A stretch of 64,000 nucleotides of DNA from Candidatus Brocadia sinica JPN1 (GTDB lineage Bacteria > Planctomycetota > Brocadiia > Brocadiales > Brocadiaceae): assembly GCF_000949635.1 (NCBI RefSeq), contig NZ_BAFN01000001.1:3407052-3471051 (forward strand), in the 5' to 3' direction. The notes below the pieces were generated by a model. That model had not been told where the DNA came from. It made no database searches and was given only the letters and a program-made list of their open reading frames with translations. Position 1 is the first letter of the stretch; the number at the start of each line of letters is the position of its first letter. Made by a program: the position numbers and the translations under genes. Shown piece after piece: positions 1-64,000 of this stretch.

Positions 1-84
1 CGAAAGGAAAAAGACAACCCCCTGAATCGTTCGACTGAGTGTTCGTCTGAGCTCACGCCAAAGTCCTCTTTTTTAGTGGACTGA
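1..84 (+). CDS. C-terminal end of an upstream gene (partial)
   Basis: An open frame runs from the window edge to a TGA at 82-84 and encodes 27 residues ending in SSFLVD. It stops 12 bases before the cbiG start, so it is probably the preceding gene of the same operon. In many cobalamin operons that neighbour is a precorrin methyltransferase such as cbiF, but the tail itself has no diagnostic motif and the identity is a guess. Confidence 0.4.
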   Translation, partial: RKEKDNPLNRSTECSSELTPKSSFLVD

Positions 85-96
85 AAAAGGAATGCT

Positions 97-909
97 TTGA
101 ATATAGCTCTTATTGCCTTGACAGAAGAAGGATTAAAAACTGCACGAAGGATTGGAACAGGTTTTGATCCGCCTCCTTCTACGTATATATTTAATAAAAC
201 GGGAGAGGGAAATAATTGTAGTACCGAAGACAAGACGCCCCCATATATTAGGCCTTTTTCTGAACCGCTGCAACAACTGGTTAATCGAATCTTCAAACAC
301 TATGACGGCCTTGTCTTTGTTATGGCCATGGGGATTGTGGTGAGGATGATTGCCCAAAATATCCTCGATAAATACACCGATCCGGCTGTGGTTGTGGTTG
401 ATGATGTGGGGCGTTTCGTTATCAGCGTGCTCTCGGGTCATGAGGGTGGCGCCAATCTGTTGGCACATCGGATTGCCGCTATCTTGCATACAGATGCCGT
501 GATTACTACCGGCACCGAGGCGCAGAAGGACATTATCGTTGGTATCGGTTGTAAAAAGGGGGTTAGTTCTGAGGCGGTAAAACAATCCATTCTTGATGCC
601 CTTCAGAGGGTGAATCTTACGATGGAACGTGTCCGACTGCTTGCTACTATTGAGATTAAATCTCAAGAGCCGGGATTATTGCTGGCGGCGGATGAATTGG
701 GCATCCCGTTAAGGGCCGTTTCCAGCCGGGAAATTGCGGTATGTGCCAAAGAGCATGGTAGATCAGATTTTGTGAAAGAAAAGATAGGGGTGTGGGGGGT
801 GTGTGAACCCGCGGCGCTTCTTTCGGGGAGGAAGACTCAATTACTACTCAAAAAACAGAAATATCCAGGCGTGACCGTAGCCATCGCCCAGGAAAACTTT
901 ACGTGGTAG
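97..909 (+). CDS. cbiG: Cobalt-precorrin-5A hydrolase CbiG
   Basis: CbiG opens the lactone ring of cobalt-precorrin-5A and releases acetaldehyde in the anaerobic (early cobalt) cobalamin pathway. The 270 residues show the family layout: an N-terminal domain with MAMGIVVRMIA near residue 77, the SGHEGGANLLAHRIA signature near residue 110, TTGTEAQK, and a C-terminal domain starting IVGIGCKKG. The start is TTG at 97, preceded by AAAAGG; the ATG at 92 is out of frame and stops at once. The 3' end overlaps the next gene, as expected for coupled cobalamin genes. Presence of CbiG implies the oxygen-independent pathway. Confidence 0.93.
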   Translation: MNIALIALTEEGLKTARRIGTGFDPPPSTYIFNKTGEGNNCSTEDKTPPYIRPFSEPLQQLVNRIFKHYDGLVFVMAMGIVVRMIAQNILDKYTDPAVVVVDDVGRFVISVLSGHEGGANLLAHRIAAILHTDAVITTGTEAQKDIIVGIGCKKGVSSEAVKQSILDALQRVNLTMERVRLLATIEIKSQEPGLLLAADELGIPLRAVSSREIAVCAKEHGRSDFVKEKIGVWGVCEPAALLSGRKTQLLLKKQKYPGVTVAIAQENFTW

Positions 910-1619
910 GCATTGGCCCCGGGGCAAGGAACGAGATTAGCCAGAGGGCATTAGACGCATTGAAAGATTCTGAAACGATCGTTGGCTATAAACTGTATGT
1001 GGATCTGGTGAAAGATATTGTAGGAAATAAACAGATCGTTGCCAGCGCCATGCGTAAGGAAATTGAGCGTGTGGAGATGGCGATACAGGAAGCCCTGGCG
1101 GGAAAGATCGTGTCTCTCATCAGCAGCGGTGATCCGGGTGTTTACGGCATGGCCGGACTTGTGCTGGAGGTGGTTTCTGAAAAAAATATCGATTTGCCCC
1201 TAGAAATTATTTCAGGAATTCCTGCAGCCAATGCCGCTGCAGCCGTGCTCGGCGCGCCGCTCATGCATGATTATGCCGTCATTAGCCTTAGCGACCTGCT
1301 CACACCGTGGGAGACCATAGAAAGGCGCGTAAAGTGTGCTGCCGAGGCAGATTTTGTCATTGTACTATACAATCCCAGGAGCTCTCAAAGGGATTGGCAG
1401 ATTGAGAAAACTGCCCATATCATCCTTCACTATAAATCTCCAGCGACCCCTGTAGGGATCGTCAAAGACGCATCCCGGAAGGATGAATCGGTTATCATCA
1501 CAACACTTGACAAAATGACTTCTCATCCTATTGACATGACGACCGTTATTATCGTAGGAAATTCGACTACCTTTCAATATCATAATTACCTGGTAACAAA
1601 ACGGGGTTATCAATTGTAA
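903..1619 (+). CDS. cbiH: Precorrin-3B / cobalt-factor III C17-methyltransferase (CobJ/CbiH)
   Basis: This SAM-dependent tetrapyrrole methyltransferase adds the C17 methyl group and contracts the corrin ring. Visible signatures are VGIGPGA at the N terminus, SSGDPGVYGMAG near residue 75, and FVIVLYNPRSSQR with VGIVKDASR in the second half; 238 residues is near the family length. The best canonical start is GTG at 903, overlapping cbiG by seven bases. The frame upstream of it reads KLY, which normally belongs to this family's first strand, so the true start may lie slightly upstream at a non-standard codon. Because it follows CbiG, the CbiH role is more likely than aerobic CobJ. Confidence 0.9.
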   Translation: MVGIGPGARNEISQRALDALKDSETIVGYKLYVDLVKDIVGNKQIVASAMRKEIERVEMAIQEALAGKIVSLISSGDPGVYGMAGLVLEVVSEKNIDLPLEIISGIPAANAAAAVLGAPLMHDYAVISLSDLLTPWETIERRVKCAAEADFVIVLYNPRSSQRDWQIEKTAHIILHYKSPATPVGIVKDASRKDESVIITTLDKMTSHPIDMTTVIIVGNSTTFQYHNYLVTKRGYQL

Positions 1620-1643
1620 TTGCTTATAGAAAAGGAGGCTGGT

Positions 1644-2024
1644 ATGCCAAAGGAAAAATTACCTCAACAGTATATCCAAATGAAAAAAAGGCATGAGAAG
1701 TTATTCAACGCAATTGAGGAGGTTGGTAAGACTGTCAGGCAGGAAGGCCCTCTTGACGAAAATACTGCGCATCTGATTCAACTTGCGGCTGCGGCAACCG
1801 TACATTCCGAAGGCGCTGTCCACAGTCACGTAAGAAGGGCTCTTGAAGCAGGCGTAACACCTGATGAGATTTATCACGCAATCATTCTTCTCACAAGCAC
1901 CATCGGATTTCCAACCGTCGTTGCTGCATTAAGTTGGGCGGAAGATGTCATAAAAAAAAGAAAAAATAGGAACTCTCATCCTGGTAAAACCTTGAAATGT
2001 GAAATGAACGGCAATCCGGCGTGA
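1644..2024 (+). CDS. Carboxymuconolactone decarboxylase/AhpD-like protein
   Basis: A 126-residue all-helical protein of the CMD/AhpD fold. The start is the ATG at 1644, with AAAGGAGG at 1631-1638 at ideal spacing; an in-frame TTG at 1620 has no such site. The core around LIQLAAAATVHSEGAVHSHV resembles the AhpD repeat, but the redox CxxC is absent, so a peroxidase-reductant role is unlikely. It ends inside the degraded 2H phosphoesterase frame, suggesting its last residues arose by fusion with that remnant. Substrate unknown. Confidence 0.7.
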   Translation: MPKEKLPQQYIQMKKRHEKLFNAIEEVGKTVRQEGPLDENTAHLIQLAAAATVHSEGAVHSHVRRALEAGVTPDEIYHAIILLTSTIGFPTVVAALSWAEDVIKKRKNRNSHPGKTLKCEMNGNPA

Positions 2025-2500
2025 GTATGATAGTCAGAGAAGGCGGTGGATGCCCCACATCACCCTGATTTATCCATTTCGGCCAAGGGAAGAGTTTGAG
2101 TTCTTAGCTGAGCAGTTCTCTCGTGTGTGTGTGAAAGCTCGGGACTTTTAAAATTACACTGAAGGAGTTCTTTTTCTTTCGCCATAATCGTGATTGTTGC
2201 ACACTCTGGCTGGCTCCTGAACCAAAAGATGCTCTGGTTAGATTGCAGAGGATATTGCAGGGTGTGGTGCCAGACTGTGATGATGCGGGAAAATACGAAG
2301 GGGGGTTTACACCTCACCTGAGCGTAGGCCAGGCTCTGGGGGTGGAAGCAGCGGCGTTGAAGTTACTCAATCTGTTTCAGACAAGCTGGAAGACAATGTC
2401 ATTTCCGCTGAACGAGGTTAGTTTCATCTGGAGCGATAATCCTCCTAACGATGTGTTTCGCGTGGTTTGCACAGTACGTCTGGGACATTTGAATTTGTAA
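2008..2500 (+). pseudogene. 2H phosphoesterase (2'-5' RNA ligase-like) remnant, frameshifted
   Basis: Two frames together encode a LigT/2H-type protein. The first frame carries the first catalytic motif PHITLIYPF (ATG at 2050); the second carries FTPHLSVGQ near 2308. The HxT and HxS motifs are about 88 residues apart, as in the family. The frame breaks at TTTTAAAA (2146-2153), where one T too many brings a TAA. Family-like residues (IRREYD...RRRWMPH) continue upstream of the ATG to a stop at 2005-2007, so the N terminus is also missing. Either a decayed gene or, for the inner shift only, a read error. Confidence 0.75.
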
Positions 2501-2635
2501 TTCTGAAGATATTTTTGTCAGGTGAGGTTGATTCTTGTGGCTAAATTTCTCTCTTTCTTTACCTGCAACAGATACTCTCTTCCGATCCGTAGTCTCATCC
2601 TGTCATTTTTTATGAAAGGTTGTGTATTTAATGAT

Positions 2636-4753
2636 ATGAATGCAAATGAAAATAGCGCCCGGTTGCCATCACAACAGGAAATGAAATCCTCTCACAAGAG
2701 AAAACCTAACCGCTTAATTTCTGAAAAAAGTCCTTATCTTCAACAGCATGCATATAATCCTGTCGATTGGTATCCCTGGGGCGAAGAGGCGTTTCAGAAG
2801 GCTGTGAAAGAAAATAAGCCCATCTTTCTTTCCATCGGTTATTCAACCTGCCATTGGTGCCACGTTATGGAATATGAATCATTCGAGGATGAAGAGGTTG
2901 CGAGGATTTTGAATGAAAATTTTGTCTCCATAAAAGTCGATAGGGAAGAACGCCCTGATTTAGACAATATTTATATGGCGGTGTGTCAGGCTATGACCGG
3001 AAGCGGTGGCTGGCCTCTCAACTTATTCCTGACTCCGGAAAAGAAGCCATTTTTTGCCGGAACGTATTTCCCAAAAACTGAACGGTTTGGGAATCCGGGA
3101 TTCATAGCTATTCTTCAAAAGATATCCAGCTTGTGGCAGACAAATAAAGAGAGCGTTATTGCGTCGAGTGAGCAAATCACAAAGGTCCTGCAATCCATGG
3201 CCTTTACAACACCGGGAGAAATCCTGACGAAAGAGACGCTAAAACACGCTTACGAACAATTACGGGATACTTTTGACACTATTTATGGCGGGTTTGGTTC
3301 TTCCCCCAAATTTCCCACACCACACAACTATACCTTTCTTCTTCGATGGTGGAAACGGAGCAACGACCCTACGGCCCTGGAGATGGTTGAAAAAACCCTT
3401 GAACGAATGGGAAGGGGCGGCATGTATGATCAATTGGGAGGCGGATTTCACCGGTATTCCACCGACGAATATTGGCTCGTTCCCCACTTTGAAAAAATGC
3501 TTTACGATCAGGCTTTGACCGCAATAGCTTATACGGAGACCTATCAGGCCACGGGAAAGCCTTACTATGCCGATATAGTGAGAGGTATCTTTATGTATGT
3601 TCTGAGGGATATGACTTCTCCGGAAGGTGGTTTCTATTCTGCCGAGGATGCCGATAGTGAAGGTGTGGAAGGTAAGTTTTATGTCTGGACACCTGACGAG
3701 GTCATAAAAATTTTGGGTGAAAGGGACGGTAAGATATTTTGTGATTATTATGACGTCTCCAGGGAAGGCAATTTTGAGGAAAAGAACATCCTGCATGTGG
3801 ACAAGCCATTAGATGCCTTTGCCAAACTGGAAGGTATACAAACAGAAGAACTGCAGGAATTGTTACGCACTGCCCGGGAAAAACTCTTTGCTGAACGGCA
3901 GAAACGTATCCATCCTCACAAGGACGACAAGATACTTACCTCATGGAATGGCTTGATGATTGCCGCCCTTGCCAGGGGTGCTCAGGCATTACATGCACCT
4001 GAATACGCACAAGCGGCAGTGCGTGCAACCGATTTTATTTTGAATGCGTTGCACAGAAAGGACGGGACGTTATTACGACGCTATCGTTCGGGAGAAGCCG
4101 CTATTCCCGGTTATCTGGATGACTATGCCTATTTTGTCTGGGGTTTGATCGATCTTTATGAGGCTACTTTTGAGACAAAATACCTCAAAACTGCTTTGGA
4201 ACTGAATAAACAAATGATTGAAAATTTCTGGGATGAAAAAGGAGGGGGATTATTTTTTGGTGGCAAGAGAAATGAACAGCTTATAGCACAGACAAAGGAG
4301 ATCTACGATGGGGCAACTCCTTCAGGAAATTCGGTCGCTTTATTCAATATGTTGCGATTAGGACGTGTGGCGGGGAATCCTGGTTTGGGGAAAATGGCGG
4401 ACCAAATTATGAAAGCCTTTGGAGAAACGATAAACCAATATCCGTCAGGATATACCCAATTTATGTGTGCCCTGGACTTTGCCCTGGGCCCTACAAAGGA
4501 GATTGTCATTGCAGGCGAACCCGATCAAAAGGACACACAGCAGATACTTCAGGAAATAGGAAAACGATTCCTTCCGCGAAAGGTCTTGCTATTGAACTCC
4601 CTGAAAGACAAATCTCTTGGGGAAATTGCAGGATTTGTAAAGGAACAAAAGCCCATTGAAAACAAGGCCACTGTCTATATTTGCGAAAATTATGCCTGTA
4701 AGGCTCCTGCGAATGAGATAAACAAAATCATACAACTATTAGATGAACCTTAA
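2636..4753 (+). CDS. Thioredoxin-domain / N-acylglucosamine epimerase-like protein (DUF255, YyaL family)
   Basis: About 705 residues. The N-terminal thioredoxin-like domain has the family opening [18 protein letters not shown] and the redox motif STCHWCHVM; the rest is an (alpha/alpha)6 barrel with motifs such as [24 protein letters not shown] and [12 protein letters not shown]. This family (bacterial YyaL, animal SPATA20) is widespread but its reaction is not firmly known. The start at 2636 is chosen because the family begins close to RLISEKSPY; the ATG at 2681 is an alternative, and the frame extends upstream to 2522 without family-like sequence. Confidence 0.88.
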
Positions 4754-4773
4754 ATCTTTCCGGTATCAGCATT

Positions 4774-5928
4774 ATGTTTGATCTCATCTTGCTCTGTGCC
4801 AGCGTTATCTCTGCAATCATTTGGCTTGCACTGTTGTTTATGCCTGTACGCTGGCGGATGTCGGAACGCTGGGAAGTCTCCGATTCTTTACACACAACGA
4901 TTACCCAATGGCCAAGCTTGTCCGTTATTGTGCCTGCGCGAAACGAGAGCACATCCCTTCCGCTGACATTACCCTCGTGGCTCGGTCAGGGCTATCCAGA
5001 ATCGGAAATCATCCTGATAGACGATGAATCAAGCGATGGTACGGCAGCATGTGCAAAAGGTATTTCATCGCAGACAGGTCGCAATGTGAAGGTCATCTGC
5101 GGCACTCCACCACCAACCGGGTGGACTGGTAAACTGTGGGCGCTTGAACAAGGAGTCAGGGCTTCAACAGGTGAATGGTTATTGTTTACCGATGCCGATA
5201 TTTTTCATAGCCCAGGCCTGTGGTGTGGACTGGTGGCAAAGGCACTCAATGAACGGCGGGTCATGGTTTCACTGATGGCCTTGTTGGATACGCAGGGGTT
5301 ATGGGCGCGATTGCTGATTCCAGCCTTTGTTTATTTCTTTCACGGTATGTATCCGTTTAAATCGGTACAGAACTTGCTCTCGAAAGTATCAGCGGCTGCG
5401 GGTGGATGTATACTTATTTCACGTCAGGCCCTGGATAAGATAGGTGGTATAACCGGATATTCTAACGCCCTGATAGACGATATTGCGCTCGCCAGGAAAA
5501 TTAAAGATGCTGAAATGCCTCTCTGTCTTTCACTGACGAAATCGGTCGTAAGTGTTCGTCCTTACCGCCGTCTTGGCGACGTCTGGAATATGGTTGCACG
5601 CAATGCCTTTGCACAATTGAAATATTCGTGGTTGGCTTTGGGTGGAACGGTATTGGGATTAGTCGTTTTGTTTCTAGTGCCTGTGGCAGGGATATGCACA
5701 TTTATGGCCGGAACTATTTCACAAGTGACAATATTGTCCTCAGGACTGTCGATTTTCATGATGGCGCTTATGTACGTGCCGACACTACGCTTTTTTGGCT
5801 TGAACGTATGGAGGGCATTTACATTGCCCATTGCCGGGGCATTCTATCTCGCTATGACGGTGTCTTCTGCAATCAATTATCTTTTCGGCCGACATGAGTG
5901 GCGAGGTATCCGCATAAAAAGGGATTGA
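4774..5928 (+). CDS. hpnB: Hopene-associated glycosyltransferase HpnB-like
   Basis: A family-2 membrane glycosyltransferase of 384 residues. An N-terminal membrane helix (residues 1-24) precedes a GT-A domain with SVIVPARNE, ILIDDESSDGT (nucleotide-sugar/metal site), GWTGKLWALEQG and the DxD-like TDADIFHSPG. Several membrane segments follow in the last 110 residues. The GWTGK and TDADIFH patterns are typical of HpnB, found in hopanoid producers. It starts 20 bases after the YyaL-type gene and probably shares its transcript. The acceptor cannot be read from sequence. Confidence 0.8.
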   Translation: MFDLILLCASVISAIIWLALLFMPVRWRMSERWEVSDSLHTTITQWPSLSVIVPARNESTSLPLTLPSWLGQGYPESEIILIDDESSDGTAACAKGISSQTGRNVKVICGTPPPTGWTGKLWALEQGVRASTGEWLLFTDADIFHSPGLWCGLVAKALNERRVMVSLMALLDTQGLWARLLIPAFVYFFHGMYPFKSVQNLLSKVSAAAGGCILISRQALDKIGGITGYSNALIDDIALARKIKDAEMPLCLSLTKSVVSVRPYRRLGDVWNMVARNAFAQLKYSWLALGGTVLGLVVLFLVPVAGICTFMAGTISQVTILSSGLSIFMMALMYVPTLRFFGLNVWRAFTLPIAGAFYLAMTVSSAINYLFGRHEWRGIRIKRD

Positions 5929-5941
5929 TTAAATTTTTACC

Positions 5942-7129
5942 ATGAGAAGAATAAAGATAAATAATGCAGAACCAGGTATGGTTCTTGGTAAGACGATTTA
6001 TGGATATAACTATGAGGTGCTATTAAACAGGGGAGTGGTGTTAACAAATGCATATATTAAACTGTTGAAAAACAGGGGGTTCATCAGGATTTATATAGAT
6101 GATGAAGAGACGGAGGATATTGTCCTTGAAGACCCAATATCTGATAAAATCCGTATTATGTCTACAAAAGACATCTTCAGAACATACAAAGTAACGCAGT
6201 CTTCCATAGCAAATATAGAAGCAGATACTGCCGAGTCCATTATAAAATGCATCAACACGCCGAAGGTCAAGCAGTCATTTCAGGAAAGCCCTGCCTTTAA
6301 ACAACTTTGTAACGATATTAACTATTTTCTTGACGAAATCATGAATCAGGATATTTTGTCGGGATTAAATTCGATAAAGAGCTTTGATAACTATACGTAT
6401 GAACACTCCGTTGATACGGCTGTAATAGCCCTTATCATTGCAAAAAGGTTGCGTCTTGATAAAGAAAAATTAGTCCAGATTGCGATTGGTGAGTTTCTTC
6501 ACGATATTGGGAAGATATTCGTTGACGAAAAGATTATTAATAAGCCCGGTAAATTAACAGCAGATGAGTTTAAATTGATAAAACTTCATACTATTTATGG
6601 ATACGAATTACTCAAGGATATTCATACAATTGGGGTAGCTTCTGCACACATCCCTTATCAGCACCATGAGAGACAGGATGGCACAGGCTACCCCCGTGGC
6701 CTGAAAGGTACTAATAAACTCGATTCGAAGGGTGTTACTTACACCGAGCACGAGAAGATGATTCTGATTGCAGAGATCGCAGCGCTTGCAGATGTGTATG
6801 ATGCCTGTAGTTCAGACAGACCTTATCGTCCGGGATTGCCGCCTGATGTGGTATTCGAACTTATAAGAGCCGGGGCTGGATCACAGTTCAATAAAGAATT
6901 GGTGGATTGTTTCTTGGGCGTGGTGCCGAAATATCCGTTAGGTTTTGAAGTGAAGATCAAGAATGGCACATATAAGGATTTTACCGGGGTCGTTGCATCC
7001 TTAAATTTGTGCCAGCTATCGAAACCAAAAGTGAGGCTACTCCACGATGACAAGAAAAATAAAATTAGCCCTATTGAAATTGATTTAAGTTCTCAGGGCG
7101 TTACCATAGAGATGGAATGTGTTTCTTAA
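5942..7129 (+). CDS. HD-GYP domain protein (likely cyclic-di-GMP phosphodiesterase)
   Basis: The 395-residue protein has an N-terminal domain of about 130 residues (opening RRIKINNAEPGMVLGKTI), then a complete HD-GYP domain: EHSVDTAVIALIIAKRL, the metal ligands FLHDIGK, IKLHTIYGYELL, HHERQDGTGYPRGL and DVYDACSSDRPYR. HD-GYP enzymes hydrolyse c-di-GMP to pGpG or GMP. No membrane segment is visible, so it is cytosolic. It lies 14 bases after hpnB and converges with the malic enzyme gene, their ends overlapping by four bases. A C-terminal region after residue 325 may be a small PilZ-like or SH3-like module; that is uncertain. Confidence 0.88.
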   Translation: MRRIKINNAEPGMVLGKTIYGYNYEVLLNRGVVLTNAYIKLLKNRGFIRIYIDDEETEDIVLEDPISDKIRIMSTKDIFRTYKVTQSSIANIEADTAESIIKCINTPKVKQSFQESPAFKQLCNDINYFLDEIMNQDILSGLNSIKSFDNYTYEHSVDTAVIALIIAKRLRLDKEKLVQIAIGEFLHDIGKIFVDEKIINKPGKLTADEFKLIKLHTIYGYELLKDIHTIGVASAHIPYQHHERQDGTGYPRGLKGTNKLDSKGVTYTEHEKMILIAEIAALADVYDACSSDRPYRPGLPPDVVFELIRAGAGSQFNKELVDCFLGVVPKYPLGFEVKIKNGTYKDFTGVVASLNLCQLSKPKVRLLHDDKKNKISPIEIDLSSQGVTIEMECVS

Positions 7130-8538
7130 AGCATCTGGCGTGTGGCCACACCACTTTTCACAGCTGCGTCTGCTACAGCCATGGCTACCTCGTTATGAAC
7201 CTTTTCATTGAAGACGCTTGGAATGATGTAGTCCTCTGATAGATGTTCTTCATCAATGGTATTTGCAATGGCATATGCCGCTGCCATGTTCATTTCATCA
7301 TTGATCGTTGTTGCCCCAATATCTAACGCCCCCCTGAAAAGACCCGGGAAACAAAGCACATTATTAATCTGATTATGATAATCTGAACGACCCGTGGCGA
7401 TTATCCTTGCAATATCCTCAATTGAATCCGGTTCGATCTCCGGGTTAGGATTTGCCATGGCAAATACGATTGGGTCCTTATGCATGGTTTTTACCATGTC
7501 TTTTGTAATGACATTTGGCCCGGAGACACCAATGAAAACGTCCTTTCCCCGCATTGCATCAGCAATTGTCCCTTTTTCATTATCCGGATTTGTAATTTGC
7601 GCCAGGTCATTTTTGGCGGGATTCATGTTAATCGCTCTTCCTTTGTAAATAATTCCTGAAGTATCGCAGACCACAATATTCGTCGCTCCTGCGCTGAGGA
7701 GTATTTTGGCAATCGACATCCCCGCGGCACCAGCGCCACTGATTGCGACCGAAATATTTTCTATCTTCTTCCCAACCACCTTTAATGCATTAATAAGACC
7801 CGCAAGGCAGACCACCGCTGTTCCATGCTGATCATCGTGGAAGACAGGGATGTTTAAGGCTGTCTTTAATCTTTTTTCTATCTCGAAACAGCGGGGGGCT
7901 GAGATGTCTTCGAGATTAATACCCCCAAAGGTAGGGGCAATGTTTATAATCGTTTTCACTATTTCATCTACATCCTTGGTGTTTAGTAAAATGGGGAATG
8001 CATCGATATTCCCAAATGCCTTGAATAACATCGCCTTACCTTCCATTACGGGCATACCAGCGACAGGGCCAATATCACCTAATCCCAGGATGGCTGTGCC
8101 GTCTGTGATAACAGCGACTGTATTCTTGATAATGGTATATTCCATGGCTAGTCCTGGTTTCTCCTGGATGGCCTTGCATACTTTTGCAACGCCAGGTGTA
8201 TAAACCCGTGAGAGGTCTTCAAAGGTAGTGATGCTGATACGATTGCACAAAAAAATCTTTCCTTTCTCATGGAGTTCGAAGACCTTGTCCTTGACACTGA
8301 TGACTTCAACAATGTCCTTTCCGATAGCCGAAAGTGCATCCATAATTTCTTTGATCTGTTTGTCCGTACTGACATAAACGGCCAGATCTCTGATCTTAAA
8401 TTCTTTATCTGCCTTGATGATCTGAATATTGCCCATACTTCCACCCAGTTTACCAATGACAGTAAGCGCCTTGCCTAATGTGCCGGGGATGTTTTTTAGT
8501 CTTAAACGAAAGGTCACGAGATTTTCTGCTAGTTTCAT
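7126..8538 (-). CDS. NAD(P)-dependent malic enzyme with N-terminal ACT domain
   Basis: Converts malate to pyruvate and CO2. Residues 1-80 form an ACT-type regulatory domain (LKNIPGTLGKALTVIGKLGG); the catalytic part has YTPGVAKVC, DIGPVAGMPVMEGKA, FHDDQHGTAVV and the Rossmann motif SGAGAAGMSIAKIL, ending with FAMANPNPEI. The total of 470 residues matches the ACT-fused bacterial form, suggesting allosteric control by a small metabolite. Preference for NAD or NADP is not evident. It is transcribed away from the phosphoesterase gene, with a perfect inverted repeat in the shared intergenic region. Confidence 0.92.
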   Translation of the reverse strand: MKLAENLVTFRLRLKNIPGTLGKALTVIGKLGGSMGNIQIIKADKEFKIRDLAVYVSTDKQIKEIMDALSAIGKDIVEVISVKDKVFELHEKGKIFLCNRISITTFEDLSRVYTPGVAKVCKAIQEKPGLAMEYTIIKNTVAVITDGTAILGLGDIGPVAGMPVMEGKAMLFKAFGNIDAFPILLNTKDVDEIVKTIINIAPTFGGINLEDISAPRCFEIEKRLKTALNIPVFHDDQHGTAVVCLAGLINALKVVGKKIENISVAISGAGAAGMSIAKILLSAGATNIVVCDTSGIIYKGRAINMNPAKNDLAQITNPDNEKGTIADAMRGKDVFIGVSGPNVITKDMVKTMHKDPIVFAMANPNPEIEPDSIEDIARIIATGRSDYHNQINNVLCFPGLFRGALDIGATTINDEMNMAAAYAIANTIDEEHLSEDYIIPSVFNEKVHNEVAMAVADAAVKSGVATRQML

Positions 8539-8597
8539 TATTTAAACCTCAAATAAGGGAATTTTTAGAAAAAGCATAGGAGAAAATGACAGTTGAA

Positions 8598-8631
8598 ATA
8601 ACTCAATACATCTGTAAATGTATTGAGTTAT
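8598..8631. promoter_or_regulatory. Perfect 14-bp inverted repeat between divergent genes
   Basis: ATAACTCAATACAT (8598-8611) and ATGTATTGAGTTAT (8618-8631) are exact reverse complements with a 6-base centre. The site lies 60 bases upstream of the malic enzyme start and 82 bases upstream of the phosphoesterase start. There is no U-tract, so an operator is more likely than a terminator. The binding factor is unknown. Confidence 0.6.
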
Positions 8632-8712
8632 ACCTTGATTACAAATGTTTCTATCGGTATAATTTGCGATTTTATAATATTTATTTGTTGTAAGGCAAGG
8701 GAAATACAGGGT

Positions 8713-9408
8713 ATGAAGATACTTATATTATCAGATATTCATGGCAATATAGCTGCTCTGGATGCCGTGCGTGAAAGGGCTGATATGGTTTTTTGCCTGG
8801 GAGATTTGGTGAATTACGGTCCATATCCCAGGGCGTGTATCGAACGAATCAGAGGCTTAACAGACAAAGTGGTTCGCGGAAATCATGATAATGCGGTTGG
8901 CAGGGATATGGACTGCGGGTGTTCCATAAGGTACAAAGAGCTGAGCGATGCGGGAAAGATTTTTACCAAGGCCGTCTTAAATCCGGGTGAAAAAGAATTC
9001 CTTGGTAATTTACCAACGACGTTAAATTTAGAAATAGAAGGGAAGAAATTTGTGTTGTCACATGGCTCGCCCGGCGGCGATATGTATAAATATCTCAGAC
9101 CGGATGTCTCTGACGAGCAATTGGAGTCTGAGTTAAAGGATATGAGCGCTGATATTGTCTTTATTGGCCATACCCATCTTCCCATGGTGCGAGAGATAGA
9201 TGGTACAATCGTTGTAAATCCAGGCAGCGTAGGTCAGCCGCGTGATGGTGTTCCTATGGCATCGTATGCCGTCTGGGAGGATAGTCATATTGAGATAAAA
9301 CGGGTTCGCTATGATATTGAGGCAACCGTGAAAGGGTTAGAGGCAACAAATATACCGTCCGTTCAGGTTTCGATGCTTGCAAAGATCTTAAGGGATGGTG
9401 GGATGTAA
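8713..9408 (+). CDS. Metallophosphoesterase of the YfcE/MJ0936 type
   Basis: A 231-residue calcineurin-like phosphoesterase. Metal-binding motifs are complete: ILSDIHGN, CLGDLVNYGP, GNHD, LSHGSP, and IGHTHLPM followed by VNPGSVGQPRDG. The start is the ATG at 8713, where the family motif begins almost at once; the frame upstream to 8623 is not family-like. Relatives hydrolyse phosphodiesters, but the physiological substrate here is unknown. It stands alone. Confidence 0.85.
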   Translation: MKILILSDIHGNIAALDAVRERADMVFCLGDLVNYGPYPRACIERIRGLTDKVVRGNHDNAVGRDMDCGCSIRYKELSDAGKIFTKAVLNPGEKEFLGNLPTTLNLEIEGKKFVLSHGSPGGDMYKYLRPDVSDEQLESELKDMSADIVFIGHTHLPMVREIDGTIVVNPGSVGQPRDGVPMASYAVWEDSHIEIKRVRYDIEATVKGLEATNIPSVQVSMLAKILRDGGM

Positions 9409-9483
9409 CTAATCAGCAGTAATCAATTGCCAAAGATCTACGCGAAACAAGTGCAATATCAGAAATGGGGAACTTTAATGGGC

Positions 9484-9542
9484 TTGCCTTATTTTAATTA
9501 TTGTATTATAATTACAGCCTTTGTAAAATGATTTACAAAGGC
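9484..9542 (+). promoter_or_regulatory. Sigma-70-type promoter with overlapping inverted-repeat operator before grpE-dnaK
   Basis: TTGCCT (9484-9489), a 17-base spacer and TATAAT (9507-9512) form a good housekeeping promoter. An exact 11-bp inverted repeat, GCCTTTGTAAA (9517-9527) and TTTACAAAGGC (9532-9542), covers the expected transcription start. It is not the CIRCE element of HrcA (TTAGCACTC/GAGTGCTAA). A repressor bound there would block initiation, so this is a candidate stress operator. Confidence 0.65.
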
Positions 9543-9577
9543 AGTATTTTGTGAAGATTATTTAGGGTAAGATAATA

Positions 9578-10186
9578 ATGTCAAACGAAACTGAAAAAAA
9601 TATCAACCCGTCTGACAAAGTGGAAGTTGTCCAGGCATCCGAGGTATTATTTGCAGAACAACAGGCGATAATTCAATCCTTGAAGCAGGAATTGGAGATT
9701 AATAAGAAAAGGGTTGCTGAACTTCAGGACTCGATGCGAAGACTTGCAGCTGACTTTGACAATTATAAAAAATGGGCTGCAAAAGAGCGCCAAACAATTG
9801 AACGTACAGCTTCTGAATCACTGATCAAAAAATTATTGGATATTTACGAGAGTTTGGAAAAGGCGGTCTGCGCGTCAAAGGATATCACAAATAATGAATT
9901 GTTTGATGGGATTAAAATGATTTATAAAGAATTTTCACGTATCTTAAAGTCAGAAGGTCTGGAACCCATACCTTCCATTGGTTTGCCTTTGGATGTTTAC
10001 AGGCATGAGGTCTTAATGCAAAAGATTAATGACGAGGTGCCGGAAGATACGGTATTGGAAGAAATTCAAAGAGGCTATTTATTAAATACATTCGTGTTAA
10101 GACCAGCAAAAGTAGTGGTTTCTCAGAAATCAACAAAGGAAAACGTTCAGAATCAAGAAAAGCCAGAAGAGGAAAAAGGAGGTTAG
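9578..10186 (+). CDS. grpE: Nucleotide exchange factor GrpE
   Basis: GrpE releases ADP from DnaK. The 202 residues show a long N-terminal coiled coil (about 25-95, containing LQDSMRRLAADFDNYKKW), the four-helix region with LLDIYESLEKAV, and the C-terminal beta-wing with GLEPIPSIGLPLDVYRHEV and LLNTFVLRPAKVVVS. The stop is followed three bases later by dnaK, with AAAGGAGG inside the grpE end serving as the dnaK ribosome site. No dnaJ follows. Confidence 0.93.
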   Translation: MSNETEKNINPSDKVEVVQASEVLFAEQQAIIQSLKQELEINKKRVAELQDSMRRLAADFDNYKKWAAKERQTIERTASESLIKKLLDIYESLEKAVCASKDITNNELFDGIKMIYKEFSRILKSEGLEPIPSIGLPLDVYRHEVLMQKINDEVPEDTVLEEIQRGYLLNTFVLRPAKVVVSQKSTKENVQNQEKPEEEKGG

Positions 10187-10189
10187 GAT

Positions 10190-12058
10190 ATGGCAAAGAT
10201 TATAGGTATAGATTTGGGGACAAGTAACTCTGCCGCGGCTGCGCTGATAGGCGGCAAACCCACAATTATTCCAAGCGCAGAAGGTGCGACGGTCGGCGGC
10301 AAAGCATTTCCTTCTTATGTTGCATTTACGAAGGATGGTGAAAAACTTGTAGGTGAACCTGCAAGGAGGCAGGCTGTTAGTAATCCTGAGGGTACGGTTT
10401 ATGCAATTAAGAGAAAGATGGGTACCGACTACAAAGTCACTATTCGTGGGAAAACCTTTACTCCTCAACAAATCTCAGCTTTTATTTTACAGAAGATAAA
10501 ACAGGATGCCGAGGCCTTTCTGGGGGAACGGGTTGAAAAAGCGGTAATCACAGTTCCCGCTTATTTTAATGACAACCAGAGGCAAGCAACCAAGGACGCA
10601 GGGACTATTGCCGGACTGGATGTGGTTCGAATTATTAACGAACCTACAGCGGCATCACTGGCTTATGGGTTGGATAAGGTCGAAGAATCTCAAAAGATAC
10701 TGGTATTCGATTTGGGTGGAGGTACCTTAGATTGTACGATTATGGATTTTGGTCAGGGTGTTTTTGAAGTGGTTTCCACCAGTGGAGATACCCAATTGGG
10801 TGGTACAGACATGGATAACGCTATCGTTGATTATCTGGTGTCTGAGTTCAAGAAGGAATACGGGATCGACCTTAAAAATGATAAAATGGCGATGCAGCGC
10901 TTAAGGGAGGCTGGGGAGAAGGCTAAAATAGAACTTTCTACAACTTTGACGACTGACATTAACCTTCCATTCCTTACAGCCGATGCCTCTGGACCAAAAC
11001 ACTTTACCCATGCCATAACCAGGGCAAAGCTAGAACAATTAGTGTCTCCTATTGTTAATCGTTGTGGACATTCGGTTGAACAGGCATTAAAAGACGCCAA
11101 ATTGACGCCAAATGACATTCATAAAATCATCCTTGTGGGCGGTCCAACACGTATGCCTATCGTTCAGAAATTTGTGGAGGATTATGTAGGAAAAAAGATT
11201 GAACGTGGGATTGACCCAATGGAATGCGTAGCCATGGGTGCTGCGATTCAGGCAGGCGTTTTATCCGGGGAGGTCAAAGACCTCGTGCTTCTCGACGTAA
11301 CGCCGCTGTCGCTCGGCATAGAAACCCTGGGTGGCGTGCTTACTCGTCTCATTGAAAGAAATACTACCATTCCGACGAAGAAGAGCCAGGTCTTCACAAC
11401 GGCAGAGGACAATCAGACCAGCGTAGAAGTTCATGTCCTTCAGGGTGAAAGAGCAATGGCAAGAGATAACGTGACACTGGGAAGATTCCATCTTTCCGGT
11501 ATTCCACCGGCGCCAAGGGGCGTTCCTCAGATTGAGGTATCTTTTGATATCGACGCCAATGGCATTATTAATGTCCATGCAAAAGACCTTGGTACAGGAA
11601 ACGAGCAGAAGATTACGATTACGGCTTCGACAAAATTGAATAAGGAAGAAATTGACCGGATGGTCAAACAGGCACAGGAATACTCGGACCAGGATAAACG
11701 AACAAAGGAAAGAGCCGAAACAAAGAACAAGGCAGACAGTCTGGCTTATAGCGCTGAAAAGACTTTAAAGGACGTTGCAGGGAAGATAGATGACTCACAA
11801 AAACGAAAGATAGAGTCTGCTATTAAAGATTTGAGAGAATCGATAAAATCGGAAGATGAAAAAGATATACAGCAAAAGATGGATGCTTTAACGAGCGCCC
11901 TGCACGAAATTAGTGCGAAAGTGTATCAAGAATCTGCTAAGCAGGAAGAACAGCAGCCTCCACCACCTCCAGGCGGTGAAGGTAAGAAAAGAAAAGAAAA
12001 AAAGGGTGAAGGGGGAGAGGATGAAATCATCGATGCGGATTATGAAGTAAAAGAATAG
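10190..12058 (+). CDS. dnaK: Molecular chaperone DnaK (Hsp70)
   Basis: ATP-dependent chaperone of 622 residues. The nucleotide-binding domain has [57 protein letters not shown] and [11 protein letters not shown]. The substrate-binding domain begins at [14 protein letters not shown], and the tail ends DADYEVKE after a Pro/Gly/Lys-rich linker. The phosphate loop reads GTSNSAAA rather than the usual GTTNS. Co-transcribed with grpE from the promoter at 9484. Confidence 0.97.
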
Positions 12059-12141
12059 TTTGTAAAATCAGCCTTAACTGAGAATGAATACCAGGGGGTA
12101 GAGGACTACTTTGTAAAAATTCTTAATTGTACTGTCTTTAC

Positions 12142-12243
12142 AAGGAGTCAGTTGCCAGGATTCAGAATTCAGGATGAAAATGCACTTTAATAGGTAAAGT
12201 GGCAGTCCATTCTGACCGCTGAATTCTGAGTTCTGACTCCTTT
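12142..12243. repeat. Long imperfect palindrome (about 100 bp)
   Basis: The arm AAGGAGTCAG (12142-12151) with GATTCAGAATTCAG (12159-12172) pairs with CTGAATTCTGAG and CTGACTCCTT at the right end (12219-12242). An inner stem TGCACTTT/AAAGTGGCA closes the loop. The structure would fold into one hairpin about 45 bp tall. Six T follow the right arm, so it may double as the dnaK terminator. It belongs to a set of similar palindromes in this window. Confidence 0.75.
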
Positions 12244-12254
12244 TTTGAATCTGT

Positions 12255-13250
12255 ATGCAGCTATTCTGCACCATGATTGATCCCACACATACTGTTCTTC
12301 TTCAAATAGCAGTTGCCTACGCCCTGGACATTGCCATCGGTGATCCTCAATGGTCATGCCATCCTGTTCGACTTATTGGGAGGTTTATAGGAAGCATAGA
12401 AATTGTATTACAAAGATTTCCTATACCAGAACGCATGAGTGGGATACTGTTAACCATCATAATTGTGTTAGGAACGTACCTATTGACCTACGCCGTGATG
12501 TCCATAGGGAAACGATGGTGTTCTCCGTATGAAATAATACTTGGCGCTGTTATTGTGTATTCCACAATTTCTATAAAAAGTCTGGCTGATGAAGCAAAAA
12601 AGGTAATGATATCTCTCAGGGAAAATGATTTAATAAAGGCCCGGCAGGCATTATCACAGATCGTAGGCAGAGATACAGCGCATCTCGACAAAGAACAAAT
12701 AGTACGGGCATGTGTTGAAACGGTGGCAGAGGGTAGTGTAGATGGCATTGTGTCGCCATTATTTTATTCCTTTGTAGGGGGGCCTACTGTGGCAATGGCT
12801 TATCGGGCTGTAAATACGCTGGATTCCATGGTAGGATACAAGAACGAAAAATATATCCGATTTGGCTGGGCATCTGCACGATTAGATGATGTAGCCAATT
12901 ATATCCCAGCCAGAATTTGTACGGTATTAATTCCAACGGCTTCTTTTTTGTGTGGTTACGGTTTCCAGAATTCTTTACGGGTTGCCTTTCGGGACGGACG
13001 TAAACATGAAAGTCCCAATAGTGGCATTCCAGAGGCTGCAATAGCGGGGGCATTGAAAGTACAATTAGGGGGGCCAAGTATCTATCAGGGTGAAGTTGTT
13101 GAAAAACCCTTTATCGGGGACGTTCAGAACCAGTTAACCATAAAGTCGATTGATAGTGCTGTAAGGATAATGTACGTTACGTCCATGTTGTTTTTGATTT
13201 GTGGAGTTGGGTCTGTCCTGTGCTTAAAATATTATGAGATTTTCAAATAG
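12255..13250 (+). CDS. cbiB: Adenosylcobinamide-phosphate synthase CbiB
   Basis: CbiB attaches the aminopropanol arm to adenosylcobyric acid in the membrane. The 331-residue protein has the family signature ALDIAIGDPQWSCHPVRLIG near the N terminus, then VETVAEGSVDGIVSPLFY, GGPTVAMAYRAVNTLDSMVG and SPNSGIPEAAIAGALKVQLG. Four or five membrane helices are visible. The ATG at 12255 is used here; the ATG at 12273 is equally possible and neither has a strong ribosome site. The 3' end overlaps cbiQ by 17 bases, so the three cbi genes form one unit. Confidence 0.93.
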   Translation: MQLFCTMIDPTHTVLLQIAVAYALDIAIGDPQWSCHPVRLIGRFIGSIEIVLQRFPIPERMSGILLTIIIVLGTYLLTYAVMSIGKRWCSPYEIILGAVIVYSTISIKSLADEAKKVMISLRENDLIKARQALSQIVGRDTAHLDKEQIVRACVETVAEGSVDGIVSPLFYSFVGGPTVAMAYRAVNTLDSMVGYKNEKYIRFGWASARLDDVANYIPARICTVLIPTASFLCGYGFQNSLRVAFRDGRKHESPNSGIPEAAIAGALKVQLGGPSIYQGEVVEKPFIGDVQNQLTIKSIDSAVRIMYVTSMLFLICGVGSVLCLKYYEIFK

Positions 13251-14031
13251 TCTGTTGGAATGCCTTGATCCCCGGTCAAAGATCATTTCCTTCCTTTCCA
13301 TTACTCTCTGCATGATACTGACCCCCATCACGCGTCTGAAAGATTTTGGGCTCTATTTCTTGTTGATACTGGCAATTTCATTCCTTTCAAGGGTTACACC
13401 CAGACAGATATTGAGAAGAATGTGCATCTTGATGTTGTTTGTTCTTTTCATTGCGATATTTGTGCCTTTTGTAAAGGAGGGACAGGTATGTTGGTCGTTG
13501 AAAATCGGTTATTGGAAAATGGACGTTACTTACGAGGGCGCCTGGACATTTCTTAATATTATTGTTAAGTCAGGTTTATCTATTCTTTTGCTTGTGATTG
13601 CTTCTTCAACAACGACCTTTCCTGATTTTTTACATGGGTTGGACTTGTTTCGTCTGCCGAGGTTACTGGTTATACTTATGTCATTTATGTACCGTTACAT
13701 CTTTGTGCTTTTAGACGAGGCGAAACGACTAATGCGAGCCCGATCTCTGCGTTATTTTGGTTCAAGGTATGTGGAGCAGTTTCGGGTGCTGGGATATATG
13801 ATTGGTATATTGTTTATCAGGACGTTTGAGCGGGCCGAGAGAATTTATAGCGCAATGATTCTCCGTGGATTCAGTGGAGAAATGCGGAGTGTTAAACGTT
13901 TCGGTTTTTCTTATATAGACTTTTTATTTATAGCAGGTATAATCGTTTCGCTGATGTTTATCGTTTCTGGTCTCATCTATAAAATGGAACACGTCAAAAT
14001 AAGCAACGTTCATCTATGGCAAGGGCTATAA
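13234..14031 (+). CDS. cbiQ: Cobalt ECF transporter transmembrane component CbiQ
   Basis: The T-component of a cobalt energy-coupling-factor importer. It has 265 residues, five or so membrane helices, the opening LECLDPRSKIISFLS, and the two coupling motifs MRARSLRYFG and MILRGFSGEMR (Ala-Arg-Ser and Arg-Gly forms) that contact the ATPase. It overlaps cbiB upstream and cbiO downstream. The substrate-binding CbiM/CbiN proteins are not in this stretch and would have to be encoded elsewhere. Confidence 0.92.
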   Translation: MRFSNSLLECLDPRSKIISFLSITLCMILTPITRLKDFGLYFLLILAISFLSRVTPRQILRRMCILMLFVLFIAIFVPFVKEGQVCWSLKIGYWKMDVTYEGAWTFLNIIVKSGLSILLLVIASSTTTFPDFLHGLDLFRLPRLLVILMSFMYRYIFVLLDEAKRLMRARSLRYFGSRYVEQFRVLGYMIGILFIRTFERAERIYSAMILRGFSGEMRSVKRFGFSYIDFLFIAGIIVSLMFIVSGLIYKMEHVKISNVHLWQGL

Positions 14032-14804
14032 TTGTTTCAAACCTGAATTACTGCTACCCGGACGGGACGATGGCGCTAAAGGACGTTAATTTTGATGTGG
14101 AAGAAGGGGAAACCCTGGTTATCATCGGTGCCAATGGAACGGGTAAGTCAACACTGTTTATGAATTTGATGGGTATTCTGGAGGGTGACGGACGCATCGA
14201 GATTATGGGTTTGACGCTTGACAAGAAGAACATGAAAGAGATCAGACGGAAGATGGGATTGGTATTCCAGAATCCAGACGATCAACTGTTTTGTCCTACC
14301 GTTATGGACGATGTCTCGTTCGGTCCTTTAAACCTGGGATGGGATAACAACCAGATAATCGCAGCATCAGAAGAAGCGTTAGTCCTGGTGGGTATGGAAG
14401 GTTACGGCTCACGGATATCGCATCATTTAAGTTTTGGAGAAAAGAAGAGAGCGGCTATTGCCACGGTATTGTCTATGAATCCAAAGGTCTTGTTGCTGGA
14501 TGAACCCACCAGTGGACTGGACCCAAGGAGTTCATCGAAATTTATCAATATACTGTATACCTTAAAATCACAGGGGAAGACGCTTTTGGTTGTAACACAT
14601 GATATTTTTCTTACCCAGGAGATAGCAGACCGTGTGCTTGTTTTTAGCGAAGAAAAGAGGCCTGTGGCAATTGGTAATTATAAAGAAATATTGAACAATT
14701 ATGACTTATTATTAAAAAACAATCTGGTTCACCAGCATCGCCACCGCCATGACGAGATGGTACATGAACATGAACACCGGCATGGTCATATCCACAAGCA
14801 TTAA
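14016..14804 (+). CDS. cbiO: Cobalt ECF transporter ATPase CbiO with His-rich tail
   Basis: The ATPase has Walker A GANGTGKST, the Q-loop in VFQNPDDQLFCPTV, the LSFGEKKRAAIATVL signature (Phe replaces the usual second Gly of LSGG), Walker B VLLLDEPTSGLD and the H-loop VTHD. The last 24 residues are an uninterrupted His/Glu/Arg-rich stretch (HQHRHRHDE...HEHEHRHGHIHKH) outside the catalytic core. Such tails bind Co or Ni and could store or gate metal; that role is inference. Family length without the tail is about 240 residues. Confidence 0.93.
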   Translation: MARAIIVSNLNYCYPDGTMALKDVNFDVEEGETLVIIGANGTGKSTLFMNLMGILEGDGRIEIMGLTLDKKNMKEIRRKMGLVFQNPDDQLFCPTVMDDVSFGPLNLGWDNNQIIAASEEALVLVGMEGYGSRISHHLSFGEKKRAAIATVLSMNPKVLLLDEPTSGLDPRSSSKFINILYTLKSQGKTLLVVTHDIFLTQEIADRVLVFSEEKRPVAIGNYKEILNNYDLLLKNNLVHQHRHRHDEMVHEHEHRHGHIHKH

Positions 14805-14808
14805 ACTT

Positions 14809-15591
14809 ATGAAAACAGATTCCTACACCAGTGACTGCAATAGGAATATAGAGTTTACCAGCGATATCTGCGCTGATGGGATATGTTGCTTTATGAGCAT
14901 CCCCCGGCAACAGACCCATCTGGGCATGTGGAGACATTTTTTAAAACGGGGCAATGCTACTGCTGGTATTAAGCTGCTTTACACAGCCCTCCGGGCGAAG
15001 GATATTGTATACGATCCATGCCGATGCCTGAATTTCCATTTGAAAGAACTGAATACCCCGGACGGTTTTACCCTTCAGATATTGTTGAGGTGCGGTATAT
15101 TTGGCAAGAGGTGCCGACCATACACCTGTAAAGAATTCCCGGACAAGGCAGATAGTTTCATGCATGATATTCTTGCACCTTGCGTTTATAATGAATACAT
15201 TGCTTCAGAAAATTATCTGACGTTGAAGCATAAACAGGTCTTTCGCTTATTTTATGCTATCAAGGATGACCATGGATTGCTTGGAAAGATTTTCCCGGCC
15301 CATACGGTCAATGAGACGAGAGAAAAGTTAAGCCAGTATAAAGAGATAACTAAGATTAGTGCGATCTGGAATGAAAAACCTGCCGAATATTTTCTTCTGG
15401 AGGTACCCAGGTCTGACTGCGTTTTGTACACTTCCAAGATACATCCAAAGATCGAAAGTGTAAAACAAGCATATAACCTTTGGCAGGGGCATATCGAAAG
15501 TTGGTTAGAAAGACATTATGGCAGCAGATGGCAAGATCATTTGGACCGTGCGATTAAACAGGAAAATGAGAAGTTGAAAGAAATGAAATAA
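14809..15591 (+). CDS. Cysteine-cluster protein (YkgJ-like)
   Basis: A 260-residue protein that starts four bases after cbiO and is probably in its operon. The ATG at 14809 is preferred over an upstream in-frame start that would lie inside cbiO. It has an N-terminal group ADGICCF, then DPCRCLNF, and CGIFGKRCRPYTCKEFPD, which together resemble the CxxCxxC metal or Fe-S site of the YkgJ/UPF0153 family. No membrane segment. Its position suggests a metal-handling role linked to cobalt uptake, but no function is established. Confidence 0.6.
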   Translation: MKTDSYTSDCNRNIEFTSDICADGICCFMSIPRQQTHLGMWRHFLKRGNATAGIKLLYTALRAKDIVYDPCRCLNFHLKELNTPDGFTLQILLRCGIFGKRCRPYTCKEFPDKADSFMHDILAPCVYNEYIASENYLTLKHKQVFRLFYAIKDDHGLLGKIFPAHTVNETREKLSQYKEITKISAIWNEKPAEYFLLEVPRSDCVLYTSKIHPKIESVKQAYNLWQGHIESWLERHYGSRWQDHLDRAIKQENEKLKEMK

Positions 15592-15702
15592 CCGCAGGCC
15601 GCGGAGGAGTGAAGAAAATTCTTGTCTTTTCCCGATCTTTGTGGTAGAAAAAAGTTTCTTGGTTTAAGTATAATGGCAATATAGTCTCCTAAATTATGTT
15701 AC

Positions 15703-15731
15703 AAAAAAGGGATTTCAAATGTCCCTTTTTT
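15703..15731 (+). terminator. Rho-independent terminator after the cbiB-cbiQ-cbiO unit
   Basis: AAAAAAGGGA (15703-15712) pairs with TCCCTTTTTT (15722-15731) around a nine-base loop. The A- and T-tracts allow use in both directions. It separates the cobalt genes from the next Cys-rich gene. Confidence 0.75.
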
Positions 15732-15754
15732 GATTGGAATTATGGCCTTTTCGG

Positions 15755-16180
15755 ATGAAAAGTCATAAAATACTTACATATATTCAAATTTCAGTCATTG
15801 TATGTCTGCTAATATGCAATGGCGGTATAAGTGTAAACTCTGTCAGGGAATCTGATGGATTCCCTTGCAAAGGACATCAATGTGGATGCAAATCGGAATC
15901 GGATTGCAGGACTCATTGTTGTTGCGGAGTTTACAAAAATCGAGATAAATTTCAGAGTAATGAGCAGAAAAGCAGTTTTCATGTGTTCATGAGCAGCATA
16001 AATTGTACATATGGGAATGACCCGCTCACCGGTGTAACATTTACTGCTAAATACATGGTAGGTGATCAAGTTCAACAAATCAAAGAATCATTTTTGTGTT
16101 TTCTTTCTTGTGACATTTCAAATTCTCTTCTTGAAGTATTTGCGTCTCCACCGAAAAAACCACCCAGACATTTCATCTAA
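15755..16180 (+). CDS. Small exported Cys-rich protein, function unknown
   Basis: A 141-residue product starting at the ATG 15755. The N terminus (MKSHKILTYIQISVIVCLLI) is a signal peptide or anchor. Next comes the dense cluster PCKGHQCGCKSESDCRTHCC, with eight Cys and two His in about 20 residues, a plausible metal or disulfide site. The remainder has only scattered Cys and a Pro/Lys-rich end. It lies between the cobalt uptake operon and an outer-membrane barrel gene, so an envelope metal role is possible but unproven. No family recognised. Confidence 0.5.
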   Translation: MKSHKILTYIQISVIVCLLICNGGISVNSVRESDGFPCKGHQCGCKSESDCRTHCCCGVYKNRDKFQSNEQKSSFHVFMSSINCTYGNDPLTGVTFTAKYMVGDQVQQIKESFLCFLSCDISNSLLEVFASPPKKPPRHFI

Positions 16181-16231
16181 AGCCAAATCCAGATTCAACA
16201 AAATTTCATAACTTTGGTCTTATTTTCCGGT

Positions 16232-16335
16232 TTTGCGGCAGACAGACCATTTCGCTCGGAGTGATACTATTGCTATTGCATATCATCCTGACTGAATGAA
16301 GCGATCCGTCTGTTCGCTTTCCGCAGAGGTTGACT
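16232..16335. repeat. Palindromic repeat in the 16181-16633 gap
   Basis: The left arm around GCGGCAGACAGACC (16234-16247) with TTTCGCT pairs imperfectly with AGCGATCCGTCTG and TTTCCGC on the right (16300-16322), giving arms of about 28 bases. The rest of this 450-base gap holds a 12-codon open frame at 16388-16426 with a good GGAGG site, too short to call, a CGTGAA/TTCACG dyad at 16422, and the hairpin AAAGGGATAATG / CATTATCTCTTT (about 16562-16593) just before the next gene. Confidence 0.5.
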
Positions 16336-16633
16336 CAGGGATCTCACAGTTGAAATTCTATCTCTGTAATTTTCAATGGAGGCACATATGAAGAAAAGTC
16401 TAACATCAATTAAGCTCTTATCGTGAAAATTCACGGAATGTTAGAGATGTCACGAGGCAGTGGTCACACCCATTGAAAATTTTCTGCGAAAGTATTGAAG
16501 GTATTGTTCATGTAAGAATTTGACATTACCGGTTAGAGCAAAAATACTGCACTTCAAGTAAGAAAGGGATAATGACATACACATTATCTCTTTTGCTTGA
16601 ATGTAATGCAATAATCTGGGGAAAATAGTATTT

Positions 16634-17749
16634 GTGAAAATTTTTGTCGCGATTTTTTTGTTTTTAATTTTTTTAAACGGCATTATTTATGCTCACGGCG
16701 AATGTTGCTTATCAAGATCCCTTGCTGAGGCGACAATCTCGGGTGTAACCATTGCACCGAATTTTGGACTTTCCCTTCAGTATGAATATACGAACATGGA
16801 GACCATTAGAGAAGGCAGCCATAGGATAAGCTACAATTCAGTGTTGGATAATATAGCTGCAGAATGGCCGGAAATGCCAGAAGAGGCAAAGAGTTTTTCT
16901 ATTCCTACACGGATGATTATGCAGAAATACACCCTGTTAGGCGCATATGCTGCTACTGAGAAGCTTCAATTCCTTGCTACAGTCCCCTATGTTATCAATG
17001 ACATGGATATGAGGATGGTGACAAGGGGTGCAGGAAGCAGCCATCATCATGCACCGCAACTTGCCCCACAGGTGTATTTGAGACCATTGGCAAGTGACGC
17101 AGCAGAAAAAGATATGAGGATGGACATGAAGATGGATACGGTTGAGGGACTTGGAGATATGACCCTTATGGGGCTTTATACCCTTTATACCGATAAACCC
17201 GATCTACCAACGAAAAAAGTTACCCTTGGTCTGGGAGTAAAAACCCCCACAGGGAAAAATGATGAGGAATTTGACTCCGGCGGTCTTGTGCACGCCGCAA
17301 TGCAAACTGGGACAGGTTCATGGGACCCGTTGTTTCTCGTTAATTATATGCATGCATTTCAGCCGCTGATATTCCAAACCAATTTATTTTACCAGATGAC
17401 TACAGAAGGTGATGAGGGTTATGAATTCGGGGACAAAATATCATTAGACCTTATCGCCAGGTACCAGCTAACCAGCTATGTAAATCCTGGTTTAGAGCTA
17501 AATCTATTCTATGCAGGACAGGATAGAGATCACGATGGTAGATATTCAAGGCCGGATGAATCCCTTTTGGACAATACCGATAACACAGGCATTACTTCCT
17601 TCTCTGTTTCGCCTTCTCTTCAGATAAAGATTCCAAAGACTGGCGGGAGTATTGACCTGAAATTTCAAAAACCCATATACCAGAATGCCCGGGGTACTCA
17701 GCAAGTAGTGGACTGGAGGGCGATGGCTTCAATCGTATGGGCTTTTTAG
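16634..17749 (+). CDS. Outer-membrane beta-barrel protein (MetA-pathway/transporter-like)
   Basis: A 371-residue exported protein with GTG start at 16634. A hydrophobic signal peptide (FVAIFLFLIFLNGIIYAHG) is followed by alternating beta strands typical of the phenol-MetA-degradation barrel family, ending in an aromatic VWAF. Two loops are enriched in metal-liking residues: SSHHHAPQLAP near residue 138 and DMRMDMKMDT near residue 158. This could favour copper, cobalt or nickel passage; that is inference from composition and from the neighbouring cobalt genes. Confidence 0.65.
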   Translation: MKIFVAIFLFLIFLNGIIYAHGECCLSRSLAEATISGVTIAPNFGLSLQYEYTNMETIREGSHRISYNSVLDNIAAEWPEMPEEAKSFSIPTRMIMQKYTLLGAYAATEKLQFLATVPYVINDMDMRMVTRGAGSSHHHAPQLAPQVYLRPLASDAAEKDMRMDMKMDTVEGLGDMTLMGLYTLYTDKPDLPTKKVTLGLGVKTPTGKNDEEFDSGGLVHAAMQTGTGSWDPLFLVNYMHAFQPLIFQTNLFYQMTTEGDEGYEFGDKISLDLIARYQLTSYVNPGLELNLFYAGQDRDHDGRYSRPDESLLDNTDNTGITSFSVSPSLQIKIPKTGGSIDLKFQKPIYQNARGTQQVVDWRAMASIVWAF

Positions 17750-17995
17750 TATGAGGCATATTCCCCAGTATTTGTCCGCATTTGATACTTAAAGATGAAA
17801 TACTTGACCAATTTTCTGTGACAATATATAATCCAAACCCTCATCAGGATTACGTTGGCATATTGCCGGGTGATTTTTGATGTCCCCTTATTTGCAAAAC
17901 TGTTGAAACCAGATCTTCGATGATTTTTTTTCAGTGCAAAGCGAAGATTCTCTTTGGTTTTCAGACAAAATTTTGAATTTTCTTAATATCCAGTT

Positions 17996-19384
17996 ATGAA
18001 ACACACTTCGTCTCATTATCCAAGGATCCTGATAGCGGGTACGCATAGTGGTGTAGGTAAGACGACCATTACCCTTGGCTTAATGTCTGTCCTGATGGAA
18101 AAAGGGTGCAGGGTACAGGGGTTTAAGGTCGGACCTGATTATATCGATCCATCGCATCACATGGCCATTACTGGACGGCCGTCTCGTAATCTGGATACAT
18201 GGTTGATGAGTCGGGATGTGTGTCTGGAATTATTCGAACGTGCCGTTATGGGATCGGATATGGCGGTGATTGAGGGGGTGATGGGGCTCTATGACGGTTG
18301 TCTGGATGGGACGGAATTCGGGAGCACAGCTCATCTTGCCAAGATATTGGATGTGCCTGTGATATTGGTAATGGACGCAAAGGGGATGTCCCGCAGTGCA
18401 GGTGCGATTGCATTGGGGTTTAAACATTTTGATAAGGATGTGAAAATACAAGGAGTAATTTTAAACAGAGTCCGGAGTGAACGGCACTATACTTCTCTTA
18501 AAAAATCTATCGAGGGTAATTGCAATATCCCGGTATTGGGGTACCTGTCTTTCGATGAGGAAATAATACTGCCGGAGCGGCACCTTGGTTTGGTTCCATC
18601 GATAGAACAGGAGTTCTCAAAGTCTGCGTACCAAAAAATCGGAAATTTGTTGTCGGCCACCATGGATATTGAGAAATTGATTGGTATGGCTTCCTCCCCA
18701 AATAATCTTCCCGCTTTTCAGAAGACGGTATTCTGTGGGACTACTGAACGATTTAATTTCAGGGTTGCCGTTGCCGTTGACGAAGCATTTAATTTTTATT
18801 ATCATGATAACCTTGATCTCCTTGAATCATTTGGGGTTGAACTAACGTATTTTAGTCCAATGTATGATAAATATCTGCCTGCGGACATTCATGGTTTGTA
18901 TTTGGGGGGTGGTTTTCCGGAATTACATGCCGCTTTACTCGCATCGAACACCACCATGAAAGAATCCATACGAAAAGCGTACAGGAATGGTTTGGTTATA
19001 TACGGTGAGTGCGGGGGAATGATGTATTTGCTTGAACAGATGGTGGATTTTAAAAAAAAGATACACGAGATGTGTGGAATACTAAAAGGGATGACGAAGA
19101 TGGAGAATAAAAGGCAGGGATTAGGCTATATTACAGTTGAAGCGATACACGATAATCTCTTGTGTAAAAAAGGAGATGTATTCAAGGCCCACGAATTTCA
19201 CTGGTCATCACTGCATGTGTCTGAAGGCACACGATTCGCTTATGCAATTTCGAAATGTGATGACAACCGATCACGGTCTGACGGTCTCTTTGCTGATCGT
19301 GTATTGGGTTCTTATACTCACGTTCATTTTGCAACTGAGCCCGGACTCGTAAAGCACTTTTTACGTACTATGGGAAGCGCTTAA
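17996..19384 (+). CDS. cbiA: Cobyrinate a,c-diamide synthase CbiA
   Basis: Amidates the a and c side chains of (cobalt) cobyrinic acid using glutamine and ATP. The N-terminal P-loop domain carries AGTHSGVGKTTITLGLM and GPDYIDPSHH; the C-terminal class-I glutamine amidotransferase domain has LYLGGGFPE, the nucleophile in YGECGGMMYL, and SYTHVHFA at the end. Its 462 residues match the family. It stands apart from the other cbi genes; the 246-base upstream gap shows no B12-box (GCCACTG), so riboswitch control was not detected. Confidence 0.94.
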   Translation: MKHTSSHYPRILIAGTHSGVGKTTITLGLMSVLMEKGCRVQGFKVGPDYIDPSHHMAITGRPSRNLDTWLMSRDVCLELFERAVMGSDMAVIEGVMGLYDGCLDGTEFGSTAHLAKILDVPVILVMDAKGMSRSAGAIALGFKHFDKDVKIQGVILNRVRSERHYTSLKKSIEGNCNIPVLGYLSFDEEIILPERHLGLVPSIEQEFSKSAYQKIGNLLSATMDIEKLIGMASSPNNLPAFQKTVFCGTTERFNFRVAVAVDEAFNFYYHDNLDLLESFGVELTYFSPMYDKYLPADIHGLYLGGGFPELHAALLASNTTMKESIRKAYRNGLVIYGECGGMMYLLEQMVDFKKKIHEMCGILKGMTKMENKRQGLGYITVEAIHDNLLCKKGDVFKAHEFHWSSLHVSEGTRFAYAISKCDDNRSRSDGLFADRVLGSYTHVHFATEPGLVKHFLRTMGSA

Positions 19385-19406
19385 TTCTCTGTTTGCATGA
19401 GATACA

Positions 19407-20468
19407 TTACATTTTAGTTAATAATGATAAAATGGAAGGGGTAATTTTGTTAAGTGGAACGACGGTGTCAACCGCTCCCAATTTGATCGCTTCCTTTGGC
19501 ATACCAAATACAACACAACTTTCCTCATCCTGTGCCAGTGTTTTAGCGCCAGATTCTTTCATTTTTAAGAGGCCACTTGCACCATCATCGCCCATGCCCG
19601 TCATAATCACACCCACGGCATTGGAACCAGCATATTTTGCGACCGATTCAAATAACACCTCGACAGAGGGTCTGTGACGACGGACAGGAGGTTCCTGGTT
19701 CGTTGTTATGTAATATCGGGCGCCGTTTCTTCGTAGTTCCATGTGGTAATTCCCAGGCGCAATCAACGCAAGACCTGGAATAACACTATCGCCGTCTTTA
19801 GCCTCTCGTATTTCAATAGAACAAAGAGAATTCAAACGGTCAGCAAATGATTTTGTAAATAGCTGTGGCATGTGTTGTACAATCAGTATTCCCGGCGCAT
19901 TTGGTGGCATTTGCATCAACACCTCTTTGAGCGCTTCTGTTCCACCTGTAGACGCCCCGATTGCAATAATCTTGTGTGTGCTGTTGATGAGTGCATGGCT
20001 TGTCTCTGTGTGTCTGGTAATGGTATTTTTTCCGGTACTTTTAAAATATTCTTTCTTCTTTACTTTAACATTCGCTGATTCTTTTATCTTTTCTGCTAAT
20101 TCTGTTACTATCTCATTCAGCGTATGTGATACGTCCAGTGACGGCTTTGCAACAAAATCCAGTGCACCTACTTCCAAAGCCTTTAAGGTGGTTTCGCAAC
20201 CTGTCTGTGTCAATGAGCTAACCATAATGACAGGTAATGGGTAGTATGTCATTAGTCTTTGCAGGAAGGAGATGCCATCCATCCTGGGCATTTCTACATC
20301 CAGCGTAATTACATCAGGCTTTAAATTTATGATTTTGTCTCTGGCAATAAAGGGGTCTGCTGCGGTTCCTACGACTTCAATCCCATGATCCTTGCTTAAA
20401 CCAGTAGATAATATTTTCCTGACCACGGCTGAATCATCCACAATCAACACCTTTATTTTTTTTACCAT
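19407..20468 (-). CDS. cheB: Chemotaxis response regulator / protein-glutamate methylesterase CheB
   Basis: Two domains: an N-terminal receiver (VLIVDDSAVVRKIL, acceptor Asp in VITLDVEMPRMDG) and a C-terminal methylesterase/deamidase domain with the catalytic triad region AIGASTGGTEAL, IVQHMP and MTGMGDDGASG. It removes methyl groups from chemoreceptors when phosphorylated by CheA. The 353 residues match the family. It is the last gene of the minus-strand che cluster and converges with cbiA. Confidence 0.95.
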   Translation of the reverse strand: MVKKIKVLIVDDSAVVRKILSTGLSKDHGIEVVGTAADPFIARDKIINLKPDVITLDVEMPRMDGISFLQRLMTYYPLPVIMVSSLTQTGCETTLKALEVGALDFVAKPSLDVSHTLNEIVTELAEKIKESANVKVKKKEYFKSTGKNTITRHTETSHALINSTHKIIAIGASTGGTEALKEVLMQMPPNAPGILIVQHMPQLFTKSFADRLNSLCSIEIREAKDGDSVIPGLALIAPGNYHMELRRNGARYYITTNQEPPVRRHRPSVEVLFESVAKYAGSNAVGVIMTGMGDDGASGLLKMKESGAKTLAQDEESCVVFGMPKEAIKLGAVDTVVPLNKITPSILSLLTKM

Positions 20469-20602
20469 GTCGAGCCTCCTTGTAAATCTCCTGGATCAGA
20501 ATGCAAACAGCGATGAAAACAAATATCACCCTACGAATAACAGAGTTTCAACAGAAACCAGATATCAAGGGCAAAAAGTCAAAAATACGCATCAATAACA
20601 TA

Positions 20603-21436
20603 TTATTTCTGATAAATCGTGGGTCGTACATACTGGAATCTGGTTTCAGTGCCGGCAAGGCTTTCAGAATGACCTATGAAAAGATACCCATCGGGTGTAA
20701 GATATTGATAAAATTTCGACACCAATTTACTCTGAGTTTGTTTATTAAAATAAATCATTACATTTCTGCAAAATATAAAATCAAATTGCCCTTTGAATGG
20801 AAAGGTTTCATCGGTAAGATTAAGCCTCCTGAATGAAATCAGGTTTCTTAAGGACTCTTTTATTTGATAGTGATCTTTAAAATTATGTGTTCCCTTTTCG
20901 AAATAGGTGTTTAACATTTGAAGGGGAATACCTTGTAACCGGTCTTTTGCGTATATTCCCTGCATGGCCTTTTTTAGAACCCGGGTCGACAAATCGGTAG
21001 CTAATACTTTTATATCCCATTCACTAAGCTGTTCTATACATTCTGCCAGTACCATAGAAATACTGTATGGCTCTTCACCGGTTGAGCAGCCTGCACACCA
21101 TATCCTGATTCTTTTTTCTCGTTTTTTTCTTTTATTTTCCAATAAGACAGGAAGTACTTTTTTTGACAGGAAATCAAAGTGTGCTGCTTCTCTGAAAAAT
21201 TCAGTGAGGTTCGTAGAGATGCAATCAAGCATACTGACCAATTCTTCACCCGTTGTATCTTCTTCGGTAACATATTTATAATATTCTTTAAATGAGGACA
21301 ACGATCTTTCCCGCAAGCGCTTCATTAATCTGGATTTTAACAACTCTTTTTTTGCGGGGGTAAGATTTATTCCACTTTCGTTGTAAATTAAGCGCTGGAA
21401 AAGAGAAAATTCTTTATCGCTGATGTCGATGTCCAT
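20603..21436 (-). CDS. cheR: Chemoreceptor methyltransferase CheR
   Basis: SAM-dependent glutamate methyltransferase of 277 residues. The N-terminal helical domain is followed by the SAM motif IWCAGCSTGEEPYSI, LATDLSTRVLKKA, FDFIFCRNVMIYF and the end GHSESL. Family length is normal. Its partner CheB lies 134 bases downstream; a palindrome-bounded S23 element separates it from the upstream cheY. Confidence 0.94.
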   Translation of the reverse strand: MDIDISDKEFSLFQRLIYNESGINLTPAKKELLKSRLMKRLRERSLSSFKEYYKYVTEEDTTGEELVSMLDCISTNLTEFFREAAHFDFLSKKVLPVLLENKRKKREKRIRIWCAGCSTGEEPYSISMVLAECIEQLSEWDIKVLATDLSTRVLKKAMQGIYAKDRLQGIPLQMLNTYFEKGTHNFKDHYQIKESLRNLISFRRLNLTDETFPFKGQFDFIFCRNVMIYFNKQTQSKLVSKFYQYLTPDGYLFIGHSESLAGTETRFQYVRPTIYQK

Positions 21437-21517
21437 AGGTATTCCCCTTTAAAACCTTTTTCCAAGTATTTTAGTAACTATTTAGTCGGCTCATATAAGT
21501 GGACAGTTGGCATTTTA

Positions 21518-22066
21518 CAGTTGACAGTAGGCAGTAGGCATCCAACTGGTTCTGATACATTATTTGCCATTCGTTGCTATGTATCTATTCCTAAACTGTC
21601 AGAAACAGGTTTTATATTCTTTCTTAGATACTTTTCAGGATTTTCAATCATATAATTTAATAGCTTTCCAGCTTCTGTTGATTTGTTCAATAAATCTTTT
21701 TGGGTTTGTTCATTTATATATTTGCAGTGAAAGGCAAAATCAATCCAAACCTGCGTTTCACTGTTCTCCATATCTGCATCTGATATCTTGCTTACAAAAT
21801 GTGCGGGGTATTGGCGTTTTCTGTATCCTTCAGCAATATTTGAGCAAACCGAACGTGACGACTTTCTGATTTGACTTATTAACGAATAAAGTTCATCTTT
21901 AGGGAAACTTTTCGCAAGGTGATAAATATCCATTGCCAAACAAAACGCCTTTTGTAAATCATTAAATCTTTAAAATTATTGATAGTCGTTGTATCCATTG
22001 TTTATTGTGCCTACTGCCTACAGCTTACTGCTTACCGCCTACTGTTCATGCCCACTGCTTACAGCA
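21518..22066. repeat. Inverted repeats enclosing the first S23 gene
   Basis: Left arm CAGTTGACAGTAGGCAGTAG (21518-21537, continuing GCA) is the reverse complement of TGCCTACTGCCTAC at the right (22008-22021), with further degenerate copies of the same unit (CTTACTGCTTACCGCC) to 22066. The right arm runs into the cheY gene and encodes its last residues (KDAVSSGHEQ). The bounded segment therefore looks like an inserted element that replaced the end of cheY. Confidence 0.7.
21577..21998 (-). pseudogene. Four-helix-bundle protein (S23/23S-rRNA intervening-sequence family), frameshifted
   Basis: The true start is the ATG at 21996-21998 (MDTTTINNFKDLMIYK). The frame then breaks at the CCTTTT run 21948-21953, where one base is missing, and resumes as KAFCLAMDIYHLAKSFPKDE, followed by the family core SSRSVCSNIAEGYRKR and a helix carrying FHCKYINEQT. 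The S23/IVP family is normally encoded inside 23S-rRNA intervening sequences or as stray intergenic copies; its function is unknown. Here it sits between cheR and cheY within a pair of inverted repeats. The shift could be real or a homopolymer error. Confidence 0.75.
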
Positions 22067-22437
22067 TCTTTTTGGCTTTCGCCAAATATATTCCGTAGTG
22101 ACGATACCATACGATCGTCTTCAAACGGTTTTACGACGTAGTCTACTGCACCATATCGAAGGGATTCCATTAATGCGTCTCTCTGGTCAATGGCGGATAT
22201 CATGACAACCTTTGCCTGTTTATCAAAGGCAATGATCTCTTTGAGCCCCTGAATTCCATCTACTTCAGGCATTACAATGTCCATTGTTACTGCATCAGGT
22301 TTCAATTCCTTATATTTTTCTAATGCCTCCTTACCATTACCAGCCTCTCCGGCAATCTCAAATCCATGCCTTGTCAAAATTTGCCTGATTATCATCCTTA
22401 TGACTTTGGCATCATCCACTACTAAGATCTTTTTCAT
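22039..22437 (-). CDS. cheY: CheY-type response regulator
   Basis: Single receiver domain of 132 residues: ILVVDDAKVIRMII, phosphoacceptor Asp in AVTMDIVMPEVDGIQG, the conserved Thr/Ser position in VVMISAIDQRD, and the Lys in YVVKPFE. No output domain, so it signals by protein contact. Its start overlaps the end of cheC by four bases. The last ten residues are encoded by the repeat that bounds the S23 element and probably do not belong to the original protein. Confidence 0.92.
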   Translation of the reverse strand: MKKILVVDDAKVIRMIIRQILTRHGFEIAGEAGNGKEALEKYKELKPDAVTMDIVMPEVDGIQGLKEIIAFDKQAKVVMISAIDQRDALMESLRYGAVDYVVKPFEDDRMVSSLRNIFGESQKDAVSSGHEQ

Positions 22438-23039
22438 GTTTTTACTCCTATATTATCTAATAATTTAGCAAACGATGTCATTTCAGGGACCAAAAACAGG
22501 TAGCATTCGAGTTCAGTGCCACTGATTTCAAATATTGTTTCCATCAGTAAGAGATTATCATCCACCATGCCCTGTTCTAGCACAAGGTTTGAAAATATGA
22601 CTCCTGCGTAATCATTATGTACCCGTGGCGGTTGTGGGATTAACGTAGCATTAAAATCAGAAACTAATGCATTGCTGATGTGACTGGCGAGAATATTTCC
22701 CAGTTCCTGTATTGAGCTTTCAGCAAAAACGTCGAATTCCTTTGCGGTTCCTATGCGTTGTCGAAGAAACAGATCTGTAAGGATTAACGACCCCTCCAAC
22801 GGTAACATAAATAAAAACTTACAGCCTTCTTTTCCCTTGAAATTAACCATAACGCTTGTCATTTCTCGTTGATCTTCATTCATCTTCTCTGTGGTTTTAC
22901 TCAAATCAGCAATGGATACTTTTGATAGCGAAATTCTTGCGCCTGTCCTCAGTGACTTTGATAATGCCCTGGATGCACGGTCAATACTAAGACTCGACAT
23001 AATTTCCAATATTTTTAAACGTTCTTGAGAAATGTTCAT
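22434..23039 (-). CDS. cheC: CheC-like phosphatase of CheY-P
   Basis: CheC-family proteins dephosphorylate CheY-P and are activated by binding CheD. The 201-residue product shows one clear catalytic helix, FAESSIQELGNILASHISNAL, with the Glu and Asn spaced as in the family E-x(2)-N motif. A second helix is less clear, so this may be a single-site form. It is next to cheD, as in Bacillus and Thermotoga, and overlaps cheY by four bases. Confidence 0.8.
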   Translation of the reverse strand: MNISQERLKILEIMSSLSIDRASRALSKSLRTGARISLSKVSIADLSKTTEKMNEDQREMTSVMVNFKGKEGCKFLFMLPLEGSLILTDLFLRQRIGTAKEFDVFAESSIQELGNILASHISNALVSDFNATLIPQPPRVHNDYAGVIFSNLVLEQGMVDDNLLLMETIFEISGTELECYLFLVPEMTSFAKLLDNIGVKT

Positions 23040-23100
23040 TATATTATCTCTCCGATTCCAATTAAATTTTCCTTATTGGTGTAGTCTTTCCTTGAACATG

Positions 23101-23580
23101 TTAATAAACTATGACTGCTTCTCCAAAGATACGGCACGTTACTGCACCCGTTTCCGTGTCGAACGAAATATTGTATCCTTTTGTGCCACCGGTTCTCGAT
23201 GCTACAATCCTAATACCTTCTTCTTTCAATACCCGCCTTACCTCTAATTCATTTGATTCGCCTATATTCAGCAGACCATTAGTTTCAAACATTTTTGCGC
23301 CGCCAAAGATCTTTGCAGAAAGAGCTCCTCTGGAAGCGCCTGCATGAGTAACCATCTGATGAATGAAATAGGGGAGTCCAGTATTCGCATATTTGGTGAT
23401 CTTTACATCATTACCATTTTTTTTCGGTAGCATTATGTGTAAAAGTCCACCGATTTTTTTGACACGGTCGTGCAATACGACTCCAATACAGGAACCCAAC
23501 AATGTCTTTAATACATGAGGTGCTTGTGTAATCTTTAGATCGCCAACACCAACAGTAATCATACACTGAGTATTGTTCAC
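23101..23580 (-). CDS. cheD: Chemoreceptor glutamine deamidase CheD
   Basis: CheD deamidates receptor glutamines and regulates CheC. The 159 residues carry the catalytic Cys in LLGSCIGVVLHD, the His in LLHIMLP, and KIFGGAKMF, plus VGESNELEVRRVL. Length and motifs are standard. It is followed by cheC with a short gap, suggesting a working CheC-CheD pair. Confidence 0.93.
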   Translation of the reverse strand: MNNTQCMITVGVGDLKITQAPHVLKTLLGSCIGVVLHDRVKKIGGLLHIMLPKKNGNDVKITKYANTGLPYFIHQMVTHAGASRGALSAKIFGGAKMFETNGLLNIGESNELEVRRVLKEEGIRIVASRTGGTKGYNISFDTETGAVTCRIFGEAVIVY

Positions 23581-23631
23581 CAGAAAATTCCTTTCTTGCT
23601 GTGATCATTAGGAAGTTGTTTTGTCTCCCCT

Positions 23632-23664
23632 TCATCCCCTCCTGGTGAAGGCGGGGATGAAGGG
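23632..23664 (-). terminator. Strong hairpin between chemoreceptor and cheD
   Basis: CCTTCATCCCC (23632-23642) pairs with GGGGATGAAGG (23653-23663). No T-tract follows on the minus strand, so it may act as a transcript-stabilising or pause hairpin more than a full terminator. It may also be another dispersed palindrome. Confidence 0.5.
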
Positions 23665-23737
23665 ATTATCTTGTAGCTGTGGCTATACCACAGTATGTTT
23701 TATTCAGCTAACACCGGGTAGTTAAACTTTACAGGTA

Positions 23738-25480
23738 CTAAAAATCCTTGAAATCTTCACTGAGGGGCAGCAATTCTTCCGGCGTCCTGGTTAAAACTCT
23801 CTCGCTTTTTTTAGAGCCATTTCCGTTCACTTTATCATCCGGCTTTGAAAAATTGTTGGTTTTTTTGATCTGAATCGTTTGCTTACTTTTCTTATCAGAA
23901 GTTCCTTTCTTCGAAAATTGAGATTTCTTTTCGAAATACGGATGAAGTTGTGGTTTTTCAAAGGATTTCAAATCATCATCAATATTCCCAATTTCCACAG
24001 CCAGCTCATGGATAATAGCCTTCAGGTTCTCTGCCTGTGCAGATAATTCTTCACTCGATGAAGCTAACTCTTCCGCATTTGCAGCATTCTGTTGTGTAAC
24101 CGTATCCACGGTCGTAACTGCCTTGGATATTTGACCAATTCCATCTGACTGTTCCTGCGAGGCAGCGGCAATTTCACCAGCTAAGTCCGTTACCTTTTTT
24201 GCCTCGGTTACGATTTCTTTAAGATTGGCTGCAAATTTATCGGCAATCTTTGCGGCATTCTCGGTGCTTACTACCCTCGAGTTGATTAAGTCCGCAGTTT
24301 CCTTAGACGCCACGGAACACCTTTGCGCAAGGTTGCGTACTTCCTCTGCAACAACAGCAAATCCTTTTCCATGCTCCCCTGCTCTTGCTGCCTCAACCGC
24401 TGCATTGAGGGCCAAAAGGTTCGTCTGAAATGCTATTTCATCAATAGATTTGATTATCGATAGGACTTTGTCATTGCCTGAATTTAGGTCCCGCATAGTT
24501 GTCTGCAGGGTATCCAGGGCCTCATTTCCACTTTCTGCGGATGTTTTTGTCTTGATTGCAAGTTGATTGGCCTCCCTTGCATTATCAGCGTTTTTCATTG
24601 TCATTGAGGCCATTTCTTCAATCGAAGCAGAGGTCTCTTCTATGGAAGAAGCTTGCTGCGATGCCCCGTCAGCAAGAGACTGACTGGAAGACGAGATCTG
24701 GTTTGCTGCCGAAGAAACTTCTTCGGCGCCATTTTTTAAATTATAAACCAGTCTCTTAAGCAGGGATATGATATTTCTGGCGATAAAAAAGACTATCATT
24801 CCTATCAGAATCACGTAAATTCCATTTCCAATGATGTTGAAATTTCTATTCGAGGCAATTGCTGCATTTACGGCTGCCATCGGTGCAGTTACGCTTATTC
24901 CGCCACGAATATCTCCCAGTTTGTAATTCTCCATTTGTCGGCCTGCCAGGTCTTTGCCATCCCCGGTGGAACTCGTTGCAGGGTCACCATGACACTTCAG
25001 GCATGCCTCTTCGATTTTCAGGGGCACCATCAATCGAAAAACCTCCGTACCGTTCTCTAATTTTGCTATTTCTGAGATGTCTTTTAAATCCGGGTCTCTC
25101 TCAAATCTTTCTAATTGATGAATCTCCCATGCATCAGGCTTGTTCGAGGGGTTTCTGTATTTAATACTCGTCTGTTTCATCTTAAAGATGGTTGTTTGAC
25201 TAAAGTGTTCAGCAATCTCTCGTCCTAAAACTGCCGGGATTACACCCTTGAATTCAAAATTACCTTTTGAGTCTGTGTTTATTGCCTTTTGCTTCTCTGC
25301 AATTATCTTTCTTGTAGAAATTAATTGATCCGCTGCCATTCTCGCTTGCTTTTGTACCTCTGCTAACATCTGTGTCTTTTGTCTTTTCGTATTGATATAC
25401 GTCAAGATGGTTGTCGAGACCACAATGACAGCAATGATCATAACAATGAGTCTTGTCATCATATTCATTTTACCAATCAT
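23738..25480 (-). CDS. Methyl-accepting chemotaxis protein with a heme-c-type (DUF3365/Tll0287-like) sensor domain
   Basis: A 580-residue receptor. Membrane helix at 10-28, periplasmic sensor of about 190 residues with a single heme-attachment motif CLKCH (Cys160, Cys163, His164), second helix near 220-237, then the signalling hairpin with the tip [20 protein letters not shown]. The sensor ends and its GDIRGGISV motif resemble DUF3365/Tll0287 domains that bind heme or redox ligands. A long polar linker leads to the final residues DFKDF, echoed in the second receptor. Likely ligand: redox state, NO or O2; inference only. Confidence 0.88.
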
Positions 25481-25538
25481 TTTTTCCTCCCGTTTTTTTG
25501 TTTAAGCTGTGAACAATCAGAATCTGGAAACCATAAAT

Positions 25539-25965
25539 ATCAAAAATGAAATGTAAAAAATTAAAAATACAGATCAAAATGCAAAGATTATCTCTTCCCT
25601 TTCAAGGTAAGTATACTGGAAGCTAATATATTGGCAATCTCGGTCGTTTCTTTCAAAAGTTTGTTAGCCCTGTTTTTATCGGCTTTGCCTGAATCTCTGA
25701 GTAACCCCAACCAAAATTTGGTCTCGTTGGCTGATTTTAGGGCGTAATTAAAAAAATTGGTGTAATCTCTCCTTGAACTTGCAGCGTTTGCTTCTACCAT
25801 ATTAGCTCCAATACTGGTGGCACTCCGAAGGAGTTGATTACCAATGGTCTCACTGGTTTTCTCTTTCGGCAACTCATCAATAAACTTAATTGCTTCAAGG
25901 GTATATCGATAAATTCGTCTCTTGAATTCATCTTTGAATTTTGATTTTTAACCTTTACATTTATA
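25539..25965. repeat. Inverted AT-rich repeats enclosing the second S23 gene
   Basis: Left (25539-25588) contains ATCAAAATGCAAAGAT and TTAAAAAT preceded by AAATGTAAA; the right (25927-25965), read in reverse complement, contains AAATGTAAA, TTAAAAAT and TCAAAATTCAAAGAT in the same order. The arms therefore face each other across the gene. A gene-free version of the same arm pair is found at 29660-29793. Confidence 0.7.
25588..25947 (-). CDS. Four-helix-bundle protein (S23/IVP family), start unclear
   Basis: The family core is complete: DELPKEKTSETIGNQLLR, SATSIGANMVEANAASSRRD, TNFFNYALKSANETKFWLG, ending SSILTLKGKR. The frame with family-like N-terminal sequence (FKDEFKRRIYRYTLEAIKF) begins after a TAA at 25948-25950 and has no ATG, GTG or TTG before the TTG at 25870-25872. 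So either an unusual start codon is used, translation begins late, or one base is missing upstream. It lies between a chemoreceptor and cheW, bounded by inverted AT-rich repeats. Confidence 0.7.
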   Translation of the reverse strand, partial: KSKFKDEFKRRIYRYTLEAIKFIDELPKEKTSETIGNQLLRSATSIGANMVEANAASSRRDYTNFFNYALKSANETKFWLGLLRDSGKADKNRANKLLKETTEIANILASSILTLKGKR

Positions 25966-26002
25966 AGAAATTTACCCACCTTTCTTACGAAAGGATCCAA
26001 AA

Positions 26003-26515
26003 TTAACTTACACTTGTCAAACTCTCAACCATATTGATCTCTTCGGTGCCTAAGACCTTATCGATGTCAAGGAGAATTTTTACCTTGTTCTTTATCTTTG
26101 CCATGCCTAAAAAGATTTCAGTATTGATGCCTTCTCCAAGATGAGGTGCAGGCTCCAAATCCTCGCCGCGAACATCAAGTACTTCCGAAACTGTATCTAC
26201 AAGGACTCCTGTGAGTTTGTTTTTGACTTCCACTACTATAATACATGTTTCTTTTGTATGGTCAGTCTCCTGAAATCCAAATTTTAACCTCAGGTCTACT
26301 ACAGGGATCACCTTTCCCCGGAGATTAATTACCCCTTTCATGTAACCGGGTGTCTGTGGTACAGGTGTTATATTCATAATGCCTATAATTTCCCTTACCT
26401 TGAGTATCTCTATGCCATACTCCTCGCCACACAGCACAAAGGTCAGGTATTTTCCTTCATGCGACAGCGACTCCAAGGCATCTGATTTTTTCCCTTTTTC
26501 CATTACTGCTTGCAT
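26003..26515 (-). CDS. cheW: Chemotaxis coupling protein CheW
   Basis: A CheW-domain adaptor of 170 residues linking receptors to CheA: FVLCGEEYGIEILKVREI, PGYMKGVINLRGKVIPVVDL, and a C-terminal half with GVLVDTVSEVLDV and KILLDIDKVL. The N-terminal 20 residues are charged and variable. Located between two chemoreceptor genes. Confidence 0.95.
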   Translation of the reverse strand: MQAVMEKGKKSDALESLSHEGKYLTFVLCGEEYGIEILKVREIIGIMNITPVPQTPGYMKGVINLRGKVIPVVDLRLKFGFQETDHTKETCIIVVEVKNKLTGVLVDTVSEVLDVRGEDLEPAPHLGEGINTEIFLGMAKIKNKVKILLDIDKVLGTEEINMVESLTSVS

Positions 26516-26576
26516 AAGATTTTCCTTTCGCTTAGTTAAATGTGATAATTTAATATTTAAGGTGCAGATTATTTAT

Positions 26577-26752
26577 GGCGGGCATTGCCCGCCCTATCAT
26601 CTGGCGCTTCACCCATCCTGTAATCCCCTCATTGATAAGAACATGGCTTGCGTAGGACGCACCCAACTATGGCTTTTTTACCCACCCCTCAATCCCTCCC
26701 AGGAGGGGGGTCTCAAATTCCCCTCTTGAGAGGGGCAAGGGGTGTGGTTACT
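26577..26752. repeat. Two adjacent palindromes upstream of cheW
   Basis: A short one, GGCGGGCATTGCCCGCC (26577-26593), and a longer one whose left arm CACCCCTCAATCCCTCCC (26682-26699) continues to GGAGGGGGGT and pairs with ATTCCCCTCTTGAGAGGGG and AAGGGGTGTG (26717-26746). These resemble dispersed intergenic repeats. The rest of the 293-base gap shows no gene. Confidence 0.65.
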
Positions 26753-26808
26753 CATAGCTTAACGAGAAAAGATTGAAATTCCTCTTCTTCTCAACAAATG
26801 CACGAAGG

Positions 26809-27213
26809 TCATCCTTTTATTTTCAAAAACGCACCAATTTTTTTATCTTCGTTCCCGATATGATTCGTCAGCCAGTTACATACCTTTTGTTGTATCTGTA
26901 TTACCAGATGTGGGGTAACACCTCTTGTTTCAAATTCTTTTTTTAAGCCAGAAAAGTCTTTTATAAACTGCGCATGCTCTGCCTTCTGCGATGGAAGGTC
27001 ATCGTAGTTATTCTTGGCCATAATCGCCTCTTCAGCACTGAAATGCTTTACGACATAATCTGCTAAAAAGGCTATTACTTTACCCACTTCATCCCTTCCC
27101 TTACCCTGTGCCATCGCGCTCAGCAGATTGTTTACCCTGCTAAATATTCCTTTATGCTGATTATCAATCATGTCTACGCCCACTGCCAAATTTTCAGTCC
27201 ATTGAATTGCCAT
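26809..27213 (-). CDS. Bacteriohemerythrin
   Basis: A non-heme diiron O2-binding protein of 134 residues. All iron ligands are visible: His in VDMIDNQHKGIF, HFSAEEAIM, HAQFIKDF and the C-terminal HIGNEDK (HxxxD form). It may carry or sense O2 or NO. In this cluster, between cheW and a second receptor, it could feed oxygen information to the chemosensory array. It has a good ribosome site (AGGAGAA) and ends before a hairpin-free AT-rich gap. Confidence 0.92.
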   Translation of the reverse strand: MAIQWTENLAVGVDMIDNQHKGIFSRVNNLLSAMAQGKGRDEVGKVIAFLADYVVKHFSAEEAIMAKNNYDDLPSQKAEHAQFIKDFSGLKKEFETRGVTPHLVIQIQQKVCNWLTNHIGNEDKKIGAFLKIKG

Positions 27214-27255
27214 TTAATTCTCCTTTCTTGAGTTAAGAAATTCCAAAGATGTGAT

Positions 27256-27284
27256 TGTAGAGCGACGAGCCTTGTCGCTCTACA
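27256..27284 (-). terminator. Perfect 11-bp hairpin between receptor and bacteriohemerythrin genes
   Basis: TGTAGAGCGAC (27256-27266) pairs exactly with GTCGCTCTACA (27274-27284) around a seven-base loop. It lies downstream of the second receptor gene and lacks a T-run, so it may be a pause or processing hairpin or another dispersed repeat. Confidence 0.5.
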
Positions 27285-27320
27285 TTGAGAAAACCGCCGA
27301 AGGCCTAATTTACACCTGGA

Positions 27321-29480
27321 CTAAAAATCTTTAAATTCATCATCCGACATGGGGATTATACGATTAGACTTGGTAGTCGACATGGCATATTTCTTGCCGT
27401 TCTCTTCTTGCAAAGTTTCGTCCAGTGTATCATGTTTAGATTCTTTGCTATCTTCGTCTTTGTTTGCTCTCGTAATAATGCGGCCTGCCTTTTCCCGGGT
27501 GGATAAGGTTCTTCTGATGGAAGGAATAAACACATCTTTCTTTGACGATTGCGCATCCTCCTTCATTGAACCTTCTTTTTTTTCCTTTCCAGCGCCAACC
27601 TCTTTTGCGATTCTTTCCACAAGCGCTTTTAAGCTCTCTGCCTGTGCTGAGAGTTCCTCACTGGATGACGCCGTTTCTTCGGCATTTGCGGCGTTTTGTT
27701 GCGTAACTTGGTCCATCTGGGTAATGGCCTTGCTGACCTGGTCTATTCCATCTGCCTGTTCATTTGATGCGTTCGTAATCTCATTTACAAGATCGGTAAC
27801 CTTCTTTGCCTTTATAACGATCTCTTTGAGGATTTCGCTTGATTGTTTGACAAGATCAGTACCTGAGGTAACCTTCTTTGCGCTGTCTTCAATCAATCGG
27901 GTAATGTCCTTTGCTGCGCTGGCGCACCTCTGCGCAAGGTTCCGCACCTCTTCGGCAACCACCGCAAAACCTTTTCCATGTTCACCAGCCCTCGCAGCCT
28001 CTACAGCTGCATTGAGCGCCAGGAGGTTGGTCTGAAAGGCAATACCGTCGATAACCTTGATAATGCTTACGATATTGTTGCTGCTTTCATTGATTTCCTG
28101 CATTGAATCGTTTACCTTCGTGATTGACTCGTTGCCTGTTTGTGCAGAATGGTAGCAAGAGGTTGCCAATTCGGATGCCTTATGGGCATTCTCAGCATTC
28201 TGTTTGGTCATTGAAGACATTTCTTCCATGGATGATGAAGTTTCTTCAATGGAGGCGGCCTGTTCTGATGCCCCCTGGGCAAGACTCTGGCTTGATGAGG
28301 AGATCTGTTCTGAAGCGGATGCTACCTGTGCAGAACTCTCGGTCAGATCATCCAGAAGGGATCTGAAAAGACTTGATATCTTGCTGGTAATCTTGACGAC
28401 AAGGATGCCCAGTCCAGCTACAAAGCCTGCCGAAGCTATTCCAACGATAATCATCCATTTTCGTAAGTCGGCAACAGCTTTAAACGCCTCTGCCTTGTCT
28501 ATCTCGGCTATAATTGCCCAATTCATGCCGAGTACATGAAACGGTGCATAAGCGCTCAAAACAGGTATGCCACGATAATCATTAAGAACCTTACAGTCAG
28601 TTTTACCTCCAATGGCCTCTTTTACCGCCTCTGTATCAACCTTATTAACCAAAACTGTTGGTTTTTCTGAGAATCTTGAATTGGAACGCATCAATTTATC
28701 CGCTCCTACCAAGTAGGTTTCTCCCGTTTCTCCCATGCCTGAGCGTTCTTGCATGACTGCATCAATTTTATTGATAGGCATCTGAAAGATAAGTATGCCG
28801 ACCTTCTGGTTACCGTCATAAATTGGGCTGGCAATAAAAGAAGCCGGGTCTCCATTCGAAGGGGCATACGGTTCAAAATCAGCCAGTTTTGCATAGCTAC
28901 GATCATTGAGAGTATCCGCAGCGTTAACATCCTTATATAACTTTGCGATATTGCTCGTATTATAAGGTCCTGAAACTAAATTCGAGCCAAAATCCAGTTC
29001 TTTAAAAACCGTGTAAACGACATTTCCTGTTTCAGCATCAACAAGAAAAATATCGTAATATCCATATTCTTCAAGGTATTGCTTGAAGATAGGGTGAAAA
29101 CGGGCGTGCAACTTGCTGTAATCGCTGCCGTCCTGCGCATCGAAATATTCCAATTTTTTACCTGTAGGGAATGGATTTTTGATGATATACAAGTCCCGCA
29201 CTTTTTCCGTCCCCATCTGATGAAATGCCTTTTTGAATTCCTTTACGGCAGTAATGACCATTTCATTTCTTGAAAGAGTTACTGCATCACACTTTCTCTT
29301 TGAAAACCAGTCATTAATAAAGGCTTGTTTGACATTTCTCACGGAAACTAACTGGTTAAACGACTGTTTTTCCAACGCCTTACTGGAGCTATAATAACTT
29401 AGTACTCCAATCGCAATCAAAGGCACTAAACCACCTATGATAAATAACGAGATAATTTTTGTATTCAAATTCATTTTCAT
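27321..29480 (-). CDS. Methyl-accepting chemotaxis protein with large periplasmic (dCACHE-like) sensor
   Basis: A 719-residue receptor: membrane helix at about 8-28, periplasmic domain of some 300 residues with [19 protein letters not shown] and [17 protein letters not shown] typical of double-Cache folds, second helix near 342-365, then the signalling tip [20 protein letters not shown]. The C-terminal linker ends EFKDF, like the other receptor's DFKDF. Ligand unknown; double-Cache domains usually bind small organic molecules. Confidence 0.9.
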
Positions 29481-29640
29481 GCAATTATCCTCCGCCTTTT
29501 AAAGGATTAATAATGTGGGTCTATACGTAGTTTTTGATCTCATCTGCTTTTGTGTATAGCACCTCCTTCTTAGCGTTTGTATGATGAAGTAGTTTTAAAA
29601 TAAGTAACTTTTTAGCGATCGGCTATCAGTGTCAGGTGTC

Positions 29641-29849
29641 AGGGACCGGGGATCAGGGGAAATCAAAAATCAAAGATAAAAAATTAAAAATTCATATCAA
29701 AATGAAAGAAATGTTTTCTGTCTTTAAAATCTCGAACTTATCTTTGAATTTTGATTTGTCATTTTGCATTTTGATCTTTAATTTTTAAATTTGAATAAAG
29801 TCGTCAGATTCTTATCTCCTATCCTAAAACCCGATCCCTGATCCCTATT
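29641..29849. repeat. Nested double palindrome between receptor and cheA (no gene inside)
   Basis: Outer arms: GGGATCAGGGGA (29649-29660) and TCCCTGATCCC (29834-29844). Inner arms: AATCAAAAATCAAAGATAAA with TTAAAAATTC (29661-29692) and ATCTTTGAATTTTGATTTG plus TTGATCTTTAATTTTTAAAT (29740-29790). The inner pair matches the repeats around the S23 gene at 25.6 kb, but here without the gene. It fills most of a 381-base gap; no gene is seen in it. Confidence 0.75.
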
Positions 29850-29861
29850 ACCACAGCCCTT

Positions 29862-31661
29862 TTAATTCAGAGCCATACTCATAATACCCCCGACATCCAG
29901 GATAAGGCCTACGTGTCCATTTCCAAGTATGGCGCTGCCGGAGATTCCCCGAATATTGCAGAACCGCTCTCCCAAACTCTTAATGACTATCTGCTGTTGA
30001 CCCAGGAGGTCGTCAACGAGGATTCCACACCTTCGCCCCTCACCCTCAACGATCAGGATAAGGGCCTCCCAGGGATTCATTTTTTTGGGTTTAACGTTAT
30101 ACAAGGAGTGTAGTCGTACCATGGGTAACAAATTGCCACGTACATTAATCAATTCTCCGCGTTGTTGTACGGTAGAAACGTCTTCTTTTTTCGGACGGAT
30201 AGATTCTTCAATAGAGAGCATGGGGACAATATATTTTTCCGGACCTACCTGTACAATCATGCCATCGATGATCGCCATGGTGAGCGGTAGTTTGATGGAA
30301 ATTTTGGTGCCTTTTCCTTCTGCTGTAGAAATCTCTACCTTCCCCCGCAAGCGTTCAACATTCTTTTTTACTACATCCATGCCCACACCTCGTCCTGAGA
30401 CATCAGTCACCTTGTCTGCCGTAGAGAATCCAGCGGCAAAGATGAGATTATAGATTTGCTGCTCGGAGAGAGAGGCATCTTTTTCGATCAGTCCTTTTTC
30501 AATAGCTTTTTTCAAAATTTTCTCTTTACAGAGACCTTTACCATCATCTTCAATTTCGATAACGATATTACCACCCTGATGGAAGGCATTTAATCGCACA
30601 AGACCATCTGCAGGTTTTCCTCTGGCTACTCGTTCCTCTTGAGATTCAATCCCATGGTCAATTGAATTTCTAATGATATGTACAAGCGGGTCACCGATTT
30701 CTTCAATCACCGTCTTGTCCAGTTCTGTATCCTCCCCGGAAATTTCCAGCCGTACCTTCTTGCCCACTTTTGCAGAAACATCACGCACGAGTCTGACCAT
30801 TTTTTGAAATGTTGATTTCAAAGGCACCATCCTCATGCACATGACTTGGTCCTGTATGTCCTTGACGATTTTGTTCAGATGGGAAAGGTTTTTATTTGCA
30901 CCATTGCTGGTGTTGCCAAATGTTTCACTGATGAGGGCGTTGGCTATTACCAGTTCGCCCACAAGGTTAACGAGATTATCCAACTTTTGGGTATCAACTT
31001 TAACCGTTTCAATCGAAGGTTTGCCAATTATCGATTGGACCTTGAGTGCGTTGCTAATTTTCTCAGGTGTGGTTATTCCTTTTTCTACTAATATTTCACC
31101 CAGTTTTTTTCTACACCCTTGCTCTTCTAATGCCTGTTCCAGCTGATCTTTGCTGATATCTCCGCTTTCAAGTAATATTTCACCGATATGCATTACTTTT
31201 GGAAAATGAGTGTCAGTATCGTTTTGTAAAGACGAATTTTGATTATTTCCTAAAACAGCAAATATTTTCGATAAAAGTGGCTGGTAATTAATTACCTCTG
31301 CTGAAGCATTTTTGTTATCTATCTTATTTGCTATAGTATCTCTCAGCTTTTTTAGTATATCCACGCCTTCATACAGGATTTCAATAGTTTCCGGTGTGAT
31401 TTTTATTTTCGCCTTTCTTGCTTCGTCTAAAAGGGTTTCTAATTCATGGCTTACTTTACCGATATCTTTTAGACCTAGGAAGCCCGCGCTGCCCTTCATA
31501 CTATGAATTGGACGGAATATGCCGTTGATAATATCCACGTCTTCCGGGTTTTCTTCTAACACCAGTATCTTAGATTCGACATCTTCAAGGTGATCACTGG
31601 ATTCGACAAGAAATTCTTTAACAATTTCAACATCGTCCATAAAATTTATATTGTCTTCCAT
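29862..31661 (-). CDS. cheA: Chemotaxis histidine kinase CheA with an embedded MshEN-like module
   Basis: A 599-residue kinase. Hpt domain with phospho-His53 in PIHSMKGSAGFLG, then an unusual stretch at about 155-205 (GEILLESGDISKDQLEQALE ... LGEILVEKGITTPEKI) resembling the two helical repeats of MshEN/GspE-type domains, in the place of a usual P2 domain. Next come the dimerisation helix region, ATPase N-box IIRNSIDHGIE, GRGVGMDVV, and the C-terminal CheW-like domain. MshEN modules can bind c-di-GMP, so CheA might sense it; this is inference. Confidence 0.92.
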   Translation of the reverse strand: MEDNINFMDDVEIVKEFLVESSDHLEDVESKILVLEENPEDVDIINGIFRPIHSMKGSAGFLGLKDIGKVSHELETLLDEARKAKIKITPETIEILYEGVDILKKLRDTIANKIDNKNASAEVINYQPLLSKIFAVLGNNQNSSLQNDTDTHFPKVMHIGEILLESGDISKDQLEQALEEQGCRKKLGEILVEKGITTPEKISNALKVQSIIGKPSIETVKVDTQKLDNLVNLVGELVIANALISETFGNTSNGANKNLSHLNKIVKDIQDQVMCMRMVPLKSTFQKMVRLVRDVSAKVGKKVRLEISGEDTELDKTVIEEIGDPLVHIIRNSIDHGIESQEERVARGKPADGLVRLNAFHQGGNIVIEIEDDGKGLCKEKILKKAIEKGLIEKDASLSEQQIYNLIFAAGFSTADKVTDVSGRGVGMDVVKKNVERLRGKVEISTAEGKGTKISIKLPLTMAIIDGMIVQVGPEKYIVPMLSIEESIRPKKEDVSTVQQRGELINVRGNLLPMVRLHSLYNVKPKKMNPWEALILIVEGEGRRCGILVDDLLGQQQIVIKSLGERFCNIRGISGSAILGNGHVGLILDVGGIMSMALN

Positions 31662-31696
31662 AGTTATATCCTCAATAGTCAGGTTTTAAGAGAAAA

Positions 31697-31766
31697 CCAC
31701 TGATTTCGCAGATTGCACAGATTATAAATATGACTAATAAATCTGTGTCATCTGTGAAATCTGTGG
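31697..31766. repeat. 70-bp palindrome between cheA and the receiver-fusion gene
   Basis: CCACTGATTTCGCAGATTG (31697-31715) with CACAGATTATAA pairs with AATCTGTGTCATCTGTGAAA and TCTGTGG (31738-31766), arms of about 29 bases. The arms contain repeats of the unit CAGATT, a form seen dispersed in other bacterial genomes. Confidence 0.7.
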
Positions 31767-31801
31767 CTTCCGTATTTTCATAGTGTTAAGGTAATCCCTT
31801 G

Positions 31802-32806
31802 CTAAGAATTTAACAGTACGTTGTTTTTTATTAGGTGCTTATTAATCTTTTCAATTAATTTTTGTCTTGTAAAAGGTTTTACAAGAAAATCTACTGCACC
31901 AGCGCGAATGGCTTGTATTACATTATTCTGTGTTGGAGAAGAGGAACACATAATGATCGGTATTGTGTTGGACATAGCGTTTCTTTTAATGCGTTCACAG
32001 AGTGTTATACCATCAACACCGTTCATGTAAATATCCATCAACACAAGGTCGATATGGTCTTTTTGAAGCTGGGAGAGAGCGCTATTTGGATTATCTGTGA
32101 CCAATATTTTATATTCACTGCTCAAAAGTTTCCGAATAATTCGTAAATCTGTGTTCGAATCGTCTACGGCCAGTATCGTGCCCTTGAACTGCTTATTGTT
32201 CTCTTCGATGACTTCGCAAAAAAACTCTTCGCCGACCAGTTTTGACATGCTTAATATGAATTGACCGTCATCAAAACCCAGAATTCGCATTGTTGCAGTC
32301 AGAATAAGACACTCTTCGTTCAAGGTTTCTTCATTGAGCGCGGCGCTTGCATTTTCTTTGTTCATGATAAGCGTACTTGTTAATTTCAAGTGGATGGGTT
32401 TGGGTAGTTTCGGTCTTAATTCGTTATCCAGCATACCGCAGACCTGGTTGGTAAATTCTTTAAATGCGTCCGCACAATCGTTGTCTAAAATGCCCTTGCC
32501 TGCATTATCGCGGATTACAGCATCTTCAAGGGTTAACAGGAGACTTCCTATGGTAATTGCCTCCTTTATCGCAAAGATTAAATACAATTCTCCTTCGTAA
32601 AATTCTTCTATTGCCAGCTTTGCCATTACATAATCTGTATTAATCTTCTTAATGAATGAGTTCAGTGTTGTACTTTGTAATACGGGATTTGTCAGGAAAA
32701 ACTGTTTATTCGTTAGTTTACCACAATCGGTACAAATTCTCGGGAATGTACTTACAAGAGTTTCCTCTAACTTAGAAGACGTTTTTTTGTTTAGGGGTTT
32801 TTCCAT
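31802..32806 (-). CDS. CheC/CheX-like domain fused to a C-terminal receiver
   Basis: A 334-residue protein. The last 125 residues form a receiver: ILAVDDSNTDLRII, acceptor Asp in LVLMDIYMNGVDG, and DFLVKPF. The first 200 residues contain ADAFKEFTNQVCGMLDNELR, similar to the catalytic helix of CheC/CheX/FliY proteins, and an N-terminal CTDCG pair. A phosphatase-receiver fusion could terminate signalling in a self-regulated way. Lies between cheA and cheX. Confidence 0.65.
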   Translation of the reverse strand: MEKPLNKKTSSKLEETLVSTFPRICTDCGKLTNKQFFLTNPVLQSTTLNSFIKKINTDYVMAKLAIEEFYEGELYLIFAIKEAITIGSLLLTLEDAVIRDNAGKGILDNDCADAFKEFTNQVCGMLDNELRPKLPKPIHLKLTSTLIMNKENASAALNEETLNEECLILTATMRILGFDDGQFILSMSKLVGEEFFCEVIEENNKQFKGTILAVDDSNTDLRIIRKLLSSEYKILVTDNPNSALSQLQKDHIDLVLMDIYMNGVDGITLCERIKRNAMSNTIPIIMCSSSPTQNNVIQAIRAGAVDFLVKPFTRQKLIEKINKHLIKNNVLLNS

Positions 32807-32829
32807 TTTCGTTACTATAGGATGAATAA

Positions 32830-33357
32830 CTATTTATTTGATTCTTTAAGCAATAAACCAATGTTAAACTTTTCGTTGCTGGAGATAAAGGGAGTCATGA
32901 GCCAGGGATCTTTGCTGAAACAGGAAAGTGTTGTGTCAGCTACAACAGGGTGATTGTTTACAGCGGTGATAGAAAGACCTTCTCCCGCAATTACAATTGG
33001 TATGGAGAGATGCATGTCGCCGTATTGAGCCGTCAGCTTTGTCTTTACATTTCCCGCGATCATATTTGACACCTCACCGATAGCATCTTTTACCTCGCTC
33101 GTAAATTCGGTCAATTCTGTCATCAACATAGTTGATGCAACCTTTAATGCGAGCCTTTTCGAGCAAAACAGGGCAATAACACCATGATATTTACCGGTGA
33201 AACTCACCATACCAATTACATCCGTTTTTATTTGTGTATCATCTACTAATGAGGCTTCGTTATACTTTAAGTCCATCATAATCATTGTTTCAAATAGTGT
33301 CTTTGTAGATTCGGTAATATCTAATGCGATAGTTTCCATCATACTTTCTAACGCCAT
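32830..33357 (-). CDS. cheX: CheY-P phosphatase CheX
   Basis: A 175-residue CheX-type protein with the catalytic helix VKDAIGEVSNMIAGNVKTKL (the E-x2-N pattern) and GKYHGVIALFCSKRLALKV. It dephosphorylates CheY-P. The cluster therefore holds three candidate phosphatases (CheC, CheX and the fusion), which is more than usual. Confidence 0.82.
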   Translation of the reverse strand: MALESMMETIALDITESTKTLFETMIMMDLKYNEASLVDDTQIKTDVIGMVSFTGKYHGVIALFCSKRLALKVASTMLMTELTEFTSEVKDAIGEVSNMIAGNVKTKLTAQYGDMHLSIPIVIAGEGLSITAVNNHPVVADTTLSCFSKDPWLMTPFISSNEKFNIGLLLKESNK

Positions 33358-33467
33358 GATTTGTTTTCTCCTTTTCTTTTTAGGTTTTTAAAATATCATT
33401 TCTAATTCATATTCCGTGTCGCTGATATTGGGCGATGGATATATTGCTCAGCGGGGGGATATCTTTA

Positions 33468-33845
33468 CTATTTTACAAGCAAAAAATTTCCTAATTTGGA
33501 CTTTAATTGATCCGGCGTGAATGGTTTTGTCAGATAACCATTAGCACCGCTGTTTTTTGCCTCTTCAACCTTTGCCTCGCTGCCTTCCGTGGTTACCATT
33601 ACAATTGGAACATTGCTCTTTTGACCTGATCCCCTGAGTGCCTTAACAAAATCTATTCCTGTCATGTTTGGCATGTTCCAGTCACAGAGGATTAAATCGA
33701 TATTATTGGAAGTGGCTTTTTCAAGACCTTCCCTTCCGTCCCCCGCCTCGACAAATTCATCCACGATCAGGCCGGATTGCTGGATGTTTCTCTGAATAAT
33801 TTTCCTCATAACTGCTGAATCATCAATTATTAGCACTTTTGGCAT
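33468..33845 (-). CDS. cheY: CheY-type response regulator (second copy)
   Basis: Single receiver of 125 residues starting at the ATG 33843-33845 with GGAGGG upstream; a longer reading is possible but overlaps the HTH gene. Motifs: VLIIDDSAVMRKII, acceptor Asp in LILCDWNMPNMTG, MVTTEGSEA, GYLTKPF. DWNMPNMTGIDF is the classical chemotaxis-CheY form. It overlaps the end of the HTH gene by 23 bases. Confidence 0.93.
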   Translation of the reverse strand: MPKVLIIDDSAVMRKIIQRNIQQSGLIVDEFVEAGDGREGLEKATSNNIDLILCDWNMPNMTGIDFVKALRGSGQKSNVPIVMVTTEGSEAKVEEAKNSGANGYLTKPFTPDQLKSKLGNFLLVK

Positions 33846-34050
33846 GTTCTTTCCCTCCGTTTCCTTTGAAGTTATTAATTTCACTTTTTTCTTGTATCCA
33901 CTGGTCAATTTTAGACTGTTCAAATCGCCACATATTCATTATTTTAAAGGAAGGAATTGCTCCTTCTTTTACCAATTTGTATACTGTGCGGGGACTTATT
34001 TTCAGATATTCTGCGACTTGTTTTATTGTCATGATATTAGGATTTTGCAT
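33823..34050 (-). CDS. Small helix-turn-helix (excisionase/MerR-like) protein heading the che operon
   Basis: A 75-residue protein with the typical Xis/AlpA-type winged helix: MTIKQVAEYLKISPRTVYKL, VKEGAIPSFKIMNMWRF. It is the first gene of the minus-strand cluster and overlaps cheY, so the two are probably co-translated. Could regulate the cluster; its target is unknown. Such domains are also found in phage and plasmid excisionases, but no integrase is nearby. Confidence 0.8.
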   Translation of the reverse strand: MQNPNIMTIKQVAEYLKISPRTVYKLVKEGAIPSFKIMNMWRFEQSKIDQWIQEKSEINNFKGNGGKEHAKSANN

Positions 34051-34448
34051 AGTCGTTTACCTTTTTGCATTTATTGCCTTTTCATTGCATTTGTTACCTC
34101 GGATTATCGGAATAATAAAAAATTATTTTAGGGAGAATAGAATATTTTTTACAAAGGTGAAATGGTCTGAAGGAGTGACAGGCACTGCATTCTTTATGAT
34201 CCAGGCGCGAACTATTCCAGACGCAGTTGCCAGCGGGAATTGGCCTCTGCCATCTACAGATAATGATTTCAGAAAATGTTATTCAAATAATTGGCATGGT
34301 ATGTCAGGCGGATGTTCAATCTGTACAATAGAGAGTTGCTAAAGACTAAATCAGTGATACCGAACGGGTGTCGGGGCATTCATCTCCGGAAAACAATTTT
34401 CTGATTTGGAAAGCAATTTTTCGAGAAAAGGGCGGTGTGTTGATTTTG
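34051..34448. other. Gap upstream of the che operon, no gene recognised
   Basis: 398 bases between the che operon start and the 3' end of the epimerase gene. It should carry the che promoter, but no convincing -35/-10 pair was found. A plus-strand frame of about 60 codons (34157-34342) ends in CSICTIESC; it lacks a ribosome site and family resemblance and is not called. Confidence 0.5.
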
Positions 34449-35348
34449 TCAAATAAGATTAAGTAATTCTCGAATATATCGTTTTAATCCTTCAATCCCG
34501 GCGTACCGTACGCCTAATGACTGAGATTGAGTATTATCAATGGTGTGGATGGGTTGTTTGGGTGTGCCACTGATGTTGGATTGAGAAGCGCAAAATTCTT
34601 TGGCTATTTGTGCTACTGTCATGTTATCAACATAAAAGTCTACCAGATTGTAGATTTTTCCTGATGCCTCTTTGTTGCTAATTGCTAAGTCTATGGCCTG
34701 AATCACATCTTCAACGTTTACTATTTTTCCACCCCCGGAAACTTCTACATTACATCCGTGTTTGATGTCCTTCACGATATTGTACCAGGCAGAGTGGGCA
34801 AGATGTGGATTTATACCATAGATGCCTACCGGACGAAAGATGGTTGTGTCAAAGGTCTTAGTCATGCAATATGCATGACAAAATGCTTCCACAGATGCCT
34901 TATAGGCGCCATAATTCGAATCGGGTATGAGAGGATGTAATTCATCCAGCTTGATATGAGGAAAGATGTACCCATATACTGCGCAGGAACTGATAAAGAT
35001 AAATTGTTTGATGCCTGCTTGTTTGGAGGCATCCAGGAGTTCTATACTGCCCAGCAGATTAGCCTCTACAAAACGTTTAATGTCTTTGTTGGCCGCCTCA
35101 TGGAAGGAAGCCCCATTTCTTTCATAGGCCATGTGAATAACTACATCGGCGCCTTGTACAAATTTCTTCAAGGTCTCTTTGTCTGTCATGTCACCCTGTA
35201 TAAAAGTGATCTTTTTCTGATAATCCATGAGATGCAAGGTGTTGCTGGTATTTCGTATAAGGGCAAGAATTTGAATATCCCTTTCAAAGAGTTTTTTTAC
35301 TACATAATGACCCAAAAATCCTGTGATCCCTGTTAATGCAATTTTCAT
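34449..35348 (-). CDS. NAD-dependent epimerase/dehydratase
   Basis: Extended short-chain dehydrogenase of 299 residues. The start is at the ATG 35346-35348, where the Rossmann motif begins (MKIALTGITGFLGHYVVKKL); the upstream extension is not family-like. Also visible are HMAYERNG, the Ser in FISSCAVYG and the catalytic YGAYK. It probably acts on a nucleotide sugar. It neighbours a sterol-desaturase-like gene; together they could modify a lipid or its glycan, but this is only proximity. Confidence 0.85.
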   Translation of the reverse strand: MKIALTGITGFLGHYVVKKLFERDIQILALIRNTSNTLHLMDYQKKITFIQGDMTDKETLKKFVQGADVVIHMAYERNGASFHEAANKDIKRFVEANLLGSIELLDASKQAGIKQFIFISSCAVYGYIFPHIKLDELHPLIPDSNYGAYKASVEAFCHAYCMTKTFDTTIFRPVGIYGINPHLAHSAWYNIVKDIKHGCNVEVSGGGKIVNVEDVIQAIDLAISNKEASGKIYNLVDFYVDNMTVAQIAKEFCASQSNISGTPKQPIHTIDNTQSQSLGVRYAGIEGLKRYIRELLNLI

Positions 35349-35394
35349 AATATCTTTCTCCAATTTAAGATCATTTTTAGTCAAACAGAGGGGA

Positions 35395-36261
35395 TTAACG
35401 GCTTTCAGTGGATTTCCCCCATGTGCGATGCGTGATCGCATAGCCCGTAATCTTGCCGATAAAGGGAATCGCTAGCATGCCACGTAAATTTACGCAATGC
35501 TTTGTGTCCCGAAAATCCCTGAGACCGATCGTCATACCTTCATGGCCCATGTAGGGCTGGGCCCGGTAGGTGCCTAACAAGAGGTCCCACCATGGCAGGT
35601 TGAAGCCAAAGTTGCTGTTGGCCTCGTAGTCCTCCATCGAGTGGTGCACCCGGTGCATATCTGGCGTCACCATGAACCACCGTAGCACATAGTCTACACT
35701 GTGCAGCATGCGCACGTTACCATGGTTGAACATGGACGTTGCATTGAGCACCACCTCAAATGCGACAACCGCCAGCAGGGGTGGTCCCAGCACCAAAATT
35801 ACTGCAAACTTGATCAGCATGGAAAGCATGATTTCCAAAGGATGAAACCGCACGCCGGTGGTGACATCGAAGTCCAGGTCTGCATGATGCATGCGGTGTA
35901 TCCTCCAAAAGACTGGAATAGCATGGAACATCACGTGCTGCAGGTAGATGGCGAAGTCCATGATGACCACGGATACTATGATGACAATTCTCTGAGGTAT
36001 CTGGAAGTAATTGAAAATGCCCCATCCGTGCTTTTGAGCAAATACCGCCATGCCTACCGCTGCCGTGGGAAAGATGATGCGCAACAGGAAGCTGTTCAGG
36101 AACACGACTCCCAGATTATTAATCCAGCGAAATACCTTTGAGGCTGTGAGCACCCGCCTGGGTGTAACCAGTTCCCACAAAGCCATAACCGCCAAGATAC
36201 CGAAAAAGAAACCGAGGCGAATGACAACCTCATGGTTCATGACAAACTCACGAATGTTCAT
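35395..36261 (-). CDS. Sterol desaturase / fatty acid hydroxylase family membrane protein
   Basis: An integral-membrane diiron oxygenase of about 288 residues with the His clusters HVMFH, HRMHHAD and HRVHHS, and several hydrophobic helices. The ATG at 36261 is used; a later ATG (36240) is an alternative. Members hydroxylate or desaturate lipids using O2 and an electron donor. In an anaerobe the role may be limited to microoxic conditions. Upstream is a divergent coiled-coil gene. Confidence 0.87.
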   Translation of the reverse strand: MNIREFVMNHEVVIRLGFFFGILAVMALWELVTPRRVLTASKVFRWINNLGVVFLNSFLLRIIFPTAAVGMAVFAQKHGWGIFNYFQIPQRIVIIVSVVIMDFAIYLQHVMFHAIPVFWRIHRMHHADLDFDVTTGVRFHPLEIMLSMLIKFAVILVLGPPLLAVVAFEVVLNATSMFNHGNVRMLHSVDYVLRWFMVTPDMHRVHHSMEDYEANSNFGFNLPWWDLLLGTYRAQPYMGHEGMTIGLRDFRDTKHCVNLRGMLAIPFIGKITGYAITHRTWGKSTESR

Positions 36262-36316
36262 GTTTTTGATTGAACAGTCAAAAGATAGATACAAAGACGT
36301 TAGTTACTATAGCTGA

Positions 36317-36700
36317 ATGCAGACCGTTTTTCAATACGAAGCTTTCATTGTCCGATCTTTTGAACCTAATTATATCAACGAACTCGAGGATACATATACC
36401 AGAGATATTGATGATGCCTTTGACAAGACTCCAGACCTCGAGAAGCCATTCTTCGTTGCACAAATGGGTTGGCGACGGGCAGAAGCATCTCAACAGAGAG
36501 AAGAGTTGGCGAGACAGCACGCATTAGAGGCAGAGGCAAAGGTCAAGCAACTCGAATCTGAAAAAGACAAGGCCTGGAAAACCCGAGAAAAGAAGAGACA
36601 GGAACAAGAGGCTGCAAGGCTGCGAAACCTGCAAGATTCTAAACATATTCGTAAGCGTCTGAAACAGGCCAAGAAGCGCAAAAAGAAAAAGAAGAAATAG
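36317..36700 (+). CDS. Lysine-rich coiled-coil protein, unknown function
   Basis: A 127-residue protein. The N-terminal 55 residues are acidic and aromatic, followed by a long charged helix (ARQHALEAEAKVKQLESEKD) and a Lys/Arg-rich end (KRLKQAKKRKKKKKK). No signal peptide. The basic tail could bind nucleic acid or membranes. Transcribed divergently from the sterol-desaturase-like gene. No family recognised. Confidence 0.55.
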   Translation: MQTVFQYEAFIVRSFEPNYINELEDTYTRDIDDAFDKTPDLEKPFFVAQMGWRRAEASQQREELARQHALEAEAKVKQLESEKDKAWKTREKKRQEQEAARLRNLQDSKHIRKRLKQAKKRKKKKKK

Positions 36701-36768
36701 GATGATGAATTCTGACAGAATGACTGAGGTCGCCTTGATTAGTGATTAATATATTGACAATAAAAGAC

Positions 36769-36863
36769 AATTCCCCATTTTCATGAGGACAAGTTTGCTC
36801 CCTGGTCTGCCATAACAAGACAATGGCGCATAGAACCTGTCCTCGTGGAAACGGGGATTTGTC
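36769..36863. repeat. 95-bp nested palindrome
   Basis: AATTCCCCATTTTCATGAGG (36769-36788, continuing ACAAG) pairs with TGTCCTCGTGGAAACGGGGA (36839-36858), and an inner stem GCCAT/ATGGC (36809-36813, 36823-36827) closes it. It lies in the gap between the coiled-coil gene and the small minus-strand gene, which otherwise holds nothing recognisable. Confidence 0.75.
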
Positions 36864-36960
36864 CGAAAAACCTGATGTTGAAATTCCTCCAAAACGGCAA
36901 GTTTTAAGAGATACCAGCCCTAAAACCATCCTGAATGGCGAAAAATAGGGTTAAAACCTT

Positions 36961-37161
36961 TCATCTATCAGAACTTATCACATGAGGGCGTTTTGTTAAA
37001 GGAACAGGCCTTTTAAGTTTTGTATTGTATTCTTTTTTGATTTTTTCAGCGCTTTCCTTCATTTCCTTTATTATCTCTTCGGTACTCATTTTAGCCCGCT
37101 TATTATGCAAGTCTTCCATGATTTTATGAATTTCTTCCATACTTTTATCTTCTTTAATCAT
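36961..37161 (-). CDS. Small helical protein (antitoxin-like)
   Basis: A 66-residue, charged, helical product: EEIHKIMEDLHNKRAKMSTE and IIKEMKESAEKIKKEY. The pattern resembles short orphan antitoxin-like proteins found near PIN or RelE toxins, but no toxin gene adjoins it here. A ribosome site (GGAGGTGATAG) precedes the ATG. Function unknown. Confidence 0.5.
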   Translation of the reverse strand: MIKEDKSMEEIHKIMEDLHNKRAKMSTEEIIKEMKESAEKIKKEYNTKLKRPVPLTKRPHVISSDR

Positions 37162-37377
37162 TTTCTATCACCTCCATCGGCGAATATATCTCAATTTCCT
37201 TAACTAAGCTAAGAACTACCCGCACAGCGGGGAGAATGAGCGACCCTTTTTATCCTCCAATGGTTGAACGGTATAGGATTCATTTTGTTTGAGCAAGTCT
37301 CCCGGTTAGCACAAAGTACCCTTCAAAAGGAGGGCCAGAGGGGGTTGTGACATTGCCGGGAAAGTGCGGCCCTGATA

Positions 37378-38709
37378 TCAGACGAACACATAATATCTGA
37401 TGATAACATAGATGGTGGACAAGACCAGTGTTTCCAGGGTAATTGGTATTGAATAGACAAGAAATTTTCTGAAGGTTATGGGATACCCCGCCTTTCCGGA
37501 AAGACCGATAGTAATAACATTGGCAGAGGCGCCAATCGGGGTGCCGTTTCCTCCAAGGCAAGCGCCTAGCGCCAGAGACCACCAAACGGGCATAAGGGTT
37601 GCATGCTGGAGAAGGGGTTTAATATCCCATCCTCCCGGCAATATGGCCTCTGCCGTATCCCTTACCAGGGGTATCATGCTTGCCACAAAAGGGATATTAT
37701 CCACAATCGATGAGCCTATTGCTGAAAACCACAACAATACCACCGACAGGGTGAACATGCTCTCAGCGTTGGGGTTTGTCAGCGCTATCAGACCTTCGGA
37801 AAGCTTTGAAATGAGGCCGACCTTAACAACACCACCTACGATAATAAACAATCCTATAAAAAAGAACAGGGTTGACCATTCTAATTCCCGAAGCACGTGA
37901 TGCACGTCTTCTTTAGAAATGATGAGCAGCACTGCCGCGCCGACGAGCGCTATGGTCGCCGGCTCATAGTGAAACATTCCATGAAAGACAAAGCCGAGCA
38001 TAACCAACCCCAAAACACCAAGAGATTTTTTTAACAAACCAATGTCTTTAATCAATGCGTATTCGTCCATAGCAAGTATCTTCTTCCGCACTTCTTCTTT
38101 CACATGCATCTTTTTTCCGAAGATGAATTTCATAGTCAGGATAAATCCGGCAAACACGAATAACACGGCGGGTGTTAGATGATAAACAAAGTCCATAAAG
38201 GTAAGCTGCACCTTGCTGGCAATCATGATATTGGGGGGATCGCCAATGAGCGTTGCTGTGCCGCCAATATTGCAGGCCATGACCTCGGAAATCATAAAAG
38301 GAAATGGGTCCAATTCCAACTCCTCCGCAATGAACAACGCGACAGGAACAAGAAGCAAAACGGTCGTAACATTATCAAGCAGCGCGGATGCAAACGCAGT
38401 TATACACGCAAAGAAAACGAGGATCGGGAAAGGCCTGCCTTGTGCAAGTTTTGCCGATTTAATCGCGATAAATTGAAATATTCCCGTTTTCCTGAGGATG
38501 TCGACGATAATCATCATGCCTATGAGTAAAAAGATCACATTATAATCTATCGCGTAATGTTCATCATAAAAGGCCTCGTGCTGACTGACGATTTTGAGGA
38601 TTATCATCAACCCTGCGCCAATTAATGCCACCTTTGTTTTATCAATTTTTTCCGAGACAATTAATCCAAACGACACAAGAAATATCAGTGTGGCAATCCA
38701 AAAGACCAT
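37378..38709 (-). CDS. NhaD/ArsB-type (SLC13-like) ion transporter
   Basis: A 443-residue protein with about 11-12 membrane helices. Family patterns: VSEKIDKTKVALIGAGL near the start, HYAIDYNVIFLLIGMMIIVD, SALLDNVTTVLLLVPVAL, NIGGTATLIGDPPNIMIAS, SSIVDNIPFVASMIP and LGGNGTPIGASANVI. These duplicated DN/GTxxGxxxN motifs mark the ion transporter superfamily; sodium/proton exchange or arsenite export are the main options. A CBS-domain gene is divergently placed 195 bases away. Confidence 0.87.
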   Translation of the reverse strand: MVFWIATLIFLVSFGLIVSEKIDKTKVALIGAGLMIILKIVSQHEAFYDEHYAIDYNVIFLLIGMMIIVDILRKTGIFQFIAIKSAKLAQGRPFPILVFFACITAFASALLDNVTTVLLLVPVALFIAEELELDPFPFMISEVMACNIGGTATLIGDPPNIMIASKVQLTFMDFVYHLTPAVLFVFAGFILTMKFIFGKKMHVKEEVRKKILAMDEYALIKDIGLLKKSLGVLGLVMLGFVFHGMFHYEPATIALVGAAVLLIISKEDVHHVLRELEWSTLFFFIGLFIIVGGVVKVGLISKLSEGLIALTNPNAESMFTLSVVLLWFSAIGSSIVDNIPFVASMIPLVRDTAEAILPGGWDIKPLLQHATLMPVWWSLALGACLGGNGTPIGASANVITIGLSGKAGYPITFRKFLVYSIPITLETLVLSTIYVIIRYYVFV

Positions 38710-38904
38710 AACGTTTGTTTCCTCATTTTTAATGAAAATAATTGATTATCGTATTTGAAAACGTAAAATAGAGTAACATAAAAAACAGTAATTAAAAATT
38801 AAAAATAATAAAATTTGCAATTGGGTGCATTTTTTCTATTTCTTGATATGACACGTTAATAAGGATCGAAATATTTTTTCATGGTGGAAGGGGGGGAATA
38901 GTTC

Positions 38905-39360
38905 ATGAAGGTTAAGGACATTATGAGTACAGACCCAACGGTAGTTCCTATCTCAGGCACATTTTTGAACCTTATGGAGATGCTCGGAAAGATCAGATTT
39001 CATGTCATATTCGTGGTTGACAAGGATGAAAAACTTGCCGGGGTTGTAACCGAAACGGATCTTTTAAAGGTGCTTATGCCGAAGTATTTAAACACGGGTG
39101 ATGCGTTATTTTCGATTATGGGCGAAGATTATTTTGACAAAAGATGTCATGAGTGCAAAAATTTAAGTATTACTGAAATTATGTCAAAGCCGATTATGGC
39201 CGCTACTGCGAGTGAGAACGACACGATAATCAAGGTGGCCGCCGCCTTGCTGAACAAAAAAATACATGCCGTCCCCGTGTTAAGAGACGGCAAGGTTGTG
39301 GGAATTGTGTCCAGATTACTCCTTTTACGATACATGACGAAGGTTATCAAAAAGAAATAG
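38905..39360 (+). CDS. Two-CBS-domain protein
   Basis: A 151-residue protein made of two CBS motifs: VKDIMSTDPTVVPISGTFL ... VVTETDLLKVL and ITEIMSKPIMAATASENDTI ... GIVSRLLLLRYM. Such proteins bind adenine nucleotides and regulate transporters or enzymes. Cys131-type clusters are absent, though a CHEC pair lies between the repeats. Possibly a regulator of the divergent transporter. Confidence 0.85.
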   Translation: MKVKDIMSTDPTVVPISGTFLNLMEMLGKIRFHVIFVVDKDEKLAGVVTETDLLKVLMPKYLNTGDALFSIMGEDYFDKRCHECKNLSITEIMSKPIMAATASENDTIIKVAAALLNKKIHAVPVLRDGKVVGIVSRLLLLRYMTKVIKKK

Positions 39361-39377
39361 GAGGATTTAAAGTAAGA

Positions 39378-39618
39378 TCAATATTCGAGTTTATTTACCC
39401 AGTCGGGATATCTCGTTCCTTCAACGGCATCATAGGGAGGGGTATACGGTTTTATGTCTATGAGGGGTGTTCCATCCAATACATCCAACCCTTTGACTTT
39501 GAAGGTATTCCCGTTCCTTTCAATCACTTTTACCGTAGTCATGCCAATGGGATTGGACCTCCAGGGACAACGGCAGGCAAATATACCACCTCCGGCACCT
39601 CTTTTTCCCCTGGGGTCT
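39378..39618 (-). pseudogene. trmO: 3' part of trmO (tRNA t6A37 methyltransferase), cut off by a group II intron
   Basis: Minus-strand reading gives IFACRCPWRSNPIGMTTVKV, then DVLDGTPLIDIKPYTPPYD and VNKLEY with a TGA at 39378-39380. These are C-terminal landmarks of TrmO/TsaA. At the inner end (39580-39618) family residues RPQGKK, EVPEV and GIFAC occur in three different frames, implying two one-base shifts beside short A and G runs. The 5' part lies at 41624-41812, about 2 kb away, separated by the group II intron. Confidence 0.8.
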
Positions 39619-40151
39619 CATTTTAAGCTTGAGCGTGCCCAACGAAGGGTAGCGCCTACTAACGGGTGCAAGTCCCGTCATGGCAAAAGCCGGAAGCCAT
39701 GTAGCTTGGATGGCATGGGGTGATGGAAACGTTACCTTTTGAAGCCCATCGACAAAGTGTCGCAAGGCGGCATGAGCAACTATCCGGGTTGTAACGAGAG
39801 TGAACGTAGAAGTAGCCTCGTAAAGATTGATATCCACTGGCCGAACCTCTTCAATTTAGGTGAAGGCAGAACCGATGTATTGATACTGGCGTGACGATAC
39901 AAAGGCGGTGGCGGGGTAGCAGCGGCGACACGGATGGAAAGAGGAGCTATCAACTGGGGAAACCCTCCTTGTCCCTTGCGGAAACGTAAGGAGCAAATGT
40001 ATGCCTTATAAGTTAAAAGGCGAAGTGGGCAGAAAGACAAGAGGGTGGCGGATGAGTCCGTAGTAGTGAAGATGGCAAGGACAGCATAACCTTGCCGGAG
40101 CGAAGGGCTCTGCTGTATCTAAATCTTTCTTTAGAGGTGAGGCAGGGAAGA

Positions 40152-41453
40152 ATGACAAATGCTTCCATAAGTCTGCAGGAACTGAGGAGGAAGATATACA
40201 TCAAGGCGAAGACCGACAAGCACGGGAGGTTTTGGGGATTATACTGTCATATCAGCAAGGATGAACTTCTGAGAGAAGCCTATCGACTGGCAAAGGCCAA
40301 CGATGGAGCACCTGGAATCGATGGGAAGGACTTTGAGGACATCGAGAGGGAAGGACTGGAAGGATTTCTGGAAGGGATAAGGCAGGAACTCCTCGAACGG
40401 ACGTACCGGCCGTTGCCCAACAGACGGGTAGAGATACCGAAAGGCAACGGCAAGACCCGAACCCTTGGAATACCGACGATAAGAGATCGGGTAGTCCAAG
40501 GGGCACTGAAGCTCATACTTGAGCCGATATTTGAGGCAGATTTCAAGGACTGTTCCTATGGGTACAGACCGAAGCGTCATGCACATCAGGCGATAGATCG
40601 GGTGACAAAAGGCATACTCCACGGATTGACCAGAGTAGTGGATGTAGACTTGAGCGGATATTTTGACAACATAAGGCATCACAAACTGTTGGAAAAAATA
40701 GCCAGGAGGGTGCAGGATGATGACATTCTGCATCTTTTAAAACTCATCCTCAATGCGAACGGGCGGAAGGGAGTGCCGCAGGGTGGAGTGATATCTCCGC
40801 TACTATCGAACATCTACCTGAACGAAGTGGATGAGATGATGGAACGGGCACGGGAAGTAACCCGACGTAAAGGATATGATAACCTTGGCTTTATACGGAG
40901 TGCGGACGATATGGTCATACTCGTGCACGGGCATCCGAAAGAGGACTGGTTGCTCCAGAAAGTACAGAAACGACTCAAGGAAGAGCTGGACAACTTAGAG
41001 GTTGAAATGAATCTGGAGAAGACGAAGGTAGTAGACCTCAAAAAGGGAGGTAGTTTCAGCTTTTTGGGATTTGATATACGCCTGAACCGCAATTGGAAAA
41101 GCAAGATCTATGTCAGCAAGACGCCGCGGAAGAAGAAGTGCATTGAAATCGGCAAGAGAATAAGAGCAGTGCTCAAGGCAAACTGGAACAAGCCTTTAAA
41201 AGAAGTAATTCAGGCAGTAAATGCAGTAATACGAGGTTGGGTGAATTACTTTCGGATAGGCAATAGCAACAGTACTTTCTGTAAAGTCAGGAATTATACT
41301 GAGAAGAAGGTGAGACGGTTTGTCACGAAGAGGAAGAAACGCAAGGGCTTCGGCTGGAAGCGGTGGAGTAGGGAGGTAATATATCAGGAATGGGGATTGT
41401 ATAATGATTATCGAATACAATACTTACACCCGAAAACAGCTTCATGTCGATAG
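40152..41453 (+). CDS. ltrA: Group II intron reverse transcriptase/maturase
   Basis: A 433-residue protein starting at the ATG 40152. RT blocks: ANDGAPGIDGKDFED, RPLPNRRVEIPKGNGKTRTL, GIPTIRDRVVQGALK, DCSYGYRPKRHAHQAI, VVDVDLSGYFDNIRH, GVPQGGVISPLLSNIYL, then the active-site block FIRSADDMVIL, where Ser replaces the Tyr of the usual YADD. The X/maturase domain follows (INAVIRGWVNYF-like, WSREVIYQEWGLY). No HNH endonuclease is present. The Tyr change at the catalytic block may lower activity. Confidence 0.92.
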   Translation: MTNASISLQELRRKIYIKAKTDKHGRFWGLYCHISKDELLREAYRLAKANDGAPGIDGKDFEDIEREGLEGFLEGIRQELLERTYRPLPNRRVEIPKGNGKTRTLGIPTIRDRVVQGALKLILEPIFEADFKDCSYGYRPKRHAHQAIDRVTKGILHGLTRVVDVDLSGYFDNIRHHKLLEKIARRVQDDDILHLLKLILNANGRKGVPQGGVISPLLSNIYLNEVDEMMERAREVTRRKGYDNLGFIRSADDMVILVHGHPKEDWLLQKVQKRLKEELDNLEVEMNLEKTKVVDLKKGGSFSFLGFDIRLNRNWKSKIYVSKTPRKKKCIEIGKRIRAVLKANWNKPLKEVIQAVNAVIRGWVNYFRIGNSNSTFCKVRNYTEKKVRRFVTKRKKRKGFGWKRWSREVIYQEWGLYNDYRIQYLHPKTASCR

Positions 41454-41486
41454 GTGTATAATGCCTTGCTGAGAAGGGAACAGGAA

Positions 41487-41519
41487 AGCCGTATGAGGGA
41501 AAACCTCACGTACGGTTTG
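41487..41519 (+). ncRNA. Group II intron domain V
   Basis: AGCCGTATGAGG (41487-41498), a GAAA tetraloop and ACCTCACGTACGGTTT (41503-41518) form the canonical 34-nucleotide catalytic hairpin with the AGC triad and the two-base bulge (CG). Domain VI should follow at about 41525-41565 but its stem could not be delimited by eye. Confidence 0.85.
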
Positions 41520-41623
41520 ACGAGAAGATGCTGGAAATAGGGTATGGTTGAGATATTGTGACACTCTCAAAGGAAACGGAGAGAAACGGGGAACACTAAC
41601 TTCAGCCTGTAGCTACTACGCCA

Positions 41624-41812
41624 GTGTTTTACTCTACCCTTGTCAACCTTGTCTAGCCAATAAAGGATGATAAGGTGGGAATAGTCATCAATCCCTTCCA
41701 AACCATCTGCATAGTTGGTGTCAATGACTATTTCTGTAATAGAGTCCTGCCACCCACCAAACTTTGGCTGTTTAATGGGACTTTTAATATAACCAATGGA
41801 TTTTAATTGCAT
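41624..41812 (-). pseudogene. trmO: 5' part of trmO
   Basis: Reads MQLKSIGYIKSPIKQPKF, DYSHLIILYWLDKVDKGRVK and H, then diverges into the inserted sequence. These are N-terminal landmarks of TrmO. An AAAGGAG site lies just upstream of the ATG. The last family codon is His (41624-41626), which should be directly followed by the Arg-Pro-Gln now found at 39610-39618. Confidence 0.85.
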
Positions 41813-41842
41813 ACTATTTCTCCTTTAAAGTACACCTGTAAT

Positions 41843-41977
41843 TTATTCTTCCAAAGCATCGACAAGGATTCCATCCTTTTTAATCTGTTCTATAAGAATC
41901 TCTCTCAGTATATCAAAAGCGTTTAACATCATAGGATTTGTCAACCGGTAATGAACGATATTTCCCTCTTTTGAATT
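41843..41977 (-). pseudogene. ArsR-family regulator, C-terminal remnant
   Basis: Minus-strand frame from a TAA at 41978-41980 to a TAA at 41843-41845 encodes EGNIVHYRLTNPMMLNAFD and ILREILIEQIKKDG, matching the wing and C-terminal helix of ArsR-type winged-helix repressors. The DNA-binding N-terminal half is absent. It lies 31 bases upstream of trmO and probably was its operon partner. Confidence 0.65.
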
Positions 41978-42073
41978 TTAGTCATAAGAGAATGTTAGAA
42001 TTATAATATTCTCTGTATTTCTAAAATACGATAATACCTCCCGTATTTCAGTAAAAATATTATTACTTTTTGT

Positions 42074-42102
42074 TTGACAGTAATATCTAATATCGATATT
42101 AT
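42074..42102 (+). promoter_or_regulatory. Promoter with operator-like palindrome of the first padR gene
   Basis: TTGACA (42074-42079), 17 bases, TATTAT (42097-42102). The perfect palindrome AATATCGATATT (42089-42100) overlaps the -10, followed by a half-site CCGATAT (42106-42112). The transcript would start around 42109, only a few bases before the ATG at 42115, so the mRNA is nearly leaderless. The same CTAATATCGATA motif precedes the second padR. Confidence 0.75.
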
Positions 42103-42114
42103 AAACCGATATCT

Positions 42115-42438
42115 ATGAACAATATTAATGAATCCATGTTACGAGACATCCATCTCGCATTTATAAAAATGCATATCCTTTACCATGCCTCAAAAGAGGA
42201 GGTCTTTGGCATTGGTTTGATTGAAGAACTAGGGAGACATGGATACAAGCTTAGTCCGGGTACGTTGTATCCAACGTTGGCAAAGATGCAGGAAGCGGGT
42301 CTTTTGACCTGTGAATGCAGGACTGTCCGACACAAACAGCGGAAATATTACAAGATTACTCATGCCGGTCTTGAGCTGCTCGACGAGGTAAAGGTCAAGT
42401 TGAAGGAATTATATGACGAGGTTGTGAAAGGAAAATGA
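42115..42438 (+). CDS. PadR-family transcriptional regulator
   Basis: A 107-residue winged-helix repressor: AFIKMHILYHASKEEVFGIG, IEELGRHGYKLSPGTLYPTL, the PadR core SPGTLYP and KYYKITHAGLELLDE. It overlaps the next gene by four bases, so it is probably autoregulated and controls the polyferredoxin. It shares about half its residues with the second PadR at 52274. Leaderless or nearly so. Confidence 0.92.
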   Translation: MNNINESMLRDIHLAFIKMHILYHASKEEVFGIGLIEELGRHGYKLSPGTLYPTLAKMQEAGLLTCECRTVRHKQRKYYKITHAGLELLDEVKVKLKELYDEVVKGK

Positions 42439-43853
42439 AAAACAATTCTGATTATCAAGGATATGATGTACTAAGAATACGGCCAATTCGGTCGATGGTT
42501 TTATGGCCAGGATTTCCTTATATTTTCCAGGCAACGATGCTTGCGGTATTTATTTCCCTTGCAGTTATTGGTTGTGGCCATTTTGCACCGGAAGGGGTGA
42601 ATGATAAACTTTACGCAAAGACGAATATTGTTAATTTAATGGTTTGGGGACTATGGTGGCCTTCCATGGTGTGGCTTGCCGTTTTATTCGGGCGGGTTTG
42701 GTGTATGGTGTGTCCTTTAGAGCTTGTTGCCAATGGAACCGAACGAGTTGCACGAAGATTGGGAGTCAAACAACTTGTTCTTGGCAAGTGGTTACGGTCG
42801 GGTGCGTTGATCGTTGGAATATACGCCCTTATCCAATTACTTGTCGCCGGTGCACATCTGCACCGCGTTCCGGCTTATACCTCATTGTTTCTATGGGGAT
42901 TGCTTGGGACGGCTGGACTGGTTGGTTTCTTTATAAAAGACCGTGCCTTTTGCCGTGGATTCTGTCCGGTGGGACTTTTGTTAAGTACCTACGGACGAGG
43001 CGGGATGCTGGCGGTACGCGCCGGGTCGGGCCGGATCTGTAATACCTGTACGGGCAAGGATTGCATTATGGCATGCAACCGGACCAAACTTTCTGGACGC
43101 AGCTGCCCAAGTCTGCTGAATCCTCCGAAATTGAACAGCAATCGTGATTGTCTTGTCTGCGGTCAGTGCATAAAAGCGTGCAAGCCTGATAATATGCAAT
43201 TAATCTTGCGCCGTCCCTTTCATCCATCAGACGTTCGCGAACCCGCCGCCTCATGGCCTGTCACCATTTTTGTCATAATAGTTTCCGGATTTGTAACCGG
43301 GGAGTTGTGCAGTGAATGGAAAACTGCTCAATCCGTGTTTCTCTGGCTTCCTGATCATTTTACAGAATACTTTAGTCTTTCTTCTGTGGGAGGGTGGATT
43401 GAGGGCGTATGGATGATAGGTATATATCCATTACTATTATGGTTTGTGCTTGGTATTTTGGCTGCTTTCAATAGCGATAATGCATTTGTAGTAATAAGGT
43501 CATGGCGGTTCCTGGCGCTTCCTTTAGCAGTCATCGTTTCTTCAGGACACATGGCGAAAGGACTGGCAAAGTTTACTTCCTGGATAGGCTTCTTTCCTCA
43601 TGCATTAAAAGACCCTATGGGCATTATGACCGCTTCAGGGATAAGTTCAAAAGCTATTCAGCAACCGGTGCCTCTTTTATCAATATCTGTTGTTTCTCTT
43701 ATAGGAATGGCACTCGTTATTACGGGCATTTATTTCTCCATACGTGAAGCTCGTTTGGCCAATCCTGAGACCTACCATCAGCGTTTGGCCCCAAAATTAG
43801 TACTGGTTGTTCTCTTTGCTTTTATCATATTTGGGTGGGGTTACATAAAGTAA
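42435..43853 (+). CDS. Membrane polyferredoxin (NapH/NosR/CcoG-like 4Fe-4S protein)
   Basis: A 472-residue protein with about eight membrane helices. Membrane motifs FGRVWCMVCPLE and DRAFCRGFCPVG are the NapH/CcoG type CxxxCP pairs. A soluble loop has CNTCTGKDCIMAC and CLVCGQCIKACKP, giving two 4Fe-4S clusters. It is likely an electron-transfer component from quinol to a periplasmic or membrane partner. Downstream is TauE; upstream PadR, with a four-base overlap. Partner unknown. Confidence 0.85.
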   Translation: MKNNSDYQGYDVLRIRPIRSMVLWPGFPYIFQATMLAVFISLAVIGCGHFAPEGVNDKLYAKTNIVNLMVWGLWWPSMVWLAVLFGRVWCMVCPLELVANGTERVARRLGVKQLVLGKWLRSGALIVGIYALIQLLVAGAHLHRVPAYTSLFLWGLLGTAGLVGFFIKDRAFCRGFCPVGLLLSTYGRGGMLAVRAGSGRICNTCTGKDCIMACNRTKLSGRSCPSLLNPPKLNSNRDCLVCGQCIKACKPDNMQLILRRPFHPSDVREPAASWPVTIFVIIVSGFVTGELCSEWKTAQSVFLWLPDHFTEYFSLSSVGGWIEGVWMIGIYPLLLWFVLGILAAFNSDNAFVVIRSWRFLALPLAVIVSSGHMAKGLAKFTSWIGFFPHALKDPMGIMTASGISSKAIQQPVPLLSISVVSLIGMALVITGIYFSIREARLANPETYHQRLAPKLVLVVLFAFIIFGWGYIK

Positions 43854-43858
43854 TTTTG

Positions 43859-43916
43859 GATTTGAGATTTACGATGTTAGATTTGAAACTTAAAAGAAAA
43901 TCGTAAATCGTAAATC
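43859..43916. repeat. 58-bp palindrome
   Basis: GATTTGAGATTTACGATGTT (43859-43878, continuing AGATTT) pairs with AAATCGTAAATCGTAAATC (43898-43916). It lies between the polyferredoxin and TauE genes. The unit GATTTACGATTT is repeated in both arms. Confidence 0.7.
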
Positions 43917-43960
43917 CTCCTTCGAGTCTTATCGTTTCTGAAAATGGAAAGGACATAAAA

Positions 43961-44749
43961 ATGGTTTATCTGATTATCTGTGCTATTGCCCTTATTGTTT
44001 CTGCCTTAACGCTCTTTTCGGGTTTTGGGCTGGGAACGCTCCTTATGCCCGCCTTTGCAATCTTTTTCCCCGTAGAAATTGCCATTGCAACAACTGCCAT
44101 CGTCCATCTGGCAAACAACATCTTTAAGCTGGCACTCGTTGGTAAGATGGCGGATTTTAAAATAGTACTTAAATTTGCTATCCCTGCCTCAATTATGGCC
44201 ATTGCCGGGGCATTGTTGTTGAACTATTTTGCAAATATTCAACCCGTTGCAGAATACCATCTTGCAGGAAAAACCTTTACCATTACGGCCGTAAAGCTGG
44301 TGATTGCTATTCTTTTAGCAATTTTCGCAATCTTAGAACTCAGCCCTCGTTTTGAAAAACTTGAGTTTCATCCGAAGTATGTTCCACTCGGCGGGGCGCT
44401 TTCAGGATTCTTCGGAGGACTGTCAGGTCAACAAGGTGCCCTGCGCTCCGCCTTTTTGATCAGGACAGGACTGAAAAAAGAATCCTTTATTGGAACGTCG
44501 GTTGTTTCCGTTGTTGTCGTAGATATATCACGTCTGATTGTTTATGGGGTCACCTTCTTTTCAAAAAATCTTGCTGTAATTCAGAATCAGGTTGGGATTG
44601 GATTGGTTATCGCTGCTACCTTAACAGCATTTTTGGGATCATTTCTTGGCTCGCGCCTGATCAAAAAAATCACCATGCGTACCATCCAGATTATTGTTGG
44701 GATATTATTATTTTTTATATCGATTATGTTGGGGGTTGGATTGATATGA
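43961..44749 (+). CDS. TauE/SafE-family sulfite or organosulfonate exporter
   Basis: A 262-residue membrane protein with seven or eight helices and the family glycine patterns LFSGFGLGTLLMPAFA near the N terminus and PLGGALSGFFGGLSGQQGAL in the middle. The duplicated GxG motifs define the TauE/SafE family; the transported anion could be sulfite, sulfoacetate or another small species. It directly abuts a cytochrome peroxidase remnant. Confidence 0.83.
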   Translation: MVYLIICAIALIVSALTLFSGFGLGTLLMPAFAIFFPVEIAIATTAIVHLANNIFKLALVGKMADFKIVLKFAIPASIMAIAGALLLNYFANIQPVAEYHLAGKTFTITAVKLVIAILLAIFAILELSPRFEKLEFHPKYVPLGGALSGFFGGLSGQQGALRSAFLIRTGLKKESFIGTSVVSVVVVDISRLIVYGVTFFSKNLAVIQNQVGIGLVIAATLTAFLGSFLGSRLIKKITMRTIQIIVGILLFFISIMLGVGLI

Positions 44750-44892
44750 TCTATTGGATAATGGGCAAGGTTCAGTTGGGCAAAGGCCTCGGCAAGCCAC
44801 AACTTGAAGAAATCGTCGCGTTCTTACAATCCATAACAGGCGTGATTCCTGAAGATGCCCTGACAATTCCCCTCATTCCATCAATGGAATAG
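44746..44892 (+). pseudogene. C-terminal remnant of a di-heme cytochrome c peroxidase
   Basis: A 48-codon frame (MIYWIMGKVQLGKGLGKPQL, then EEIVAFLQSITG and a Pro-rich end) matches the tail of CcpA/MauG-type peroxidases, where the last residues follow a conserved L-x-D/E-IVAFL helix. No heme-binding part remains. The ATG overlaps the TauE stop, so it seems to have been left by a deletion joining two regions. Confidence 0.65.
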
Positions 44893-44925
44893 GACCTTTT
44901 ATCTATTTTTGGTTCTTGAGATAAT

Positions 44926-47478
44926 ATGAATAAATTGACTGAAATCAACACTTTTAACAGCAAGATGCGTTTCTGGTGGAGCGCTTCCAAAGAGTATTTA
45001 ATTAAGTCGCTTTCGGTTGATACAGAGCGAGGTTTATTGAAGGAGCAGGTTGATAGCCACCGTCGTTCTTTTGGAGCAAATACGCTGGAAGAAATTAAGC
45101 TTACAAGGATATGGGAATTAATTCTGGATGGTGTCAAAGAGCCTATGATGATTCTCCTCTTGTCCATTGCCGCTCTTTCACTTCTCTTTGGAAAACCAGC
45201 AGAAGCTATCGTTATGGTGTTTGTGGTAGCTGCATATATTTCAGTCGAGTTTATCAATAAATTTAGAACAGATCGCACAATGGCCCGTTTACGAGAGTTG
45301 ACTCAACCGATGACGAAAGTAATAAGAGAAGGCCGGATCCAGGAAATTCATACAAGCGATGTTGTGGTAGGCGACGTGGCGGTCCTTTCTGAAGGAGTGC
45401 GTATCCCTGCGGATATCCGGCTTATTGAATCCTTTGGATTATTGGTAAACGAGGCTCCTCTGACGGGCGAATCCTTTCCTGTTCAAAAAAATGATAAATC
45501 AGATAGTGGTCAAGACACTCCTCTTGCAGAAAGGCGAAATTGCGTTTTTTCAGGAACCATAATCCTGGCTGGCGAGGGCAAAGGAATAGTCATGGCAGTT
45601 GGAAATAAGAACGAGTTAGGCATCATAGCCCGTCAAGTCCAGGCGCAAAAAAAGGACAAGACCTTTATCCAGGAAGCCATGACCCGTTTGGCCAAGACAT
45701 TAGCGGTTCTAGCGGTCATTGTCAGCATATTGATTCCTGCTGTTGGCTTCTTACGTGGCTTGAACGTGCAGGAGATGATTCTAACGTGGCTAGCCTTAAC
45801 TTTTTTGATGATTCCTGGCCAACCGCCCGTCATCATTACTATGTCACTAGCCCTGGCTTCTTTTGCACTGGCTAACAAAAAGCTGGTTGTTAAACGTCTT
45901 CGCGGAGTAGAAGTCTTAGGACAAGTTACAGCTATCGTTACAGACAAAACCGGGACAATTACCGAAAATAAAATGAGAGTGGACAGCTTTGTTCTTCCTG
46001 ATGGAACAGAAGTTAAGCCACAGTCATTGGATGACAAACTGAAACACAGGATAAGCCTTTGCTTGCCAAGGTATTCAAATGATCCCACGGATAAAGCAGT
46101 TGAAGCCTCTTTAGGTAGCTTAAATAGTAAAGATTCCTATAACTTTTTAGAGGGTTTTTCTGAAGGACACCCCTGGAGGACACTGATATACAAGGAGAGA
46201 CAGTCGTCATATTCTGCAATCGCAGGGCAACCCGAAAGCCTCATTAATTTATCTACCATCACTCCCGCACAGAAAGGAACGCTTTTAAAGATTCTTCAGA
46301 AAGAAACGGATAAAGGAAGTCGCGTGGTTGCCTTTGCCATTAAGGAAGGTATTGAAGGTAAGGATGTTTCACCAGAAGGCTCAGAATTCTTAGCATTGGC
46401 AGTTCTCTCAGATCCGGTAAGGCCCGATGTTAAAGAAGCAGTAGCTTCTCTCCTTAAAGCAGGTATTTCTACTTACATAGTCACGGGTGACCATCCTACA
46501 ACAGCGAGAATGGTTGCCAGGGCTATTGATATTGATAGCGATGTATTAAGCGGAAACGATATGGAGAAGATGGATGATCGGGCTCTTTCTGATAAACTCT
46601 TTTCGGTAAAGGTCTTTGCCCGAATTTCTCCTACTCAAAAACAACGTTTGGTCACACTTTTAAAGCAAAAAGGTGAAACAGTGGCAGTGATAGGTGATGG
46701 GGTTAACGATGCGCCTGCTCTTAAGGCATCCAATGTCGGGATTGCAATGGGTGAGATAGGTACCGATTTAGCGAAAGAAGCAGCAGATTTAGTTTTAACG
46801 GATGATAACTATGCCCATCTCCCTGAGGCTATATTGTTAGGCCGTAAAGCGCTTGATAACTTTCGCAAAGGGTTAACTTATTATCTCTCAGCAAAAGCAA
46901 TTTTGTTGTCCATCTTTTTGATCCCATTGGCGCTTGGTATCCCATTCCCCTTTGCACCAATCCATATAATTATGACGGAACTTCTCATGGATCTGGCCTC
47001 ATCGACAATTTTTGTGACCGAAGCTGCTGAGCCTGATGTAATGAGGAGGAAACCTCAGACAATAACTAATTTCCTTAATAAAACAATCGCATTGCGCATT
47101 TTTAGAAATGGTTTTTTTCTTGCAATAGGAATTTTAACTTTATATCTGTGGTTGTACTACCATACCCAAAATGTCATTTTAGCCCAAACCGCGGCTTTTG
47201 TAACATGGCTTCTGGGGCACATCATGCTTGCTTTGAATCTAAAGCAAGAGAAGTTATCTCTGCTCAAACAAGGAATCTTCTCTAATCGTTTCGGTTCTCT
47301 GTGGCTGGTAGGAATGCTTATTCTATCCTTTATAATCACAACAGTTCCGTTTGTCCGTCCTTATCTTCATACCTCATCCTTGCCTCTAAATGTGTGGCTC
47401 GTAATTTTAGTAGTGGTATTCATTTCAACCTGGTGGATAGAACTGTCAAAGGTCATCCATACAAGGTTTCAACAGTAA
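44926..47478 (+). CDS. P-type cation ATPase with an altered ion-binding motif
   Basis: An 850-residue P2/P3-like ATPase. Actuator motif VNEAPLTGES, phosphorylation site VTDKTGTIT, hinge VIGDGVNDAPALK and about ten membrane helices. The membrane motif usually PEGLP in Ca2+ pumps or PVALP in H+ pumps reads MIPGQPPVIITM, losing the ion-coordinating Glu. This predicts changed ion choice; candidates include H+, Mg2+ or Ca2+. It has its own region between TauE and the MacAB-type exporter. Confidence 0.87.
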   Translation: MNKLTEINTFNSKMRFWWSASKEYLIKSLSVDTERGLLKEQVDSHRRSFGANTLEEIKLTRIWELILDGVKEPMMILLLSIAALSLLFGKPAEAIVMVFVVAAYISVEFINKFRTDRTMARLRELTQPMTKVIREGRIQEIHTSDVVVGDVAVLSEGVRIPADIRLIESFGLLVNEAPLTGESFPVQKNDKSDSGQDTPLAERRNCVFSGTIILAGEGKGIVMAVGNKNELGIIARQVQAQKKDKTFIQEAMTRLAKTLAVLAVIVSILIPAVGFLRGLNVQEMILTWLALTFLMIPGQPPVIITMSLALASFALANKKLVVKRLRGVEVLGQVTAIVTDKTGTITENKMRVDSFVLPDGTEVKPQSLDDKLKHRISLCLPRYSNDPTDKAVEASLGSLNSKDSYNFLEGFSEGHPWRTLIYKERQSSYSAIAGQPESLINLSTITPAQKGTLLKILQKETDKGSRVVAFAIKEGIEGKDVSPEGSEFLALAVLSDPVRPDVKEAVASLLKAGISTYIVTGDHPTTARMVARAIDIDSDVLSGNDMEKMDDRALSDKLFSVKVFARISPTQKQRLVTLLKQKGETVAVIGDGVNDAPALKASNVGIAMGEIGTDLAKEAADLVLTDDNYAHLPEAILLGRKALDNFRKGLTYYLSAKAILLSIFLIPLALGIPFPFAPIHIIMTELLMDLASSTIFVTEAAEPDVMRRKPQTITNFLNKTIALRIFRNGFFLAIGILTLYLWLYYHTQNVILAQTAAFVTWLLGHIMLALNLKQEKLSLLKQGIFSNRFGSLWLVGMLILSFIITTVPFVRPYLHTSSLPLNVWLVILVVVFISTWWIELSKVIHTRFQQ

Positions 47479-47483
47479 ATCTA

Positions 47484-47600
47484 TGCTTTCATTCAATAGA
47501 GAAGGACAAATTTCTTTAGCCGTATCAGGAGGTTGTAAGCGGCAAAATGGGAAAGTATTTTAAGACAACACAAAAAGGCAAAAGAAACTTGAATGATGAA
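47484..47600 (+). pseudogene. Remnant of a padR gene
   Basis: CATTCAATAGAGAAGGACAA and TATCAGGAGGTTGTAAGCGG match the second padR gene (52440-52560) almost base for base, with an in-frame TAG where that gene has a Phe-Leu-Arg run and later substitutions. It lies just upstream of macA, while the intact padR lies at the far end of the exporter operon. A duplication followed by decay of this copy is likely. Confidence 0.8.
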
Positions 47601-47640
47601 TGAATACCTTGTCTGTAAGCAAGATGGATGAGAAAATAAC

Positions 47641-48798
47641 ATGAGAATCAGCTCTGCAGCGATACTAATTATTATTTGCATATCGCTGACATCCGGTGTC
47701 GTTTCTTGGTTCATTATGAGCAAAAAATCCAGGATCGGCAATTACCTGACGGCAAAAGTTATCCGCGGCAATATAGAAAATACGGTGACTGCCGTTGGGG
47801 TATTGCAGCCTTTTTATTATGTGGATGTGGGCGCTCAGGTTACAGGACAGCTCAAAACACTGAAAGTGAAGGCGGGCGACAGTGTCAAAAAGGGACAGTT
47901 GCTTGCCGAAATTGACCCGATAATCTTCCAGGCAAAGGTACTGGAGGCATCTGCTACCCTTGAGAATCTGAAGGCGCAGTTGAAAGTCAAGGAGGCGCAG
48001 TTCCTTTTCGCCAGGCAACAACATGCCAGAAACAGTGACCTCATCAAGGAGGATGCCGTTGCCGCAAAGGATTTCGAGACAACAGAGGCATCCCTGAAGA
48101 CATCACAGGCCGAGATCGAGGCAATCAACGCTCAGATAAAGCAGTCAGAGGCCACTCTTAAGTTGGCGGAGGCAAACCTTGGTTATACGAAGATTACCGC
48201 TCCGATGTCAGGCGTGGTTGTCTCCGTTATTGCCCGGGAGGGACAGACGCTGAACGCAAACCAACAGACACCGGTTATTCTCCGAATTGCAGACTTGAAT
48301 ACCATGACGGTATGGGCACAGGTCTCTGAAGCAGATGTCTCAAGGTTGAAGCCAGGACAGGAGGTTTATTTTACCACCCTCGGACAACCTGACCGCAGGT
48401 GGGTGGGAACGCTCAGGCAGATACTCCCGACTCCTGAGGTTATTAACAATGTTATTCTATACAATGCTGTTTTTGATGTCCCTAATCCTGATGGAGATTT
48501 GAAGGTCCAGATGACGATGCAGGTCTTCTTTGTTCTTGAAAAGGCGCAGAATACGCTGATTATCCCTGCACAGGCCCTTCAATTACCTAAAAAGAAAGCA
48601 CAAAACATGGTATGGGTGTTAAAACCGGACGGAACAGTGGAAAGCAGGGATGTTACCGTAGGGGTTATGAATGCAGTGTCCGTGGAGATACTCTCAGGTC
48701 TTCAGGAAGGGGAGACCGTTATTACGGGCACGGTACAACTTCAAAGGGATGGTAAAAAAGGCGGCGGTCTTGGCGGGAAGAAGGGAGGGAAGCTCTGA
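47641..48798 (+). CDS. macA: Periplasmic adaptor of a MacAB-type exporter
   Basis: HlyD/MacA-like adaptor of 385 residues. One N-terminal anchor helix, then the lipoyl part GAQVTGQLKTLKVKAGDSVK, a long coiled-coil hairpin (residues about 95-170), the second half-motif NLGYTKITAPMSGVVVSV, then beta-barrel and membrane-proximal parts. The end is Gly/Lys-rich. It overlaps macB by one base. Substrate may be a peptide, toxin or macrolide; not predictable. Confidence 0.88.
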   Translation: MRISSAAILIIICISLTSGVVSWFIMSKKSRIGNYLTAKVIRGNIENTVTAVGVLQPFYYVDVGAQVTGQLKTLKVKAGDSVKKGQLLAEIDPIIFQAKVLEASATLENLKAQLKVKEAQFLFARQQHARNSDLIKEDAVAAKDFETTEASLKTSQAEIEAINAQIKQSEATLKLAEANLGYTKITAPMSGVVVSVIAREGQTLNANQQTPVILRIADLNTMTVWAQVSEADVSRLKPGQEVYFTTLGQPDRRWVGTLRQILPTPEVINNVILYNAVFDVPNPDGDLKVQMTMQVFFVLEKAQNTLIIPAQALQLPKKKAQNMVWVLKPDGTVESRDVTVGVMNAVSVEILSGLQEGETVITGTVQLQRDGKKGGGLGGKKGGKL

Positions 48799-50735
48799 TG
48801 CCTCTTATTGAGATGAAGGACATTAAGAAGGTCTTCCGTTCCGGCGAGACTGATGTGCAGATTTTGAAAGGTATATCCATATCCATAGACAGCGGCGAGT
48901 TCGTGGCGATCATGGGGCTGTCCGGCTCAGGCAAAAGCACCCTCATGAACCTTATAGGCTGCCTTGACCGTCCCACATCCGGGACTTACCTCCTTGGAGG
49001 TGAAGATGTCTCCAGCCTTTCGCCTGACAGGCTCGCCGAACTCAGGAGATACACCTTCGGGTTCATCTTTCAGCGGTACAACCTGATTTCCGTTCTTACT
49101 GCCATGGAAAATGTGGAAGTGCCGGCGATTTATGCCGGAATAAAAAGGCAGGAGCGCCATGAAAGGGCTGGGGAGTTGCTTGCGTCTCTCAGATTGGGCG
49201 AGAGGTTTAATTACAGGCCTTCCCAACTCTCCGGCGGACAGCAACAACGCGTCAGCGTGGCGCGGGCACTCATGAACGGAGGGACGGTCATCCTGGCTGA
49301 CGAGCCTACAGGCGCTCTGGACAGCAAAAGCGGTGCAGAGGTGATGGAGATATTGCACAGCCTGCACCGAAAAGGGCATACCATCATCATGGTTACCCAC
49401 GACCCGGCATTAGCCAGCCATGCCAACCGCACCATACGCATAGCTGACGGCGAGATAGCCGGAGACGAAACGGTGAGAAAACCGGAATTATTAGTCGCGG
49501 TCCCCTCTGAAGTGAAGCATAACAGACATACCGCCGGAGCAGCCGACATAACCGAGTCCGTGAAAATGGCGCTCCACTCTCTGCGCATCAGCAAGTTCAG
49601 GACATTTCTCACCATGCTTGGCATAACCATCGGGGTTGCATCGGTAGTTGCGATGCTGGCTATCGGAAACGGGGCAAAACAGGAAGTCCTTTCAAGGATT
49701 CAGGCCATGGGAACGAACCTTCTGGTTGTAAAGCCTGGCGCACCCGGCGTGCGCGGCGCGGGAGGCATCATAACGACCCTTGTGCCTGAGGATGCCTGGG
49801 CCATAAAGGATCTTCAGGGTGTGGTGACGGCGGTTCCGGAAGTGGTCCAGCCGGTTACCGTCCGTTACGGTAGCAAAGACTATGTTACTTCCGTAGACGC
49901 AACCAGTGAAGACTTCCCGTCTGCACGGAACTGGACGACAAGTATCGGAGCATTCTTTCAAAGTGAAGATTTAATGCGATATGCACAGGTCGTGGTTTTA
50001 GGTCAGACCGTTGCCGATGCCCTTTTCCAGATCGGGGAGGATCCCACCGGCAAATATGTCCTCATGGGGAACGTCCCATTTCAGGTCATAGGTATAATGG
50101 CTGTGAAAGGGGCTGATCCACAGGGTAATGACATGGACGATATGGTCTGGGTACCTCTTACCACCGGAATCATCAGGCTTATCGGACAGAGATATCTTAA
50201 ATCCATTTCTGTGCAGGTGACTGATGAGGCTGTGATGGATGATGTGCAAAAGGCAATCGAAAAACTCCTCATCCAGCGCCATAAGATAGAGGACTTTCAG
50301 ATAAGGAGTATGGCTGCACTCCTGGAAATTGCGACACAGACACAGAACACCCTCACCTATCTTCTTGGAGCTATAGCAGCCATATCGCTTATTGTGGGAG
50401 GCATAGGGGTTATGAATATCATGCTCGTGTCCGTCACGGAACGGACAAGGGAGATCGGCATCCGCATGGCAGTGGGAGCAAGGGGACTCGATGTGCTATT
50501 ACAGTTTATAACCGAGGCTGTGGTTGTATGTCTCATCAGTGGTGTTATAGGCATAATTGCCGGCATTGGAGGGGGGATTGCCGTATCAAAGGCGATGGGC
50601 TGGCTTGTCATATTCTCAGCAATTCCGATTGTTCTCGCTTTCGGCTGCACCTTTGCAACCGGCATAATCTTTGGCTATTTGCCGGCAAAAAAGGCAGCGG
50701 GACTTGATCCTGTAACGGCATTGGCTACGGAGTGA
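48798..50735 (+). CDS. macB: MacB-type ABC transporter (ATPase fused to FtsX permease)
   Basis: A 645-residue fusion. ATPase: Walker A GLSGSGKST, signature LSGGQQQRVSVARAL, Walker B ADEPTGALD, H-loop VTHD. The permease half has a helix at about 270-290, a large periplasmic loop, and three helices at about 520-640 containing GGIGVMNIMLVSVTERTREI, typical FtsX. It overlaps macA by one base and precedes the TolC gene, so a tripartite exporter spanning both membranes is encoded. Confidence 0.93.
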   Translation: MPLIEMKDIKKVFRSGETDVQILKGISISIDSGEFVAIMGLSGSGKSTLMNLIGCLDRPTSGTYLLGGEDVSSLSPDRLAELRRYTFGFIFQRYNLISVLTAMENVEVPAIYAGIKRQERHERAGELLASLRLGERFNYRPSQLSGGQQQRVSVARALMNGGTVILADEPTGALDSKSGAEVMEILHSLHRKGHTIIMVTHDPALASHANRTIRIADGEIAGDETVRKPELLVAVPSEVKHNRHTAGAADITESVKMALHSLRISKFRTFLTMLGITIGVASVVAMLAIGNGAKQEVLSRIQAMGTNLLVVKPGAPGVRGAGGIITTLVPEDAWAIKDLQGVVTAVPEVVQPVTVRYGSKDYVTSVDATSEDFPSARNWTTSIGAFFQSEDLMRYAQVVVLGQTVADALFQIGEDPTGKYVLMGNVPFQVIGIMAVKGADPQGNDMDDMVWVPLTTGIIRLIGQRYLKSISVQVTDEAVMDDVQKAIEKLLIQRHKIEDFQIRSMAALLEIATQTQNTLTYLLGAIAAISLIVGGIGVMNIMLVSVTERTREIGIRMAVGARGLDVLLQFITEAVVVCLISGVIGIIAGIGGGIAVSKAMGWLVIFSAIPIVLAFGCTFATGIIFGYLPAKKAAGLDPVTALATE

Positions 50736-50753
50736 AAAGAGGAGAATAACCGC

Positions 50754-52160
50754 ATGACTCTCAACGTTAACGTGAAATTTGTTCTACCCGTCGTAGCAAC
50801 CGTCCTTTCGGGATGCGCAGTCGGCCCGAACTATGTCCGGCCCGATATAAAAGCTCCAACTTCATGGAAAGCCTCAGAAAAAGACAGAGCGACATTATGG
50901 CCGCAGGCTGAATGGTGGAAAAACTTTTCCGATTCCAAGCTGGAAAGGCTTGTGAATGCCGTGCTGAAAAACAATTATGATATCAAGTCGGCAATAAGCA
51001 GGATAGATCAGGCAAGGGCACTGGCAAAGATCGCAGGGTCAGGCTTATTCCCTTCAGTTAATGCCAAATCGGGAACCAACCGGGATCAGAGGTCAACGAC
51101 TATAGCACGGGGTGGCAGGGTGAGAACCTCCAATTTATATACCATGCAGACGACCGCAAGCTATGAGCTTGATATTTGGGGAAAAAACCGTATGACCGCT
51201 AAGGCAGCCAAAGCAAGGATAGAGAGTAGCATTTATGACTGGCAGGGTATTCGCCTCGCTCTAACTGCCGAGGCGGCTACAACCTATTTTCAGTTCCTTG
51301 TCCTCAATGACCGCCTTGAGATTGCGCACAAAATAACAGAGGCTCAAAGGGGGATCATGGATATTATAGAAAAGAGATACCGCACCGGCATGGTGTCGGG
51401 GCTCGACCTTGCACAGGCAAAAGCGAACCTTGCATCCGTAGAGGCAACGATCTCCGCTATAGAGCAGCAGAAGAAGCAGATATTAAACGCGATTGCTGTC
51501 CTTGCAGGCGAAAATCCCGGAGACATAGAAATCAAAAACGGCTCTCTTATGCTCGCGGTAATTCCCGTGTCAATTCCGGAAGGGCTGCCTTCCGGACTCC
51601 TTGAGCGAAGACCGGATATTAATGAGGCAGAGGCAGAACTCATTGCTGCCAACGCCGATATGCGAGTTGCTAAGGCGGCTTTATTTCCATCCATAACCCT
51701 CACTGCACAAGGTGGCTATGCAAGCCAGAATCTTTCAAGCCTGATAAATCCGGCAAGCACACTCTATTCTCTCGGAGCAAATATAGCGGCAACAGTATTT
51801 CAGGGCTACCGTCTGAGCGGGGAATATGAAAGGATAAAGGCCCGGTATCAAGAACTCATATATAACTATCAGAAGGCCATGATTTCTGCATTCAGTGATG
51901 TGGAAAATGCCCTCATTGCCGTAAAGAAACTTGACGAACAGGAAATACTTTCTACCGAGGCGGTCGACCATGCGCAAAAGGCATACAACATCTCGGGAGT
52001 TCAATACAAACACGGGCTTGTGGATTATACAACGGTTTTGCAAACCGAAGCGGCGCTCCTGAACAACCGCAATACTCAAATACTTACAAGGCTCAACAGG
52101 CTTATCGCATTAACAGGTCTTTATAAGGCCCTCGGAGGCGGTTTTGAAGGGAAAATATAA
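50754..52160 (+). CDS. Outer-membrane efflux channel (NodT/TolC family lipoprotein)
   Basis: A 468-residue outer-membrane factor. Signal peptide with lipobox LSGC, then VGPNYVRPD, typical of the NodT/OprM branch. It has internal tandem repeats with ALAKIAGSGLFPSVNAKSGT and RRPDINEAEAELIAANADMR, long helices and a C-terminal end GLYKALGGGF. It follows macB by 18 bases and would complete the exporter. Confidence 0.92.
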   Translation: MTLNVNVKFVLPVVATVLSGCAVGPNYVRPDIKAPTSWKASEKDRATLWPQAEWWKNFSDSKLERLVNAVLKNNYDIKSAISRIDQARALAKIAGSGLFPSVNAKSGTNRDQRSTTIARGGRVRTSNLYTMQTTASYELDIWGKNRMTAKAAKARIESSIYDWQGIRLALTAEAATTYFQFLVLNDRLEIAHKITEAQRGIMDIIEKRYRTGMVSGLDLAQAKANLASVEATISAIEQQKKQILNAIAVLAGENPGDIEIKNGSLMLAVIPVSIPEGLPSGLLERRPDINEAEAELIAANADMRVAKAALFPSITLTAQGGYASQNLSSLINPASTLYSLGANIAATVFQGYRLSGEYERIKARYQELIYNYQKAMISAFSDVENALIAVKKLDEQEILSTEAVDHAQKAYNISGVQYKHGLVDYTTVLQTEAALLNNRNTQILTRLNRLIALTGLYKALGGGFEGKI

Positions 52161-52212
52161 GCATAATTAATAGGTTTTGCTGGTTATATTTCATTTGCAT
52201 GAGAAAAAAGAA

Positions 52213-52265
52213 TTGACAATAGTGTTTTATTAGTTATTATCTAATATCGATAACGTTATACGATA
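52213..52265 (+). promoter_or_regulatory. Promoter and operator of the second padR gene
   Basis: TTGACA (52213-52218), 16 bases, TATTAT (52235-52240), then TAATATCGATA (52242-52252) overlapping the palindrome ATAACGTTAT (52250-52259). The TAATATCGATA stretch is the same as before the first padR, so both regulators may bind both sites. Confidence 0.7.
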
Positions 52266-52273
52266 ATAAAATA

Positions 52274-52594
52274 ATGGAAAATTTTATGGATCCAGTTGTC
52301 CGAAACTTTTTTCTTGGGTTTATTAAAACTCACATCCTGCATCATGCATCTAAAGGGCCCATTTATGGCCTCTGGTTTATCGAAGAACTAAAGAAACATG
52401 GATATGATATTAGCCCAGGAACACTTTATCCGATCCTTCATTCAATGGAAAAGGACAAATTTCTTCGATCGTATCAGGAGGTTGTAAACGGAAAAGTACG
52501 GAAGTATTATAAAACGACAGCAAAAGGCAAAAAAACCTTGAACGAGGCAAAAGATAAGATTCAGGAATTAATAAATGAAATAATGGAGGTCTAA
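52274..52594 (+). CDS. PadR-family transcriptional regulator (second)
   Basis: A 106-residue PadR protein: GFIKTHILHHASKGPIYGLW, IEELKKHGYDISPGTLYPIL, HSMEKDKFLRSYQEVVNGKV, KYYKTTAKGKKTLNEAKDKI. The core SPGTLYP is shared with the first. It sits after the TolC gene, and its promoter operator suggests autorepression; it may also control the exporter. A decayed copy is present at 47484. Confidence 0.92.
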   Translation: MENFMDPVVRNFFLGFIKTHILHHASKGPIYGLWFIEELKKHGYDISPGTLYPILHSMEKDKFLRSYQEVVNGKVRKYYKTTAKGKKTLNEAKDKIQELINEIMEV

Positions 52595-52597
52595 AAA

Positions 52598-52687
52598 ATG
52601 TCAAATTTCTTCTGTAACGTGAAAGATTATCTCAAAAGGGTCTTTTTTATTCTTGATTTAGATAAAGGAAGGAGGTCATTAAGATGA
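52598..52687 (+). CDS. Possible 29-residue small protein between padR and the CARDB gene
   Basis: ATG at 52598 follows GGAGG (52583-52587) at a ten-base spacing and ends with a TGA that overlaps the ATG of the next gene (ATGA at 52684-52687). The peptide MSNFFCNVKDYLKRVFFILD plus nine residues has no recognised family. The overlap hints at translational coupling. Could be chance. Confidence 0.4.
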   Translation: MSNFFCNVKDYLKRVFFILDLDKGRRSLR

Positions 52688-53106
52688 AATATTATAAGAA
52701 ACCGGTAACAATTGTATTTCTTTTTGTGGCGTCTCTTTTGGGAATTGGGCTATCTTATTGTTTTGCTCAAGCTGAATCAGAAGTGCATGGAGTGGCGATA
52801 GTGTCTATGGATGTCCCTTTAAGCGTTAGCATTGGAAAAAAGGTCAATATTGAAATAGTCGTTGGTAATGAACAGAAAACAAAGGTGGCTACAATATTGA
52901 CAGTAACTTGCCATGAAACAGGGCAGCAAATAGGCAGAGAGGCTTTAAATCTGGATGGTTCATCCTCAAAAAAAATTGTATATACCTGGAATACCGGAGG
53001 ACTCAAGGAAGGAACTTACCGAATACATGCAGAAGTGGAAAAGATTCCTGGCGAGACTGACGTTGATGATAATGTAAAACATTTAGAAGTTGCTTTGGTA
53101 CGCTAG
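52684..53106 (+). CDS. Exported CARDB-like beta-sandwich protein
   Basis: A 140-residue protein. A signal peptide (FLFVASLLGIGLSYCFAQA) precedes an Ig-like CARDB-type domain: SIGKKVNIEIVVGNEQKTKV, YTWNTGGLKEGTYRIHAEVE, DVDDNVKHLEV. CARDB domains act in adhesion or as modules in exported proteins. AAGGAGG precedes the start. It lies in the PadR-controlled stretch. Confidence 0.75.
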   Translation: MKYYKKPVTIVFLFVASLLGIGLSYCFAQAESEVHGVAIVSMDVPLSVSIGKKVNIEIVVGNEQKTKVATILTVTCHETGQQIGREALNLDGSSSKKIVYTWNTGGLKEGTYRIHAEVEKIPGETDVDDNVKHLEVALVR

Positions 53107-53273
53107 ATAATTATCAGAGTATTAGCATTTGATAATTAATTGTTGAATTTAAATTGTTTAAATGGAATTTAACAGAACCTATTTTCAGGAATAAAAGGAC
53201 TCTTTTTGATTGTTGTAAATGTTCCAAGAAAATTTATTTTCCCATGATTTTCATGTGATGGAGAAGAATTCCG

Positions 53274-54230
53274 ATGAAACAGAGAAGAATAAGAAATTGG
53301 TTTCCTGGAAATTATGAAGAGATTGTAGTATTTCATGGTAAACACATTATTCTTATGTGTTCTCTATTCCTTTTTGTTCTTTTCACCAGTTCATTTTCTA
53401 TTCTTCTCCTGGCGGAAGAATTTTCGGGGAAAAAACCAGATCTTACCTTTTCCAACTTCTTCTCTGAAGGTTGGAAATTTGGTCAATGGGAAGAGCCCGA
53501 ACAGGAACCAGACCAGTCACCACGGTTCAGACTCCTCAAGATTCCAGCTACTGTCTTTGAGCGCGAAATACGTATGAATTACTCGTTTACCAATAACGGT
53601 GATAGCGGTAAACTTGACGAGCAAAAGTGGGAGTTTGAATTTGAGATGCCTGTCAGCCGAAGACTTTTAATAGAAGTTGAACCGGCAATTGTAGCGGTAT
53701 CCCCGGAGAACGATGATGATCACAGTGGCTTGGGTGATACCTCATTCATAACCAGAGTAATGCTTATGGAGACACGCAATACTACACTATTATCTCTCCT
53801 GGATATAAAAATTCCTACAGGAAATGAAGATCTTGGATTAGGAAGTGGTATGACGACTATCCGCCCAGGTATCGGTATGTGGAGAGATCTCGGTGGACAC
53901 TTTGCCCTCCACAGCTTTTTGAAGCTTGATATTCCAGCCGGGGGTAAATCCGATGAGGACCCGGATACTACAATTATCTATGGTTCTGCCTTGACCAAGA
54001 CTGTTACACCAAAAGATACCCCATTCTTTGGGAATCTTACCTTTTTTGTTGAATTTAATGGGAGTTCAGATATGGGATCTGACGATGATACTACGGTAGT
54101 AAGCATTCTTCCTGGTGCCAGATGGAATCTCGGTCGCGACTTTTGGCTCATGCCGGGAGTAGAATTTCCTGTGATCGAAAGAGATGAATTCGATACCAGG
54201 ATTTGGTTTAGTGTATTAAAGGATTTTTGA
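53274..54230 (+). CDS. Outer-membrane beta-barrel protein (MetA-pathway-like family)
   Basis: A 318-residue protein with signal peptide/anchor (about 20-45) and an antiparallel barrel: EMPVSRRLLIEVEPAIVAVS, LSLLDIKIPTGNEDLGLGSG, HFALHSFLKLDIPAGGKS, FWLMPGVEFPVIERDEFDTR, ending VLKDF with the aromatic terminus used by barrel-assembly machinery. Same family type as the barrel at 16634. It may serve the nearby exporter or ChrA, but there is no direct evidence. Confidence 0.65.
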   Translation: MKQRRIRNWFPGNYEEIVVFHGKHIILMCSLFLFVLFTSSFSILLLAEEFSGKKPDLTFSNFFSEGWKFGQWEEPEQEPDQSPRFRLLKIPATVFEREIRMNYSFTNNGDSGKLDEQKWEFEFEMPVSRRLLIEVEPAIVAVSPENDDDHSGLGDTSFITRVMLMETRNTTLLSLLDIKIPTGNEDLGLGSGMTTIRPGIGMWRDLGGHFALHSFLKLDIPAGGKSDEDPDTTIIYGSALTKTVTPKDTPFFGNLTFFVEFNGSSDMGSDDDTTVVSILPGARWNLGRDFWLMPGVEFPVIERDEFDTRIWFSVLKDF

Positions 54231-54297
54231 TGAAAGATTTGAAGAAAGAAATGTTCAGACTTAAAAGGTATGGCAGATAAACACCAGGAGTTATAGC

Positions 54298-55488
54298 GTG
54301 AAGGGGAAGAGAGATCTATTAACACACTTGAAGGAACTAGCCGGCGTTTTTTTTAAACTCGGCATCATTGGATTCGGCGGGCCAGCTGCACATATCGCCA
54401 TGATGGAGCATGAGGTCGTCAGTAAAAAGAAATGGATGTCCAGAGAACACTTTCTGGATCTCATAGGTGCAACCAACCTGATCCCTGGTCCTAATTCAAC
54501 CGAGATGGCAATGCACTGTGGATACCACAGGGCAGGATTGCCGGGTATGATTGTTGCAGGCATGGGTTTCATCATCCCGGCGACACTAATAACAGGAGCT
54601 ATCGCCTGGTTTTACCAGCGATATGGTACTATTCCTGATATCAAGCCATTCTGGTACGGCATAAGACCGGCTGTGCTTGCTATTATCATTAATGCGGTAT
54701 ACAGGTTTGGCAAGAAGGCCTTGAAAAACTGGCAGTTGGGTATAATCGGTGCAGCAGTGATGGTTGCCTCTCTTGCGGGTATGAGTGAGGTGCTCATCCT
54801 CCTTGCATTCGGACTCCTTGGAATGTTCTGGCTTTTCCTCGTTCAAAACAAGAGCGGTATGAAAGAATCTCTTTTTCCTTTGCTTCTCTTGTCAGGAAAA
54901 CCAGGACATTTAAAGACGGCGATTACAGCAACAGCACTTACCACGGGACACGTTGCTGGCAACGTATCGCTTGTTAAACTCTTTTTGGTATTCCTGAAAA
55001 TCGGATCTGTGCTTTTTGGCAGCGGTTATGTGTTAATTGCTTATCTTCACGATGAACTCATTGACCGGTTAGGGTGGCTTACCCAACAACAACTTGTCGA
55101 TGCCATTGCTGTCGGGCAATTTACTCCCGGACCGGTTTCAAGTGCAGTTACCTTTGTCGGTTATCAGATTATCGGAATAAAAGGCGCCATACTTGCAACA
55201 GTTGGCATGTTTTTACCGTCTTTTTTCTTCGTAGCTATGTTGAATCCGTTCATTCCGAAGATGAGGACTTCAAAGTGGTTGTCATATTTTCTTGATTCAG
55301 TCAACATAGGGGCAGTAGCGATCATGGCGGTTGCGGTAATACAACTTGCCCGTGTCAGTCTTATTAACTGGCAGACCTGGTTAATTGCACTCGTGAGTGT
55401 TGCGGTTATATTCGTATTGAAAAGAGTGCATTCCTTATGGGTCGTGATTGGGAGTTCGATGGCAGGTTACCTATTGACCCTAATTTAA
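54298..55488 (+). CDS. chrA: Chromate transporter ChrA (CHR family)
   Basis: A 396-residue protein of two homologous CHR halves. First half: FKLGIIGFGGPAAHIAMME, LIGATNLIPGPNSTEMAMHC. Second half: FLKIGSVLFGSGYVLIAYLH, DAIAVGQFTPGPVSSAVTFV. About ten to twelve membrane helices. CHR proteins export chromate in exchange for sulfate or move related oxyanions. The start is GTG at 54298. In an anaerobe a sulfate-type anion role is also possible. Confidence 0.9.
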   Translation: MKGKRDLLTHLKELAGVFFKLGIIGFGGPAAHIAMMEHEVVSKKKWMSREHFLDLIGATNLIPGPNSTEMAMHCGYHRAGLPGMIVAGMGFIIPATLITGAIAWFYQRYGTIPDIKPFWYGIRPAVLAIIINAVYRFGKKALKNWQLGIIGAAVMVASLAGMSEVLILLAFGLLGMFWLFLVQNKSGMKESLFPLLLLSGKPGHLKTAITATALTTGHVAGNVSLVKLFLVFLKIGSVLFGSGYVLIAYLHDELIDRLGWLTQQQLVDAIAVGQFTPGPVSSAVTFVGYQIIGIKGAILATVGMFLPSFFFVAMLNPFIPKMRTSKWLSYFLDSVNIGAVAIMAVAVIQLARVSLINWQTWLIALVSVAVIFVLKRVHSLWVVIGSSMAGYLLTLI

Positions 55489-55704
55489 GAACAATAAACA
55501 AGATCAGAATCAATAAAAGGAGGGACATTTAACTAATTGAAGTTTGCTAAACATTAATTATTCGATAAGACCCTTTGGGATTTTTCACTCCGCAACCACT
55601 TTATCTAACAAATAAAAAATAAAGTAGTTGACACCGTTCTTTTTTGTGTCTATTTTACAGTTAAGGAATTTCCAATGGTGATGGCGTTTGGTCACATTTC
55701 CGAA

Positions 55705-55733
55705 TTGACATATAGATGATGTTGTAATACAAT
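55705..55733 (+). promoter_or_regulatory. Sigma-70 promoter of the first c-di-GMP riboswitch
   Basis: TTGACA (55705-55710), 17-base spacer, TACAAT (55728-55733). Transcription would start near 55740, just before the aptamer. Confidence 0.75.
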
Positions 55734-55750
55734 TTGTCCATAATTGATAA

Positions 55751-55840
55751 AAACAAAGCGATAAAGGCAAACCCTGAGTGATCAGGGGACGCAAAGTAAA
55801 GGGTCTTTAGACTTACAGGGAAGTAGGGATAAAGAAGACA
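55751..55840 (+). ncRNA. c-di-GMP-I (GEMM) riboswitch aptamer, copy 1
   Basis: The aptamer shows the GEMM hallmarks: GGCAAACC (55766-55773), a P2 hairpin CCCTGA-GTGA-TCAGGG, and GACGCAAAG (55788-55796), then a P3 region GGGTCTTTAGACTTAC..GTAGGG. The GNRA-like loop of P2 and the A-rich junctions match c-di-GMP-I RNAs. It sits between a sigma-70 promoter and a terminator ahead of the sigma-54 activator gene. The P1 pairing could not be fully assigned by eye; cGAMP or c-di-GMP preference is unresolved. Confidence 0.85.
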
Positions 55841-55860
55841 GCCTTAATTCAGAAAAAGAC

Positions 55861-55915
55861 AGCCTTACTGCCGGAGATGTTTTTCAGTAAATATCTTTGC
55901 AGTAAGGCTTTTTTA
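55861..55915 (+). terminator. Riboswitch expression platform: intrinsic terminator, copy 1
   Basis: AGCCTTACTGC (55861-55871) pairs with GCAGTAAGGCT (55899-55909), followed by TTTTTT. An inner AGAT/ATCT pair extends it. A partial copy of the 5' stem (GACAGCCTTA at 55837 and 55858) precedes it and could form the antiterminator. It ends eight bases before the activator's ATG, so regulation would be by premature termination. Confidence 0.85.
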
Positions 55916-55923
55916 TTTTAAAG

Positions 55924-57411
55924 ATGAAGAAAAAAACGATCTTTACTAATATTTTGATTTTAGATATTAATCCAATTTCTTCTCCGGAAGGAAATCTTGG
56001 GCAATTTTCAAAACTCATTGGGAATATCCTTCCTCACAAAGAAACTTCTATTCAAATCATTTCGCACTTTCCGCCGGGTCCCATAGACCCTTCACCCAGC
56101 CTCATTTTTCTTCGGTCCTCTCCCGTTGAATCCTTCATAGAGGTTCTCCTTCATGTAAGAAAACATTGGGAACAGAGTTTAGTCGTCGGTCTTTTCTGTG
56201 AGGGGGAAAATACTGCACGGGGTGTTTTCCAATGCCTCGAAAGTGGGCTGGATGACTTTATCTCTTATCCTTTCAAAGAAATAGATCTGGCTCCGCGTAT
56301 ATTGCGGCTTGTCCAGCGGAAGAATGAGACAAGTGCTTTTCCCAGGGCTGAAGTAGTAAAAAAAATGTCCCACCGGGAACACCTGATTGGGCAATCGAAA
56401 CCCTTCCTTCGCGTGATTGAGAAAATTCCATCCCTTGCCTGGTCTGATGCAACAGTCATAATTTACGGGGAGACAGGAACCGGGAAAGAACTTATTGCCC
56501 GGGCAATCCACTACAATAGCCACAGACATGGAAAACCGTTTATTCCGGTTAATTGCGGTGCCCTGCCGGACCACCTTATTGAGAATGAGCTTTTCGGGCA
56601 TGCAAAGGGCGCTTTTACCGATGCCTCTACCGCAGAGAAAGGGCTTGTAGCGGAAGCGGAAGGAGGCACTCTTTTCCTCGACGAGGTAGATGCCCTTAGC
56701 TATTCCGCACAGATTAAACTCCTTCGTTTCCTGCAGGACAAAGAGTATCGGCATCTTGGTTCTTCAAAGAGCAGGGTTGCAAATGTCCGGATCATTGCCG
56801 CAACCAACAGCGATCTCAGGTATCTTGTAGAAGCCAAACGCTTTCGGGAGGATCTTTATTATCGTCTGAATGTTCTTTCACTCACACTTCCCCCTCTCCG
56901 TGAACGGGTTAGCGATATTCCCCTCCTTGCTAACCACTTTTTTACCCGTTACGCAAGGCAGAATCGCCGGGGTTTACGGCATCTTTCGGAAGGTACAGTA
57001 CAAAAGCTGATTCACTATCATTGGCCAGGGAATGTGCGTGAGCTGGAAGGGGTAATGCAGCGTGCCGCAGTTTTATGCACTTCTTCTATCCTCAAACCTG
57101 ACGATATCGACCTTCTTCCGCATGACGAAAGAGAGTTATTGGAAGACTGTTCTTTACGAGAAGAGAAGAAGGGGGCTTTCAGTCCATTCATTACGGCATC
57201 TGATCTTCTGGTAACAGATCAGTCCTTACAAAAGGTCAAGATACAGGCCGTCAGTCAGTTCGAACGGTCATATCTAACAAATCTCCTTATTACCCACGAA
57301 GGGAACATTACACACGCCGCAAAAGCCGCAAGAAAGGACCGGCGGACTCTTCAAAGGCTTCTCCAAAAATACAACCTGGATGCACGTGCCTTCCGGACCA
57401 AATACGAGTAA
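55924..57411 (+). CDS. Sigma-54-dependent activator with degenerate receiver and GAFTDA loop
   Basis: A 495-residue bacterial enhancer-binding protein. The N-terminal 120 residues look like a receiver fold but lack an obvious phospho-Asp. AAA+ domain: IIYGETGTGKELIARAIH, NCGALPDHLIENELFGHA, the sigma-54 contact loop GAFTDA (the usual form is GAFTGA), TLFLDEVDAL, RIIAATN, YRLNVLSLTLPPLRER, and a Fis-type HTH at the end (GNITHAAKAARKDRRTLQRL). The Gly-to-Asp change occurs in some functional activators. Its own production appears to depend on c-di-GMP. Confidence 0.9.
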   Translation: MKKKTIFTNILILDINPISSPEGNLGQFSKLIGNILPHKETSIQIISHFPPGPIDPSPSLIFLRSSPVESFIEVLLHVRKHWEQSLVVGLFCEGENTARGVFQCLESGLDDFISYPFKEIDLAPRILRLVQRKNETSAFPRAEVVKKMSHREHLIGQSKPFLRVIEKIPSLAWSDATVIIYGETGTGKELIARAIHYNSHRHGKPFIPVNCGALPDHLIENELFGHAKGAFTDASTAEKGLVAEAEGGTLFLDEVDALSYSAQIKLLRFLQDKEYRHLGSSKSRVANVRIIAATNSDLRYLVEAKRFREDLYYRLNVLSLTLPPLRERVSDIPLLANHFFTRYARQNRRGLRHLSEGTVQKLIHYHWPGNVRELEGVMQRAAVLCTSSILKPDDIDLLPHDERELLEDCSLREEKKGAFSPFITASDLLVTDQSLQKVKIQAVSQFERSYLTNLLITHEGNITHAAKAARKDRRTLQRLLQKYNLDARAFRTKYE

Positions 57412-57563
57412 TTTTTGTAACTATTTAGCCAATTGAAGTTTCATCAGACTTAGGACGTGATGCTGAAATAAATTCAGCAAGACAGCGTCTTTCATTTTTC
57501 ATTCTGAACTTGTTTCAGAATCTCCTCGCAATCACTTCAGTTGACCAAATATTTTTTTTATTA

Positions 57564-57587
57564 ATGCGGCATCTGTGCCGCATTTTC
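57564..57587 (+). terminator. Intrinsic terminator after the sigma-54 activator gene
   Basis: ATGCGGCA (57564-57571), loop TCTG and TGCCGCAT (57576-57583) form a perfect 8-bp stem followed by TTT. Another hairpin, ATTCTGAA..TTCAGAAT, lies just upstream at 57500-57521. Confidence 0.65.
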
Positions 57588-57739
57588 ATGCCGCATATTG
57601 ATTTTGCCTGTATCTCTGCGATCTTCAAGGCGATAGAAAAATATTAATCAGGAACTATTATGCGGCTAGAAACCCACACCTATTTTCAACAAACTGGTAA
57701 AACACCTGAAAAATGAGGGTAGAGAGAAATAGCTTTTTT

Positions 57740-57755
57740 GGCATCTCTATTGCTT
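57740..57755 (+). promoter_or_regulatory. Sigma-54-type promoter
   Basis: TGGCATCTCTATTGCT (57740-57755) has GG and GC separated by ten bases, matching the -24/-12 consensus TGGCAC-N5-TTGCA. It lies 222 bases upstream of the small gene at 57963, with a REP-like palindrome between them. The nearby activator is an obvious candidate regulator. Confidence 0.6.
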
Positions 57756-57802
57756 TTGTTACACCATAACTATAGTAAACCGTTAATGGATTGACATGTA
57801 AT

Positions 57803-57922
57803 AGTCATTGCGAGCGACCGCGAAGCAATCCTGACACAAAGACTTAGTCGCGAGTCTTCGGCGTGAGCTTAGACGAACGCTCAGCCGAACGATCACATCG
57901 GGCTAGCGCCCTCGCAATGGAC
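57803..57922. repeat. REP-like palindrome
   Basis: Left GTCATTGCGAGCGACCGCGA (57803-57822) leading to AGCAATCC, right CCTCGCAATGGAC (57910-57922), arms CATTGCGAG/CTCGCAATG, plus an inner TCGGCGTGAGC / GCTCAGCCGA. The GTCATTGCGAGC end is a widespread dispersed-repeat signature. The whole gap 57412-57962 (about 550 bases) holds only repeats, a terminator and a promoter, no gene. Confidence 0.8.
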
Positions 57923-57962
57923 AACTCTCTTTAAGTGTTTGTTATAGAAATATAAGAAAGAA

Positions 57963-58316
57963 GTGTCCGTCATGGAGGAAAAAATCTTAAACTGTAGCAA
58001 TCCAGAGGTTTTGAGAGCACTTCTTGCTTACCTCATCAAGCATCAGAACGCAAAAGATACCCTGGAAGGTATTCTCGGATGGTGGTTTCCTAAAGGTTAT
58101 GTTGTGCAAAAAGACGAGGTTCAACATGCCATTGATTTTTTGATTTCAAAAAATTGGTTGACAAAACACGAGACTACTAATTTTCAAAAAATCTATGGGA
58201 TTAACAAGAAACAGCTCAAAGAGATCAAATCGTTTCATGCTTCATTTAAGGGAAAAGCGGATGGAAATGACATGCGAGATTATCAGGAAGTATGTGATTC
58301 ATCTTTGAGAAGATGA
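57963..58316 (+). CDS. Small protein of unknown function (winged-helix-like)
   Basis: A 117-residue cytosolic protein. The GTG at 57963 or the ATG at 57972 may be the start. Sequence LRALLAYLIKHQNAKDTLEG, GWWFPKGYVVQKDEVQHAID and FLISKNWLTKHETTNFQKIY suggests a helical winged-helix-like fold. It lies downstream of a sigma-54-type promoter and upstream of a Cys-rich secreted peptide, so these may be targets of the adjacent activator. Confidence 0.55.
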   Translation: MSVMEEKILNCSNPEVLRALLAYLIKHQNAKDTLEGILGWWFPKGYVVQKDEVQHAIDFLISKNWLTKHETTNFQKIYGINKKQLKEIKSFHASFKGKADGNDMRDYQEVCDSSLRR

Positions 58317-58496
58317 TAACAACTGGGAAAGAATCATATGAAAAAGGAGAAAAAGATGAAAGATAAAGATCGTTTTTGCAGTTTGTGTTTCTTCTGGAAA
58401 TGATAACGATAAAGAGATTTTTTATCGATCCCGGTAACTTATCGAGAGTGTTCTTGGTGGTCCGGGATAAACTTCTTTATGTGAGGAGGGGATAAA

Positions 58497-58679
58497 ATGT
58501 TAAAGAAGTTTAGTTATAGTCTTGTTGTTGTGGGTGCATTGATGTTCGGTGTAGGTGTTGTGAATGTTGCATTTATGAATTCTGCTACGGCTGCTGAGGA
58601 AAAGAAATGCGACAAATGCGGACACCTGCCATCCAAGCCTGAAAAGGATTGCAAGTGTGAATGCCACGCAAAAAAATAA
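58497..58679 (+). CDS. Small exported Cys/His-rich protein
   Basis: A 60-residue product with a strong ribosome site (AGGAGGGG, 58484-58491), a signal peptide (VVVGALMFGVGVVNVAFM) ending near ATAAE, and a mature part with KKCDKCGHLPSKPEKDCKCE and CHAKK. Five Cys and two His in 24 residues point to metal binding. The 5' leader contains a possible hairpin, ATCCCGG/CCGGGAT (58428-58468). Function unknown. Confidence 0.65.
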   Translation: MLKKFSYSLVVVGALMFGVGVVNVAFMNSATAAEEKKCDKCGHLPSKPEKDCKCECHAKK

Positions 58680-58717
58680 GGGCAAATTGATACCATAATA
58701 TGGCATGCAATAAACAA

Positions 58718-58834
58718 GAGGGGGGTTGTCCAAAAAGTCCCAAAAACGATTTTACTATGTAACTAGAGAGCGAAGGGGTCTCTCGTTCTCTACATGGATA
58801 TATAGTAAATGGTGACTTTTTGGCAATCCCCCCT
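58718..58834. repeat. 117-bp palindrome after the Cys-rich gene
   Basis: GAGGGGGGTTGTCCAAAAAG (58718-58737, continuing TC) pairs with GTGACTTTTTGGCAATCCCC (58812-58831, continuing CC), arms of 23 bases with few mismatches. Inner TTTACTAT/ATAGTAAA and AGAGAGCGA / TCGTTCTCT parts add stem. The shape and size resemble a MITE. The rest of the 58680-59057 gap holds only a terminator. Confidence 0.75.
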
Positions 58835-58996
58835 GCCCATACTGCGGTAGAGTTTAAAGCGGGCAAGGTGAGGTAAATTTTGATTATGTAAATTTCTAAA
58901 TATGTACAGGAACCCAATAAACCCCAAAGGCAAAATTTGCTACACAAGTACAGCATTATGTGTCCGGGGATGTTTTTCTCCTTTCTCTCGAAGCAC

Positions 58997-59036
58997 GGTG
59001 TCTCATCTTTATGGTGAGACACCACCTCCTTTTTTA
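58997..59036 (+). terminator. Intrinsic terminator or attenuator before the receiver gene
   Basis: GGTGTCTCA (58997-59005) pairs perfectly with TGAGACACC (59015-59023), followed within five bases by a T-run (59030-59035). It lies 20 bases upstream of the receiver start, which suggests attenuation or insulation. Confidence 0.7.
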
Positions 59037-59057
59037 TCTTGATAAAGGATTCGAACG

Positions 59058-59429
59058 ATGAAAACCATTCTTATAGTGGAAAATGATAAAAATCAACTTT
59101 TGCTTTACGAGTATGAACTGTCACTGGAAGGGTACAATATTATCACGGCAAAGGATGGTTATGAGGCTTTGAAGAAGGTAAAGGAGCACTTTTCAGACCT
59201 GATTGTAATGGATATTATTTTACCCGGGATGGACGGTGTTGAACTGATGGGTAGAATCTTGAGCGAACGTAAAAATATCCCGATTATTATTAACACCGCT
59301 TATGGAGGTTATAAGGATAATTTTATGACATGGTCGGCTGATACATATATTATTAAATCTTCTGATCTGAGTGAATTGAAAAACATGGTAAAGGAATTAC
59401 TAGGGAAAACCGAATGCAGAACACCCTGA
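59058..59429 (+). CDS. Single-domain response regulator (receiver)
   Basis: A 123-residue receiver: ILIVENDKNQLLLYEYEL, acceptor Asp in LIVMDIILPGMDGVEL, NTAYGGYKDNF, and YIIKSSDLSEL in place of the usual K-P motif. No output domain. It lies between the two riboswitch-controlled genes, on the plus strand. Partner unknown. Confidence 0.87.
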   Translation: MKTILIVENDKNQLLLYEYELSLEGYNIITAKDGYEALKKVKEHFSDLIVMDIILPGMDGVELMGRILSERKNIPIIINTAYGGYKDNFMTWSADTYIIKSSDLSELKNMVKELLGKTECRTP

Positions 59430-59485
59430 AAGTCAAGACAAAATTTGTTAAAAAGTTTTGGTTACATTTGATGAGTAAGGAGGTT

Positions 59486-60262
59486 CTATTTGAGGAATTC
59501 GATGCGCTTAATATAAGCCTCAGCCTTTCCGCCGCCACCAGTTGTGGTAGTGTCAACCTCAAGACATAAACCAGATATTGAGGGAACCTCTTTATCGTAA
59601 TATGTTTGAAACGCACCAGCCAAATCAAACTCTGAAATTACCGTTTCTTCAAGTTCCGGGTTTCCTACACAAACAAAACGCCCACCCGTTTGATAAAACC
59701 TCCCTTTGTAAGGCATGTTAATTTCGTCAGCTTCGCTGAGAAACAGGCTTATGAAATGGGGTAAATCCGGTATCAGAAAATGCCCACTGGGTAATTTTTC
59801 TGAACCAAAAAATATATATAAAGCCAAAGCTTGATTCCTGTTTCCGTTCTCAAAGGAAGCATCCTTTGGGTATTTCACAATTCCCCATTCAATGCGCGCT
59901 TTAGAAACTTCCGGAAGAGTGATATCCTTACAAACAAGAAAACCTCTGACGGGTTGCTTGGTTTTAGTAAACAACATACTATCCTTAATGAAGAATTCAA
60001 TTTCCGTAGGATACTTAGCTGCGCCCATATAATAAAGCCCCTTCGATTCCAACCACTTACGGATAGAACCTCCTGTATAATCTGAAAAATCGATTACATG
60101 TTTTACCTTCTGAACCTCTTCATTGTCTTGTTTTTTCAGACTGTTGTCCTTAGCAACTTTGGATGGTTCTTGAATCTCAGATAGTTTGTTTTCTTCTGAA
60201 AAAGCGTTTCCACTTAAAACAAAGATTACAATTGATATGATACTTGCTATAAAACTTTTCAT
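59486..60262 (-). CDS. Exported protein under riboswitch control, DUF3047-like
   Basis: A 258-residue secreted protein (signal peptide FIASIISIVIFVLSGNAFS), then a polar linker and a beta-rich domain: VKHVIDFSDYTGGSIRKWLE, FLVCKDITLPEVSKARIEWG, LALYIFFGSEKLPSGHF, and EAYIKRIEFLK at the end. The order of motifs resembles DUF3047-type envelope proteins, weakly. Its 5' leader carries the second c-di-GMP riboswitch and terminator, so it is probably a c-di-GMP-dependent surface or matrix protein. Confidence 0.7.
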   Translation of the reverse strand: MKSFIASIISIVIFVLSGNAFSEENKLSEIQEPSKVAKDNSLKKQDNEEVQKVKHVIDFSDYTGGSIRKWLESKGLYYMGAAKYPTEIEFFIKDSMLFTKTKQPVRGFLVCKDITLPEVSKARIEWGIVKYPKDASFENGNRNQALALYIFFGSEKLPSGHFLIPDLPHFISLFLSEADEINMPYKGRFYQTGGRFVCVGNPELEETVISEFDLAGAFQTYYDKEVPSISGLCLEVDTTTTGGGGKAEAYIKRIEFLK

Positions 60263-60284
60263 TTTTTGTGAAATTTTAACCGTA

Positions 60285-60339
60285 AAATAAAAAAGCCTTA
60301 CTGCAAAGATATGTTTCTAAAATCTTCGGCAGTAAGGCT
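60285..60339 (-). terminator. Riboswitch expression platform: intrinsic terminator, copy 2
   Basis: On the minus strand AGCCTTACTGC (60339-60329) pairs with GCAGTAAGGCT (60304-60294), followed by T6. The stem matches copy 1 exactly and the loops differ. It ends 23 bases before the ATG at 60262. Confidence 0.85.
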
Positions 60340-60421
60340 ATCTTACACTACGCCTTTGTAGTTAAAGACCCTATTACTTTGCGTCTCCCGATCACTCAGG
60401 GTTTACCTTTATCGCTCTGTG
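60340..60421 (-). ncRNA. c-di-GMP-I (GEMM) riboswitch aptamer, copy 2
   Basis: Minus-strand reading: GGTAAACCCTGAGTGATCGG, GAGACGCAAAGTAATAGGGT, CTTTAACTACAAAGGCGTAG. It has the same landmarks as copy 1 (GRYAAACC, P2, GACGCAAAG) with a clear P3 CTAC/GTAG hairpin. The core differs by a few bases (C to T in GGCAAACC), so ligand preference could differ. Confidence 0.83.
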
Positions 60422-60424
60422 TAA

Positions 60425-60453
60425 ATTATCATAATGATTCTTTCTCATGTCAA
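60425..60453 (-). promoter_or_regulatory. Sigma-70 promoter of the second riboswitch
   Basis: On the minus strand TTGACA (60453-60448), 17 bases and GATAAT (60430-60425). The spacing and strength match the first riboswitch's promoter, and the aptamer follows within ten bases. Confidence 0.75.
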
Positions 60454-60591
60454 ATAAAAATTTATTAACTATTGTAAATTCTCAATCTTATGTTACTAAT
60501 AAAAACAATGTGATAGATTATTATCAAAAAATAGGTACAATAAATTTAACAATTTGCTTATAAGGTCATTCATGAACAAGGAGGGTGTACT

Positions 60592-62440
60592 ATGAAAAGA
60601 GGTTGCCTTATGAAAAGATTTTTTTTTTACATGCATATTACTCTTATTCCCCTTACTTACGTTTGGGGACACTTCTCCATTTACGTTAAAGGTAACTCCA
60701 TTAAAGGAACACATCCCTGCTGGCGACCTTATCCCTGTCACAGTAACTATCACCATTGCCCCTAACCACCGAGTTTATAAGGATCAGGTCAAGGTAGAAA
60801 GCGCAGATCCTTCACGATTCGCGGTGACTTTTACAGAGCTTCCTGCTGGAAAGGTTAAGTACGACTCATTCCTGGAGAAAGAGGTAGAAAATTACGAAGG
60901 GCAGGTGGAAGTAAAGTCGTTCGTTCAGGTATCAAAGGACGTTCCCGCTGGCCCTCATAACATAAAGCTCAAGGTACACTATCAAGGGTGTTCAGAGAAA
61001 ATCTGCTTTATCCCCAAAATTGAGGAGTTTGTATTATCCGTCCAGGTGGAGGCTGTCGATTGGAAAGTACCTGCATCACGAGCAGAAGAAAAACAGTCTC
61101 AGCCTGTTTCAAAAGTTGAATCAGTAGCAAAACCCGGGGAAAAAACTGAAGCCACCGGTTTCCAAAAAACTATTGAAAGCCGTGGTATTTTTGTATCCCT
61201 GATCCTCGTCTTCCTGGCAGGAGTAGGTTTGAGTTTTACCCCGTGCGTGTATCCCATGATACCTATTACTGTGGCGGTAATCGGGGGACAGGCAATAGGG
61301 GATCAGGCTACAACAAGAAAACCGCTGACGGCCTTTTTCCTTTCGCTGATTTATGTCCTGGGTATATCTATTGTGTACTCAGCCATGGGAGTTGCAGCAG
61401 CTTCAACTGGTGCATTGTTTGGCACGGCCTTGCAAAGCCCATGGGTTATAGGTTTTGTGGTGACCGTTTTTATTGGCCTTGCCCTGAGTATGTTTGGGGT
61501 GTATTACCTGCGGGTTCCATCATTTATCTCTGATCGACTGGGAACAAAGACTGGAAAGGGGTTAATGGGGGTTTTTGTCATGGGGTTGGTATCGGGGATC
61601 GTGGCCTCTCCCTGTATTGGTCCTGCCCTGGCTAGTTTGCTGGTCTATATCGCCAGCACGGGAAACAAATTCCTGGGGTTCTGGTTGCTCTTTGTCTTTG
61701 CCTGGGGATTGGGAGTGCTACTGATTATATTAGGCACCTTTTCAGGAGCAATAAAGGCCCTTCCCAAATCCGGGATGTGGATGGAGACTGTGGAAAGGAT
61801 ATTTGGGCTCCTTTTAATCGGGGCTGCGCTGTATTATTTAAGGTTCATTATCTCAGAGAGTGCCTTTGTTATTATTCTGGGCCTGTTTTTGATTGTTACA
61901 GCCGTATTTTCAGGCGGGTTTGACCGGCTGACTCATGAGAGCACAACCTTTCAACGTGCGAAAAGGGCTTTTGGTATCGTAGCCTTTATCTTCGGGGCTT
62001 ACTTTCTTGTGGGGCATCTCATGATCAAGGGGTTTATCTTGCCACCGCTTTCGACCACAGTTCCCGGTCAGTCAGTATCAGCGGTAGAAAAGATCGATTG
62101 GGTAATGAGCGAGGAGGAGGGACTGAGACAGGCCAGGGAAAGTGGTAGGATAGCGATCATCGATTTTTGGGCAGAGTGGTGCGCAGCGTGTAAGGAATTT
62201 GATAAGTTTACGTACGCCGACCCGGAGGTTATCCGTGAATCGCAAAGATTTGTAAATATCAAGATCGACAGCACCAAAAGCGATGACCCAAAGGTTAAGC
62301 AGCTTTGGGATAAGTATGGGGTTGTTGGCTTGCCCACGATCGTGTTTATCAGCAAGGACGGAACTGTGCTCAGGGATAAAACTATTACCGGTTTTGTTAA
62401 TGCCAAAGAGTTTATTCAGGTTTTAAGAGGCTTGGAGTAA
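60592..62440 (+). CDS. dsbD: Thiol:disulfide interchange protein DsbD, frameshifted in the signal peptide
   Basis: DsbD moves electrons from cytosolic thioredoxin to the periplasm. Residues match from LKVTPLKEHIPAGDLIPVTV through the N-terminal domain (HNIKLKVHYQGCSEKICFIP), eight membrane helices with TPCVYPMIPI and ASPCIGPALASLL, and the C-terminal thioredoxin domain WAEWCAACKEF. The gene starts at an ATG with AAGGAGGG (60577-60584), but a T10 run (60619-60628) in the signal peptide has one T too many; with nine the frame joins perfectly. Could be phase variation or a read error. Without the first part, a GTG at 60824 would give a truncated protein. Confidence 0.85.
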
Positions 62441-63046
62441 TGATAAATGAAACATTGGGGGGCAAACTGCGAAATTAAACGGCCTTAGGCAACTTTTTGC
62501 GCCACTAAGACACAAAGTCATATTTTTTTATTAAAGGTTATTGAATTTCCTCCGTAAATAGTAGGGTGTTGTATGAAGAGAAAGTACCACTTTCGGAGAA
62601 GATTTAATAACCTTTTTTCATTTTTGTTCGAATAAGTCTTGATTATTCATTAATATCGCTATATTATGTTGTTTTTTGGAATCTTACGCAGGAAATTTCT
62701 TGTGACGTTTTCTTATGAAATACTAATATGCCGGCAATATAAAGCGCAAAATTGAACATGTAATACAAGGCTGGTGTTGAGGCGAAATTTTTTCGAATCT
62801 TTTGTGTAAACATCTCCCATTTATGCAAATTTTTCGCAAAAACTACGCTGGTGTTTTTAACAGATCGTAATTCTCAAAAATAAATTGTCGATAACCCATT
62901 AAGAAATAAGTATATAAATGAATTTTTCAAATTATTCAGGGTCTATTGGTACAATTGTTGTTATGGACTGATAGATCCGAAAAAATGCTTTTGGCCGCTG
63001 ATTTACGGATATTTGCACTGATTTTTGAAGGACGAGAAATTCATTC
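62441..63046. other. 606-base gap between dsbD and mlaE, with one palindrome
   Basis: No gene recognised. A palindrome occupies 62533-62618: AAAGGTTATTGAATTTCCTC (62533-62552) pairs with GAGAAGATTTAATAACCTTT, ending in T6, so it could terminate dsbD. A fragment CCACTAAGACACAAAG (62502-62517) matches another common dispersed repeat. The right half is AT-rich and probably holds the mlaE promoter. Confidence 0.6.
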
Positions 63047-63829
63047 ATGATGTGGATATTTGCTCCGTTTAAATTCCTCGGGGGTATTACCCAGAGATTC
63101 ATAAAGGAATTGGGAAGGATGGGATGTTTTTTTGCTGAATCCTTATTCTGGATGGTATTCCCGCCGTATTTGATACGAAGAATTATTAAGCAGATCAATT
63201 TCATCGGTGTAAAGACTACTCCTGTCATAATCCTGACAGGGTCTTTTACCGGGATGGTATTGGCGTTACAGACTTATTATGCTTTAGCCAAGTTTGGCGC
63301 ACAATCCAGCCTGGGTCCTGTGGTGGCTTTGTCATTAATACGGGAACTTGGTCCAGTTATTTCCGCTTTAATGGTTACCGGATGCGCGGGTTCTGCATTA
63401 ACGGCTGAGATTGGCATTATGAGAATAACCGAGCAAATTGATGCCCTTGATGCCATGGCGTTAAATCCCTACAAGTATTTGATTATTCCTAATTTAATAG
63501 GGGGTATCATATCGCTCCCTCTCTTAAACGCCATCTTTGTTGTGGTTGGCGTTTTTGGGGGATATGCCGTGGGGGTTGGGCTGATGGGCTTATCAAGTGG
63601 GACATATTTCCAGGGAATCAGAGATTTCATTAAAGCCCAGGACGTACTTGAGGGGTTATATAAATCCCTTAGCTTTGGTGTTTTAATAACGTGGATAAGT
63701 TGTTACAAGGGTTATTATACCAGCTACGGGGCAGAAGGTGTTAGCAAGGCAACCATCCAATCTGTGGTGCTTTCATCAGTTCTTATCCTGGTGTGGGATT
63801 ACTTTATGACCTCTGTGATAGTAGCTTAG
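63047..63829 (+). CDS. mlaE: Lipid transport ABC permease MlaE
   Basis: A 260-residue permease of the MlaE/YrbE family with five or six helices. Motifs: TPVIILTGSFTGMVLALQTY, VVALSLIRELGPVISALMVT, GCAGSALTAEIGIMRITEQI, DALDAMALNPYKYLIIPN. It moves phospholipids between membranes. It is followed after six bases by the ATPase gene mlaF, as in the standard mla operon. Confidence 0.95.
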   Translation: MMWIFAPFKFLGGITQRFIKELGRMGCFFAESLFWMVFPPYLIRRIIKQINFIGVKTTPVIILTGSFTGMVLALQTYYALAKFGAQSSLGPVVALSLIRELGPVISALMVTGCAGSALTAEIGIMRITEQIDALDAMALNPYKYLIIPNLIGGIISLPLLNAIFVVVGVFGGYAVGVGLMGLSSGTYFQGIRDFIKAQDVLEGLYKSLSFGVLITWISCYKGYYTSYGAEGVSKATIQSVVLSSVLILVWDYFMTSVIVA

Positions 63830-63835
63830 ATATAC

Positions 63836-64000
63836 ATGATTGAAGTTATTGATTTACACAAAAGTTTCAAAAGGCACGAGGTGCTCCGGGGTGTTAACCT
63901 AAAGGTAAAAGACGGCGAATCCCTGGCCTTGATTGGAGGCAGCGGTCAGGGTAAATCTATATTACTAAAACATATCATTGGTCTCGTAAAACCTGATCAA
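63836..64000 (+). CDS. mlaF: Lipid transport ABC ATPase MlaF (5' part, cut by the window end)
   Basis: The first 55 residues: [20 protein letters not shown], then [20 protein letters not shown] with Ser next, the Walker A motif. The GGSGQGKS form is typical of the MlaF/Ttg2A branch. The gene continues beyond the window. Confidence 0.9.

Follow-up and report, generated by a model that had tools for sequence, protein, structure and literature searches.

The S23/IVP gene that lies between cheY and cheR in Candidatus Brocadia sinica is, almost certainly, one copy of a widespread unit in which a single gene is enclosed by two facing arrays of short tandem repeats. S23 genes in many other operons across bacterial phyla are flanked in this way, by arrays that match their protein subfamily, so the gene appears to belong to a small mobile unit of wide distribution, and the element likely is, or was, mobile. 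Units of this kind are largely undescribed; their ribosomal RNA version is already known, and a search of open PMC papers found no description of the general gene-plus-facing-array element. S23, a four-helix bundle, and GxxExxY, an unrelated family with the same layout, are both widespread and without known function. We assign a probability of roughly 0.5 to the reading in which rings of S23 recognize the tandem end units at the DNA level and the gene is expressed by read-through of its host operon.

An S23 gene between facing heptamer arrays in the che operon

On the minus strand of the 64,000-nt stretch analyzed here (the window), the che operon reads cheY, S23, cheR (Table 1). The S23 open reading frame matches PF05635 with E=5e-28 in a profile search and lies above the curated cut-offs of PF05635 (97.8 bits versus 33.8) and TIGR02436 (91.7 versus 24). 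Facing arms were detected at 21500-21540 and 22008-22048, with the right-hand array extending to about 22065, and these 41-nt arms are 73% complementary, with a 17-nt core at 88%. The sequence-only reading had described an S23/IVP gene enclosed by facing arms, and that arrangement is confirmed for the frame at 21577-21939; the arms are real, though each is a 7-nt tandem repeat (CARTNNN) rather than a unique sequence, and the location was right, though the unit is slightly longer than 21518-22066, running from about 21500 to 22075. With up to three mismatches, GCAGTAGGCAGTAGGC has seven matches in the window, every one of them in the two arms, where shuffles give an expectation of 0.18. Comparison with dinucleotide shuffles, with displaced windows and with PhdYeFM control genes excludes chance or base composition as the source of the arms, and an ordinary simple-repeat reading of the arrays is likewise excluded. 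Beyond the arrays, conservation is convincing on the side of CCAAAAAGATGC, which adjoins the array both at cheY and at an unrelated gene-less site, and weak on the opposite side. The window holds no rRNA match, its S23 has no match to a defence model (PADLOC) at E 1e-3, and no relative of the Candidatus Brocadia pituitae S23 was present among the viral contigs searched. An AlphaFold model built from the single S23 sequence reached a pLDDT of 42 and was set aside.

Table 1. Features of the two che-operon S23 elements and their borders (positions in the window)
Feature	Position	Strand	Remarks
Possible outer extension of the element	21451..21495	-	Tentatively part of the element; weak similarity to sequence outside gene-less palindromes (shuffle p 0.006-0.03)
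Downstream arm	21500..21540	-	CARTNNN-type heptamers, inverted orientation; + strand: CAGTTGG, CATTTTA, CAGTTGA, CAGTAGG, CAGTAGG
S23/IVP four-helix-bundle ORF	21577..21939	-	PF05635, TIGR02436; weakly DGR Avd NF033474
Expected S23 start up to A-run	21950..21998	-	ATG at 21998; A-run one base short relative to G004, G011 and G003
Upstream arm	22008..22065	-	Degenerate CARTNNN heptamer array; units on gene strand: CAGTAGG, CAGTAAG, CTGTAGG, CGGTAAG, CAGTGGG, ..
cheY	22039..22437	-	Element contributes last codons (..QKDAVSSGHEQ) and TAG stop
CCAAAAAGATGC	22064..22075	-	Probable element end, abutting the upstream array; also at gene-less palindrome G000:C1:3633232, similar at cheY of several relatives
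Second, different S23 element	25541..25965	-	ORF 25588-25872, between MCP gene and cheW; A-rich arms

Frameshift in the window copy and the history of the cheY-cheR junction

The copy in the window is frameshifted and probably decaying. Its A-run at 21950-21953 reads ACAAAAGG, where three relatives (G004, G011 and G003) have ACAAAAAGG; the loss of one A has frameshifted the S23 N-terminus, and reading from the ATG at 21998 leads to a stop after about 40 codons. The cheY frame enters the right-hand (upstream) array and ends there at a TAG, and the earlier claim that this arm encodes the last residues of cheY is thereby borne out. CheY ends at about FGEx in array-free genomes and is extended (..QKDAV..) in array-bearing ones, which illustrates how such a unit can rewrite the C-terminus of a resident protein.

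Among relatives, Candidatus Brocadia pituitae (G004) has an in-frame S23 gene at this junction with arms as in the window, while four genomes (G011, G008, G005 and G003) keep the arms around decayed S23 genes. In three others (G010, G007 and G006) the array is succeeded by a GxxExxY gene, or by what remains of one, that has arms of its own, G009 has a scar alone, G029 has a gene-less palindrome of a different type, and in G027, G018 and G024 the junction is empty. These intact, decayed, gene-less and empty versions, taken with the CheY ends of the relatives, point to an insertion of long standing in the genus that is now decaying in most cases.

Gene-bearing and gene-less copies

The genome that contains the window (G000; 4.08 Mb, three contigs) was searched by sequence pattern and by protein family. 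Arrays of three CARTNNG units are present in eight of the 11 genomes of the genus, compared with none for the reversed control pattern, and at this strict pattern no Brocadia genome has more than a few array sites. Compact gene-less palindromes with the same arm type were located at G000:C1:3633232, which is absent from all 10 congeners searched; at G007:C7:10393, which G008 shares and which G011 and G012 lack; at G010:C5:88035, which is absent from the seven congeners recovered; and at G009:C1:959656. The proposal from the sequence alone was that the gene and its arms may form a mobile palindrome in which the gene is optional, to be checked by looking for further arm copies in the genome and for empty sites in relatives; both exist, the arms are not peculiar to this locus, and the proposal is accordingly supported by gene-less, empty and absent versions. 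In the S23 paralogues at G000:C1:3966502 and 492164, similarity starts inside the left arm and the flanks are unrelated. A comparison of flanks over 51 loci gave no clear target-site duplication. The second S23 element of the che operon (Table 1) has a paralogue of its own at G000:C1:3603374.

Palindromes of other types were seen as well. The window carries, at 31707-31765, two facing units like CACAGANNA with no gene between them, an arm type seen around GxxExxY genes. One intergenic region (site C) holds another type, GGATGAGA.. / ..TCTCATCC, in G008, G005, G004, G006 and G003 (L426, L420, L421, L422 and L430), and its counterpart in G010 holds a CARTNNN palindrome, making the region a hotspot for such units.

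Arm motifs follow the S23 subfamily across phyla

Facing arms that beat all 40 shuffles flank 178 of 228 S23 genes (78%), compared with 5/221 and 6/220 windows displaced by 350 and 550 nt, respectively (2-3%), and 0/28 PhdYeFM control genes, with the proviso that some Brocadiaceae loci in the arm counts are orthologous sites and are therefore not independent. The same is seen at 51 of 58 GxxExxY genes (PF13366, unrelated to S23), against 3/56 and 0/54 displaced windows. Carriage is broad: all 33 Brocadiaceae genomes searched have both S23 and GxxExxY, 86 of 145 Patescibacteria genomes have S23, and in two sets of plasmid S23 genes, which include cyanobacterial and other ones, arms are present at 7/8 and 9/10. 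The armed plasmid genes include S23 between cas6 and cas4 and between cas10 and a gene of the cmr3 family.

To characterize the window subfamily, 72 loci were fetched from Bacteroidota, Chlorobiota, Balneolota, Cloacimonadota, Marinimicrobia, Scalindua and others, nearly all of them encoding proteins closely related to the window S23. Of the 67 loci with enough flank, 54 have a CARTNNN array on each side, oriented as expected. When close relatives are defined as S23 proteins scoring 100 bits or more against the window protein, 57 of 71 have CARTNNN on both sides, compared with nine of 162 other S23 genes (p=3e-31), and other S23 subfamilies have other arms. The motif thus follows the S23 subfamily rather than the host.

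It might be supposed that the palindromes are MITE-like ends that owe their movement to an unrelated transposase or have grown by replication slippage, and that S23 or GxxExxY is carried along without any action on the arms. The sharing of one layout by two unrelated protein families and the existence of gene-less palindromes would fit such a passenger, but we regard it as very improbable, given that the arm motif tracks the S23 subfamily across phyla and that the arm period differs by family, being most often 7 in S23 and 9-10 in GxxExxY.

The number of units per arm bears on how they may be read. Under lenient counting, the mode in the window subfamily is five (17/55 upstream and 24/55 downstream); a strict count yields four upstream and either two or five downstream; and period-7 arrays have a median length of 5.4 units. 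The PDB homologues of S23, 2rld and 2gsc, contain five chains, and, as quoted in PMC4990558, a homopentamer of four-helix bundles is reported for Xcc0516. On these unit counts and the five-chain homologues, one arm unit per S23 subunit is put forward as a hypothesis. Subfamily-matched arms across phyla provide a directly testable ligand together with a guess at stoichiometry, five units for five subunits.

DNA-level versus RNA-level recognition

A different account places the action in RNA, with the arms pairing in the transcript, RNase III removing the S23 segment and the unit spreading through RNA by reverse transcription. Insertion into operons would then be nearly harmless, since the S23 segment would be cut out of the mRNA just as happens in 23S rRNA. 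The arms do form the outer stem of the predicted fold of the whole strand, which is 2.4 SD better than shuffles (z -2.4), and S23 is related to Avd, an accessory protein of retroelements; furthermore, RNase III cleaves the Coxiella 23S intervening sequence, which is built in the same way (PMC4990558). Against this account, mismatches between arms include G-U and A-C in equal measure (375 versus 328, and at stricter thresholds 167 versus 164 and 109 versus 115), and at orthologous sites, where power is limited, the arms of a locus pair no better with each other than with swapped arms. Selection for an RNA stem is rejected on these two results. The lack of a wobble or compensatory signal makes it seem that the motif is conserved and not the pairing, which favors recognition at the DNA level, and we consider the RNA account unlikely, though the most probable of the alternatives. 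RNA processing of the arms may occur without selection for it. Arms are more alike within a locus across distant loci (p 2e-4), which common origin can explain, and conservation of arms relative to flanks is uneven between groups.

Between co-directional neighbors, S23 genes are placed in the sense orientation in 177 cases and antisense in nine, compared with 67 and 17 for resident small ORFs and 46 and 0 for GxxExxY. This sense placement fits expression by read-through and also the RNA account, with its operon-internal sense insertions.

Possible host use and the cas loci

At several shared sites, S23 has a dN/dS of 0.06-0.24 with dS up to about 1, and this purifying selection suggests that some S23 copies are, or were until recently, useful to the host. 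The same values could be taken to mean that S23 is a host regulatory module which binds arrays near genes and controls operon expression, with its placement reflecting function and not insertion. A 2013 survey counted 18 cases of S23 in cas loci, frequently next to cas4 or cas6 (PMC3936711), and S23 stands between cas6 and cas4 in loci examined here too. Yet the neighbors vary from locus to locus, the gene has decayed repeatedly at the cheY junction and the gene-less palindromes are polymorphic for presence and absence, and this regulatory reading consequently appears distinctly unlikely. Of the S23 units in cas loci (L439, L445 and L443), two are on cyanobacterial plasmids between cas6 and cas4 and one separates cas10 from a cmr3 family gene, suggesting that the reported association of S23 with cas genes may be one of insertion.

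Relation to known systems

The nearest known relative of the element is the 23S rRNA intervening sequence with an S23 ORF, as in Leptospira and Coxiella. In both systems an S23 ORF sits in the loop of complementary ends, and the likeness noted by the sequence-only reading is real: in the Coxiella sequence, tandem heptamers (GACAGAT) precede the S23 ORF within the terminal stem, in numbers that vary between strains (PMC4990558). S23 is also found in rRNA insertions of CPR bacteria (PMC11270868). The window element differs in lying outside rRNA (23S or 16S), within a protein operon, in having arms whose motif varies with and matches the S23 subfamily, and in having gene-less forms and no RNA-pairing signal.

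Degenerate heptamer arrays have been described as GGGAATC in Xanthomonas and GGGGA(T/C)T in Nostoc, with mostly four units and 70-75 convergent pairs per genome in Xanthomonas (PMC4692102). They resemble the present arrays in being degenerate heptamers and, in Xanthomonas, in forming convergent pairs; that paper does not mention S23, and the repeats were generally not found associated with mobile elements. A search for Xanthomonas plasmid S23 genes that might link S23 to GGGAATC found none, the matches being mostly cyanobacterial. The TAACTGA heptamers of Beggiatoaceae, for which a mobile repeat-binding protein is considered by their author (PMC4679880), are likewise intergenic arrays in some of the same phyla, but they are direct repeats near start codons, and S23 is not mentioned in connection with them.

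The homology of S23 to the accessory protein Avd of diversity-generating retroelements (bAvd PF22296, E 1e-8; NF033474, E 3e-6) falls below both cut-offs for the window protein (36.1 bits versus 40 and 27.3 versus 80, respectively), and unlike in those retroelements no reverse transcriptase adjoins S23, whose neighbors are cheY and cheR. In REPIN-RAYT systems, a single gene, encoding an HUH tyrosine transposase, lies between inverted repeats, and gene-less palindromes of the same type are dispersed through the genome. The present element is similar in that gene-less palindromes with the same ends occur elsewhere (at G000:C1:3633232 and in congeners); it differs in that its gene encodes a PF05635 four-helix bundle and not an HUH tyrosine transposase, in that short degenerate units in tandem make up its ends and in its low copy number in Brocadia.

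A model for the unit

In the reading to which we give about even odds, the unit would be a single-gene element, S23 flanked by facing arrays that each comprise about five units of 7 nt, lodged sense-wise inside a host operon, here che, and transcribed by read-through. Homologues of S23 form rings of five four-helix bundles, and such a ring would read the end units in DNA with about one unit per subunit and bring the two element ends together. Strand cutting and copying could be supplied in trans or by host replication; a reverse transcriptase is a candidate for the enzyme in trans because of the relationship of S23 to the retroelement accessory protein Avd. Short gene-less palindromes sharing the arms would be mobilized in trans. 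No catalytic partner was found for this scheme, copy number in Brocadia is low, sense placement is also expected of an ordinary operon gene, as in the resident ORFs, and the long vertical retention and purifying selection at some sites suggest host use over simple selfish spread.

More broadly, and at a confidence that falls a little short of even, S23 and GxxExxY might be the resident genes of two families within one wide, unrecognized class of mobile palindromes, in which each subfamily reads its own unit at both ends: 7 nt for S23 pentamers, with about five units per arm, and 9-10 nt for GxxExxY, with about three. Were this so, many unexplained bacterial heptamer arrays, along with S23 genes of cas loci and 23S rRNA intervening sequences, would be members or relics of the class. 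The facing, subfamily-matched arms also bring three scattered observations under one frame: the presence of S23 within 23S intervening sequences, its presence at cas loci, and the inverted heptamer arrays of several phyla, for which there was no explanation.

Other observations

Elsewhere in the window there is a group II intron at 39660-41637, about 18 kb from S23, with a reverse transcriptase-like ORF at 40092-41453 (+), and there are two c-di-GMP-I riboswitches at 55757-55876 and 60325-60417. A Howlettbacteria genome (G039, locus L144), a Patescibacteria genome of 0.8 Mb, contains 13 S23 genes. Finally, an S23 domain lies inside open frames of 747-779 codons at G020:C1:3442300, G019:C24:33241 and G018:C79:28763, which are possible fusions.
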